From Amphirosellinia nigrospora (Eukaryota; Ascomycota; Sordariomycetes; Xylariales; Xylariaceae): a DNA stretch of 64,000 bases. The position numbers and the translations under genes were made by a program. A model generated the notes under the pieces. It did not search any database. It was not told the origin of the DNA and saw only the letters and a list, made by a program, of their open reading frames with translations. The first letter of the stretch is position 1, and each line of letters begins with the position of its first letter. Shown one piece after another: positions 1 to 64,000 of the stretch. The stretch covers positions 1,364,001-1,428,000 of the forward strand of contig SCHM01000004.1 in assembly GCA_004123355.1 (NCBI GenBank), read 5' to 3'.

Positions 1-1216
1 AAATAGAACGTAGGTGGAAGATGAACAGTTAGCTAAATGAACTGTGAATATTCTGTGTCGAGCTGTATTATAAAGAAATGAACCGTCATAGGTATATCGT
101 CTACCTATATTCGATCAACAATACAACATCGGCCACATGTACAGCAGCTAATTAAAGATTACGGTCAAGGAGCAGACGGCATGGTTAGCAGTCTACAAGT
201 ATAGGTTCGCCAACAGAGTCGAGTCAAGCGAGCCAGTTAAGCGCGCATCCGCTCGCTTGCTTGCTAAGCCTCGTCAAACAAAGCGCGGGAAGTCATCTAG
301 CCGTTGGAAGGGTCCCTTGGCGATTACCCCCATGTTGACATGTACGGTGACCCAATGCGACGATCCGAAATAGACGACTGCATTGTTTGACAATCTGATG
401 TCGTGTTATGATTCGTCGTGTGTTTCCGGATGTCTCCCGCTCCAGACCGCCACAGGGGAAATGCTGTAGGATGCGACTTGAACAAAAATTAGTTGATACT
501 TAAGTAGAAAACCTGGCATGTAAAAAAAAAACCAAAAAAAACATCAAATTTTTTAAGTCTTAAAATTTAATCTGTTTATGCTATTTTTATTTTGAAAAAT
601 TCTTTAAGTTATATTATTGAACCTAAGAAATCATGGGCTTAAGACGCTATAGGTACTTGTGTGGTGTTTTGGCCGACCCCTCTGCCCTGTTTCTGTCGCC
701 GTGGCGCAGCGCGCTCGGACTCACCACATCCGCCCAGCCATTCGGGTCTACACCCTCGTTGTTTCATTGTTTCAACTCTCAAGACAACGCCAACGCCCAG
801 CAACATGTTCGTAAATCTGTGACCGCCAGCCGGTGGCTTATCACCGGCAATCTATCGTCCGAAAGTCTTAGGCCCAGAACCAGGGATGCACGAGGCACTC
901 GAGACCCTCACAACTTAAGCGGTGCGGTGTTGGGTTGCGCCAAGGATGCATACACAGGGTGACAGAGATGGCCAACGCTCAACGGAGTCCTGCAGCCGAA
1001 AATAGAATCCTACTTCAACCAATTACTCAACTTCGGTAACCTAGAATGCATGTTATGCCCTCCCTGTTTGTTTCTATAGCCTCTCTAAGGTTATCGTAGA
1101 GTAGGTAGGTAGTTAAATATGAACAACTCCCGGTGATGGTGTAGTCATTGTTGTTTATCATCAAGTCGTCTCTCATTCTCTGTCCGAAGTTTACCATCTC
1201 CAGACTTAAAATCGTA
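1..1216. other. Intergenic, no gene recognised
   Basis: No conserved coding sequence is seen. Bases about 510-620 are extremely A/T-rich with runs of A and T. An open frame at 633-962 (+) has no recognisable domain and composition like non-coding DNA, so it is not called. The last part should hold the promoter and 5' leader of the cupredoxin gene that begins at 1217. Confidence 0.5.
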
Positions 1217-3350
1217 ATGTCGTGGCGTCGACCTTCTACCTTAGCCCTTAGGCTGGCATTGTTTACATCTTTCGCTACCGCGGCCAATATCGAAGTCACC
1301 GTTGGCAAAGATGGCAAATTAGAATTCGCTCCCCCAAGTTTAAAGGCGGAAATAGGGGATACGGTCACATACAAGTTCTTTGCCAAGGTAGGCAGCGCAG
1401 TTTGACGTGGGATAAGTAATAAGCTAATGAACATCTTTCAAGAATCACGCTGTCGCTCAGTCGACCTTCGCCGACCCCTGCCATCTTCAAGACAACGGGA
1501 TATTTTCCGGTTTCACTCCAAATACTTCTCCAGACGTTTCCGCTCCGACAGACTTCACTGTCACCATAAACGATACTAAACCTCTATGGTTCTATTGGTG
1601 AGCTAAACACGGATTCGCGGGTTAGGAAGAGTCTCGTACTGACGCTCAATAGTCCGCAAACAACTGGAAATCACTGTCAAAGCGGCATGGTCCATGCCAT
1701 CAACGCGTATGTCTAACAGCATGGGATAGACAGAGACCAACTGACTAACATCGACCAGTCCCGACACGGGCAATACTTTTGACGCCTACAAGGCCAAGGC
1801 ACAGCAAGCTGCAACCCCCAGCACGCCACCCGCAGGCACTCTGCCTGTTGGTGGATTACGGAAACTCCATATCGATGTTGGCTTCAACGGCGAACTAATG
1901 TTCAACCCGAACAACGTCACAGAGTTAGTTGGCACTGTTGTCGAATTCAGCTACAACCCAGCCGTAAGTAGCTTTATTTGGGATATCATATCGAATTCGA
2001 CTAACAACGATTCCAGAACCACTCTATCGTCCAATCGTCCTTCGACAAGCCCTGCCAGCCTATCGAAAGAGAAGGAGGCGGATTCATAGCCCCTTTTGTT
2101 CCGACGCAACAGACACCGTCCGGGGTGACGTTTGAAGTCACGTTAACCAACGCCGACCCTATCTGTTCTACTGCGCTCAAACCAAGAAATCACATTGTCA
2201 GTCTGGTATGGTCGGCTCTATCAACGCTGCAACAGAGGGTGCAAAGACTTTCCAAGCGTTCAAGGACCTTGCTTCCAAGGCGCCCCAAGCACAATCGGAC
2301 CAGATTCACCAGTTGTTGGCGCTCTGAAAGTGAATGGCACTTTCATTTCCAGTCTTGGGGGAACCGTACTAGATACAACAACTCTAGACCCATCATTGGG
2401 AAGCCAAATCCCGCCGCCGGAAATGAATTATCCGCCTTACATCGGCGGCATGGCCGGAGGTAACCAGCCCGCGGATTACAACTGGGAGACAACATCACAG
2501 ACGAAGCCGTCGCGATCCTGCAGTCGCTTCAGTACATCGACAACTTCATCGTCGTGTTGCTGCTCGAGGGGTACAGCCGAGTCAACCAAGGACAGTGGAG
2601 CGACGTGTACCCAGGCTCGATCACGCAGACGCTCGGCTCGCTAGTTGCGCAGAGCCTGATCCATCGACGCACGTACACGGACTCTCTCCAGCACTTCAAC
2701 AAAGACGTAGTCGCGTCTGCAGCAAGTATGATCTCGACGCAGCGCTCGAGGACGTGGACACGTGGCTCGCGACCGTCCTGGCGAGCCTCCACCTCTCCAT
2801 CGGCGCAACTCTGGATGCCCTGGTCACTCCTCGCGATCAGCGACCCGTGGTCGACGCCCGCACTCGCCACAGGCCTCGCTCGCAGGCGCGCATGAGCGCT
2901 GTCGTGAATCTGATGCAGAACCACGTAGCAGCCGCCGCGCCACGCGAGGTGTTGATACCAAACGAACTAGCGACATCGTACATTGCATCCCACTACGCTC
3001 AGGATTCCAGCTGCGCCCCTCCCGGTGCCACGAAGGCCATCCCGGCCCTCGTGATCAAAGATAAAACGATACAGCCAGACACGAACAGAGTGGTAGAGAT
3101 CACAATCGACATTCCCAAGGGCACTCAAGGTGGTCTCTTCATCGCGTGGCTTGGCCCCTGGGGCGGCCTCAAATACACATCCGTCGACGCCACGGATGGC
3201 CTAGCTTCCGTCCCGGATTCGCTCTCTGGGCACGTATGGGCTGTCCTGACGAATAAGGACGGTGTCAAGGTCGCTGATCTAGACACCGTCACGGTTGCGG
3301 GTCCCGAGATCCTATGGGTTTCGCAACAGTGGTCTGTATCAGATTTTTAG
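1217..3350 (+). CDS. Secreted double-cupredoxin protein with C-terminal ferritin-like (Rds1-type) region
   Basis: Predicted extracellular protein. The ATG at 1217 is preferred over 1148 because it puts a clean signal peptide (basic start, hydrophobic LALRLALFTSFATA) at the N-terminus. Two cupredoxin domains follow, each with a type-1 copper ligand set: NHAV or NHSI, then FYC, and HCQSGM. GT-AG introns lie near 1390-1440, 1600-1650, 1708-1758 and 1964-2014. From about 2400 the sequence switches to the ferritin-like fold known from fungal stress protein Rds1 and late sexual development proteins (QSLQYIDNF, SQARMSAVVNLMQNH, AWLGPWG). The frame breaks near 2161, 2487, 2716, 2826 and 2880, each explained by one lost or gained base. 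Cupredoxin plus ferritin-like in one chain suggests metal handling or oxidation at the cell surface, which is inference. Domain calls are firm; intactness is not. Confidence 0.8.
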
Positions 3351-4170
3351 ATTAGGGGGACTTTTTGATGATATGCGATGTTTAGCCCTTGTGGCGTTCA
3401 ATGATTTTAACCCCCCTGAGGAATAGGCGTTGTAGGTTCGTTGGGCTTCGTCATGTTATGTAATGGTCGAGACAAGGATTTTAGATGTTATGACTGATTA
3501 TAAATGTAATTGATATAACTATACTTTCCAAGACTATCTTTTTAGGAATCATTGTGATTGCATTTCTATTTCACTACCCCGGACTTGGGGCTTCATCACT
3601 AAAAATGATGTTTGTAAAACACTCAAATCATATTTTCAACTTGGCTTGCCGAATTAATATTACCAAATCATATCTCACATAGACACATAGGTACGCGACG
3701 CAAGGGCAACCCGTCAAGTACTGTTTTTGTTGTTACTACCTAGGCAGTGTATAAAAAATCAGGTATTATTCTTCAATCACTAGCCCTCTCCTTCAAAATT
3801 TTTGTGTACAACTGGGACCAACTGGCATGAACTTTAAATACAATCGTGAGTTGACAGTTCTCGAATATCTTCTAATTGTACACCTTCTGACTAAAACAGG
3901 TTCAGTTTAAACGATGTATTAGACTACATTTTAGGATTATAGACCTAACCAATACGATCTTACCGTAGTTAAATTCAACCTAACAATAGTTCGTTGCTCC
4001 TATTGTAACCTTCAGGGGGTGGCTGAGTGGTTGCTGGTACGGGCAAGTTCACTTCACGGTTCTTCCGTATTGAAAGTTTGTTTTCTCCAAAATCTCAGGC
4101 GCCAAACTCAAACGGAATATCAATCTTATCCCGAATTTGATCTAATCTCGTGTTAGCTATGTCAGTTTCT
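3351..4170. other. Intergenic, A/T-rich, convergent gene ends
   Basis: This is the space between the 3' end of the cupredoxin gene (+) and the 3' end of the Zn2Cys6 regulator (-). It should hold both 3' untranslated regions. No coding signal or repeat stands out. Confidence 0.5.
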
Positions 4171-6638
4171 CTATACTATAAGGTGTAGCAACCAACCTCG
4201 CATGCCACCTAATGCTTCAAAAGCTGCAGCATAATTCTCTAGAGTTGCTAAGACGGAAAGGAGTCCCTGTTGCAGACGATCACGCAAATTGTCTACGAGG
4301 ACGCTGTTATTCCCGTTTGATCTAGGGTATATGGTCTCGATGCGATCCTTGACCATAAGCAGGGCGTAACTAGACTGCATGGCGCAACAAGCAAAGGAGG
4401 GCATCGTTCTGGGGGTAATCAAAGTTGATCTGGAACCTAGATAGATGGGGGTCTCGCAAAATTGGCTGGCGGGATTTGGATAAGGCATAGCATCAAAGCT
4501 TGCGGCGATGTTAAGGGCAGCCTTTAAGCAAATCCTGGAAGACTCATGCCTCGAGAATGGGAAGTCGGATATGGAGGACTGTATATGCCCATTCGCCCCC
4601 GGTGAGGGGCTATCGGACGAGCCAGGCGATAAGGATCCTGTAGAGTGACTATAAGATGATGGAGGGCTATGCAAAGATGTCATACAGCATGCCAACCGCT
4701 GTGGCTCCGAGCCATCCAGGTCCTTCTTGGGGAGGCTAGCTAAATCGCAGTGTTTGCTGGAGAACACCGCAACGTCAAAGAAGGCGCAGTAGCGATGCAC
4801 CTTGATTCGGGCACTGCGAAAAGACTTGTCAGCACATCGTTACTTCGTTACACATAATAAAACTAATACCTATTCAACTTGATACGCGACATGCATCGCA
4901 ATGCATTAGCCACAACAGCCTCGCTACGATCAACCGGTTGGGTTAACGAGTAGTTGGTAGACCATGACTCGGATTGAGTTATCAACGGCTCTAATAGTCC
5001 CTCAAGCTCCTGCATACGATTATAGATTCGAGTCATGTCTGTCTCAGCTTTTCTGACCTTGTTAAAATCGATTACGAACTGTGTGGCGGCTAGAATAGCT
5101 TGCTGGGATCGTACGAAACTCGGCCAAGCCTTCAAACGGTCAGCACAGTTAGAAAAGAGTGGTTAATCTCGTACCTGTGGATCGGCTTCAATCGTAGGGT
5201 ATCGAGCCGTGTAGCTGGGACCAAAGACCTCAAAAGTTGGAGGCTACGTTGCTGTTAATATACGGATACAAGTAATTCCATGGGGGTCCGCAGATTTACC
5301 GTGTTGCTGACTATCGAGCCTTGACAGACACAAATATATGTCATCCACCAGACACGTCGGCGCGCCTCTGAATATTTGTCTTCGACGTCATTCCTTGTGT
5401 GTAGAAACAGAGACATTGCTGCTACTAACGCTGCGCCGGCTCGTGCACGCATTTTCTTCAGGTTCCCACGTTGAGCATACTCGTAAACACTTAAGAGGTC
5501 AAGAGCGATAATACTTTCCAGCTCTAAGGGGACCGCTGGGTGGAATTGTTCCCTATATCCCTCGCTATCGGCGTCATCAAGAGCCTTGGATGGGTCAACA
5601 GACGATTCCGGTCGCTCATTCTCATTTTCAATGCTCTCTAATGAACTTTTGGCAAGAAACTGAGAATATGTACGTCTCCAGCGAATAGACTCCTCGCTTG
5701 ACGGGTTAGAGTCGAGAGGAGATGGAATAAGTGCTAGTAGTATTGCTGAGATGGCGAGAGAAATCGCAGAGAAAGGTTCTTGAAAGCTATCATTCTGATT
5801 TTCCGCGAGGGCGAGCGGTTGGTCGGGTGCAGGTACCTGCTCTGGTGGTGGCAGGATGGGGAAAAATGGATGGATCCAAATATAATACGCATTCAAACTC
5901 CGTTAATGTTAGTTGTGATATTCACTCGAGTTGCGCAATAACTCACATGGCACTATCGTTATTGCCGTAAGTGCGAGCGACCGGCACATGTATATTGAAG
6001 GGCGAATCATCTACAGGACTTTGAAAAAGGTGATCATAAATAGCATCGCTGTCCTGGAATACGTCGGCTAACGATTTGAGGCCGGCTCCAGGCCCAATAT
6101 ATTCTTCTACCAATAGTCCTATAACTCGTCAACACCTAGACGGGTGTTTGAACATGGGACATCTCACCCTGTTGTGGAAGCTCCTCGACTTTGGGGGTAG
6201 AGAGGTGGCAAGGTCCTGGTAGTCGGAAAGAGGACGCGATTTCTTGCGGATGCGCGGTCCCCCCCTCCGACTAGGTTTGTATACGCACTCGCGATCCTTT
6301 GTTACACACTGAGACTGGGGTTAGACTTTCTGTTTTGCTGCCGTCGGGTCGCACACTATGAAGAGCAGTTTGGGGCAGAATGACAAATCTAAGGGAAAGG
6401 GGAACTATACACTGGCGCACGGCTGCCCGCCGTTACATCTCGTTCTCGACGCCCGGCTTTTTGTTTTGATCCGCTATTAGTACGAGGTGACACGGCGCGA
6501 ACGAATGAAGTTCGTAGAGCCTGACGTATGACGGGCCACGTACCAGGATAGACAGGCTATCTTCACAGGAGGAACAGCAAATTTCTTCCTCGAAGGAGTA
6601 GCACAAGGCCTAGACGGTGCTTCGGCCACCTCGGCCAT
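4171..6638 (-). CDS. Zn(II)2Cys6 transcription factor with fungal-specific TF domain
   Basis: Predicted nuclear DNA-binding regulator. Start chosen at 6638 (MAEVAEAPSRP). Joining three exons (6638-6544, 6456-6411, 6308-6168) gives an exact binuclear zinc cluster C-x2-C-x6-C-x5-C-x2-C-x6-C: ACLSC, RASRTRC, NGGQPC, ASC, VTKDREC. It is followed by YKPSRRGGPR and a basic RIRKK stretch. The next exons (6118-5947, 5897 to about 5297, and on to 4171) encode the middle-homology domain: NAYYIWIHPFFPILPPP, PPTFEVFG, RRRVWWMTYICVCQ and VIDFNKVRK. A Ser/Pro-rich linker (HSPPSSYSHSTGSLSPGSS) follows the exon beginning ARIKVHRYCAFFD. The order matches the family common in filamentous fungi; the target pathway cannot be told. 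The junction at 6168/6118 is out of phase by one base, as elsewhere in the window. The extreme C-terminus after GGMRG is uncertain and may be an intron donor. Confidence 0.85.
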
Positions 6639-7184
6639 GATGATGAGCAAAGCTCGCGATGCGCAACTGACTGGACACGGTGATGGGGGTCGCGATAGGG
6701 GTGGGGGGGGATTCAGTAGCTCCCGTCTCGGTCAGACACACTTAGGTAATGAAATCCGCACTCGGATCGGGTGCGGTATGTTCGGTTTAGTTTTCTCGTT
6801 GTTTGTTCTTGTCCGTCTGGGTACCTGATTGCCCAAGATGGAGGCGCTACGGAACTTGGCGGGGATGGGAAAGGAGAAGAAGGAAGTAGAGCTCCGACAG
6901 GGCTGGCCGGGGAATTTTCTGGCGAATCTGGGGTTTTGAGGGAATTGAAGCTACAGCACCCGTCCTGGAGCTTTGATCAATCGTTCGACTAGAATCGCCA
7001 GTAGCACCAACCAACACCAGTAACCAGCGAGCAAGATGAGCAGCGGGTGGCGAGCGGGGGAGCGAGGGCACTGCCGTCGTTGTACAACGAAAGCCACACA
7101 CACTTCGTACTTATATACAACGCACATACAGCAAACATGTGTGTCCACTGGTCCCCAGTTGGCTCACACCCAGGCCAGGCTACC

Positions 7185-7216
7185 AGGGTATCAGGGTATC
7201 AGGGTCTCAGGGTCTC
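7185..7216. repeat. Tandem repeat, 8-bp unit AGGGTATC/AGGGTCTC x4
   Basis: Two copies of AGGGTATC are followed by two copies of AGGGTCTC, read directly from the sequence. It lies in the gap upstream of the Zn2Cys6 regulator. No function is implied. Confidence 0.9.
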
Positions 7217-7950
7217 AGCATCTGCTGGTGCGCAATCAAGCGTAGTGTAGTGTACCTATTCCCATTCATCCATGGGGGGGCCCTAGTGGGTGATGGGTGG
7301 GGAGATTTGCACAAACAGGCGAGATGTGATACCTTAGCAGGTATGTACATGTAGGTATTGACTCAAGTCGACGTGCCAAAATAAGGGGTCCTCGGATCGA
7401 GATGTTATACGTACAAGGTACGTGTTTTTGAGGGACGTTTCATGGCCAGTGGGTATTGCAGGCAAGAGATTGTTCGGATTCGCCTCGACCGACTTTCCAC
7501 GGTGGCGCGAGCAGATAGCAGGACCTGGACAGGAAATATGCGTAAATCGCCCGTTCAGAGCAGGTAGCTGGTTGGAGAAGCTGTTTTGGTAATACATCTG
7601 TAGCATCTCTCCGGCTGGTTGGGAAAAGGCTTAACGAATGGCCTGATCAGTCTCCAATCCGCAGGCCCAACCCCGGTCACCAATAGCTGTCTACCTGGGT
7701 AGTGTCTGCTCTAGTGGGTACCGCTCTACCTTCCTAAGTACCTACTATGTAGATACACATCATTGCCTACCTAGTGCAGGTAGTGCACCTGTGTAGTATT
7801 CTGTCCAGCTGTTCAGCATGGTGCAATGCGATGCGATGTGGTGCCCGATTCGCCGTCTACTTGTCTGCAGTATTTCCTGCAGCAGCGGAGCGGCACTGTC
7901 AACGCAACGGCACAAGCGGCTGCGGCATCCATCGCGCTCGGCTACATATA

Positions 7951-7980
7951 GTCTACAGTAGTCTACAGTAGTCTAGGTAC
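7951..7980. repeat. Tandem repeat, 10-bp unit GTCTACAGTA
   Basis: Two exact 10-bp units and a third diverged one (GTCTAGGTAC). It is short and in non-coding sequence. Confidence 0.85.
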
Positions 7981-8092
7981 AGTACAACATGGCGATGACG
8001 ATGATCCTCAGTAACCTAACCTCCGCTAACCACAAAGTTGGCGCGCTAGGGCGCTAAGGAGACCTCGGCCTGCTCGCGTATTATATCTTATG

Positions 8093-8127
8093 TCCTATAT
8101 CCTGTATCCTGTATCCTGTATCCTGCC
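8093..8127. repeat. Tandem repeat, 7-bp unit TCCTGTA
   Basis: One TCCTATA unit, three TCCTGTA units and a final partial TCCTGCC. A simple microsatellite in non-coding sequence. Confidence 0.9.
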
Positions 8128-8984
8128 GGCACTGCGCTGCGGGAGCCATGATAAACCAAGCCAAACCGAACCCCAACCAAACGTGGGGTGGAAGATCCCG
8201 ATGTCGAATTATTTGGCTGACATTGACTCGGCTGCTGTCTCAGCCCGCTGCGTCGTACCCATCAATGACCAATGTATGATCTAAATGGAATCTGGGGAAT
8301 ACAAGAGAGCAGCCGTGCTGTGCCATACAATGCCATTGAAAACAGAAACATGCACACTTCCGCGGCGCTTGTATAGCCCATCCATTCAAGGTTGTCCCGA
8401 AGACGAGTTGGATCCGTCACTGATAGCCGAGCTCTCTCCATCGCGATGCGTGAGCGCACTGTTCCCTTCCTTTATCATCAAAGGTTCGTCTTGGTAAGCA
8501 CCAGGCCGGGCAACCTCTGCGGCCTGCTCTCTCATCCATCCCCGCACAACCTACCTTATAGGACACCATAGGAGGTAGTATTGTACTCATACTTTTCTGA
8601 TGCCATACATCAAGTATTTGGGTCTCTGACCTACGTCCAATTCCGGTACCTAATAGCGTGCCCCAGATATGCGCTTACTGAGAGCGGAGTTTGTCCGCAC
8701 GCCCAGGCTCTTATCTACAGTAGTACTGGTCTTTGATCTTATGTCTAATAAAAGAGATACTTAAGTAGGTATCTAACTTACTGCCTATCCTTTTGAAGGG
8801 CATTTCGGCACCAGTATATAAGAGAATGGCCTATTTTTACCTTTAACCTGGACTTACCGCTCCATTTGCAGTTGTAACTGCATTTAAAATAGGACGACCG
8901 TTTCTTTTTTATCCTAACATTGCTATAACATTATTTTCTGTCCTAACAGAGCTTTTAATCGGACTGAACCTTGTGTGTTTTACC

Positions 8985-8994
8985 TACCTAGGTA
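8985..8994. repeat. Intergenic palindrome TACCTAGGTA (copy 1 of 5)
   Basis: A perfect 10-bp palindrome in the gap between GT90 and the Zn2Cys6 gene, preceded by an extra TACC half unit. See copies at 16311, 16668, 30249 and 46624. Confidence 0.75.
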
Positions 8995-9513
8995 GAGAGT
9001 GTGAGTGTGGGTAGGGTGTGTGTGGCTGCGTGGCAGTATTAGGCGGTGTCGGCGCAAAAACGCCCAGAAGAGTACCTAATGTTGGTGGGGAGGGGGGGCC
9101 GGGGGCTTTTCTGGTTAATCCATTTCACCTCGCCAGACCAACTACCATGTAAGTAAGTATCTAGCACCATCTTGGTCATGGGCATCGACCACAAATTCGT
9201 CGCGTATCATGCTGTTTATAATTTGGATCATGGACCCCCGAGCAGTACTTTTGGGCGGGTGACGGGAGGAGCCTTGCGGGTATCCTTCACTCATATAATT
9301 TCACATGCCAGGCTCCGGCGTCTTAGGCAATCCATTTGACATTTATATGGTTGACCACCAGTAGGGTCCGTTAGGTAGTGTTTGGCTTTTAAAGGATCAA
9401 TTATATGAATAGCCTATGCTCTCTCTTGCATCATCAATTACTCGTCCATATCTTTAATCGTGTTGTTAGCTGATGTATTCTACCGAGCAAATAGAATTGG
9501 GGCCGATCGACAC

Positions 9514-11291
9514 TTACTCCAATAAAAGTCTAAAGAACCAAACCTCCATATCCTCCTTGCGCATAGTCTTCGCCGCCCACTCGCGCTTCAGCATCGCCAG
9601 GCGTTCGGCCTCTTTCCGTCCGACAGGATCACTCATGAAGAACCGGATAGTTTCAAGCCAGTCGCTACCCATACCGCCGACAGCACTGCTGGCATCGCCA
9701 TCTCCGCCATCAGTGAACCGGAGGCTAAGCGGGATGTAATGGATCCAAGGCCAAAGCCACTCGTTAGTCCACTCACGGAACACGCCGACCTTGTACACGA
9801 GACTCTTACTGCGGAGCAGCGTCAAGAACCGCCCGCTAAAGGCATTGCCGTCCATGTCGAGCAGGTGTCTGTGTGTCCAGCCCTCCTCACGTGTGCGCGC
9901 CTCCTTCAATCCGAAGGCGGCCTCCTGCTCTTTGCAGTCATTGTCTTCGCACTGCACTATGTTCGTGAAGCCGACGTCCATGTAGTGCTTGAACACCGTG
10001 CGCGATATGTTCTGTGGGACCCAGACAACGTCGCCGTTCTCGGTCTCAGCCTGTGTTAAAATTGGGCTCTCGCCTGCGGACAACTGCAGTGCTTTGACGA
10101 TGCGCTGACGGTGCTGGTAGCGCCACGAGCCACCCTGGCTCTGGCCGCCAGTTGTTGAGCCTCGCCAAAAGAATGTCTCTTTCTTGGCGCTCCAGTCTAG
10201 GTCTGTAGACTCCTTGTAGTCGTCGACAGCCATCCAGTACCACGGTGCTGGGATGAGAATGTCCTGGTTTGATGACGTCTTGGACGATGAAAAGACTGGT
10301 ATCAAGTCGTGCGTGACTCTAGTCCCGCATGTCATGACAAAGTATCCGTGCGTCAAGGCGAGCGAGGGCGAGTTGCAGATGTCGGTCATGCTCGTTTCGT
10401 TGGACGGGAAGCCAAGGTCGCCGAAGGCATGTTCGGACGTGTCGTCTCTTAGAGATTCCTCGAGACTTCTGGCTGCCGATTGAGGGCTACAGGATAACTT
10501 GGAGGCTTGCCACATGGGCTGGTTCTGGAGCTGGAAGAAGCGCGTGTGATGGAATGTCTCGAATCCATCTTGATAAATCGAGCTATTGTCAGAGAATGGT
10601 TTCAAAGGGGCCTTGTTCAATCTCGCGCCAGGCATGGCACGGCTGCGAGCGGTCGTGACTAGCTGGCCGAGGTCGTCATTAGGAACCACGACGCGAGGCT
10701 CGTCGGGCAGGTTGAAGGCCAGATATCATATCAGGTAGCCACTTAATGAAGTCTTTGGCCATCTCCGGCACTAAGTCTTTCAAATATCCCATCCATTCTC
10801 AGCCATGAATTCGATACTCCCCGTTACGGACTGGATACCCCATAATGCGTTGTGGTCTGGCGGGTAACCCAGACCTTCGATCGTCCTAGCACGTATCTCA
10901 GCTGGCGGCATACCCAGAATGGAGTCATCAGCTCATAGATCAAGTCGTATTCGTCGACGAGCAAGGAATTGCGGGCCGCCGCGAATTCATACCAGCGATC
11001 GAAGTTCGGCGGCGGGGGTATTTGGTAACGGTGTTGATACTCGTCAACTGCCTGCTCCAGCGTCTTCGATTGTTTGTCGACCGTCTCCCGCCAGTGCTCT
11101 TCTGCCTTTTTTATCAGAGTCACAATGGGATGGATCGCCGATCGCGCTTGATTGTTGTTGCTGTTGTTATTGTTGCTGAATCTATATCTGTTCAGCGGCT
11201 CTATCACTAGTGGGCCAGAGCTCAGCAGCGCGATCATGGCGAGGAGGGATATCGGGAGCACAGCTTTCCGAGAGATAAGTCGGCGACGCAT
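9514..11291 (-). CDS. GT90 (CAP10-like) glycosyltransferase, type II membrane protein
   Basis: Likely a Golgi glycosyltransferase of the CAP10/GT90 family, which includes cryptococcal capsule proteins and a xylosyltransferase; the acceptor here is unknown. The start at 11291 (MRRRLISRK) puts a basic stretch just before one hydrophobic signal-anchor (AVLPISLLAMIALLSSGPLV); an in-frame ATG at 11363 is the alternative. An Asn-rich tract (NNNNSNNN) follows the anchor. The catalytic half shows the family blocks ETFFWRGSTTGG, HRHLLDMDGNAFSGRF, SKSLVYK and EWLWPWIHYIPL. The frame breaks near 10905 (PFW to GMPPAE), near 10773 (WDI to KDLVPE, a T run short by one) and near 10720 (ISG to NLPDEP). Each is a one-base loss, and together they reconnect the stem to the catalytic domain. 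Family call is firm. Confidence 0.88.
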
Positions 11292-12458
11292 TGTATCCTC
11301 TTTGAGCCGCACAAAGAGCCGCGGCAGCCAAGGAGTTCCCGTTGCTAATATGCAAATAGCCAAAAAATCCCCGATATGTGGTCTTTTCGCGCGTGGTCGC
11401 TAGGAAAGAACACTATGAACAGCTTCTGATCATTTGATTACTGGTCATGCTATATTATAACGTGTACAGATCGCCTTGAAAACAACAATGGCTTATCGTC
11501 TCTATATTCAACTCCATTCCATGCTAAGGCGGACCGAAGCGAAGCTTAAATCTTTCGCCAAAGCCTATCTTACTACAATCAGCAGTCTAATTGGTCAATA
11601 ACGATGATTTAGTTCACTAAACCGCTCGATACACGAGGGAATAATCTCCTGCAGGCTGCAGCTGGCCCAAAGGATTCGTGGGCGCTTGCCTCATGTTCAC
11701 TATTCTTGGCATCCCCTGTCAGAGCAAGAAGTGCAATTTCTTTGCAATTCGATTATATGTGAGCAGACAGTCCGCACCACCATCTCCATTACTATAACAT
11801 GAATTTACTACGGTATTTCCACCTCTGCTCCGTAGGTTAGGGCTAGGGCTAGGGATCTCCTATTGTAAAAATGGCAAGGGCTAGGGTGTTCAGTTGAGAA
11901 GAAAGAGTCTCGATAAAAGTTGGCTAATCGACGATACTGGCATCTTAGAATGTAACATATCATGTCAGATTACCTACTACGTACTAAGGACTTAGAGCTT
12001 CTTTTCAAGTTCATACGACATGTCTCTATTAATCACACTTGCTCTTTATGTGATCACCACGTTTTCCGTGTGATCACTGATTTTTCCGCAACCAGGTTGA
12101 CAATAATAGCTACCCTCATGAAGATGATGGATGACAAGATAAGAAGAGGGTGGCCGCATGCGATTAAACCGTGTGGCGGTGCCTCATCTATGCAGGCTAT
12201 GACACAGAGATAATTTTACATGAGTTGCCAGGTGAAGGAATTTCAAACCGTTACAGATTCCGTAGGCATCCTAAATTCTGAACGTGGGACTGTTGCGTGG
12301 AAAGACTTGCCTCGTTACTATATCTTTTATATCCTGGCTTTCCTGATTTCGTATATTGACAGCATTATTCATGAAATCAGGCCTTACAGCCGCTTACAAC
12401 TCGAGTTTGACATCATTTCAATCAAAGTTGCAGCTACGAGAGCCATCTTTTCGTTGAT
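11292..12458. other. Intergenic, promoter side of GT90 and of the small membrane protein
   Basis: No coding sequence is supported. Short telomere-like units (TTAGGGCTAGGGCTAGGG) sit at 11837-11854 and a single GGGCTAGGG near 11880, too few to be a telomere remnant. The interval contains the divergent upstream regions of GT90 (-) and the membrane protein (+). Confidence 0.45.
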
Positions 12459-13476
12459 ATGACCAACCTAGGTCCGCTGCCGACCACTTTTGAGGAGTCA
12501 ATCGAATGTGATCGCAACTTGAATGACTTTTACTGGGTCACCATTACAACAAATGGGTTCGGCTACTTTATACAAGGGCCCGTGGAGCAAACAAGTTGTC
12601 TTCCAAGCGGCTATAACGGGGATCGCAGCCAGTATTACTCGCCAGCTCAGTGTCCGATTGGTTTTACCACGGCATGTAGTACCACAGAATTGAGCGATGC
12701 TATCATTACTTGTTGTCCGACGTGCGTTGCCCATTACCCTCCTCTTCTTCCTAATACCTAATATTATCTATCGCTATACCTAGTCAAATCGAATATAGAT
12801 GCGGGCCTACAACGGCCAGATTCACATGGCAGTCCACACTTGGCTGCGTGATGAACCTCTCGACAAGTGAAGTCTTATTCGTCACCGTTGTAACAGACGG
12901 TGGTGGCGCGACGTACAAAACAACAACAACTCTAGACGGAGCAGCAGGTTTCAACGCGTACGCTGTCCAAGTTCGTTATCAGTCCACGGATTTTGCGTCG
13001 ACAGCCACACTGAGCACTCTATCTGTAAGTCTACCCCTGCTCTTGATTATGAATTCTTGCGAACTCTGCTATGTTGAACGAGTCTATTCCATGCTATTGT
13101 CGACCCTTTTGATGTGGTAGCTTCAAGTGGTTGCTCAAAAGATCCTTACTAACAGCGCGTGTGTCCATAGATGCCTTCTACCATTGCAACATCAACTACC
13201 CCGGTAACTACTCCGAACATGCACTATAACAATAACGATGGTCTTAGCCCCGGCACAGCAGCTGGTGTTACCGCTGGCGCATTCACAGGTGCCGTGATTA
13301 TTATCGCGATCGTATGGTATCTAGTACGACGCAGTGCCCAGCGACAAAGACAAGTAAGACACGATCAGCCCGTCCGTTACCAGCCAAATTACGATGCGTA
13401 TCCAACGAAAATGTCTACTAAACCTCCGCATGATCATGGCTTAGCGTCTAGTGAAGGTCCACAAGAGCTTGGATGA
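12459..13476 (+). CDS. Single-pass membrane protein with Cys-rich ectodomain (uncharacterised fungal family)
   Basis: This resembles a widespread uncharacterised ascomycete family of cell-surface proteins. The ectodomain begins TNLGPLPTTF and carries the typical FYW, GPVEQTSC, YYSPAQCP, GFTTAC and TCCPTC blocks. Exon 1 ends near 12719 with a donor before GTGCGTTGCC, and the acceptor is near 12804. Exon 2 continues CGPTTARFTWQSTLGC, in a Ser/Thr-rich stretch suited to O-glycosylation. A second intron runs about 13027-13170. Exon 3 has a Thr/Pro/Asn stalk, one transmembrane helix (GVTAGAFTGAVIIIAIVWYLV), a basic stop-transfer RRSAQRQRQVR, and a short cytosolic tail ending PQELG. No clear signal peptide follows the ATG at 12459, so the true start may lie upstream in a broken frame. 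Function unknown; a wall or surface sensor role is a guess from topology. Confidence 0.7.
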
Positions 13477-14373
13477 ATCTATATCTGCCCGGGTAGGGCC
13501 TAAGGGGCACTGTTATTTTCTGGATATAAAGATATTTGGCTGCATATACAGGCTAGATATCTTGCTATTGTTTCTGCAGCCCTTCAGGCTACAATTGTTA
13601 ACTTTTTTAAGCTTTAGTCTTATATGAGACTTACTACTATAGGGCGCCAGGGTTTTTTTAGGAGGATTATAGAATAAATGTTGTTATTTTCGTACGCAAA
13701 GAATTCGCGAGTAAAAAATACTAGAGTCAGCCACTGTCACAAATAATTATCCAACGGAGGTCGTTACAGTCTGCAGCTACTAGTCCACCTGTCATGAACC
13801 TAAAAACGCCTCTTGGCGCCCTACGGTAGCAGCCGCTTTACCTCAAATATCGTGATTGGTGCGTGCCTTGGCAGCTAACAGACCCTCGGTACAGCGCGGC
13901 ACTAGACCCACTATGACAACTGACGCCATTCCCCAATGTCTAGCGCTGTTTAACTCACATTGGAGGCTTCGACCTCTTCACGAACCTCTGTGCATTAAAT
14001 TACCCATCCTGTCGTTGTCCACCCACCCTATTACGACACCACTCCCGAGGATGCGGCTCTCTCCGACCCAAACATCACCATCTCGACTGATTACCACCGT
14101 ACGATCGTTGGCGACAGCAGAAAAACATCCGAAATTCAGTATTCATTGTTTGCGTGTTGGTGGGAGTCGGCAGTTCTTAACCGTGACACGATCGTATCCT
14201 ATCCGGAGAAGTCCTGCGAATCAATGGAGACCACATACCCAACCCACTACTATCACGGGGCACCGATGTGCTACTGTTGTATCGAGCCCTGTGGAGTCAA
14301 GTATGTTACTACCGAGTAGCTGTGGTCCTCTTGCTTACAGCTGAGCGCAAACAGCAGAGTCATCCGATGACGT
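13477..14373. other. Intergenic, with an unassigned Cys-containing open frame
   Basis: This stretch lies between the membrane protein and the AFG1-like frame. From 13999 to about 14319 (+) one frame stays open without a Met start (DTTPEDAALSDPNITIS, CWWESAV, MCYCCIEPCGVKY, then stop). It could be an exon remnant or chance; no family is recognised. Confidence 0.35.
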
Positions 14374-15760
14374 TGGCCCATCCAGGAGTATGATAGACGA
14401 GTAGCCGAGGGACGTCTGCGCGAGGACGAGCATCAGCGCGGCATCATCCAGAGCCTACAACATCTACACGATGAGCTCGCGCACTACCGTTCTCGGCCCG
14501 TTGTCCATCCCCCCTCGAGTCACTCAAACCGACAAAATCTTTGTTAGGATGGTTTGGTTCCAAGAATAAGACCAGTGTCATACAAGACATCCCCAATGAT
14601 CTACACGAGGGCTGTACTTATACGGTGACGTAGGGAGCGGGAAGACAATGTTGATGGACCTCTTCTACGAAACACTGCCTGGCGCCGTTAAGTCTAAGAC
14701 AAGGATACACTTTCATAGTTTCATGCAGGACGTGCACAAGCGCCTGCACCGTATGAAGATGGATCATGGCAACGATATTGATGCCGTCCCTTTTGTTGCC
14801 GCCGATATCGCCGAGCAGGCGAATGTTCTGTGCTTCGACGAATTTCAGTGTACTGATGTTGCCGATGCCATGATACTACGGAGATTACTCGAGGCGCTAA
14901 TGTCTCATGGCGTGGTTCTCATCACGACTTCTAATCGGCACCCTGACGAGCTATATAAGAACGGGATACAACGAGAATCTTTCATCCCTGCGATTAATCT
15001 CCTGAAAGCGCGCCTGCATGTCATCAATCTCGACTCACCCACTGATTACCGTAAAATTCCTAGACCACCTTCTGGTGTTTATCACACGCCCCTCGACAGC
15101 CATGCTGCCTCTCATATCGAAAAGTGGTTACGCTTCCTGGGCGACTCCGAAAACCCTGAACCTCATCCCGAGGTCCAGAAAGTCTGGGGACGTGAAATCC
15201 ATGTACCGTGTTAGTGGGCGTTGCGCTTGGTTCACATTCCAAGAACTGATCGGCCGCGCGACTGGAGCAGCAGACTATCTTGAACTGATGCGCAGTTACG
15301 ATGCCTTCATCGTGTCTGACGTGCCGGGAATGACGTACCGTGAGCGCGATCTCGCGAGACGTTTTATCACGTTCATTGACGCAGTTTACGAATCACACGC
15401 CAAATTAGTGCTCACAACAGCCGTCCCGCTGACCCAGCTGTTCGTGGCGCCTGATGAACTTCACCACTCGCTCAAGAGGGATGGTATATTAGCCAAGGAT
15501 GTAGATAGCAATGAATCTGTCACTCATGCCATGCAGCACATGATGGAAGACATGGGCAGCAATATCGACCAACTCAAGGAATCTAACCTATTCTCCGGGA
15601 CGAGGAACGGTTCGCATTCATACGCGCGCTGTCTCGATTGACCGAAATGGCGAGTAGAGAATGGGTCGAACGCGGGATGGGGCTAGAGAATCAAGGAGGC
15701 AAGAAAGAGAAGGACGAATGGGCGAAAGTACGGAGTCGGCAAATGGAAGATAGCATGTGA
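14374..15760 (+). pseudogene. AFG1/LACE1-like AAA-type ATPase, frame broken in several places
   Basis: AFG1-family ATPases are mitochondrial proteins implicated in turnover of inner-membrane subunits. Homology starts at IQEYDRRVAEGRLREDEHQR and runs to the natural-looking end at 15758-15760. Walker A ([13 protein letters not shown]) and Walker B ([18 protein letters not shown]) are intact, and the downstream blocks [19 protein letters not shown] and FIPAINLLK are as in the family. The frame is lost near 14515, 14610 (just before Walker A), 15212 and 15595, always by one base. No initiating ATG or mitochondrial presequence is seen. Given the same damage in clearly essential neighbours, this may be a functional gene with sequencing errors. 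It is listed as a pseudogene only because no intact frame or start exists in this sequence. Whether it is the only AFG1 copy in the genome cannot be told. Confidence 0.65.
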
Positions 15761-16310
15761 CCGGATCAACAAGCGTAAACCACGGCGCTAGTCTTCTGTC
15801 ACGACGGGCTTTTCCTCAATATAGACACCCCCTTGTGAGGTAAGACGTTGTATGACAAACTTTACACCAACAATTCCGCTTTGTTCTACAGCATTGATTG
15901 GAGATGGGCTGGGCATACAACACTTAAGGTAGGTGGCTCCGAGACGCATGGGAACGGACAGAATATACCATATAGAAAGTTGTATTTGAGCTATTCATCT
16001 ATATGTATGTACGATAGCAGTTCAGAGTAGCTCTAAAATAGCGTTGTTATTGTTACATGACGAGATGTCCCTTCTGTGAAATTCCCGCTATTGGAGACCC
16101 TGTGTTTGGATTGAAGTTGGCGACATCAGTCGAGACCACCTAGTGGGGAAAACATGATGTTATATCTACGTCTATCTCTAGAACTCCTGCTCGAGTAATA
16201 TTGTATCTTTAATCGCGTGAGTATGTGTCATCCCTCTTTCGAGCTGCTTTTGCCAACCCACTTTTTCCTGCGAATCTAGTCAGTAACGAATAGATTATTC
16301 GACATGCACA

Positions 16311-16320
16311 TACCTAGGTA
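16311..16320. repeat. Intergenic palindrome TACCTAGGTA (copy 2 of 5)
   Basis: A perfect 10-bp palindrome, 348 bp before copy 3 measured end to start. The flanks differ from the other copies. Confidence 0.75.
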
Positions 16321-16667
16321 TGATATCATTAGGTAGGGCCAGGAACATATCCATTCCCTTTTCGTGAAGATACGTAGGGATTGTTGTGTAACAAAGTATT
16401 ACTCGCAGACCACGCCATTCAAACCAAAAGAAAACGGGGACGTTTTCTAATCTTTTCGGGGGCGGGGGCAGACATGTTATGGCAGCCAGCAGCCGGCAGA
16501 TAGCTAGCAATAGTCAATATAGAAAAAGGACAAGCCTTTTACAACACACTTTCAACTGCTCGCATTGAGTGACAATAGGTATCGTAGCGAGGATACAGCT
16601 GGACCCTAGGTACCTACCTACACAGGTATCCTAACCTTGCAGCATAAACTGTGTATTATCTTAACTG

Positions 16668-16677
16668 TACCTAGGTA
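16668..16677. repeat. Intergenic palindrome TACCTAGGTA (copy 3 of 5)
   Basis: A perfect copy in the same gene-free gap as copy 2. A run of related half units (CCTAGGTACCTACC) lies about 60 bp before it. Confidence 0.75.
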
Positions 16678-18101
16678 ATATCTTAAAAGATATATTTGGC
16701 ATAACGACTTTATAAGTAGAATAATGGGGCGGTATAAACAGACATCTATACATTTATACAAACCTATCTATCTATTTATGTAGCCCAACTATCCTGCTTA
16801 TTCTGTTGTTATGCCAATAGGTCCCCAAAGGAATAAAAAGACATATTAAGTAAATAAAACCTTCTAAAGGTGGAACTAGGTAAGGGATGTTTCAAGTTAG
16901 GTAATTTTGTGTAACTAAAGGCTCAACAACTAATAAACTTGCTCAGAAAGCGGCACAGCGATTTTGCTGCCTGGAGAGCGAATCTCGGTGCCTGAAAAGG
17001 ATCTGGATAGCGGGATGAAATAAACGCAACAGGAGCGCTGGAGGTGTCTCACGCTAGAAGATTTCTATACCGTTACAATCTAGACCCCACGTGCCGTGCC
17101 CCACTAGCCACCACGTTAGCTGCAGAGACAAGGCGGAAGCAGCACCTAAGTAGGCAGTGAACCCCTGCCCTATTGTTGCCCTTGTGTCAAGCATTAGTAG
17201 GAAAAGGGGGCGAGAGCAAGATCCTCCACGATATTTCGTGTTTTGACCCCGAAATAAGTAAGGCTAAAGCTATCAGAATTAAGCGCCATGGACTTCATTA
17301 GAGTGCACATCGCCTAAACTAGTTAGTAAGTCATCAACGGATAATTATCACGAAGATGACATCGGGAAATATACCTGGTGCCTAGCTGCTCCCTATTTCT
17401 TAGCAAACCTTTTAATTAAGCCAGGCCAGAGCCCGGCAAATAGAAATCAGTTAGATGAACGCCAAGGGCAGAAGCAAGGGATCCATCATAAAACGTACAC
17501 TAGCTATACCAGGTAGGTAGATCGATCTCCTTGGAGCCCTGGGTACAAACTTTTCTGTGGCACAGGTTCGTATGAACCCCGCCAATCAATGCGCTCATTA
17601 GGGCACCTACTAAGTACTACCTATGCTGTGATACCATCCATAACATTAGCTGCTGACCATAGGTACTACCTCCCAGTACACGATACCTACCTCCCATGTT
17701 AAATAAATACTCCCCCACAGCCGGATTGGTGCTAAGGTGTGATGCAGTCTTGGCACTCTCAGGCTATGTTCTTCCTCCAGACTCCCATCTTGTGATCAGC
17801 TCTCTTTTCTGTATATGAGGCTCACAATCGTTCCGTCTTCTTTCTCTTAAACGGCCGACATATTGCGTCTTATATTCCGCTCATTGCCACCTTCTCATTG
17901 CTCCTGCGGCATGTCAACTCAGCCGACATTGGTGCCTCAATAATACTGGCACATGCAGCCGGCTCAAGTGTGATCGATTCATGAAGGCTTAGCCTCACTA
18001 TCTGATAGGGCCTATACCTTCTAACATAGAGGTGTGCAACTGCTTCACTCTTTTGCTTGCCACCCGTCGTCTTCCTTTTTTCCCCTGTATAACTACGAGA
18101 G

Positions 18102-20429
18102 ATGAGCGCTCTAAAAGGTCTACTCGCGCGTCTCCCATCACTTCGGATCCCAGGCACTGCATACCACGCTCTACCAACATACGATCGGGGGCAGGATGAT
18201 TCGAATCTGGAATCGTCTGTTGCCTTATCCGGAAGTCGGCATAATGGTGGTGTAATGAAGCCCGCTCGGCGCTTGAGTTTGTTGCTTCGCACCTCGCCTA
18301 AGAGATTTGTTTTTTTCGCGATAGCTGGCTTGACAGTCTTGATCCTCCTGGTTACGGGAAGCGTGCGTCAATATAAGACGGAAGAAAAAGAAGAAGTAGA
18401 TGAGACAATACCCTATCATTGGGGGGCATTTCCCAAGTAAGCGCGTCAAAGGCCACACTATACGCACTCATAACGTTGACTGCATTCATGCTAACCTGCC
18501 CCTCAAGATTTAATGGCTACTACAATGGCGTTCGCCCTCGTCGCTTACAAGGATTGGATCCCAGAGCAGAAATTACCGCCAGACGCAAAATTCAAGATTC
18601 ATGATGCACCCCCGTTCGACCCACAGATAGTTCATCCATTTCCTGACTTCGCCTCTGACGAGTACCTGGAGGAACACTATCCCGTTCAGGGATGTTACTT
18701 AGATGAGGATGAGAAGCATCCAGCTCCAGATATCTATGCGTATCCGGGCATCCCTGCCAAAATGGCTGCTCCATTATGGGGTGATTACGAGACATTAGGA
18801 ATCGCCCCAGACAGATGTTATGAGCGGTTCGGGCGTTTTGGCCCATATGGCTATAGTTACAGCCGTGAAGAGGGTGGCTTGGGTCTTTCGGAGCATTCTA
18901 GCCACGCAGGAGCAGAACAGGTACAAGCCATGATCAACAAAGTGGACTTCCGCAAGGTCAATTGGGGTAGTGCCCAAAAGCGATGCTTTGAGAAAAATAA
19001 GAAACGGTTCGGCTCGAAGAATACCGCATCCGAAAGAGAAGAGGTTCATAAGAAGAAAATGCCCCGCTCGGCTTTTGTCCTGCGTTCGTGGACGGGATAC
19101 GACTACAGCGATATTCAACTTCTTACTCTGAGAGCAATGATCAATGAGCTCTCTCTGAAGTCAGGTGGTGAGTACGACGTGCACCTCCTTGTTCACGTCA
19201 AGGATAATAATCTACCAATATGGGCATCTGAGGAGGCATACAACAAGACCCTGAGGGAGAACGTGCCAGCTGAATTCTGGGATATCACCACTTTGTGGTC
19301 TGAACGGCAAATGCGAACCTACTACCCGGGCCGTTCCGGAAGAAAGATAACGTTGCTAATCACGCGGACGCCGACATATATGGGGTTTACCGGTCTGCGC
19401 ATTTTGCGTTACAATGGTTTTCTCAGCAGCACCAGGAGTACGATTTCGTTTGGAATTGGGAGATGGATTTGCGATACGGTGGTCATTATTACGAGTTTCT
19501 AAACGGAGCCTCGAACTGGGCGGCCAAGCAGCCTCGAAAATTCATGTGGGAGCGTAACTCGCGCTTCTGGATTCCGGAGCGCCACGGACCTTGGTCCAAT
19601 TTTACAGAACTTGTTGAGAAGGAAACAGGAGAGGCAAGCGAGACGCCTATCTGGGGTCCCATAACATTCCCGACGGGTAACTACAAAGTACTGTCCTCTC
19701 CTAACAACACGAAGCCACCTACTACATTCGAACAAGACGACTATAAGTGGGGTGTAGGTGAGGCTGCAGATTTGATAACCTTCGATCCTATATTCGATCC
19801 GACCCAAACCAACTGGGTATTCCGGGACGACGTAACGGGTTACGATACTTCAGTCCCTACGCCGCCACGACGCGCCGCTATCATTACCGTTGCGCGTCTT
19901 TCAAGGCGTTTGTTGAATACAATGCAGTACGTATTTCCTAGTCATCCATTTCCCTATTTTCCTACATTTCTACTCGTATATATGTGTCTGTATTTATACG
20001 ACCCCGAAATCAATGTTAAACACTATAAGCCGCGTTTCTAACGTGATGTTTTACAGCGAGGAGACCTGGCGTGTACATCACACCATGTTTCCGGAGATGT
20101 GGCCCCCAAGCGTTGCATTTCACCATGGTTATAAAGCTCTCTACCTCCCACACCCAGTCTTTTTCGACAGAAATTGGCCCATAGACGTGTTGGACCAGAT
20201 CTTCAACAAGCCTCAAACGCCAGTAGATAGTCCCTTTGGCTGGGGCGAGCATAACATGCAAGGCGGCACTTTTTATTACAACTCGGGATTCAGTGGCGCA
20301 CTTTGGCGTCGCTGGCTGGGTGCTACTGAGGACGGGGAGGGTGGCCTCCAGAACGAAGAAGGCGGTACAGATCGAATGTGCCTACGGCCGTTATTGCACC
20401 ATCCCATTAAGCATGAGGCTGTGGAATGA
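18102..20429 (+). CDS. DUF3405 protein, predicted type II membrane glycosyltransferase-like
   Basis: DUF3405 proteins are common in filamentous fungi and look like Golgi glycosyltransferases, but no activity is established to my knowledge. Exon 1 (18102-18436) has a cytosolic N-terminus, one membrane anchor (FVFFAIAGLTVLILLVTG) and a stem. Introns are at 18437-18507 and 19927-20056, both GT-AG. The lumenal domain carries the family's blocks: AYKDWIPEQ, MPRSAFVLRSWTGYDYSDIQ, VHLLVHVKDN, NHADADIYGVYRSAHFALQW, DFVWNWEMDLRYGGHYYEF and FHHGYKALYLPHPVFFDR. The acidic NWEMD motif may be the metal/sugar-nucleotide site (inference). The frame breaks near 18530 and near 19345. The next gene on the same strand starts 658 bp later. 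Confidence 0.85.
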
Positions 20430-21087
20430 GTTCTCCCCTGTTTCTCCCTTTATAGAGGCATAGATATCGGCAGTTCGGCGTATAAGTGGTGTTCGGTTTT
20501 TTTTTCAGCATGTGAACAGGCGGCTTTCGCAATGTCTATACTTATAGACAGCATCTCTGGAGCAATGGTGTCGTATTCATCCTGTTGGCGTTGCATCATG
20601 TGAGCATGGCGGTTGGAGGATCTGGACGGTCTCTGACGACAGACGGTGATTATGTAAAATACCCTTTTGATGGCGGGGAAACCGGTGCGGTCCTTGATTT
20701 AATATGCCGCGGCACGAAGGAACGGCGAGGGTCTTGTACGGAGCCCTCAGAAAGAGCTGGACCTCGAGTTACATATCACATACATCGCCGAATTGACGTA
20801 TATATTAATAATAATGAGAATCATCCCTTCCTTTGTGCCAGCCATCCCCAAATACCAATCGGTAAGCTCAAATCCAATTACGGCATAAAGAGATAGCTCG
20901 GTAGAGATCGGCGTATAGTCAATAACCCCTTCTTGCCTAGTGAATCTATCGGAATTCCGGGATCGGCGCATCCTCCCAAGGTGGAAACCAACGTTTGAAT
21001 CAACACAGCGCCCCCTCTCACGATAAGTACAATTACACGATACTCATCCTCCTCGTAGGTAATGTTTAGGGCTACAAACATAGCAAA
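20430..21087. other. Intergenic between DUF3405 gene and MFS transporter
   Basis: About 660 bp between two tandem + strand genes. It holds the 3' end of one and the promoter of the other. No coding signal or repeat recognised. Confidence 0.5.
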
Positions 21088-22836
21088 ATGAGTCGAACTG
21101 ATAGTATTCCTCTACGAGAACTGCCCTCATCAGCCGCGCTCCTTGAACAAGCCACAGATAGTGTCGGTTCTGGCCACGATGACGAGACTTTGACAGCATC
21201 CGATGCACGACAGGCTGAGGCCAGCAGGAAGAGAGCACTTATCCTCTTAGGTGCCTCGATCTCGCAATTGCCGATATGGGGTGCGTATGATACGAATACT
21301 TGTTCTCCTACTCCCTCCTAATTGCTACATCACGTTATCTTCGGCCAATTCCTCTCCATCTGGAAGAGGATAATGAAATTCTCCACATCGCTAACATCGC
21401 GCGATAAGGTTTCTCGATGAGTTACGGCGTGTTCCAGGAGTACTACATGAACAACTGGACGCTGGACGGCAGCCGCGACGTGACGGGCATCATCGGCACG
21501 ACCTCGAACGGCGTGCTGTACCTCTCGATGCCCTTCCTCTTCGCCGCCTTCACGCGGCGCTGGGCGGCCTGGCGGCAGACGGCCGCCGTCGCGGGCGCCG
21601 TGCTCGCGAGCCTGAGCTTCGTGCTGTCGTCCCTCGCGACCGACGTCTGGCACCTCGTCGCCACGCAGGGCGTGCTCGCGGCCCTCGGGTGCGCCCTCGT
21701 CTATAGCCCGACCACCCTCTCGCTGGGCGAGTGGTTTGCCGGCGCCGCGGGAAGAACCACCGCGCCGTCGCCTACGGCGTCACGCTCTCGTGCAAGAACG
21801 TCGTCGGGTCCGTCATGCCGTTCGTCGCGCGCGCGCTGCTGGAGAACTACGGGTTCCGCGTCGCCTTGCGCGCCTGGGCCGCCATAGCGCTGGGGTCGAG
21901 TCGTGAGTAGACCCCCTTCAAGTCGTCCCTTTAAAGAAAGCCTTCTTGTCTCAAGCGTGCGATATTCCTTTCGGGGCTCAGAATTATATCGTGTATTGTT
22001 TTCTCTCGCTTTTGAAATTCTTATAAATCGATGCATCCGGTATTGATGATTACTGACACGCGAGCGTCACAGTGATTTCCATCCTCCTGATCCCAACGCT
22101 CCCCAGCGTCCTCGCCACCCCGCCAGCAGAGTCAGGGCAGCAGGAGGCTCCTCCTCCCCACCGCAGGAGGAACATCCCCTGGCACTTCCTGCGCCACCGC
22201 ACCTTTTACGTCTACAGCGTCGCCATCATCCTGCAGAGCGCCGGGTACGGCATCCCGCAGTCGTACCTGCCCACCTACGCGCGCGAGGTGACGCGGCTCT
22301 CGCAGACGTCGGCGACGCTGCTGCTCACCGTGTTCAACATACCGGGGATCCTGGCCTCGTCCCTGTTCGGCTACCTGAGCGACAACAGGTACTTCCCCCT
22401 GTCCGCCACCACGGTGACGGCCGTCTCGGCCCTGGCCTCGGCGCTGGCGGCCTTCCTGCTCTGGGGCCTCACGTCCCCGGGCGGCCTGGCGCAGCTGCTG
22501 CTGTTCAGCGCGACCTTCGGCTTCTTCGCCGGCGGCTACAGCGCCACGTGGGGCGGCGTCATCAACGAGATCGAGGGCGAGGCCGCGCGGTGGAACGAGG
22601 CCGTCGACGCCGGCATGATCTACGGCTTGCTCAACGGCGCCCGCGGGATCGGGTACGTCAGCGGCGGGCTCGCGAGCGTCCCGCTCCTCAAGTCCGGCAG
22701 CGGCATCTCCATCGGTACGTCTGGATACAGCTCGGCGTATGGTCCGCTTATCCTCTTCACCGGCTTCTCGACGGTGTTTGGGGGCTGGGGAATCCTCTGG
22801 AGGTGGACGTCGTTGCTCCATAATAAACTACTATGA
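21088..22836 (+). CDS. MFS transporter, monocarboxylate-porter (MCT) type
   Basis: Plasma-membrane or organelle transporter of the fungal MCT-like MFS group; substrate unknown. The N-terminus (MSRTDSIPLRELPSS) is cytosolic and hydrophilic. Introns are at 21281-21408 and 21903-22072, with consistent GT-AG borders and phases. Exon 2 begins GFSMSYGVFQEYY, typical of TM1 in this group, and continues through TM helices with GVLYLSMPFLF and ALGCALVYSPTTLSLGEWF. The frame is lost near 21742 (EWF to RRGKNHRAVAYGV) by one base; the restored frame gives the cytosolic RK loop and next helix. Exon 3 carries the second six-helix half after a short Pro-rich loop (SYLPTYAREVTRLSQTSATLL, LFGYLSDNRYFPLS). From 21410 to about 22720 the DNA is strikingly G/C-rich with G/C in most third positions, unlike the neighbours. 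Confidence 0.88.
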
Positions 22837-23672
22837 TGCTACTAGACTTATAGGTAGAACAACCTTTTTCTAAGGTAACCTACGAGGGGAAACGAGCAAG
22901 ATGGGCGGAATAGGTTTGACCAGTCGGCAAACCAGGAAGAAATAAGTAAGCTATTAGGAATGGTTAGCAAGCAGAACTAGCAAAAGGGAGAGAGTAGCTT
23001 AACTCGTCCTTCAGCCGCCTCTTTGATTTCGGATAATAAAAAAGGGAGCCAACCTAGCTGAAATTTATCCTCTAAAATCGGTCAAAACTGATAGTCCTAC
23101 CCCCTGGGATGAATTTACCATTTCTAGGATTGCGGAAGTCAATTCTGAGTCGGGGAACAGAGTTTTGAATGAGATAATTCCGCGTAGATAGTCGTACACG
23201 ATATATGTAATAATGAGTTTGATATCGTCTTTCGGTAGTATGAGTGAATACCAACTTCAAGTGGAAGTAGGTAGACAATTAATTATATGCCCGTTTGCAC
23301 GACGTGAGCATATAAATAAACAAAGTCTTAACATACTTAATAACCTTCAGAGAATTTGTCATTCAATTACAACGCGTAGGTGTAATCATATCCTGTAATG
23401 TATTCACCCTAGTTTATGCTATCTATTCCCCAGCTCGTCATGCTTCTCAATAATGAACCTGCTATGGTTTGTCTTTTATTTGTCCCAGCGAACCGGCGGC
23501 CATATCCCGTATATCTAACTTCTTTCCAAACTACGCCATACCATACTCAGCAGCATCCATGTACAGATCAACAAGGCACCCAGCGCTCCATGCTTGCGTG
23601 GGCTTGAATCGGCACAATGTTGACCATCCTTCTGTGTTAGCTCAGTCAATCCAGCCCATGGGCTGCTCTGTA
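22837..23672. other. Intergenic, convergent ends of MFS gene and GDB1
   Basis: Both flanking genes end here, so this is 3' untranslated and spacer sequence. It is A/T-rich in the middle (about 23040-23400). No gene or repeat seen. Confidence 0.55.
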
Positions 23673-26600
23673 TCATTTCCTTACAGCCGCTGAGGCGTCT
23701 TGTAACTTGCTGAATGCCTCCACCCGTCCCTCCTTAGTAGTTCGTCTTGCAAGATCGAACTTGAGCAGGGCACGTAGAAAGAAGCCCGTGGGCCAGAGCC
23801 ATTCCGGACCCTGATGGTAGTTACGGCCCTTTGACGTGGCAAAGTCGGTTGAATCCTCACTATTGACGTAGAATGGACGATAATTGAGGTCCCCAGGATC
23901 AAGTGTTGCCATGCCCGTGGGCCCGCGGAGGACTTGGTCAGCGAGGACCAGGGCATCCATTGCGTGATCAGGATCGAAGAGGTCGGGTGCTACCGTCATG
24001 GCAATTGCGAAGTTTGGACGCAACTGATAATCTTCATACTCTTTTCCGGACCGGAACAGATCCTTATAGATACCACGCCTATTCACAACTTTGGGGTTTA
24101 TGGCGTACTTGTCGTCATCGGATGGGGATTTCGGTACGTAGTAGCTGTATTCAAAGCTAGACTTCAGCAAGTCTGCCCAGGCAGAAAAGGTGATGTCGGT
24201 GCCGTCGGGTTTTTTAACACCATCGTATGGGTATTTTCCCTTTGAATTCAGTTCGGAAAGCCACTGTAGAGTGCTATAAAGCAGACCGGTGATTTCGATG
24301 GCAGCACCATCGCGAGGAGTACCCGGGACGCCTTTCGAGCTAGCGCGTTCGCTCTCACCCATCTTGTCCATCCACGTACCGCAATTGAATTGATTACCTC
24401 CAAATATTATGCCATTAGACCAGTCCACGTTGATCTCAATGTTGAAGCCCTCATCTCGCATCTGCATATCAATGCTGGGGCCGGCATTGGCTTCACGGAA
24501 TTTCATGCCGGATGCATGCCGCTGCATGGCTTCTTGAATGATATCTTGGATCGAGGTCTCCTTAGAATAGGCCCTTGGGTCATCAGACTCAAACCATGTA
24601 TCGTCATAGGGTAGGAACCTCCGTTTAACTTCCTTCGTCAACAGGCTCATTCCATCTGGTGCGTATCGGGTATAATCCTGTATACATTGCAAAAAGAACC
24701 AGACAGAATCGCGGCTATTATACCGCGGGAGATTCCCACTACCAAGGAGGTTGGGGATCATGCCATGTTTGAGAACGCTTGCAAATGCGAAAATATGCTC
24801 TGCAGCCTCGTCAAAGCGACCCGTTGCGATATAAAGGCCGCGGAGAGAGATAAAAACGTCGCGCCCCCAGCAACGAGCCCATTCTACGGCAAAATGGGGG
24901 AGACCGGCAGCTAGTGAAGGAACAAGCTTCTTCGGCCATAGTGATGCGGATTTGACGAGTCCGGTCTGTTGAATGCTAACCATCCCAAGGCTTTGAAGGA
25001 ACCCCTGGCCCTTGTGTACATGATCGCTCATCAACTCAAGACCCCTAGCCCAAGCGGCCGTATAGGCCGTCCTTATTATAAGGGCGAAATACCGCGGCAG
25101 AAGAAAGCTTGGGATGCCCCTGATAGCGTGAAACCGCTCCTTTAACCACTGTGTGGGTTTTGCTAAACCTGCAAACTCCGGTTGCTGGGAAGCTTTTTCT
25201 AACCGCCCAATGGTGTAATCCATAGCCCATTGGCCATCTCGGAGATTCTGACATAAAGGATGTGCGAGATTGTTATCTCTGATAATATCTTTCAAGAGGC
25301 TCCACCAGCCCTGGAGGCCAGCGTAAACAATCTTCCCGTAGCCAGGAATGTCGTACACCCCATCTTTGCCTTCACTACCATCTCGTTCCTCTGCCTCGCA
25401 CCGATATAAGAGGAAATTCAAATCCGCCATATTTAGTTCTGACATGGCCGCATTTGACCCCGATGTAACATAGTTGTCCAGACCAGTGGAGTGCTCTGCG
25501 GCTGGAATCCATGTTTCGAATAATGCGATACTTCCAGGAGGGAACTTGTCACGAACGGTGATGATGGTAGTATCATCCTTGAATTCCATACGAATGCCGG
25601 GAACGTCGACAACGCGACTTGGTAGACCCCTAAGGTACGTCTTGTCACCCTCGACATCTTTCTTGGCTTCGTCGTTTGCATCTACTTCGAGCATCCAGCT
25701 TCCCAAGTGGCGTGCCTTTGTACCAGTTAAGCGAACAGAGCTAAACGCACCGTTGCCGTTACCGTAGCCAGGATAGGCAGTATGAGCAATCAAGAAGTAG
25801 CCTTTTCTCGACTTGGGATGTACCCTATGCACTGTGATATACTGGTCTTCATGATGAATATGTGTTTCATCATAATTGTCTTTGCCCATCAACGTATGGA
25901 TTTGGTTTAGGAGCTTCCTGACACTACCGATGCCTCCTTTGCCATCTCCGATTATTATTTCTTGAACTGAAGATGACTCAGATGTATAGAGCCTAGTCTC
26001 GTGGACCAAGTCAACCAGCTTGGGATATATCTCGTCATAGCCCATGACACTTCCCGTAGCGCTGGCACACATACAAACTAATGCTGCATTCGTAGCGTGT
26101 CTCGAGCATCCCTCTTCTGTGCGGGTACTTCGTTATCATGTGTACAATCCATGAAGAGCGCTTTGTACTGGAGCGGGCTTGATCCTGCGAGCCCTCTCCG
26201 CCATAATAGTGTTGTCGGTCGTCGGGTTAGGGCTACCAGGAGCGCTATCAGGAAGATTGCCAGGAGCCCCCTTTGGTGTTTCATCAAGCTCGAAACTGCC
26301 GATTGGTCGCCCGCCATGGCGATGCACTAGCCTACTCATTTCAGCTGTGCTCCATGCTTGCATAGCTTCCCTAATTAACGAACTGAGTCCAAGTCTCTTC
26401 ACAAACACAAAGTCCATTTCCTCAGACCCTGTGAAAAGCTCTGCCACGACATATAAATTGGGCCGAACACGACGAGCTTCGTCCAGGATATGCTCAGCAA
26501 CATGTAGAGGGGTTGAGTGGCAGTTGTCGATCCTGAAACCAGCAAAGTACTTGGCCAGCATTCGGGCATATTTAGTCATGTAGTCCCAGAGCCAAGGACT

Positions 26601-28250
26601 ATCCTCGGGGCCATTCCCATATCGAAGCTTCACACAGTCCCCCCATACAATTACTTCCCTTCGCAGGTAGACTCGTGATTGTGGTCCAGCGTTATCGACC
26701 AACGCATTCCCGGCCCACACCCAGCCATTGTTTACAAGAACTAGATCTTCGGTTTTGAGCTTGTCGGAGGCTTCAGCTTTGTCGAGACGAGTGAAATAGG
26801 ATTCAATCAGAGGATTGTCGTTGTTAATAACGCCTAGTTTGGGGCCGTTATCATCTAGGCGGACGTACTTTATCCTGTTGAAGAGCTGTTGTAGAATGTC
26901 TGCTACCTCCTTGTCGTATTCATCGTAAAAACGAACGTTGGCGGCATCTAATACCTGTGCGACTTTGGTGCGAATAGTAGATTCATCGGCATCACCCCGA
27001 TATTTCCCAAAAACGGCAGTTACCAAGGAAGCCAAAACTTTTGGATCAACGCGACGACGGAAACGCTCGCCAAGTCTGTCGTTTCCCAGTAACCCATTGT
27101 CAAGAACATATTCAACTTGATCCTTTAGGCTGGCGTCTTTGAGGTGATTGGCATCTCCATCAGGTCCGTCTGTCGCACTGGCATTGCCCTCGGCCCAGCA
27201 CTGAACAGCTGCATCAGCATCTCTATCTACGTCCAATGCGTAATATTCCCAAAGGCGGATTTCCGCGATAACGTGTTTTTTAATACCATCCATGATTTTG
27301 ACGAGTTCGTCCACAGATTTCAACTCATTGGAGTACCCTAGCTCTGAAAGCTGAAACCCAAATTTCAATAATTGGGTGTCGAGTAGGTAGGCGGACTCCA
27401 ACCATGGGGCGGTAGTCAAGTTGTAACCAGCTTCCGGATGCTCCAGGAGCCACTTGCTATTGTGAGCAGTATGGTTGAGAACTATATCAGTCAGACTGAG
27501 CAGAGAGTGATTTTGCTCCAAGCTTTCAACCATCTGCTGAACGTCCTCTTCCCCACGAGGAAAGCAATCGGGGTCCCAGCCTAGTTGATCATACAAGCTA
27601 TAAGGAGAATTTGAAGCACCGCGTATCTGGAGTGGAGTGAAGTGTATCATATTGTAGCCACGGCCGCTAATACCCCGCAAGTGCTTTTCCCAGCCGGATG
27701 GATATTTACCCATGAACTTGCTAATAACAGAGAAAATAGAAAGCGCAGGTAACGGTAGCGGCCGTCCGTCTAGAGATAGGCGAGGGGCAACATCGATATA
27801 GTAAATAGGGGTTTGTTTTGCCGGCGGCGGGGGCTATCAGAGTCGAGGGTGCTTGAGAGTTCCGGGAGTTCGGCATAGGTAGTATAGAATGCGAATGCGC
27901 CGGCTTCATAGATGGTAATAGAGATTTCGATATTCCGATTGAAGTCCGGGACGAGTCTGGACATGTAGGTAAGCATTTGAACGCGCGACCAAAGACCTGG
28001 AATACTAAGGCCATGCTTACTTGTACTCTGTGAATTGATCGCGGCGAAAGGCTGACCCTTGCTCTGGGATGTTGACCCAGAGACTGCCATTTCGACAGAT
28101 CGAAGAGGTCCCTTCGATTACGAATCTTACTGTTATGGGATCATTAGACTCTGGGGCGAGGTATATGTATTCGCCTTGTACGTCGGGTGCGCCATTATCC
28201 TTGAGGGGTAGAAGATAGACTTCATTCGAAGTCACAGTAGACGGAGCCAT
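23673..28250 (-). CDS. GDB1: Glycogen debranching enzyme (4-alpha-glucanotransferase / amylo-alpha-1,6-glucosidase)
   Basis: A cytosolic bifunctional enzyme that moves maltosyl/maltotriosyl units and then cleaves the alpha-1,6 branch during glycogen breakdown. Start at 28250 (MAPSTVTSNEVYLLPL). One intron, 27957-28020, joins TEYK to LVPDFNRNIEIS. The N-terminal GH13-like transferase domain has GRGYNMIHFTPLQ, LTDIVLNHTA, the nucleophile block GFRIDNCHSTP, the acid/base block VVAELFTGSEE, and MDCTHDNE. The C-terminal glucosidase domain has ARCWGRDVFISLRG, FNIEINVDWSNG and QFNCGTWMDKMGES. The length of about 1,500 residues fits the family. The frame breaks near 27830 and at two points only about 60-70 bp apart near 26155 and 26085; between them lies the conserved MDCTHDNE block. 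All are one-base events. The gene is divergent from GPD (30311) across a 2-kb gap. Confidence 0.93.
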
Positions 28251-29132
28251 TGGCTTGCTAGGTTACCCTCGCCGTCACGAGAATGGACAAGATATGAGGA
28301 TATGAAAACTTAGGAGAGCAAGGACTGCGTCCGAGCCAGTGATATAAAAGTAATCCCACGAGACGATGAACCGAAGATCCCCAACGCGGGCTCGCAACAA
28401 GTCGAGATAATTGGGTCCGGAATAAGATGATCGCCTCAATCTATGGTGTAGACATGAGGATTGAAAGCTAGGTAGTACTCAAATTTGGCGTATCGGAAAC
28501 GAAGAGAGCGAAGAGAGCTAAAGCATGGGAGCAGATAGGTAGAGTCGAGGCATGAGATAGTTATACGATGGCGAAGGAGACTAACTACTTGTAGGTACCT
28601 AAAGCAGGTACGAGGTGTCCTAGGGTACAGGGGGTCTGACAAACCGACGATATATTCAATAAGCGGCTACGACTGCCGCTAAGTTATGCCATCTTGGAAG
28701 CACCCTTGGCTGTTGTGTACTTAATAGGCGCTTTTAGGCTTGGTCTACTTACTGTAGAGCAAGCGTAACCTATACTTAGTGCGCGTGGGCCGGAAAACGA
28801 TGTTAATCTACGGCAGCCCACAGACAGGCGGTATAGGCACAAGGCCATGTGCAGATGTAGGATGCGTATATCGAGCGTGTGCATTGGCACAGGTTGAAAC
28901 CTACCTTCAAGGTTGCGATGCGATGTATGTAGGTATGTTATCAGTACCCGAAGAAGCAGTGATACGGTAACAGTAACATTCACATCCATGGGTCAGAAGC
29001 CATAACCAGCTGGCCCAGCACACTATCACGCGGCATGAATTCTTAGTAGATGTATTATTGCTCGCGCTCAGCACAGAAAGCAGAGGTACCTACCATGTCA
29101 AAAAGGTGCGGGGCATTGTAAGGTGCGGGTCA

Positions 29133-29140
29133 TGACGTCA
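29133..29140. promoter_or_regulatory. CRE/ATF palindrome TGACGTCA
   Basis: The full 8-bp palindrome is present as CATGACGTCACTC. Such sites are bound by fungal Atf1/CREB-type bZIP factors in stress responses (established for the family). Its placement between GDB1 and GPD makes a regulatory role plausible but unproven. Confidence 0.5.
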
Positions 29141-30248
29141 CTCACGAATATTTTTTTGCTCGCAAGCAACATCCCTACGCGCTCTTATCTAGACTAATAC
29201 TCATTCGCGCTAGGGATATAAGTTGAGTTGCCCGTTCCTGAAGATCGTTAGGCTGCAAAGATGAATCGGCCGTACTCTGTCCAGACCACTGACATTCTCG
29301 TTTGACGAATAAGTGTGTTTCATTAAGTAGGTAGTGTTTACATAGGATGTATCGTCGGCAGTACTTACATTTCTTTCCGAGTGGGGTGAAGTGTCCACAA
29401 AAAATGCAGACCATCGCCGATGCCATGCATGAAGGTTAGACAAGACAATGCTCACCATTCTAGCCTCAACAAAAACAGACCTATATAACTTCAAACTTCA
29501 AACTGTCAGAGTTGTGTGGAAGAAGAGGATAGAGGCTCACCACACATATGATGTGGCTATTTCCTTCTCTCTTTGCTAAATGCGTGAATAATCGGGTTCT
29601 TTATATTCCTTTCTATCCTTCCTATTGTTGGTCGATCAATTTCTAGAGGTAGGCTTATACCATTTATATTGAAGGGTAACGTATGATATATAGTGTACTG
29701 CAGTATATTACCGGGGCTATCATGAGCAAATGAGCATGGATTGTAATGCCTCGGGCGGTAGTCGGCGTCGGCTTAGTTGTTATATTCATTCCACCTCGGC
29801 GATACCGGACTACTGAATGCGGTGCAACGTACGACGAATCGTTTGATTTGAGAAATAACTCCTCGGCTGTGATAGTCGTATGTGGTATTGAATTATCACC
29901 GAGTTCCAAGGCCGCAAATGTCAAATGTGCGTGCACTGGCAGACACTTGATCCTGCCCAGGCCATTGTAGTATACAGAAACAGGGCAGTAATGGTTAACC
30001 TCATTCAGCTAGTCAATCAACGGCACAAGCTTGAACCATTTCGTTGGATCTCGCTCATCCCTGTCTCGGATAGGAACGGCAGGCGGTGGGCATATTGCCC
30101 CTCCCTTTGCGTCATTCTGGGTAAGGCGAACCCGGCAGAATCCGGCCAGCCCGTCCTGGAAGCCTTGGCCTGTCACATGGACTGAATTTCAGCTGGCGCA
30201 GCATTGAACTCTACTTATAGTACAGTACCTGGCAGCATCGTACGAAGC

Positions 30249-30258
30249 TACCTAGGTA
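30249..30258. repeat. Intergenic palindrome TACCTAGGTA (copy 4 of 5)
   Basis: A perfect palindrome just upstream of the GPD coding start, the closest of the five copies to a gene. Confidence 0.75.
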
Positions 30259-30310
30259 ATTGCGCACGAGAGATCTAGCCTAGACCCCTCGACCAACCCA
30301 ATTTGACTAT

Positions 30311-31789
30311 ATGAAGATATATCTCCCTCTTTTCCGACCATCGATTTGCTCCGCCTTCTCAGCATCTACGTTTCCCTTTCTTCTCCGACAGCATCGATCT
30401 TATTTTCGACCGTTTTCGACCCAACTGCCCAAGATGGCCCCAGGATTGCTCAGTGTGAATGACAATGGGACGGCTGAGAAGAGGCACAAGGTCACAGTGG
30501 TGGGCTCGGGAAACTGGTATATCATCACCCTACACTCCCTGTACAGAGAAGAGCACACCAATACTAATGCTCTCTATCACCAGGGGCTCGACCATAGCCA
30601 AGATCGCTGCCGAAAATACCAAGGAGCATCCCGAGCTTTTTGAAGAGCAGGTACAGATGTGGGTGTATGAGGAGGAGGTCACGCACGAAGGCAAAACAGA
30701 AAAGCTCTCGAACGTCATCAACACCTATCATGAGAACATCAAGTACCTACCCAACATCAAGCTCCCGTCCAACCTCGTCGCGAACCCCTCTCTCGAAGAT
30801 GCCGTCCAAGGCTCCTCCATTCTCATCTTCAACCTCCCTCATCAATTCATCCAAGAATCTGCGCTCAGCTAAAAGGGAATATCGTCCCTTATGCCCGCGC
30901 TATCTCTTGCATCAAGGGTGTCGACGTGTCAGACGAGGGCGTGTCTCTCTTCTCGGAATGGATCGGCGACGGCCTGGGCATCTACTGCGGTGCGCTTTCA
31001 GGTGCCAATCTCGCTTCCGAGATTGCTGAGGAGAAGCTGTCCGAGACCACCATTGCATATGACCCACCGCCCATGGATAACTCACGCAACCCTTCACGCA
31101 ACGCTACTCCACGATCCGCCACACCGGCCCGTGGCGATCAGCGTGCCTCCGCTGCAGAGCTAAGCATAACGCCATTGGCAGACATGCAGCATAGAGATGC
31201 TCGTGGAAGAATTAGTAAAACCCGCTTGACCCCTGTCCCGCCTGAGTACCCGCCACTAGACCACGACACATTTAAGGCCCTATTCCAGCGGCCCTACTTC
31301 CTCGTCAGCATGGTTTCTGATGTGGCTGGCACTTCTCTTAGTGGTGCGCTTAAAAACATTGTTGCTCTGGCAGCTGGCTTTGTTGTAGGAAAGGGCTGGG
31401 GAAACAATGCCAAGTCAGCCATTATGCGTGTTGGTCTACTAGAGATGATTAAGTTTGGCAAGGAGTTCTTCGGCGAGACCGTATCCACCGCCACCTTCAC
31501 AAAAGAGAGTGCGGGTGTTGCAGACCTGATTACGAGTTGCTCAGGAGGGCGCAACTTTAACGGCGCCAAACTTGCTGTAGAGCGAGGCGTATCAGTTCAA
31601 GAGATCGAACAAAAGGAACTCAACGGCCAAAAGTTACAGGGAACGAGCACGGCAGCCGAGGTGTACTCGTTCTTACAGAAGCGTGGCTCGGAGAATGACT
31701 ACCCGCTGTTCATCGCAGTGTACGACATTCTAGAAGGCAAGAAGACGGTAGATGATATCCCGGCGATATTGGCAAAAGCTCAATCGTAG
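30311..31789 (+). CDS. GPD1: Glycerol-3-phosphate dehydrogenase (NAD+)
   Basis: Reduces dihydroxyacetone phosphate to glycerol-3-phosphate, for glycerol made under osmotic stress, redox balance and lipid synthesis. The ATG at 30311 adds a basic N-terminal leader ([19 protein letters not shown]) that could be a targeting peptide. The ATG at 30434 ([12 protein letters not shown]) would give the usual cytosolic or peroxisomal form. An intron at 30517-30583 splits the Trp codon of the nucleotide-binding motif [16 protein letters not shown]. Later blocks are [32 protein letters not shown] with the catalytic Lys, and [15 protein letters not shown]. The frame breaks near 30864, where one base is missing in [11 protein letters not shown] low-complexity insert ([15 protein letters not shown]) sits between the substrate-recognition regions, longer than in yeast. 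Confidence 0.93.
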
Positions 31790-32198
31790 ACAGGCACGAC
31801 TGGATGGGGGTTACGGTTCAAGAAAAATACAGGTCCGAGGCGAGAAATAGACCTAGACGTTGGACACACCCAATGAGATAATGGAAGATACGATATCATG
31901 ACTTGGGCATCAGCTCATATATACGTAATTGGACGCATTAGTCGGATTAGCCTACTATGCACAAACTCAATTCTAGTTTTTATTTAATTCAATAGTACGA
32001 AATGAGTTTCAATAATCCTGTTTTTTATTTATTTTGAAGGGTTCGGAAGATGGGTTACGATTAACTACATGCAAGGGGTGTCCTCGCCATCCAACACCAC
32101 GATCGCGTGATCTCTATACCACACTACGTTACAAATCAAACTACGGAACACAAAAAACGCCATCGCATCCTTACTTCTCTACTATCTCACAGAATTAA
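31790..32198. other. Intergenic, convergent 3' ends
   Basis: About 400 bp between the ends of GPD (+) and the GGCT-like gene (-). A/T-rich around 31970-32040; no gene seen. Confidence 0.5.
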
Positions 32199-33464
32199 CT
32201 ACCAATCACCCAATAATCTACTCTTTTCGCTCCCCGCCCCATCCGCCAAACTGATCGCCGTGCTCCCCATTTCCCTCGCGTCCCGCTCGGGCGCCGTGCG
32301 CTCGCCATCACCAAACATGGGCTTGTAGAACCCATCGTAGAGGGCCCAGAGGAGGTTCATGCAGAAGGTGGTGGCGACGCCGAGCCAGTGAGGCGTGCGC
32401 CCGACGTCGTCGGCCAGCAGCCGGCCGAGGACGAGCATGAGGAGCAGGGCCGGCGCCGCGGCGATCAGGAACACCACCCTGCCGATCCGCTGCCGCACGC
32501 TCGTCGTGGTGTAGGCCTGCAGCCGCGCGAGGTACGCCTGGTAGTCGTCCGGCAGGGCGTGCTCGCGCGCGCCGTCCCGGATCAGCTTCAGGTACCGCGC
32601 CGAGGCCTGCGCGTAGTCTGGGTCGGGCCGGTGGACGGGGAGAATAGACGGCGGAACCACGGCTGCTTCCTCGGGTCTCTGTCTCCGTCGTCATTGTTGC
32701 CGTCGTTATTGTTGTTGTTGTCGTCGTTCTCCCCTCTTCTTTGCCCGGGTTCTTCGGAAGGTCCGGCAGCGACGGCGCGTACAGCGTGTGCGCGAGGAAC
32801 GGCTTCGGCAGCTCGGGGAACGGCGGCTTCTCCGGGACGTGCAGGGCGGGCGGCAGCTCGAAGCACGGCGTCAGCACGTCGTGGTAGCCCTGGCCGCCGC
32901 CCTCCGTCTTGATGATGTTGGCGTAGTCCTCGGGCGTCACCTCGTAGACGACGCCGTAGACGCCCTTGGACCACGTCGGCTTCGACGACGACGACGATGC
33001 ATCGTAGGATGACGGCGGCGGCGGCGGGAACTTGGGCGGTTTGCCCGGGATGCCCGGCGGCGTGGGGATCTTGCGCGGCCGCGTGTTGGCGAAGCACGGC
33101 TCGTTGTACGGGATGCCCGGCAGGTCGAAGGACAGGTCGAAGGCCGGCGCCGACACGTTGATCTGGCTGAGCGGGCGGATGCCGCGCCTGCCTAGGAATG
33201 TCTCGGCGCATAGATTCGAGCCATACGCGAGGTAGAGGATCGTCTTCGCTGTAGTGGAGGTGTTATCAGGCGAGGCGAGCGCCAGCCGTTCGGGCGACGT
33301 CTTTGGGATGCTGGAAATGGGCGGATACGACTTGGGCACAGGCGCGCGACGATACCATGTGGGAGAATTCGACAGTCGCCGCAGAACACACTTTCCCTGC
33401 TCGCTGTCGGGATAGGGCACTCGTCGAGTCCCCTCTCCACCTTGGTGTCGAGTTGTTCGGTCAT
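32199..33464 (-). CDS. Gamma-glutamylcyclotransferase-fold protein with C-terminal membrane segments
   Basis: The start at 33464 gives MTEQLDTKVERGLDE; the frame then shifts by one near 33423 into PYPDSEQGKCVLRR. The GGCT fold begins with the family's YLAYGSNL loop (near residue 65), followed by a hydrophobic INVSAPAFDLSFDLPGIPYNEPCFANTRP and a core ending GVYGVVYEVTPEDYANIIKTEG. GGCT-type enzymes release 5-oxoproline from gamma-glutamyl groups, and related fungal proteins (GliK type) act on glutathione conjugates; the substrate here is unknown. After a Thr-rich low-complexity stretch the frame shifts again near 32680. The continuation (LKLIRDGAREHALPDDYQAYL) ends in two hydrophobic segments (VVFLIAAAPALLLMLVLG and a second near WLGVATTFCMNLLWAL). 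The whole gene is unusually G/C-rich. Confidence 0.8.
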
Positions 33465-35047
33465 GGCGATAATGGATGATGGACCGACCTCAATTCAGAA
33501 TCTAGACTAGAGTAAAGAGCGATGGTCAAAGAAAAGGAAAGACGGAACGATTGTTACGGATGCGATCGCGGACTATTCTTCACGAAAGTTGTTTGCTATC
33601 GCCTTTTCTTTTAAACACCGGGGCCGGGGACGGACGAATATGATGACGATTCGTCCGTCAAGTCATCTTAGGTACTCCAAAGAAGTCCCCGACTGGGCCT
33701 GTCTGGCTACTAATCCCTCTGCCTAGAGGCGTACTTTAGCGGCGGACCTCCGTAACCTTAGCTATCCGAGCATTAGGTACTTTGCATCAATTACCATCCG
33801 TAACTTAATACTAAAAAGCAAAGATTGATCTTGAACTAATTTTCGTTGGTGTACTTAATAACTTTTGGTGTTTCTTGTCGACTATCTCATATTTCATTGT
33901 TAAACCTCTGAATGGGGTTTATCTTGCGATGCAACCTGATACTGCACACTACTCGCGCAGGGGTTCTACGGATTTGAAAATGGGGCTTATGGAAATTTCC
34001 GAGTTGACCTGGAGGAATGAATAATTATGATTAGTCAGTCGAACAGTTTCGGGTTTCGTGAACGTTGTATACCTCATTTACTTATCTCGTTTCATGTCAT
34101 ATAATTATGGGACCTATGAGGTTTGAATAAGTATGAGTAATCTTGATTGCGAATTCGAGTCAAAAGGATAGCCTAGGCTCCAGTAGACATTGCGTATGCT
34201 AAACTAGAAACTTCGTGGTGAGAGACACCCCCGACTAGTCACTATCGCAACTATAAGTGTGTGAGAGAAATACTATTCTGCTAAAGTCATCTAGATAATC
34301 TACGTGTTCCACTTTCTCACAAGAAACTGTTCCCATCTACCCAGCATATTGCGTGCTGGAGACACACTGACTTGGCAGTGATCCATAGTATTGCCTTAAA
34401 TCCGGTAAACACCAGCACACCGTAACATTCGCCAGGTCCCATTTGCCCGACATTCTCAACTACCATGATTATTCATAAGGTTGTTGCATGCATTATAGTC
34501 AGCCGGCAAGCCCGGCCTTTCGAATAGGGACCACGACTTCGCGACCTGGCTGAAAAGACTGAAATGACTGAAAATGCGAGGTGATGATGACTTCAACCTC
34601 TGCTGTCTTGCGTGCAGAATAACGCACCTGCATAGTAGTCAGGGTAAACAACGGATTTGCCAGTCAAACCTAGCACTCACTACAGCACGATACCTCACCT
34701 ATTTACTGCCTACGATGATTGTTTCGAGATTGTCTTCAACTTTCTGCAAGATGTCAATTGAATGCCCTACGAGATGAGAAGTATGGACCTAGAAGATGTC
34801 GCACACAACCTCATCCGTGACAAACAACACCAGCATCGGTGGGATACACCATCCGTGATTTGTAATGCATGCATTGCACATAAAGGCGAACGGCAAGGTT
34901 TTACGGCAGTCGTCTAAAGGTTGATATATAAAAGCCCCGAGGCACTGTCTGCCATTAGAAATTATACTCGTAGCGCCCAACAGATCATCAGCGTGTCATT
35001 AGACCCGGCGCGACTTACGAACTACCTAGCCCGCAGTCCGGGACTTC
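33465..35047. other. Intergenic, gene-free, A/T-rich
   Basis: About 1.6 kb with no supported gene. It contains the promoter of the GGCT-like gene at its start. No repeat or RNA gene recognised. Confidence 0.5.
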
Positions 35048-35720
35048 ATGCCAACGGCGCATAAAGACGCCTACCAACTCATCTCGACAAGCATGGCCGA
35101 CCTAGGCGGCAAGTCAGTCTTCATTCCCGGCGCATATCTAGCTCGCTGGAAGCTTGATTTCCCTTTTTTTAGTAGAATTTTAGCTCTAAAAACATTTTTT
35201 CACGGTTTGTTTCGGGAGTTTTTATGCATTCAAAATTACCTACCTAGTAGTAGTATGTAAACAAAGTAATGGCATATTTCGGATAATAGTACAGTGCATA
35301 ACTCTCATAAAAAAGCTTACAAAACTTATCTCTAGAGCTTACACTTAGCTAATAATAAGAAATCGGTAACTCTAGAAGTTAGGTTTTAAAGGGGATTGGA
35401 AAAGGCAGCTGAGCTTTGCGCGAACCAGCTGTCCTCGGATTGCCGTCGCCGCACGCACAGGCGTCGATGAGCTGAAGGAGCAAATGCTGTCTGTCAGCCG
35501 CCAAAGACAGCTGCCCGCCCTGAGTCTCTTCGTCTTAGCGATGGCGCCCCTCCTCAAGGACACGCCAGAGTTAGCAGGCGACCCGCTGGTCTGGCTTGCC
35601 AAGGAGAGAAGGGAGTGGTTGAGCGGCCGCTTCGTGAGCGTCACTTGAGACATGCGGGAATTAGAGCAAAAGAGGGAGGTGGTCGTTTCTAAGGACTTGC
35701 TGACGATGCGACTTGCTATC
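35048..35720 (+). pseudogene. Short-chain dehydrogenase/reductase (SDR) remnant
   Basis: The N-terminus reads MPTAHKDAYQLIS and MADLGGKSVFIPGA, the strand before the Rossmann glycine loop, with the usual Thr changed to Pro. It breaks off near 35134 into about 265 bp of A/T-rich sequence with no coding character. SDR sequence resumes near 35400 (LSFARTSCPRIAVAARTGVD), the NAD(P)-binding half. It then jumps from about 35490 to the C-terminus (KDTPELAGDPLVWLA, SGRFVSVT), so the catalytic Ser-Tyr-Lys region is missing. A TGA at 35646-35648 stands where the family usually has Trp (TGG), followed by DMRELEQK and LTMRL in the same frame. Insertion, deletion of the active site and a nonsense change together make this a real pseudogene. 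Confidence 0.75.
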
Positions 35721-36561
35721 TATAGTAGAATGCGACCCGCATCAGTGGCGATTGTCCCGGTTTTAGTAACGCAGATTAGCTTTGGAATATGAGCACTACT
35801 AGATTTTATTGTCGCGATGCTTTAAGTCATGTGAAACATGGCGAATAGCATGTGGCGGATAATTCACATCAAGAAGGATGCCCCTCAAAACCCCAGCATC
35901 AACCAAACAGTCCTTATCCTTTCGTGACATGCCACGTTTATATAACCGCCATTTGAAACCCCTTCTAATTTAGGGGCGCAGTGTTACGGATGGTTAGGCA
36001 TACTACGAGCATTGTCGCGAGATAGGTCCACGAACATCCGAAGATATCTATCAAACAGATGGACTGCCGACTCATCTACATTGTATCTAACAATGCGAGC
36101 GGCATTAATCTCGGAGTATCGTTGGCTGATGAGACACCAGACTGACTTGCCACACACTTCTCTGCATCAGGCCTTCATGACGGCTTGCCGCCAGCGAGCC
36201 TCTCTAGAGATTGTCTGCTCGAGAACTAACGTATCACTACTCCGAATAACATTATAACCCAAGGTACTTAAGTAACTACTGAATTTTCAGATTTCATTTA
36301 GTTTAGCTTACTAGTCTTAAATTTATAGACAGTATATGATAGCTTGTCGAGATGGATAGATGCCCATAGAATACGATGTCGAGTATATCATAGCAAATTA
36401 GGTGAGTAGCATCATTTCCTCCAGCCTTGCCCGCCAATATATTTTGACCAGATTTGTGTTTACCCCCTTTCTCCCTAAGCAATGAGTGAGTTCCCCTTGT
36501 ACAACACCGTTTTGTACGGCTAGGGCTAGGCGAGTAAAAATATGAACACTATCGACGTAAG
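35721..36561. other. Intergenic, no gene recognised
   Basis: Sequence between the SDR remnant and the 3' end of the MutL gene. No supported coding region; one GGCTAGGGCTAGG unit near 36520. Confidence 0.45.
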
Positions 36562-39358
36562 TCACGTCACGGGCGCATCCAAGACGCTCTTGCCCTTCAA
36601 TGCAGCTTGTAGATCAATTATTACTGGGTCGTTTCCAGCACCTCCGTCAGCAATGTTTTCCTTCTGTTCAGCGAGCAGTTTCTGAAGTTGGGATTCGACT
36701 ACTTGCCCATCGGCTAGACCCATGTCAAGCCCATCGAAAAGGGCACCGTTGATGACGTACTCGTCATATTTCCTAACCCACTGTATCAATTCATTTAGAA
36801 ACGAACTATCAATACTCACGGTCCAGGAAAGACCATGAGTGTCATATTCAGGGAGGACATTCTCTAGTGGCATAAGAGAACTCTTCACACGCCTTAGCTT
36901 TCTCGGTTTCGCGCCGCTCTCCTCTGCGGCCATGGATTTCTGCCTGCGTAGAAGATAAGCTCGTGGGTCATCTATAGGCAAGGTCGTCTCAATGAGCTCT
37001 CGATCCGCTTCAGGCACCCCATTATTTCCGAACGAGTTGGCCTGCAATAGAGCGAAGGGCTGTCGTTGACGTAATGGTTGTTGTTGATGCCCTTGGGTTC
37101 ACGATTGTGGACTGCTTTCATTGATTGGCCGTCTTCCATTTGTGAAAGTTGATAGTGAAGGTTTTTCTTGGCTGTTGAAAATATGTCTTGAATCTCTAAT
37201 TGGTCGTCAGCATCTGGCTCATCGACTGGTATTGTAGATCGGAGTCGCGGCCGGGGAATGTCGCCCTGCATTGCACGTTGGCGCTTGCCTGCTTGAGTGC
37301 CCCCAAATGATATTTGCGTTTGTTTAAAACCGTCGGTGCGTTGCGGAAGGGTCGCATTGACATCCCATGCATTGCGATATCGGGGTTTTTCGAGAGATGA
37401 AGGTGGAGTCCAGGGGGGTTGTTCACGTCGACGATGGTGGTGACTGAGATTTATTGGAGGACGATTGGGGGGTATGACCGGGACTCCTTGTGATCTATTG
37501 CTTAAAGGACTTGACACTGGACTACGGTAAGGCCCCCCTGGGACTGCGATCTGCTGAGGATAAACAAGTCTTGCACGCCCTGCATCTTTGTGACTTCTAG
37601 GTACATCCAAGTCACCAGGTGGCGCCATAACATGACGGAGAATGGGAGGCTCTGACGTTAACGGAGAGATTGGGGAATATTGTATGGCCATATCCAAGTT
37701 CTGTGATGATGCTTGGTTTCGGCCACTTACTTTCGCTATTTCCCAAGGGTTATGGTGACCACCTGCACTGTTTCCTCTATTTTCCTTTCTTGTCGTCTTG
37801 TGGGAACTCTGGGGCACTGGCACTACTTGATGCGATTTCTGATGACTTCGTTTGGGTTGTCTAGAGAGATCGACCGACATGTCAACCTTCCATTGATTTG
37901 GTGTCAAGCGAGTTACATCCTTTTGGTTGCCAGAGCCTCCAGGTTGTGAATTGAGTGGAGAGTTCACGGCATTTATGGGCTGAAATGTGTTTGAAGGAGG
38001 AATCTCTCGTGATACTTGATCATCCACCAATGTCTCGGTAATGCATACTTGATCAACAGGTTGCTTAAGGTCATTGAGTGATACATCAGTATATGCTTTA
38101 GGGTTGCTCTGAGTCATTTTGAGGGAAGGATTTGGAACACTGGGCTGCGCCTGTGATTCGTGCAGACGATGAAGTTGACTTTGGCCCTGTGAACTCATTG
38201 GCAGTATGCCACTTGTTTGATTAATCGATGTACCCAATGTGCTTTGTTGATCCACTGCAATTTGTTTGTATGTGCTTTCGCACAGGTGTCTAAATGCTTC
38301 TAAAACAACCTGTTCATATGAGAACAGGACGTCGTCTTTTGATGGCTCTATGTTGACATCGTAGCTTCTGGGTGGACAGCTTATATTAAGGCTGATGAAA
38401 TAACCAACAATGTCGTTTACCAACGCAGAGGATTTTAGACAGTCTAGGTAAATTTTCAGTAGCCGCTTGGCTGTGCCTCGCCCAGCATTGATGGGACGGC
38501 CGTCGACGGAGAAGTAATGACGTTTTGGCATTCTTCGAAGGTCCACATTCGGATTGACGAGGAAGGCCTCAAAGGCAATATCATTATTTGCAGGTTTTGA
38601 GATCGTATGAGTTTTAGAGCTGTCGTCTGTATCTGAGTAGCAAGTCTGGAACGTTTTCAGGACGCAGCTGGACGCCACCTCAACCCCAAATAACTGCAAC
38701 GCTGCTTCACCTAGAGTCGCGCTGCGTTTCGGGGAATAAGACCATGCTTTGGTTGTGTGTAGAATTTTGAATAGTAGTTTAATCTGTGGTCGTGCCATGG
38801 CGTAAGATCTGAGGAGTTCTTGGATCTTCTCGAGAGTCTTCTTTGCCTCTTTGGTAGCCATTTGCCTGCGCACGGGATGATCGCCGAACAGTTTGGTTAC
38901 GCTTACAGTTGTTCCTGCTGGAGCAGAGATGGGCTTTTTTGGCGTCAGTATGCCGCCTTCATTAGGTTTCAATTGAAAGATTGCAGCAATAGGTTCAGAA
39001 GAGGTTTTAGTCGTGATTGTAACGTTGGCCATCGAGTTCACACTTGCAAGTGCTTCACCTCGAAAGCCGAGGGACTTCCCGACAAGACCTCCAAGCTCAT
39101 CAATGCTCCTGAGCTTACTGGTATGACTGCGTTTACCGAGCGAGTCATAGTCATTAGGATGAATACCAACGCCATCGTCCCGAACCTCGATCTTGGTGAT
39201 TGTGTCGGGGGAGATGAGTATTTCTACTGAAGTGGCTTTAGCATCAATTGCGTTGTCTAATAATTCTTTCACCAAAAGTACGGGTGTTACAACTACCACA
39301 TGGGAACTTATGAGTCGGTCGCAGAATCGGGCAGACAAGAAATAGAAGAAGAAGACAT
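36562..39358 (-). CDS. MLH2: MutL-family DNA mismatch repair protein, Mlh2/PMS1-like
   Basis: MutL homologues dimerise with Mlh1 and act after mismatch recognition; the Mlh2 type has an accessory role in repair and meiotic conversion-tract length in yeast. The start at 39358 (MSSSSISCLPDSAT) leads, after a one-base shift near 39315, into RLISSHVVVVTPVLLVKELLDNAIDA. GHKL ATPase motifs are intact: the Glu/Asn box ELLDNAIDA, DDGVGI, and GKSLGFRGEAL. The transducer domain has RHYFSVDGRPIN and SYDVNIEPSKDDVLF. A long, poorly conserved Ser/Pro/Gln-rich linker follows. A second shift near 37100 joins NREPKG to QQQPLRQRQPFALLQ and the last 160 residues. No endonuclease motif (DQHA-x2-E-x4-E) is seen, which supports Mlh2 over Pms1 or Mlh3. 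RIB4 is divergent, 674 bp away. Confidence 0.85.
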
Positions 39359-40032
39359 GGTCAAGGACAATACGACGAGCACACTTCACCATCGGGAAAG
39401 GAAATGAGGCAATGGTGTACTGTGTATTCCTGACTACTAAAATTCAAGTAGGGTAATTTCCCTCATGCTAGATTCAGATTCATCAGATGAAGTGACTTCT
39501 ACCAGGACAATATCCAGGCGGGCTAGAGTTGGCAACTACAGGCTGGAGCACAGGAGCCTGTGCAACGCACTTCAAGGTGTGTAATATCCACACCTTGGCT
39601 GCCGTTTCCATCTCAGCTTACACCTGTGGATCTGAGCCCTGCGCAAGTCGAATAGGGATGTGATTGGCCAGCAACTTGAGTAACAAGAACTGCTGACCCC
39701 TGTCTCCACTGCGTCATGCCCCGCCTTTTGTGTCTCATCAGCTCGCCCACCTCGGTGTAAAACTTGAAGAAGCTCATCTACGTCTATCGTCAAGATTATA
39801 CAACGTTTAGCTGGCTATTGCAACTTAGAAATTGGGTTCCAATTAACCAGCACCCTGCGTATCACCTCTCTTATCACCAACCAGCAATCTCTAGTAACAA
39901 ACAGCTTACCGTGTCCATCTTCCTTGGTTTATGACCCCGCCATCAATAGAGACCCCCTCCACAAACGCCGGAACGAGCACCGAAAACGAAAACTACTCCA
40001 AAGATACATAGACAAGAAGGGAAAACAGCACC
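39359..40032. promoter_or_regulatory. Divergent promoter region of MLH2 and RIB4
   Basis: This 674-bp non-coding interval separates two start codons on opposite strands. No distinctive motif was recognised by eye. Confidence 0.4.
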
Positions 40033-40758
40033 ATGGCTTCTACATCTCTCAAGGGCCCCAAACCGGAGGAGCATGACGGCAGCGCCCTGCGCATCGGCAT
40101 CGTGCACGCGCGCTGGAATGAGACCATCATCGCACCGTTGCTCGACGGCGCCAAGCGGCAACTGTCCAAGTGCGGTGTGAAGGACTCCAACATCGTCGTG
40201 CAGTCTGTCCCTGGATCCTGGGAGCTGCCTACTGCCGTTCAGCGGTAAGTCTCTTTTCGCACACCCGTCCCGCCATCCCGGCCTTTCGTTTCTCGCACTC
40301 GCACCCTCACCCTCCTCCTCCGTGAACTTGGGTGCCTGAAGCTCTGACTACTATCGCGCTCTAGCATGTACACGGCATCCCAGGTCCAGCAATCCTCCTC
40401 GGGCGGTGCGTCGACTGCCGGTGACCTCCTCGGCGCCTCGACGACGGACTTGACCTCGCTGGGAACCGACGCGTCGTCACGACCCTTTGATGCTATTATT
40501 GCTATTGGTGTTCTGATCAAGGGCGAGACCATGCATTTCGAATATATCTCAGACGCTGTCTCTCATGGCCTGATGCGCGTCGGCCTAGACCTAGGTGTGC
40601 CTGTCATCTTTGGGGTCTTAACCGTGCTCAATGACGACCAAGCTAAGGCACGCGCGGGCTTGACAAGTGGAAGCCATAACCATGGTGAGGATTGGGGTCT
40701 GGCTGCTGTCGAGCTGGGAGTCAAACGTGCGGCTTGGGCCCAAGGAAAGATGGACTGA
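40033..40758 (+). CDS. RIB4: 6,7-dimethyl-8-ribityllumazine synthase
   Basis: Condenses 5-amino-6-ribitylaminouracil with dihydroxybutanone phosphate, the penultimate step of riboflavin synthesis. Exon 1 (40033-40244) holds [20 protein letters not shown] and [13 protein letters not shown]. The intron at 40245-40364 splits the Arg codon. Exon 2 continues MYTASQVQQ, then a fungal-specific low-complexity insert, [44 protein letters not shown] and the C-terminal [15 protein letters not shown]. The substrate-binding Trp, Glu and His-containing blocks are present. This is the only multi-exon enzyme gene in the window without a frame break, so its product can be trusted as read. Confidence 0.95.
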
Positions 40759-41395
40759 GGGGGCGTAGTAGAGAGAGGTAGAGAGAAAGTAAGAACTATG
40801 GATAATAAATAGACGGCTGCTCGTTAGTATAGAAAAACTTTTAATATGCAACTGGACTAGGCATAGGTAAATCAACCGCATCCTGGGCTTGGCGAGTTCA
40901 ATGTAGGTGAGATGGGTTTTGATTACACCAAGTTGGAGATGCTTGTCCGCAACATCTTGCAACAGTATATTAGATTAAATGTAAAGGTATGTAGGCTAGT
41001 CTATCATGATTCGTCCGCCACGCTGGGCAGCTCGGCACTCCTGGTAATTGGTTCGAAATTATCCTTCTGACTCCCTGAAAGGCTCGGACGATCTAGCAAC
41101 TACCATTTCTTTCGCTCATACGCCAGATTCTGCCCATGTCTTTTATGCAAAAAACTCTTCGCCTCCCACGGAGGCGTAACACTACAAACCCGCAACATAT
41201 ACAAGAGCCCGCCAAGATCTCCCATACCCAAACTCTAGCGGCCAGAGTGGAAAATCAAGCAGGCTATCGCTACAAGGCGATGCCAACGCGACGCTTATGT
41301 AGCCAAGTAACGGCAAGATGTCCCATCTTTTTTCTAACCGGACAATGTCGTTGTTGTTGATGCATTGCAAAAAAAAAAAAGAAAATGCGTGTCAC
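40759..41395. other. Intergenic, convergent 3' ends
   Basis: Space between the ends of RIB4 (+) and the disordered-protein gene (-). A 12-base A run lies near 41369-41380. No gene seen. Confidence 0.5.
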
Positions 41396-44351
41396 TTAGT
41401 TAATAAAAGCTCCGATGTCTGAGCCGAAGCTCTTTTTCGAACGCCAGATACTTTTCTTCTGATCTCTCTTCGCCTTCATAGCCGCCCAGCCCTCATCGTC
41501 GTCGTCGTCGTCGTCATCCTTCATAATGGGGGCTGCCTTACTCTCGGCCTGAAGTTTTGAGTGAACAAGTGGATAGAAGCACCCATGGTGGATGTTCGGC
41601 CAGACTTATCAAAACCAATGCTGGAAACGGGTCGGTACCGGCCAGGCAACCCAACGTTGCTTCGCTCAGAGGGTGCGATAGAGGGAGCGTAGCCTCCACC
41701 TTGGATGTGTATCGACGGGACGTAGTTTGGCTGTGGAGCTTGTTGGATCCATGAAGCGGAGCTTGGCTGAACCATGCTCATTGTCCTGGTTTGAGACACT
41801 CCTTGCGGCACATCCAAGCTTAACCCAGATCCCATAGCACCACTCATGGACGCGCCAATAAACGAGGCACGTGGCATGTCTCCAGCTACCATCGAATTGC
41901 GCGTCATGTCTCCTCCCATGAACGAGTTGCGTGACATATCCCCAAGTTGCCCGACAGATTGCATTGGCATATGACCCATGGGGCGAGGAGGCGCCTGACT
42001 TTGGGTAGCATTCTGCGAAGCCATCATTTGCATGAACTGCATCTGCATTTGCATGAATTGGTGCATCTGTTGATTCATCTGAATCTGTGCTTGATCGCCT
42101 GGTGTAAGCATTGGCGCTTGCGCAGGCGGCATGTTCATGGGGGGATACATCATTTGAGGCGGAATTCCGTTGATAGGATCAAATGCAGGGTTCATTTGTA
42201 ACTGTGGTATACTGTTTCTGGCGTTATCGATGGCGGGACTACCCCGTCTTAGGGCCCTGGCTCGTTCTTCATTGGCAATGACACCAACTAGGCCGCCGGT
42301 TGGAAGCGGTCTTGTTTGAGCCGGCGCACCGCCTGCAAAAGCGATGGATTCTCGAGGAGGCTGGTTGATAAGTCCGGCGCCAAGATACGGATCCTGTGGC
42401 AATTTTCGGGCGAAAGGTGGAAGCCGACCGCCTGCTGCCGTGCCATCGCCAGAGGCAGTATTTGCGCCGCCGGCGGCTGGGGCTGCATCGAAGCTCTTAG
42501 ATTTGGCTGCGAACCCATGGTGCTGAGACGAGTTGGGGGGCGGTTCTTGTTAGGGAAACCATGTGCCGCGAGTATAGCAAGCGGTACCTCTTCATCTTCT
42601 TCAGAACCATCCGAAGGTGGCGTGGGTGTATTGCCATTATTCGCGCCAAGGCCCATCCCGAGGTTTGGAGTGCTTAAGGATGCAGACATGGCCGGCCTCG
42701 AAGTGGGATTCGAAGTTTCGCCCGTAACTTTCATCATTTGTTGTCTGTATACTGAAAGATGAGCCTCTTGCTTTCGTCGTTGCTTTTGAAGCTGCTTTGA
42801 CTTTTCAAGTTCGTCGTCTTCGTCGTCGTCATAGTTGATCTCTTCATCTTCTTTATCCGAATCACCGGCATCTACGTAACCAAGCTTTTCTTCCTTAGCC
42901 TTGTTCTGGCGATATTTCTCAAATTCGTCGGGAGTCATGACTTTATTGCTCTGATTCTGGGGCGAGGTGTTTGGGCGACCACCAATCCGTGGCGCAATCC
43001 GTGGAGGGCGACCGAACGTTTTGTCGAAAATGTTATCGTCAGTATTAACCTTGTCATATCGAGTCGTCTTCGAGTAAGACCCCGCCGACTGCCCACGGGA
43101 GTTGGACTGGTTGGCGGATGCACGATCGGCCGCATCGTTCGACAAAAATTTGGACGCCGCTGTTAAATCACGTAGCAAGATCGTATCCTCAGTATCCTCC
43201 TCTGATGCCCGGCGCTCGGGAGATCTATCTAACGATTTTGTAACAGCCGTGATGGGAGGCGGGGGTGGGAGTGCGCGCTCTCCAGCATTGATGGGAGAAG
43301 AATATATCCGCCCGGATTCAAGCAATCCATCATTTGACTTCTGACTGTTCCACGACTTAGGTGGAGGCTCTACCGGAGCAGAGTGGTCTAGATGGAGAGG
43401 TGATGGTTGGTTGGGCCTACTACCAGCCGTCTCGAGCTTCTTCACGGTGGCGACACTTGATCGTTTGTCAAATTTGGTTAGCATGCCGCTGCTCCATTCA
43501 CCGCCAAGATCCAGCTTAAAATCCGAGTCCTCGAGTTTTGGCGGCGTTGCACTCGTTACAGTCGAAGCTGTCGTAGCTCGAGGCCGCCCATTCGGTGTTT
43601 GTGGTGTCTTGTAATCGGGCATAGGAGGGACAGGCTCCTCTGAAGGAATCGGGGGTAGAGTATTTTTCTTGTTACCCCCGAACGAAAATGTCCGACCAGC
43701 TTGCTTCAGGAAGCCGGAGCTCTTGTGAACGGGAGGCACCGGGGGGATAGGAGAAGGGAAATCATCGGCCGCGGGTAACGGCTTTCTGCTGCTAGGGTTT
43801 CGCCATTCTTCCTGTGAAGGAATGTATTCAGTTGACGAGGGAGTCATCGATGCATTACTATGACGGGAAGAATTGTCGGACCCCGTCTTGGTAGTATTGG
43901 AACTGCCACTGCCACTGAGAAATGATCAGCAACATTACATAGCACTAAAACTACTGTACTAAAACATATTCAGGCACAATGAGAACCCTCTCGAATTGTA
44001 GGCTATCCCAGCGATGGCACGGGGATTCGGCCACGCTATCTCAAATGATGTGTATCGAAAGGTAGCCACCACTATATGGGATATGTGTGCTTTGAGATCG
44101 GGGCAGTAGGGATATGACACGTACCGACTGCTGTTCAAGCCAGCAAAAAGATTATCTTCCATAACGCTGTCGTGCATATTCGTTTTAGCAGCGCCACCAG
44201 CTGTCCTAGATAATCTCACACCACTGTCGAAGGTTTTAACATGGCCGCTATTGGGTCTTTCGAGTACCCGAAACGAGGGTTCGGCTACCGGCCCATTTTG
44301 ATCATCGGCTGCGGTCGATTTCCGCCGGAAGTTGACTGGAAATCTAGGCAT
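41396..44351 (-). CDS. Large intrinsically disordered fungal protein, function unknown
   Basis: Not assigned to a known function; it looks like a conserved filamentous-fungal protein with scattered conserved blocks. Exon 1 (44351-44125) is MPRFPVNFRRKSTA and SFRVLERP. A 210-bp intron (43915-44124) follows. Exon 2 continues GSGSSNTTKT, FLKQAGRTFSFGG, DNIFDKTFGRPPR, MTPDEFEKYRQNKAKEEKLG, an acidic patch, a charged likely coiled coil (KQLQKQRRKQEAHLSVYRQQMMKVTG) and EEVPLAILAAHGFPNKNRPPTRL. The C-terminal half is rich in Met, Gln and Pro, with spaced MSRNSF, MTRNSM and MPRASF units. It ends with an Asp run and EGWAAMKAKRDQKKSIWRSKKSFG. The frame breaks near 42410 and near 41553 (TQK/LQAE). Some blocks recall Caf120/Ccr4-Not-associated proteins, but no PH domain is visible. 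Confidence 0.75.
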
Positions 44352-46623
44352 ATAGAACAGCTCAACTCGAACTGATTAGGCTCACCACGAACCCATAAAT
44401 ACCCCTAAGGAGTCAGTGTGGGTGGCGATCGTCCAGGAGACTCGTTCGGGAGGACAGCCGTAGAGTATTGTAAATGTACAACAGTGAAAGAATACCGAAT
44501 GATTGTACCTCGCCGGGAAAACCTGGACTGAGGTGTCGTCTGAAAACGAGAACACTAAGTGGGAATCTGCATGATGAGGGGTTAGCCCGTGTTCCTCTCA
44601 TGTAAGCGCCCGCGGATGTGAAAGCTACGGTGAAATGTATAGTGACCTCTAGCCGAGTATTGTTAAACAGATGAGGTAACCATGGTACTGAAGAAGGGGA
44701 AATGATTCCCCCTACCCGGGTTCGGGCTATATGGGGTGGGACAAAGAACACTTCAAATGAACTACACCTTGTGTCTTGTTACGAAGTGAAACAACCCTCG
44801 AGGCTTGGTACTCAAGCTCTGTACCACCAAAATACCGATCGTTGACCAGGGGTTTAGGGAGAGAAAAGGTTCAAGGTTGATACGATAGCTTCCTACTTAC
44901 GTGCGCTTAAGGAGCCGGAAAGGGGGGTGGCAGCGGTTCGCTGTGTTCGATGTATATACGTGTAGACGAAAATGTTCTCAATGCTAAGCAACGACCGAAT
45001 AGGTATCCAATGCGAGGGACAAATGTAGACCGACTTAGTCGACTAAATAGAAACAGCTTGGCTAGCACGTTTGGCGCCCAGCTGTATGACGAGGACGATG
45101 ATATAAGAACAAACAAGATCGTTGTTCCGTGGTTGTATTAGACGAAGAGGCTCGAAGGTTTGGCCGGGTCGGCAAGACAACCAAAACAAAAGGGGGAGGC
45201 AGAATCGTCGCTTAATGCTGACTATATATTATAACAGAAATGAATAAATGTGATTATGTCCAGTATGCTGCAGAGCGAGGGAGAAGGTAGATTAGGCCGG
45301 GAGTACGGTAACTGAACTCGGAACGCTTGAGGCGGACTCAACAACGAGAGAATATGCGGTCGAGAGATGCTGAAAGGACAGGAGTTTGGGAATGAGAGGT
45401 GGAAGTTTTGGGGCGGGAATGGGCGTTGTTGCTAAGATCCATCGACTGACTTGAATGGCGGCTAGGCGAGGTACAGCAGTACTTGGAATGCAATACGAAA
45501 TATATAGCGGAGGCAAGTACACTGCTAGCGGGCACCGTAGCGCCATGGTGGTTCCTAGAGCATCAGGGCTGCAGCGCGCTCTGTGGAGTACCTATTGCGC
45601 ATTGTGCCAGAAAGCCCGGAGCACTGTACTTCTATATACGGGATCCGGATTTTAGCACTAGTAGCGTGAGGTACCATGCATCATGTGCTGCCCACTGCTA
45701 TGTACAATATCGACTTGCGATGAGGCCTTAGAACTAGTATTACCACCTGGATCTCCTCCTAATTGATGAGACATCCCGTTGTCGTCTGGTTTAAGTTGGA
45801 TTTATTTAGGCGTTCCTTATTTGTAGGTACACTACCTCCGCTTTCTTCGCTCTCCCTTCTACGTATAGCTCCAGTTCTGTTTCTTCACAAATCAAAGTAG
45901 AGCATGCCAACACGCGCATTCTCAACCAATAATAGCAAGTATCGCGCTAGGTGCCCACATGGTCTTCGTTTTGGCCTCCTCTAAGAGGCTCTGTTGTTTA
46001 CTGCTTAGGTAGGTAGGTGCCAGGGTGTTGGGGCGCAGTATACGCACCTTATGTCCGACAGGATTGTGAATAATACAGCACGTACGGAGTACCTAAGTAG
46101 ATAAATAGTGAACCTGATAATTACCGTATGGTCTAAGGAATCGAGCACTTCCTCCTTGTTGGAGTCCTGCCTTCGGTGTCGCACATTGCCAACTATTGTG
46201 CCTCTTGACAATATCTTTCTCCACGCTTCTCTTTCCTACTTGTACACACAAAGCAGGTGGGATGGATTTGCTCATGGTTCAACGTGTCCCGTACTGTGTG
46301 TCTGCTCCTTTGCTGATTATGACACCATTTGCCCTGCGATTCATGGGTACAGTTGTTCGTTGCTAGGACATGGGGATTCAAGCCACCATGCTAGAATCGG
46401 CGAAGCATTGCCCAGATGCTAGGGTTCTCGGGGATACTAAGCAGTTTTGAGCTAAAGCTTGATCGGCGGCGCGCCCACATATGGCGCTTCGACTGTCTCA
46501 ACCGGACATCGGTACCATAATAGTATACGATACTTCTTGGCTGGTGATTTGGCCCTCACGCCTTCTGTACCAAGTTCTGGCGTCGAGACTTATTAGATTC
46601 TCCTATAATCGATTTAGTGTACC

Positions 46624-46633
46624 TACCTAGGTA
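46624..46633. repeat. Intergenic palindrome TACCTAGGTA (copy 5 of 5)
   Basis: A perfect copy preceded by an extra ACC half unit, the same arrangement as copy 1. Confidence 0.75.
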
Positions 46634-48771
46634 GACTTTCGTCGCCGAGATTTTATGCCTTAACAGGCGACGCCCTAGCTACTGACTGTAGTGGCGTTTG
46701 TTAGGCTTGTTACTGACGCGTTGAGGTATGCGCGCCAAATTTTTTTAATAGACGGTTCGCTAGATAAACCATCAGACTATCATCATAATCAGTAATGGTC
46801 TGTGCAATGAAGATCTACGCGTACAAGATACAATTTTTGAATCACTTTCACCAGCGAGTGTTCTTGCTAATTCAGCATGTATTTTTACTTTGCCATGTTC
46901 TGGGAATTCGTCGGCGGGGCAAGATTAACTTATTAGACTGTCAGTCGGCATGACATCTGTTGGATTACGCACCAACTGGTGATCTACCTATACATCACTA
47001 GATAGATCACCCGGTTGCTTACTTAATATATGTGGCAGTGCGCCGGGCTTAACTAGTGGCTAGTGCTCCCGTTAGGTACCTTGTACTAGAAATGCCTCAA
47101 TTGAGCTTGGCAGCAATACACAGATAGATCAATACACACACATCACTGAATCTGACAACATCAACCAGACCACGGGAATGAGGTGTCATGTACACGCACG
47201 GATGACAATACCTACTTAATGATCAAAAGGGAATCTTCCGAGAATCGCGGGTGGGCCCCGATAGGTACTTTTGCCGAATAACGGGTAGTTGAGCTGTAGC
47301 TTACCTAGACATGCTGTATATGTACTACCAGGGAGTAGGCATGGCATACGTACGCTGCTGGGTATTCCATGTGATACACACGAAGCAGCTCGACTCCCAA
47401 GCATGCGGCAGGTGTTTCTGTATGATGGATTTCAGACAACACTGGTAGTAAGTTCAACGTTACATACCTTAGACTAGGTACGTACCTGTAGGTGGTAATG
47501 CTCTAGAACATGCCTATAGCCTATGACCCTGGCCTGGAAAGACAAAGATAGAACCCAACCAAATGGCTGCAGAGATGACTGCTGCCATTGCCTACTTAAG
47601 GTTGTGAATTTTTGCCAGACGTAAAAGTCAAACATACACGTAAGCGTGTTCTTTATTATCGCTCACCCCTTTGATAATTGATCACTTGAAAAGGCCTCGA
47701 GGCCGTAGAACCATTTCTCAGTACACTAGTATGCAGTAATGCACGAAAACTTGATGAGGTAGCCACCCATGGCTTTGTAGGTCGGTAGGTTGGTTGATCT
47801 GTAGCTCTCGTATTCAAAATCCTTGGCAGCTGAAAGAGGTCTATTTTTCTTTTTCAACGCCAGGCACGGACGGACCAATTCTGTGGGTCGGATTAGACAT
47901 AGTATACTTACTTGCATGTCCTACACACGGCCCAGCCACGCGTAAGTACAGTTCAACCTTCCTTTTGTTTTACTTCTCTAGAAGTATCGAGCGTACTTAG
48001 CCTAACAAATTGCCAATGAGATGAGATAGTGCCACTTGCCAAAATATATTTGCAGTTCCTTTTATCTTAACTGGTGAGGTCCTAGTGCAATAGCAATGAA
48101 TGGACATAGACAATAAATTATGTGGTATTTAATCGCTTACAATACAACTTTGGTCTTTAGTCAAGCCCTGTTCAGGGGCTCCGTGTGATCCGGGCTCTCC
48201 GGGTTTCTCAAGTACGTAGTAGTACCTAGGAACACACGTGTAGCGTAGCGTAAGTGTGCGCGACAAATCTCTCTAGCGTGCTGGTATAGGTATAATTCTC
48301 CGAGATCGACAGCCGAGGGCTTGCTTCTTCCCGCGGCAGACAGCGCAGTATCCAGGGCCGGGGCCGCTCGCCCATTTTACTAAAAAATCACATGCAGCAC
48401 CACGCAACACAAGGTATTGTGATGACCCGTGACGTAGGCACTACCAAGAAGAAACCCAGGTCTTCTGCATGCATTCCATCTATTCATAACAAACACCCCT
48501 CCAATCTAATTGGTGTTGTTGCGTTTTTGTTCCCTTGGCTCCAATGGTATTAGGTTGAATGTGCCTCCGATTACTAGAATGGTCATTGGACGGCAGCACT
48601 TCACCACATGGACATTGCACTGCGTGCTGCGATTTCCATCTCCTACCCGGAAGGTATATATATTCTTGCCGCATCACCAGCTATATTTGACTTTGTATTC
48701 AGGTACTACGCAGTACAGTGGAGGTAGTAGACTTAGACAAGTGCTCGACTGCGAGCTAGATGCCTACCTAT

Positions 48772-48815
48772 AAATATAGATATAAATAGAAATAGAAATC
48801 TCTATATCTATATTT
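48772..48815. repeat. Perfect 13-bp inverted repeat (hairpin), A/T-rich
   Basis: AAATATAGATATA at 48772-48784 is exactly complementary to TATATCTATATTT at 48803-48815, with an 18-base spacer. It is in the gene-free gap. All A/T except one G/C pair, so it could arise from simple-sequence drift. Confidence 0.8.
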
Positions 48816-49175
48816 GTGACCAAATTATCTTTACGCTAGGAAGTCTTGGAAGTTGGAGGTTTCAAATTGCCTTGACGGTGTGTGCACCATATGGTATTGA
48901 TGGGAAGTTCTGTGTCACTGGACACTCGTCGCGGCGCACGCGTCTATTTCCCCGCCATGGTTTTCAAGCTAAAATATTTCCCTCCACCAACTCGCACGTG
49001 CAATAGACCTCAACGCCATTTTTCTCAGCCTTGCGACCAATAATTAGGCGCCTATCTCAATCTACCTGTCAATCTCTCCCAAGAAATAAGAGTGGATTGC
49101 TTAGGTAGGCTTCCAAAGCCTCACTCCTAGCCTAGGTCGTGGCCTGAAGGGTTTCTACTCCTGCTGACTCCGGAC

Positions 49176-50570
49176 ATGGGCGAATCCAAGGCAAGAATTA
49201 GCTGTCTTGCGTCGGGCAATGGTAGCAATCTACAAGCGGTACGCATTCTGGGGTTATTCGTTTTACGTGTCAGCGAAGCTTTGCTTCCACATCCTCTATG
49301 TTCTTGAAACAATAAGCCTAACCCAACTCCTACAGCTGATAGACGCATGCGCTTCCGGCATTATCAAAGGTACCATCGTCAAAGTCACAGTCAATAGAAA
49401 GGATGCCTATGCAGTAAAGCGAGCAGAGGCTGTCCAACCCCCGATCCCGACCGACTACTTCAACCTCGTGAAGCACGGCTTTCTTCGGGCGGGCGAGAAA
49501 GACCCTGAGAAAGTAAAGGAAGCTCGTTCCAGTTACGATGCGGCCCTGGCCGGGCGAATATTGGCGGACAAGCCAGATTTAATAGTGCTGGCTGGGTGGA
49601 TGCACGGTTAGTAGTATTACAATCGTGTTCCGGTTCCAAACAGATGGCTTGGTCACATAATGCACACCTTTCGGGCGTCGAAGGATCCAACCAGCCTCGT
49701 AGAGACTGTTGTGACTCATAAAGGAGCCTAGGCTAAACAGACCACTATAGTTATGAGTACTGGCTTTCTTAACCCTGTCGCTGCGGCTGGCGTTCCGGTC
49801 ATCAATCTACACCGTAAGTTCTCGGAACCATCTTCTTTATTTTGGCAACTTGTAGAGCAGGAGAAATCACATGGTTAAGGGAGTGCTTAGAAACTTCCAA
49901 ATCCCTCACAAATCCGCTCCAAATAGCGATGACTGACTCTTAGTGTTGTAGCGTAAGCAACTCTCAGAACAATTTTTTGCTTGCTTAAGCAACTTTCAGA
50001 GCATGAGACTTCCTGTTTTAGATAAAAGAGCATCTGGAATCTCCTGAAACCCTACCAAATTACGCCCCATGACGATAGCTGACTCCAAGTGTTGTAGTGC
50101 ATTGCCAGGTATGCGAGCGCCCCGGCTGAGATGTCCCCTCTTCTGCTAACCCTCTACCTAGGCATGTATGATGGTGCGGGAGCGGTATGATCACGACCTC
50201 TCTTCATTTCTTCACTTTATAATCGGCCTCACTATGGATGCGCAATCCTCGTTTATTTCGCTGTCTCGAAAGACTTACGGCTTTGATTATTGCGACTAGC
50301 TAACACCTTAGTTAATAGATTAAACGAGCATATGAGGACTTTAAGGCCGGAAAACTTGAGAATGGGATCACGGGAATTATGATTCACTACGTTGTGGAAG
50401 AGGTCGATCGTGGCGCTCCTGTCTTGACACAGGAAATAAAAATTCAAGACGGAGAAAGTCTAGAGGACCTCGAGCAAAGGATACATGGATATGAACATGG
50501 TTTGATTGTGAAGGCTACTGCGTTACTTGCGCAGAATATCATTTCTGCGAAGACGTCTGCAACAGACTGA
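49176..50570 (+). CDS. ADE8: Phosphoribosylglycinamide formyltransferase (GAR transformylase)
   Basis: Transfers a formyl group from 10-formyl-tetrahydrofolate to glycinamide ribonucleotide, the third step of purine synthesis. Six exons: 49176-49238, 49336-49606, 49751-49813, 50098-50108, 50162-50184 and 50319-50570, all with GT-AG borders. The joined frame reads ISCLASGNGSNLQA, LIDACASG, LIVLAGWMHVMSTGFLNP, INLHP, ALPG, MYDGAGA, then YEDFKAGK and GIMIHYVVEEVDRGAPV. These include the phosphate loop GNGSN, and the catalytic Asn and His lie in the folate/GAR site. Exon 4 is a micro-exon of 11 bases encoding most of PALPG; one base is missing there to keep phase, the only frame fault in the gene. 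The second exon has a fungal insert (QPPIPTDYFNLVKHGFLR) before YDAALAGRI. Confidence 0.9.
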
Positions 50571-51775
50571 GACGAAGGCCAATGGAGCGCGTGGTTCTCG
50601 AAACACTTGGATGAAACCCTATCATTGTTCGCGGCTCAGAGTGGAGATGCTACCGGTATATTACGGCACACTAATACGTGAAAGATTTCCCCTCCACCCT
50701 GGCAGCGCAACACAACATCGAGAGGGGAAAACGTCCAGTTGCACTTCATTGATATGAATCAATTCAACTCAGGGGATCAGTGTAGTACAACGAGAAGCCA
50801 AGGCATAAGGAATTCTACCTAATCTTTCGACTCTTTCTAGTATCTAGATACTTCGAACAATCCTCGAAGGAAGAATCGAGTTCTCCGCACAAGTCGCGTG
50901 CTCTCAAGGTCTAGGCAAAGGGACACACGGTGCAATCAGGTCAATAGATTTCAGCCAAGCATGCCGGCTACCTGCCTATATGGACCCTGATATACAAGAA
51001 GCAGAGGCCCCTGCGGCATTCATACATATGAGTGACCCTGTGCGATTATACGAGCCCCGCATTTGGATTAAAAATTTAGAATAGCCTTGGCAACGGTTAT
51101 GCAAAAATCTGGAAGGTAGAAGAAGAGCCCAAATCATATAAGTTTGAGCAAATGGAAACATCGTTCGGGCTATTTTGATCTGATAAGATCCGAGTGACAC
51201 TAGATAACTGGCGGCGAAGAGAACCTGCGTACTAGGTATTCCACGGCCTAGCGCTCTTTTGTTTCTAGTGTAGCGAGAAAATGTGGGGTCAGGCCGGACC
51301 TCAGATGCGCTTAAGCGGCTCAAGATATTAAGCTGGCACCTTGAACCAAATTGCCCGTGGGGCCAAGCATAGGTTAAGCCGAATTCTGCAAAGATCAGTG
51401 CCGGTTGGCGGGGCTGGTCTCCGTACCGATACCGCTAACGTTACGGGTAGCTGCACGCAATGCAGAGCACCTAGTGTAGTGTATAGGCAGGAGGCGCAGC
51501 CCCAAACCCAATGCCCAATCATCTCTTGCCGTGCTGAATAACGCTACCTCGACCGAAGGTAGTTAGATAATACCGCAGCACCTACCGCAGGATCTACAGA
51601 GCAATTGGCGTCTTAAAGGCCAACGTCCGCCCGCCGCCCGCCCCGATGCCTCAAGAATCTTTGGACCAGTCCCTACCGCGGACTTGCATTGAGGTCTTTT
51701 TATCATCTACCCCTAACTGTCGATTAACGGCACAAGACGAGCCTCAACCTCAGCCTTATTCTCAACCACCAAGCT
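50571..51775. other. Intergenic, no gene recognised
   Basis: This 1.2-kb space is the 3' end of ADE8 and the promoter of the CDF transporter. The last 60 bases before 51776 carry C/A-rich sequence typical of a leader. No other feature supported. Confidence 0.5.
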
Positions 51776-53521
51776 ATGTCTCTAGACAGGAAACACTCGC
51801 CGTCTTCACGGAGTAACCCCAGCCCTGGCCCCTTCCGACGAGCCTCGGTGTTGCGACAAGAGGACCATCATCGTCCGGGTGCCCTCACACAACTCCTAAG
51901 CCGCTCCCACCAGTCACACCACAACTACGGAAGCTCGTGGCGGGGGCTGTTCCCGACGACGAGGAAGCCCTGCTCACACACTCCATTTCCTCTCACGGCT
52001 TCGTCGATGGCCTGGAAGACGAGCACCGTCGGTCCCAGGCCGATGAGCGTCGCCTTAGCCAGATCCTGAACAGCGATCCTGTGCGGTCCATGCGTCTGAT
52101 CGGGAACCCAAATCCCCGATACAGGTGGAGCGGTATTGGAAGACGGAGGAACAACTGAAGGCGCTCAAGGCGCCCTTGCGGAAATATTACGAGCGCACCA
52201 ACTACTTGGTCCAACAATACCTATACATCGACCGCTTACTTGATAGCAGCCTTCCCCACGACCTGCTCAACGAATACAACGATCTCCCGCACAGCTCGCT
52301 TAAGGGGTTGAAGTGCCTGAGACTATTGCGGAGGAGGCCGCAAGTTTGCCTAGGTCCGTCACAATGCCTCTCAATAGCGGGCGATCCTACGAAGATATAA
52401 CCTCCGCCAATGCAAGTCCGCGGCCCGAATTTCAAGATGGCGACCTCTCTGAATCCGGTGGAAGTCCCAGCACAAAGGGGAAGTTTGGTAAAGAAGGTCA
52501 AGCGGACACCCAAGGACATATATCGGCCCACCGAGACCACACCACTGTTCAACATCGAAGAAGACGAGGATCACGGTGGGCCTAAACCCGATATCCCATG
52601 GCTTGAGGACGAGGATGAGGATCTTGACAGCAGCTCTCCAGTTGTCACATTAGCCATTTACGTCAACTTTGCCGCAAACCTGTTATTGCTTGCGGGAAAG
52701 ATTGCAGTCATGGTCTCCGTGTCTTCCATGTCTGTGCTTGCGAGTTTGGTCGATGCGGTTCTTGATTTCTTGTCCACTGTCATCGTCTGGATAACAACGT
52801 TCCTTATATCACGTCAGGACCAATACAAGTACCCTGTGGGTAGGCGGAGACTCGAACCTTTGGTGTACTCGTGTTCTCGGTCATCATGATCACATCCTTC
52901 GTACAAGTTGCACTACAATCCACCCAGCGGTTAGCATCGCCAGATCACGAGATTATCGAGCTTGGGATCCCAGCACTGGTGCTTATGATTAGCACGGTGG
53001 TGATAAAGGGCCTTTGCTGGGTCTGGTGTCGGCTCGTGAAGAATTCGAGCGTGCAGGCCTTGGCTGCCGATGCCATGACCGACGTGATCTTCAATACCGG
53101 ATCCATTTTATTTCCCATTCTCGGCTTCTACCTAAAGATTTGGTGGCTCGACGCACTGGGCGGTCTTCTACTCTCCTTAGTCGTGATCAAAAATTGGTCT
53201 CAGACCTCACTGCAACACATCAAGAATTTATCAGGCTTCTCGGCCACCGCCGATCAGCGAAACGTGCTCCTTTACCTAACAATGCGTTTTGCTAAAACAA
53301 TCCGCCAGATCCAGGGTATTCAGGCTTATCACGCTGGTGATAAGCTCATTGCCGAGGTTGACATTATCCTCGACGAATCCACGACATTGAGGGACTCCCA
53401 TGATCTCAGCGAGAGCTTGGGATATGTGCTAGAGTCTGTCCCGATTGTGGATCGTGCATTTGTGCATGCCGACTATGCGAGCTACAACTTCCCCACGCAT
53501 ATGGAACAGCAGAGTGGATGA
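51776..53521 (+). CDS. Cation diffusion facilitator (CDF) metal transporter, Mn-type motifs
   Basis: A membrane metal/proton antiporter. No intron is needed; instead five one-base shifts (near 51945, 52125, 52305, 52480 and 52862) must be allowed. The order is a Ser/Pro/His-rich N-terminus, then a conserved pre-domain (ERYWKTEEQLKALK, KYYERTNYLVQQYLYIDRLLDSSLP). The membrane core has VTLAIYVNFAANLLLLAGKIAVM, SVLASLVDAVLDFLS, YPVGRRRLEPL, VFSVIMITSFVQVALQS, and later SVQALAADAMTDVIFNTGSI. A cytosolic domain follows (IRQIQGIQAYHAGDKLIAEVDIILDE), ending near the AFVHADY block. DxxxD occurs in both TM2 (DAVLD) and TM5 (DAMTD), the signature of the Mn2+ CDF group in fungi and plants, so manganese is the likely substrate. 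The shift at 52862 is a GGG read as GG in EPLGVLV. Confidence 0.88.
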
Positions 53522-54113
53522 GTTTAATTCTTATCATCCTTCCAGACCGTATAAGGTTACGCGAAAGACCCTACATGTAAGCCAGCGTTGCGAAAGTGGT
53601 CGCTGGAGCGTAGAACAAATATTTGAAGAGGGGCCAGAGCGCCCAGCGCGCCAGAATCCTAGCAGCCAGGAGCTGAGGCCGCCGTATATCAGTCGCTTTT
53701 GAGCTAGCGATCGCATAATTATCAGCATCTTAATGCTTGTATGCAAGGTGAGCGTTTACAAGCCTCTTCGACCCGTTATAAAGTATTATTGCGGGGCGGC
53801 CTGGATGAGTGAGGAAAGCAACCAAGATATAACGAAAGAAGAAGAGAAAAGCCGAAGACCGTTTCGTTATTTAGTGAGTTGTGTTGCCATAGTTATTCTC
53901 GGGCTATATGTAGTCACGTTCTAGCGTCAATAGGTCATATCTTAGCCAGTCTTTACAGTAGTTGCCATGGCCAAACTTAGTCGGTAGCGCGAGACCACAA
54001 TGGAAATATCGCGTATTATTCCTTTGATATTTCTATTCTTGGTAGACTGCCTTCCACTACAAGACTTAGAGTCAGTTATTGTGTGATTTTATCAGTCTCT
54101 TGGTGAGGTCCCA
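53522..54113. other. Intergenic, convergent 3' ends
   Basis: Between the stop of the CDF gene and the 3' end of the membrane-anchored protein gene. A short frame at 53733-53924 ends in a hydrophobic stretch, but it overlaps likely 3' untranslated sequence and is not called. Confidence 0.45.
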
Positions 54114-55896
54114 TTACGTGGCTTTGGCTTGAAACCCAGTTTTTCTGCGTTGACAAAGGCAAGACGAATAACTTCGAGGACTACTCACTGAAAGGTAGAC
54201 TTGAAGCGCGCCCTCGACACTTTGGACAAGCCCGAAGAAGATTGTCACCAAGAAGACGAGGATCGCAACCCAGAAGGTGCTGCAACACTCGGAGTTAGTT
54301 ATAACCATTCGGGCCGTGGTTCCAAAAAGGATATTCAGTGCTTGAAAAATTGCCAAAAAAAAACTAGAAGGAAATGGCTTCGATAGTTTACTTACTACCA
54401 TTGGACCCCGTTTCTTCGGTCGAACCACCACTGGGACAGAGTCTGTGGGCTTGAGTCGTCGAGAGCCTGCTTTAGAATGACTAGTCGGTTGTTCCAGTAA
54501 TTGAAGTTTTCAAATCGCCTCTCGTGAGTTGTTAAACTCCCGCACCCGGCTAACAGAGGATCCAGACCAAAGTCTTGGATCTGTGATCCAAGCCACACCT
54601 GGCTTTTGTTATCGTTTTGCGGGAATAGTAGGGATAAGGTTCGAAGGGTCTCGTCGATGAAGTTGGTGGGGAACATCTGTTGGTGAACTCTGCAGCGGGG
54701 AGGTTAGGTCCCTTTGAACAGGATCGATAGAAAGGTTCAACTAACTTTCCCTGAAACCTGAGGAAGGCCACGCAGTCGAATATCGAGACCGTCTTGTCGT
54801 CGTCCACGAGCCGCAGGTGGTCGGCCAGATTCCTCGTCCAATCTATTCTCATACCTCCAATCTTTTTCAGATTCAGCGCTGTGAAGATTCGGCCGATCTG
54901 GGGCTTGTCTGGCTGCAGCCTGATGCCGGCTGGACTGAAGTGCCTTTCTGTGAAGTCTCTCAAGCTCCCGGCGTCCCATCGAATGGTATTCGGCCCGTCT
55001 ATACCCTGCGGTGGCTCGCCGATGCTCGTCATAAGCAGTAACCTAGAGCATAGATTTAAAGAGCCATCTATGGTGTGAGGGGCGCCTCCCCCGAGTTGCT
55101 GCGAGACAGCCTGATATAGTCTGGCTCGCTCCATATTCTGTTGGATTTTACCCGTGATCTCGGTCACGTCCGCGTGAGTCGAGATAGACACGTGTCGACC
55201 TCCGTCCAAGAGGAACCTCTGGCATTGGGAAGCGTAATCTGGAGCGTATCAATATAGATTCCATGAAGTTCGTGTTTATGTTGTAAGCGAGTCAGGACTG
55301 CGTATGATGTTGATCTACACAACACAGAGCACACACAGGGCACACACAGGGCACACACACAGGAATTATGTAGGTAAATTGTATTGGGAGGGGCGTAAGC
55401 CTTTTCGGTCAGTTTTTGTAGCGAATCAGTATTAAGGGGTACTTAGTATAGTAACCCCTTAGGTACGAATCCGGCGATTCTGAGCTACGAAAACTGGCTC
55501 GAAACTGCCCACACTATAGCAAAAGCTAGATAACAACAAATGAAACAACGCAAAATTAAAACAATAAACTAAAGCAAAAAAATATAAACAACGCAAGTAA
55601 GTAATAGGGTGGAAGGGTGGGTGCGAATTCTGTACGTATACGAGCTGTGTGTGATTATTGTTGTGATGTTGTGAAGGGGAAGTTGTGTGATGGGTCCTGC
55701 CCCTTGTAGAACTACCCAGAAAAGGTCTACTCACTGTAATACCGTTAGAGCTGTTCAATAGATAGGAAACTGATTTGCATTGATTGCCTCGTACATACCA
55801 ATCGAAGTAAGATTGCATACAGCGAAGGTCTTCTTTAGTTGGACTCACGGAGCCCCATAACATTATGGAGGAGCTCGTCTCTTGTTGTGAAGTCAA
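54114..55896 (-). CDS. C-terminally membrane-anchored protein, uncharacterised fungal family
   Basis: Belongs to an expanded, uncharacterised family in filamentous ascomycetes that ends in WWFDRR-x-QW-x-TFWVAILV followed by one transmembrane helix. Start at 55896 (MTSQQETSSSIMLWGSV), then LRCMQSYFDWYVRG and a donor after NSSNGIT. The second exon starts after an acceptor near 55326 (TSYAVLTRLQHKHELHG). The frame shifts by one near 55200 into FLLDGGRHVSISTHADVTE and runs through DWTRNLADHLRLVDDDKTVSIFDCVAFLRFQGK. Two further introns (about 54690-54748 and 54306-54410) lead to YWNNRLVILKQALDDSS and the helix FWVAILVFLVTIFFGLVQ, followed by SVEGALQVY. Architecture: large soluble cytosolic region, single C-terminal anchor. 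Function unknown. It is divergent from the protease-like gene, with 335 bp between the preferred start codons. Confidence 0.72.
55319..55362. repeat. CA-rich tandem repeat at a splice acceptor
   Basis: Alternating CA runs broken by GAG and GGG (CACACACAGGG units). On the minus strand it reads as a G/T-rich tract ending directly at the likely 3' splice site of intron 1 of the membrane-anchored protein gene. Confidence 0.7.
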
Positions 55897-56231
55897 TTAG
55901 ACTCGTTAAATGGGTCGTTAATCGTGCGTTCATAATTAATTATCTAGGCTGTATAGTTAGGTTTCATACATATAGATAAGTATTGTTGATATAGGTATAA
56001 AGGGAGACCAATTTATTCGGATGGGAATGATATGTCGTGTTGCATGATGGGCCGAATTTGGACAAGTGCAGTCTATCCCTATCGACCCCAACGACGGTGA
56101 ATCTGGTCCAATAAGTCAATAAGGAGAAGGCGGGGAATTCCATTCGACGTATCATATCAATCAGACCATCTCTATTCAATAAAGATGTGTGATTGACTCC
56201 CTTGTGTGTGGTCTGGCAACCCCTGTTCACG
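55897..56231. promoter_or_regulatory. Compact divergent promoter of the membrane-protein/protease pair
   Basis: This 335-bp interval separates the start of the anchored protein (-) and the preferred ATG at 56232 (+) of the protease-like gene; an ATG at 56193 would make it 296 bp. A/T-rich in its first half. The spacing is far shorter than most others in the window. Confidence 0.45.
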
Positions 56232-59110
56232 ATGCCGAATTTCCTTCGCCCTCAAACATATCCCTATGCGGTTTCTTCGACGGGGCCGTATCGGGGACTT
56301 CTAGTCCACAAGTATGCTTCTTGGGATGCGCAAGGCCCTGCAAGGGAGATCTTCACGAATGAGATTGCCGGGAAGATCAAGGGATGTTTGGAGCAATGCC
56401 TACCGGAATCGAATTCTTTTATCGGTTTCTCCTTGTTCATGGTCGGAAAGCTACGCGAGAAGACCAAGCCAACGATTATGATCGTCTCAGATGATAAACC
56501 ACGTCGAAAGGCAGCATTCCAGATTGTCAAATCGAAGAATATCTTGACTATGTACCCGGGCTTTGACTAGGGCACTGCTCTGTTGCTGCCGAGTTTGAGG
56601 ATCTCAGGCGGCTTGGGTCCGATACCGCATTGTCAACAGATAAAGACTCATATGGAGATGTTCAGTATCTGGATGATGAGTTTGATCCCGGAACCGAGAT
56701 TCGGGGTTTGCTGTCGACAGAAGTGTGTGCTCTTGAATACCCAAGCTGGGAAAAACCTATTCGGCTGTACTTCCACACATCGTCGAAATTGCATTCGCAT
56801 TCGCACCATGCAGCCACCGCTACTTGTGGCGGGCTCTTCCGATTTAGCAACGAACTCTATGCCTTAACGATGGCCCATGCTGTTCGTCCGGTTCAACTTG
56901 CGATCACGAGCCTAGAACCACATGACGACTCATCAAGCCAATCCGACGATTTCGAGATCACTGGCATGGACGGTTGGGACGAGGATGACGAAGAAGATGC
57001 CAAAACCTTAACTGCCATCACCAGTTTTGGGAGCAAGACGTCTTCCGAGAATTCGGACTTTGAAGAGAGCCTTCTCAGATCTTACGACTCACGTCTTTCA
57101 TCTGACATAAGCATCAAAAGTTGTGTGGGCACGGGCCATTTGTGATTCACGAAGAAGAGTGTATCATGAAGAACTACGAGGATGATGATGATGAGAATGA
57201 AACGAGGACGAAGATGGCGTATTCGACATGTGTGAGCCGATCGGGCCAATTGTCAGCGTTGACGAGGCCCTCGATATTGCCGTGATTAAAATGACACCGA
57301 ACGAATCCGCGACAGGTTCGATCTACTCGCTTGAAGAACTGTTAATCAGTACCGACTTGACCAACACGTCTATCATTATCAAGACTATGCACCACCCAGA
57401 AATAAGGGGTGAGCGCTCTGCGATGCCCTTTTACACCCGGCTGCCTGGCAAAAGCAACTTCTTAGAACTATACAGTGTACGATTAAGCACCCCGGTACGT
57501 CCTGGTGATAGCGGCAGTTGCGCATTCAATGACAAGGGAGAACTTGTTGGCTTCGTTCTGGCCGGGAGCCGCAAAGCCGCGTCGTGTCTACTGCTTCCTT
57601 CTAGGTTAGCCTTATTGTCGGCACAGTCACTTCTTCGAAGCCGGGAGTCCATCACAGAACTTAGTCATGTAAATTCGGCTAGCCAGCTTCTGAATAGCCC
57701 ATTGCCAAATCATTTTAAGTCAGTCTTTCGACGGTTACTTGCAGAGTCAATTGTTCGACGCTCGGAGCTCTTCATAGAACTTAGTCGTGTAAATTCGGCT
57801 GGTCAGCTTCTGCATAGAGGTAGTGGGAAGGGAAAGGAAAAGATTGAGGCTAGCGAGGAGGGATATGGTATGAGTGCTACCAACTATTTGGACGAACCCG
57901 ATTGGGATGAATTCGCATATCCCCCAGGGGCTTACGAAAGCATCAGTCCGAGTAAGGATGATTATGCTCGGAACGCCGCTTCTAGCCAAAAATCGAACAA
58001 GAGGACACACAACAACATGTCTTCGTCAAACACACCTGACCAGGATACAAGGAGTGTTGATAGCAGTTTGGCTCCTTCAAGTTTATTGAGCTACCGGACG
58101 GGCCGTGGAACAACGCCATCTACCGTGGCTTCTTCCGCTTTTTCGACAGAGTATGAACAAATCCCAGGGACCTCACTCGCACGAGAAAGATTTTCTCGGG
58201 GTAACGTACCATCGATAGACAGTTTCCTACAAGAGCAATATACCAGGCTGCAGAAGTCTATCATAGCTTGGGGGATCTTACAAGAACACAACAAGCCCCT
58301 ACAAACATTTAACACCCGCAACCAAGATCACGTACGGCCGGTCTCACCAAAAGACAAGCAGTCGTATCCTAACATTGCTCCATTAGAAGACATTACACTT
58401 ACAAGCGCGAGTTTTGCTTCCCCTCCCCTACATGAATCTGATTCGTCGCTGCCCAGTAGGCTCAGGGCTCTAGAAGCCGAGCTAGAGTCTAACCGCGTCG
58501 TCGTCGAAGAAACGAGGGCCATGTGGCGGACACAGATTGACGCTAATGAAGCACTAGATAGGGAGAATAAGGAATTAAGAAAAGGCGTCGCGCAGGCTAT
58601 AGAAGCGATCCATGGAATCCAGGGTGACCGAAAGGAAGCCAAGGACGAAGAATTACTGAAGATTGCTTCTAACTTAGGTAATTTCCTTCACAATGCCGAC
58701 TTGAACCCTATGTCGGGGCCAGGTCAAGGATAAGAAAGAGCCGAAGCCTAGCGACAAGAAGCTCATGGATCTTCCACCATTTCCTGAAGGGAAGAGCAAG
58801 CTCCGCACGCCCTTTCGCAGGAAATTAGCATCCCACGAAAAATTGTCGCTGAGAAGATCACAGATATTTAAACGCAACTCTGGGTTACTGCCTCTCCTTC
58901 GGCATTGAGAGATCAGAACTTCTCACTAACAATATCGGAAGTGATCAGGAAGACAACAGTTTAAGGCAGTACCCAGTCAACAAAACAGCAGCCAAATATA
59001 CCTGCTCAGAGTGTGGTTTCGAAGAACACTTTGAATATGCAACGAACGAAGATGATGCTATATGCCAAAACTGCGCGCATCGGAAATGCGATGAATGCAA
59101 ATTCGCCTAG
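56232..59110 (+). CDS. Chymotrypsin-fold protease-like protein with coiled coil and Cys-rich tail
   Basis: Start MPNFLRPQTYPY at 56232. The N-terminal domain (LREKTKPTIMIVSDDKPRRKAAFQIV) is of a kind often seen before trypsin-like domains in fungi, as I recall. The protease-like domain then has a full candidate triad: His in LTMAHAV (codon 56876-56878), Asp in ALDIAVIKM (57273-57275) and Ser in RPGDSGSC (57510-57512). An acidic Ser-rich insert lies between His and Asp. After the domain comes a duplicated helix unit, a Ser/Thr-rich linker, and a coiled coil (LPSRLRALEAELESNRVVVEETRAM). The end has a basic Pro/Lys segment and CSEC, then CQNCAHRKCDEC, a probable zinc-binding unit with stop at 59108-59110. 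Frame shifts lie near 56570, 57135, 57205, 58725 and 58905. No signal peptide, so it is likely cytosolic. Proteolytic activity is inferred from the triad; its role is unknown. Confidence 0.72.
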
Positions 59111-59757
59111 GCGGTACTTTTCCATCCTGTCATTGAAGAGGGGGCCTAAGAAATTGGGATATATGACAATCATTTCATTTGACTTTGTTCGACTAAAATA
59201 CTTAGGAAACAATACATTGACTGCATATTCACTGCAAGAGATCAAGGCTGTCCTGGCGCGGTTGTGCAAACTAGATAATCTTTCAGACCCCAGCAAGCCA
59301 TAGCCAGGGCTCCAAACAATATACTTACAGCTTGTAGAGCAGTAGGGAGGAAACGATAACGTTGTGGATAAACAACCAAGTTGAGATTTAACCATTTATG
59401 TAAGTCGACGAAAATGCGGAGCGGCTACGTTACTGCCAACGCCACACGCACGTTCGGGCCAGAACTACATACATTACACATGTCGATCACCACACCGAAG
59501 CTTGTAAGTACATCTGCTAAGCATCATGGACCAGTCAGATAGATAAAACTCATTCACACAATAATAAATGAACTAATACCACGAACCAGGGAAGATATAT
59601 GTGAAGTAGAATACTAAAATTATAATAATTTCCTTATAGGATAATTGTAGCTGACTAGCTAGATTGGAAGTTAATTACGTACAAGGCGCGATTGTTGCAG
59701 CGATGGGTTTGTTCGAAATTGCTGTTATGCAGTGTTGAGGTTGTGTTATTGTTTGCT
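59111..59757. other. Intergenic, convergent 3' ends
   Basis: Separates the stop of the protease-like gene from the stop of STT4. A/T-rich in the second half; nothing else recognised. Confidence 0.5.
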
Positions 59758-62700
59758 CTAGTAGGGGATGCCGTTCGTCATCAGCTGGAATTGGTCATAC
59801 ACCATTGTACTATAGCTTCCGGCACTCTTCTTGACAAGGTCTTGACAAACTCGGCCGCTTCCCATTCATTTTCTCTAGAACAAAGCGCTCCTTGAAGTGT
59901 GCGACACTTTCAGGCTTAAAGCATGGAAGTCCGCTCTCCATCATTAAGAGAACGATTTGGCTTAGTTTCTCGGCATAGGGCCGACAGGCGAGGAAGGCCT
60001 TGACGCATAACTGTTCAAACGACTTGAAGGCTTGATGCTCGATACTCCCTCCCATGACTAGAATCATCTCGTTGGTGAGCTTGAACGGCGCGCGCTCGAA
60101 CTTCACACCGCCGGGAGCGATATCGAAACAAAAAACCGAAATCGATATGAGGATGTGACCAGCATCGTCTATCATGATGTTGCCATTATGGCGATCTTTG
60201 AATTGTAGCAGGAAGGATATGATGCTGTAAGCAGCCATGCTCTTGACGAAATTGGTTCGTGCTTGTTGGAAGCGAAGTGAGTCCTCATTCCCGTACTTGC
60301 TGATGAAATAGTCATAGAGGCCATTGACAGCTTCACGTCCGAGCATGTCTCGGGATATGGAATTCGGCAGGACATCAATAACACCACAGCCGGGTGCAGT
60401 AGCTGTCACGCGGTACGGGAAGACATACACGTCCAACCCTACACTGTGGAATATGCCTCGGAAAGCAGCGATCATCTGTAGAGCCAGAACGTCCTGACGA
60501 CAATCGTCACCAACTTTGAAGATAGCACTTTGCCAAGCTTCAACGGTTTTCTGAGACTGTGCTTCACCCGTTTTAGTAATTTCTCGGGCAGCCTCCTCGG
60601 AATCTTCCACGGTTCCGATAGCCTTTTGGATGCGGAAAGTGGCCATGAAAGGCGCCTTTGCGTGGGACTGGAGAGGTTTCCCGGATTTCCCGATCAATGC
60701 CAATAACTACGCCGTCGGGGTTGCTGGGTAAAAGACGCCTACAGCAACCTGGATCTTACGAAGCTCTTCTTCGATCTTTGTTTCTTTTCCGGCTTATCGC
60801 GCTTGATCAGTGGCTTGAGCTTCCCAGATATACTGGTAACTTCATCAAAGAATGCAAACTCTCTCTCGTAGAAACTCTTATCTTCTCCAGAGAAGCTGTC
60901 AATCAATTTTTCGTTACCGTGTCAAGAGCAGGCTTTATGGCATCAGGCTAGCAGACGTCAATACTGTGTACAAAAAATATAACTAGGATTAAACTTACGA
61001 TAGTAGCGTCGTCGTCTTTGTAAGAGTTTGCTTTCATATTCCATATGATTGGTGCGCGAATAACTGAGAAAACTGCGCCGTTTCGATGATGTACCGTTCC
61101 ACGTATCCTAAGGCATCAAAGCGAAGACTTTGGACAATTTGAGGGACGTAGAAAAATGTTACATCAATAGGGTGGTACTCAAGAGCTCTCATGGCGTATT
61201 GAATGAGGAATGGATGATTCTTATACGCTGGTAAGAAAATAAGTAGTAGCGGTGACCGGATTAACGGGTGTCCAGTACAAGAGATACTAAAATTTGTTAA
61301 CATGATGAAGCAGTTGGAGATTAAGGAACCTACCTTGAGCTGGAATCGAACATCTTGAGGAAGCTCGCCACCAATAATATGGAGAGCGCCTCAGCGTCAC
61401 ACAGTGCTTTAGTAGGAAAGTTCAATAATAACCAACGAACTTCTTGATGCACACTCGGCATGTTGAATCTGTTTACAAGCTCGATGGCAAGGAAGGGCTC
61501 TCGGACCACGCAACACGTATCAATGGTTTCAAGGTAACCTGAACTTTTAGCTAAGAACACATCAAGGATTATTTCAAAAGACTTACTTCTAGTGTGGCCT
61601 TGCCGTGATTTGTCATTACTTCCGGCCGTATATATGCCCCTCATTAAGGGGATGGATCCAAACATTCAGCCTCGCCTGTTCGCTCTCCAAGAGAATTTCG
61701 AAGAGCGACTCCTTTTGGGTTGAAGACACGAGATTGCTTACAGGATGGATAGCAGTAATGTGCGATACACCCTTGAGACCGTTCTTGATATCATTGATTA
61801 GTTTCACTTCAGTTTTTAGCTGTAACATATTGCTGCCAAAAGACCACTTCGGTGAAAACCGAAACCAACTCAAGCCTGCAGACAGTATCTTGTCTTTCAG
61901 ACGCCATTGAGCAGCGGCCCCGGCAGTTTCACTTAGTCTCAAAACTTTCAAACTGAATAGTACTATCCTCAATCGAAGTTCTCGGGCTAGAGGTGTGAGA
62001 TGGAACATTTCAGAGCGTCTAACGTCAGGTCGAGTAGCCGGAGGAAGACTCTCTGGGTATCGGGACTGCCTAGCCGGGTGGCGTTGAAATGGCTGTCGAA
62101 GAACTGCATCAACTGAGTGTGCGGAGCCAGAAGGTTATGTATCTGCTGTCTTTGCTTCGTGAGAGCTTCGTTGTTACTAGGGGCGAATTCTTTCCTTAGG
62201 AACAATGGATCTGGGTGCCTAGTTGACCTGCGTTAGTATATTTGAGAGGCTGAATAAGGAGGCATACGTCCTTACATGAAGTTTGGATTAAAAAGACCTA
62301 ATTTCGCTTGAATTGTAACTTCCCATTGTTGGGCAATTTCGCTTAGTAATCGTGGTTCCATCCTGGGATTTTCGTTTATCACGCCGAGCCAAAGGGAGAC
62401 ACCAAATTTGATAGACTCTTTACTAAAGATGCGAAATGGAATAGTGACGAGATAATGAGTTATAGCGCTCTCGTCCTTCGGGCTGCGGCACAGAGAGCAG
62501 CAGCACGTCGGAGAATGTCTCTAACATCTTGCAAAGGTGTCACCTTTTTCCCAGTCAAACGAGACTCGAAATGAGCAAGAGCAGCAACGGCGTCGGCGCG
62601 ATCTGAAGGCGCAGACTTAATGAATGAGTTTCTCCGTACCATTGGCATAACATTAAGCAGATCTGTGCCATGGCTGGGCAATGTCTCTCCGTACCTGTAC

Positions 62701-64000
62701 TCTTGGCGTGTGGTATATTGAGCAATGAAATCCGAGGCTGTGTTGATAGTAGTCTCACCGATTCGGTCTAGCGATGTTAATCGCTGATCCGTTGCTGGAA
62801 TAGCAGAACCCATTTCTACCGCGAATGAGCGCCCTAGTGACATATGTCCGTATGCACCCTCATCATTAAATTCAGATAAATATGTCTGGAGCAGACCTTT
62901 CACGTCGGTTGGCGCGAGATTGATGGCGAGGGAGACCCAAGACTTTGCTTGCTTGTAAATATTGTTAAGAGTCGCCTTCCTAAACGAGTAATCGTCCGAC
63001 AACTCAACTGTGACGTTCCCAAGGTTTGATGTGAAGACGGACTGTGGATCGTATAGCTCTGTTTCAGCTTGGAAACAGCCCAGCCACATTAGGGACAGAA
63101 GTTCCAGAAGTGCAAACAACGACGACTTTTGGCAGAGGGCAGAAGGGACCTCGCGGATCATTTTATCCGCGCAATAAAACGCTGCTTGCTGAACGCGTTG
63201 GATGCGATGGCAACAGCCGCAAAAATTGTTGCGAGCTGAGATGCCGCGTAGTGTGCAGAGAAAGTCGAAAGTTTTGCATCAAGAGTTTTGTCCAGATACT
63301 TCTCTATCACAGCTGATGCAATTCCTTCCATTACACTGCGTACATCGTCCTTACGCATGCTAGGTTCTAGGAAGTATGATAGTACCTTGGTGCAATCACC
63401 GGAATCGGCTCGCAGGCTCTCAACTAAGTAAGCAGCCTGAAGGAATATAACTTTTCTGTAGCTTAAACCTTTGATATGAGACGATCTGGATGGGACAAGA
63501 CTGGCTAGCGATTTCTTTTGCTTAGCTTCTCGATCCGACGTGTTGGCTCGACGGAGAACAGTGTTGAGTTCAATATCGCTTTCAATCTGTTCTCCACGTT
63601 GTTCTGCAACAAGTGGAGGCGAGTGTATCGCCATATATCTTAGTTCATTCATGTACTTTTTACCCCTTTCAGTTGTAGGGGTGAAGCCGTGGACTACGAT
63701 ATTAAACCATGCATCGCGAATCTGAGCAAATCCTTCGTCATCTTGGCCAGACATTTTAGCTGCAAAGTCATTGGCGGACATTAACGTAGCCAAGGGCTGG
63801 AGGAGCTGGGCAATCTCTTGCGCGGCAAATTCAATATCCGACTCTTTCATGTGGTTAGATTGATGGACATCTCCCTTCGAAACCAAATCTTCAAGCATGT
63901 ATTCAAGGTAGATCTCAAACAAGTGAGATTCGCGCTTAATATTCGCTGAGATGTGGTTGCGGGCTTTCATGACCTACAAACGTTAACATATTTCTTTATC
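59758..64000 (-). CDS. STT4: Phosphatidylinositol 4-kinase STT4 (PI4K type III alpha), 3' part
   Basis: Makes PI4P at the plasma membrane. Only the C-terminal two-thirds or so is in the window; the 5' end lies beyond 64000, with an acceptor near 63973. The stop at 59758-59760 follows the family-typical MVYDQFQLMTNGIPY. The helical-repeat and PIK accessory region runs from 63970 to about 60800 (KFGVSLWLGVINENPRME, LLYWTPVNPVTATTYF, RALEYHPIDVTFFYVPQIVQ, RYIIETAQFSQLFAHQ). The kinase domain follows: VYLPSNPDGVVIGIDR, FKVGDDCRQDVLALQMIAAFRGIF, FKDRHNGNIMIDDAGHI and FDIAPGGVKFERAPFKLTNEM. Introns are at 62228-62275, 60948-60998, and near 61541-61588 and 61278-61332. At least nine one-base shifts are needed (for example near 63162, 62012, 61633, 61350, 61225, 61050, 60710, 60155 with 60132, 59880 and 59845). 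STT4 is essential in yeast, so errors are likelier than loss. Confidence 0.92.

What the first reader, a model, noticed from the sequence alone, without database searches (positions are those of the whole stretch)
56232..59110. Protease-like protein with intact triad, coiled coil and Cys-rich tail in one intracellular chain
His (AHAV), Asp (LDIAVI) and Ser (GDSGS) occur in order with spacing suited to a chymotrypsin fold, without a signal peptide. The tail pattern C-x2-C-x17-C-x2-C-x4-C-x2-C resembles the small Cys clusters scattered through uncharacterised fungal proteins. An N-terminal recognition-like domain, a cytosolic protease and a binding tail would suit a sensor/effector such as those in fungal self/non-self or cell-death systems. 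That role is inference only. This is my best candidate for an undescribed system.
Basis: partly seen in the sequence, partly recalled or inferred. Interest (0 to 1): 0.75.

Follow-up and report, generated by a model that had tools for sequence, protein, structure and literature searches.

The report
Fungal intracellular trypsin-like protein family member
A fungal gene, split in this assembly by what look like sequencing errors, encodes a protease-like protein without a secretion signal; it appears to belong to a small family, one member of which lies directly behind a known fungal cell-death domain, so it may be part of fungal self-destruction.

Summary
Coding-like sequence runs from about 56232 to 59110 (+), over six stretches in changing frames. 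The neighbouring PI4KA/STT4-like kinase breaks in the same way, so assembly indels are the likeliest cause. His (56876), Asp (57273) and Ser (57510) occur in order. Pfam Trypsin_2 matches the Asp-Ser part only, under its cut-off (21.9 and 26.8 bits; cut-off 27.6). The N-terminus is not hydrophobic. His to Asp is about 132 residues with an acidic insert. The coiled coil is weak. The Cys tail is real: a second copy (75% identical, dN/dS about 0.09) lies on another contig with no protease within about 5 kb.

New: three distant relatives in the same genome share the motif order, and Pfam does not model their protease lobes. One directly follows a HeLo cell-death domain, apparently in the same gene. 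Best reading: a Pfam-unmodelled family of intracellular S1-like proteins, possibly in regulated cell death. No HET or NLR match was listed within 230 kb. Fold, activity and the single chain remain unshown.

The parts
56232..56570 (+). N-terminal module (open stretch 56193-56570), no signal peptide by hydropathy; weak resemblance to the N module of three relatives
   Evidence: alpha/beta pattern, pLDDT 43.6; rank 2 of 1639 ORFs, E 0.54; 7.0 bits, 0 of 2000 shuffles, max 6.8; leave-one-out 8.1 bits, 0 of 1000, max 7.2
56567..57145 (+). End of N module and His lobe, ATCGGLFRFSNELYALTMAHAV, His codon 56876, then acidic/Ser-rich insert
   Evidence: 79 (leave-one-out 4.7 bits, 2 of 1000 shuffles; residues 61-130 of the stretch 2.2 bits, 8 of 2000; whole stretch -0.2 bits, 33 of 2000); not among the top 8 of the window; no Trypsin_2 match alone
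57106..57199 (+). Third-frame bridging stretch inside the acidic insert
   Evidence: codon HMM
57201..57640 (+). Asp/Ser lobe of the trypsin-like domain: LDIAVI (Asp codon 57273), GDSGS (Ser codon 57510)
   Evidence: 75 (rank 1 of 1639 ORFs, E 0.005); 79
57621..57817 (+). In-frame direct repeat, two 77-nt copies 120 nt apart, 82% alike
58455..58625 (+). Charged helical-looking stretch, weak coiled-coil candidate
   Evidence: 244 of 5000 shuffles do as well
58713..58850 (+). Lys-rich linker in another frame, joining ORF3 to the tail
58853..59110 (+). Six-Cys zinc-ribbon-like tail; no Met in this open frame
59810..63973 (-). Neighbouring PI4KA/STT4-like kinase gene, itself in changing frames (gauge for assembly indels; not part of the system)

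Best explanation
The locus encodes one intracellular protein: an N-terminal module, an S1 (trypsin-fold)-like domain with His, Asp and Ser and an acidic insert between His and Asp, a Ser-rich region, and a C-terminal six-Cys zinc-ribbon-like tail. It is a divergent member of a family with at least three other members in this genome. Proposed mechanism (inferred): the N module and the variable C-terminal domain bind a partner or signal; the acidic loop restrains or places the protease; on activation the domain cleaves a target, or serves as a scaffold, in a regulated cell-death or incompatibility pathway. Shown: motif order, weak S1 homology, relatives, tail conservation, a HeLo domain directly ahead of one relative. 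Inferred: a single chain, the fold, catalytic activity, the pathway. The frame breaks are most likely assembly indels.
For: Trypsin_2 match to the Asp-Ser part and a V8-protease alignment from Asp through Ser (E 0.065). Relatives L027, L028, L029 carry a His-lobe motif and then GDSG(S/A)W(V/I) in order. Leave-one-out profiles link the window protein to them: Ser lobe 17.4 bits, 0 of 1000 shuffles; N module 8.1 bits, 0 of 1000; His lobe 4.7 bits, 2 of 1000. HeLo PF14479 lies immediately 5' of relative L029. Tail copy on C4: dN 0.16, dS 1.88. Assembly-indel reading: PI4KA-like kinase in changing frames with no second close copy among the ten kinase loci compared, split DUF3405 gene, kinase matches elsewhere that abut or overlap in different frames.
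Against: Pfam stays under the curated cut-off and does not cover the His piece. AlphaFold models of two pieces were poor. The N-module and His-lobe scores are small; even among the relatives the N module is weak (leave-one-out for L028 3.8 bits, 11 of 1000 shuffles; L029 1 of 1000); segment borders were chosen by eye. Window-wide, the finding's His lobe is not in the top 8. The codon HMM does not call the GDSG pieces of L027 and L029 coding. The tail occurs elsewhere without a protease within about 5 kb. No HET or NLR match nearby. No HeLo match ahead of L027 or L028 in the ORFs scanned. Real pseudogenisation is not excluded.
Confidence: 0.55

Rival explanations
1. A decaying pseudogene: the frame breaks are real mutations and the locus no longer makes a full protein.
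For: Five frame changes in 2.75 kb; by the same HMM the glycogen debranching gene has four in 4.6 kb and the mismatch-repair gene one in 2.7 kb, some of which may be introns. No close paralogue.
Against: The adjacent PI4KA-like kinase has five frame changes in 2.35 kb by the same HMM, some perhaps introns, an unalike patch in a conserved catalytic stretch, and no second close copy among ten loci compared. DUF3405 and two kinase places elsewhere break without room for an intron. Every stretch of the finding keeps coding-like codon use.
Confidence: 0.2
2. Two genes: a protease-like protein ending near 58733 and a separate small zinc-ribbon protein whose last exon is the tail.
For: A tail copy lies on C4 with no protease piece in its 10-kb locus; a Met occurs in the 58713-58850 linker frame.
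Against: No Met in the tail's own open frame or in the C4 copy's; the coding HMM shows no gap between ORF3, linker and tail; relative L028 is likewise followed by a zinc domain, DUF7896.
Confidence: 0.2
3. An intracellular protease or pseudoprotease with no role in cell death or self/non-self recognition.
For: No NLR or HET match nearby; mostly metabolic and housekeeping genes around; no HeLo match at two of three relatives in the ORFs scanned.
Against: HeLo directly ahead of relative L029; different flanking domains among members.
Confidence: 0.4

Closest known systems
Trypsin_2 / S1-type serine proteases (PF13365; V8 protease, Deg proteases)
   Same: Order of His, Asp, Ser; GDSGS; weak profile and sequence matches over the Asp-Ser part
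   Different: About 132 residues between His and Asp with an acidic insert; no hydrophobic N-terminus; extra N module and zinc-ribbon-like tail; below the curated cut-off
Fungal cell-death proteases: subtilisin-like HET-Q2, CHAT- and S8-headed receptors beside gasdermins (passages of PMC9815663 and PMC12881547)
   Same: Intracellular multi-domain proteases proposed as sensors or activators in fungal cell death
   Different: Those are subtilisin-like or CHAT; 'trypsin' does not occur in the main text of either paper; no NACHT domain here; gasdermin neighbours not searched for
HeLo-domain proteins (PF14479; HET-S class, recalled)
   Same: One relative (L029) has a HeLo domain directly 5' on the same strand
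   Different: The window pieces have no HeLo match
Trypsin-like domains of bacterial conflict systems (passages of PMC7159879 and PMC8195603)
   Same: Trypsin-like domains joined to adaptor or STAND modules
   Different: Bacterial; no shared adaptor shown; PADLOC gives only RT-Protease_XI at E 0.017

Membership tests
S1/Trypsin_2 (PF13365) | His, Asp, Ser motifs in order with GDSG | tested here: met
   codons 56876, 57273, 57510; GDSGS
S1/Trypsin_2 (PF13365) | Profile score at or above the curated cut-off (27.6 bits) | tested here: not met
   21.9 bits; 26.8 bits in a shorter query with the His piece joined by X, the matched stretch still only Asp-Ser
S1/Trypsin_2 (PF13365) | Two-beta-barrel fold | tested here: inconclusive
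   half-domain single-sequence model, pLDDT 34.9
S1/Trypsin_2 (PF13365) | Proteolytic activity | not testable with these tools
   needs bench work
In-genome S1-like family (L027, L028, L029) | GDSG lobe related to the relatives' beyond the motif | tested here: met
   14.2 bits, 0 of 2000 shuffles with GDSGS fixed; leave-one-out 17.4 bits, 0 of 1000; rank 1 of 1639 window ORFs, E 0.005
In-genome S1-like family (L027, L028, L029) | N module and His lobe related to the relatives' | tested here: inconclusive
   N 8.1 bits, 0 of 1000; His 4.7 bits, 2 of 1000; window-wide N E 0.54, His not in top 8
In-genome S1-like family (L027, L028, L029) | Trp after GDSG(S/A) | tested here: not met
   window protein has Cys (GDSGSC); the relatives were picked by a pattern with Trp
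Fungal NLR | NACHT domain in the chain or next to it | tested here: not met
   no NACHT match in the pieces; nearest listed match about 524 kb away
HET-domain protein | HET domain PF06985 | tested here: not met
   none in the pieces; nearest listed about 232 kb away
HeLo cell-death protein | HeLo domain PF14479 in the chain | tested here: not met
   absent from the window pieces; present 5' of relative L029
Protease/gasdermin pair | Gasdermin gene adjacent | not tested
   no gasdermin search was run; no gasdermin family appeared in the Pfam scans of 24 of 43 window ORFs of 150 aa or more, but fungal ones may escape Pfam

The most novel reading that the evidence does not exclude
Filamentous fungi carry an unrecognised family of cytosolic trypsin-fold proteases, regulated by an acidic loop and swappable N- and C-terminal binding modules, that act as initiator or executor proteases of HeLo-type regulated cell death; the window gene is a HeLo-free, zinc-tailed member.
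Probability: 0.22. Interest if true: 0.78.

Novelty: new variant of a known kind. Interest (0 to 1): 0.52.

Why it matters
In the paper passages seen here, the proteases tied to fungal cell death are subtilisin-like or CHAT. A trypsin-like family with the catalytic residues kept, unmodelled in Pfam, and in one member lying directly behind a HeLo domain would give a further protease class to test, and a parallel with the trypsin-like domains of bacterial conflict systems.

Tried and rejected
Homologues outside this genome: viral contigs with ORF3 and with ORF1 and genome contigs with the Asp/Ser lobe gave no relative; no fungal sequence collection was on hand. PDB by sequence: nothing for the N module, best E 0.032 for the protease piece, nothing for a relative's Ser-lobe ORF or the HeLo ORF. 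NCBIfam and PADLOC gave nothing firm. AlphaFold on two pieces gave poor models, so no fold search was run. Own-genome searches with the relatives' proteins: one search found L020/L028 itself and the two other relatives (E 1.9e-10 and 0.003); one search found only L029 itself. DUF7896 as a marker of the family: rejected, since two other DUF7896 places show none of the three protease motifs in the 3.2- and 3.3-kb loci held. A fourth GDSGSWI hit (L022/L030) was dropped before all profiles; later the His and Asp motifs were not found in its 10-kb locus. The pattern search alone is thin proof: 2 places against 1 for its reversed control, then 4 against 0. Species: not identified. One search listed 10 of 44 papers; passages of the Rosellinia necatrix R18 paper (PMC10796067) mention 11 contigs and a table row near 45.4-46.0, which I take for GC; the window's 2-kb bins are 44-58%; not settled. 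Paper searches for a description of such a family: 15 of 87 listed; 12 of 51 listed; no paper; 21,469 papers, 5 listed, uninformative; none seen, but most subscription papers are not held. Of papers I saw only listings, and passages of PMC9815663, PMC12258605, PMC7159879, PMC8195603, PMC12881547 and PMC10796067.

Full report
Setting. The window is G000:C6:1364001-1428000 of a 48.1-Mb, 11-contig genome. Its genes are those of a filamentous fungus: among others a Fungal_trans piece, AFG1, DUF3405, glycogen debranching enzyme, glycerol-3-phosphate dehydrogenase, a mismatch-repair protein, a cation-efflux protein and a PI4KA/STT4-like kinase. I scanned 24 of the 43 stop-to-stop ORFs of 150 aa or more (list) plus two shorter pieces. 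The genome gave 35 NACHT matches and 151 HET matches, a lower bound. The species was not identified.

The observation. On the + strand the open stretches are 56193-56570, 56567-57145, 57201-58733 and 58853-59110. A codon-usage HMM trained on six other window stretches gives coding from 56310 to 59057 in six stretches with five abrupt frame changes and no non-coding gap. Asp to Ser is 79 residues. His to Asp is about 132, because an acidic, Ser-rich insert lies between (28 D/E against 6 K/R in the 113 residues counted). The N-terminus is not hydrophobic. The tail is C-x2-C-x16-C-x2-C-x4-C-x2-C. The coiled-coil signal is weak (244 of 5000 shuffles do as well). A 77-nt direct repeat with 120-nt spacing lies just after the protease-like domain.

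Why the frames break. The neighbouring kinase aligns to human PI4KA at E 1.8e-89. By the HMM it changes frame five times in 2.35 kb, some of which may be introns, and in the PI4KA alignment a short, conserved catalytic stretch is unalike while both sides fit. Among the ten kinase loci compared (of 13 matches) the others are at most 38% identical to it; one further place, C5:2895908 (40.3 bits), was not compared. DUF3405 in the window continues in profile from 190 to 187 across a frame change with about 17 nt between. Elsewhere, kinase matches at C4:3914390-3914593 and 3914578-3915120, and at C4:3764462-3764668 and 3764665-3764949, overlap in different frames with continuous profile positions. 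Such breaks in several conserved genes point to assembly indels. Against it, the glycogen debranching gene shows four frame changes in 4.6 kb and the mismatch-repair gene one in 2.7 kb, so error density would have to be uneven; a real pseudogene is not excluded.

Is it a trypsin-like domain? Trypsin_2 matches ORF3 over residues 16-117, from just before the Asp to after the Ser, at E 3.1e-4. A shorter query with the His piece joined by X gives E 9.6e-6, but the matched stretch is again only the Asp-Ser part, and the His-bearing stretch alone has no Trypsin_2 match. Both scores lie under the cut-off. The PDB gives only weak sequence matches; the V8-protease alignment covers Asp through Ser (E 0.065; best overall 0.032). 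AlphaFold models of the half-domain and of the N module were poor (pLDDT 34.9 and 43.6), so the fold is untested.

Relatives. The window protein has no close paralogue. Back-translated patterns for GDSG(S/A)W(V/I) gave two places (reversed control one), then four (control none). Three of the four, L027 (C1, 12.02 Mb), L028 (C6, 3.69 Mb) and L029 (C1, 2.45 Mb), carry upstream 'TFGGIIKV..GMTAGHV', 'TLGGVIAV..GLTAGHV' and 'SLGGVIMV..GMTVHHM', then acidic or Ser-rich stretches and the GDSG lobe; DWAL was found in L027 and L029, while in L028 the Asp motif falls at a frame break and was read by eye. The three resemble each other in the Ser lobe (L020/L028 against L019/L027 E 1.9e-10, against L021/L029 E 0.003). 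The fourth, L030, was dropped; no His or Asp motif was found in its locus. Profiles from the three put the window's ORF3 first among 1639 window ORFs for the Ser lobe (E 0.005) and ORF1 second for the N module (E 0.54), but the window's His lobe is not in the top eight. Against shuffles the window protein scores: Ser lobe 14.2 bits, 0 of 2000 with GDSGS fixed; N module 7.0 bits, 0 of 2000 (maximum 6.8); His lobe 33 of 2000 over the whole stretch and 8 of 2000 over residues 61-130. Leave-one-out: Ser 17.4 bits, 0 of 1000; N 8.1, 0 of 1000 (maximum 7.2); His 4.7, 2 of 1000. The N module is weak even among the relatives (L028 left out: 11 of 1000; L029: 1 of 1000) (all). Segment borders were chosen by eye. 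The ten ORF pieces of the relatives scanned match no Pfam family at E up to 1 except DUF7896 in L028. The window protein has Cys where the relatives have Trp after GDSG(S/A); they were picked by a pattern with Trp.

Variable ends. L028's Ser-lobe ORF is followed by an ORF with DUF7896, a zinc-finger-like domain (E 2.9e-27), also present at two other places that show none of the protease motifs in the loci held. L029 is preceded on the same strand by an ORF with a partial HeLo match (PF14479, E 1.2e-7, 32.2 bits, cut-off 23.2) and a stretch that looks kinase-like by eye only. The HMM gives coding from 8574 to 5215 in L029, through HeLo, His and Asp motifs, reading over one stop; it does not call the GDSG piece near 4962 coding, nor the GDSG piece of L027. 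The first Met of L029's S1-like ORF is residue 48, inside the N module. A 52-nt stretch with fungal-type intron signals (signals recalled) covers the stop, but 52 nt does not keep the phase by itself, so the junction is open. HeLo is the cell-death domain of the HET-S class (recalled; Pfam describes it as prion-inhibition and propagation).

The tail. Its 40-aa core has one other match in the genome, on C4 near 5.987 Mb; over 53 aa the two are 75% identical, with dS 1.88 and dN 0.16, an old copy under purifying selection. None of the protease pieces occurs in the 10-kb locus around it. Neither tail ORF contains a Met, so each is probably the end of a longer chain or a later exon. Weak matches are to zinc ribbons.

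Interpretation. The best reading is a member of a family of intracellular S1-like proteins with swappable flanking modules. [quoted passage not shown] PMC12881547). Against it, the nearest NACHT match is about 524 kb away and the nearest listed HET match about 232 kb. I give 0.55 to the family reading as stated (lowered from 0.60 on re-checking, see Tried and rejected) and about 0.22 to the bold cell-death protease reading. From recall only, similar 'GDSGSWV...GHIVAG' proteins seem common among uncharacterised Pezizomycotina proteins; this could not be tested here.

Noticed in passing
59810-63973: The PI4KA/STT4-like kinase next door changes frame several times although no second close copy was seen among the ten kinase loci compared; useful as a gauge of assembly error.
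   Followed up: yes
L029 (C1:2447200-2457199), 8625-4660 minus strand: HeLo domain plus kinase-like stretch running into an S1-like relative: a candidate HeLo-protease fusion.
   Followed up: partly
L018 (C4:5982000-5991999), 5101-5304 minus strand: Second copy of the six-Cys tail with no protease piece in the 10-kb locus; what gene it ends is unknown.
   Followed up: partly
57621-57817: In-frame 77-nt direct repeat, 120-nt spacing, 82% identity, just after the protease-like domain.
   Followed up: partly
18495-20038: DUF3405 gene split by a frame change with about 17 nt between the two profile matches, no room for an intron.
   Followed up: partly
L030 (C6:981200-991199), 4701-5294 plus strand: ORF with GDSGSWI but no His or Asp motif found in the locus; doubtful relative.
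   Followed up: partly
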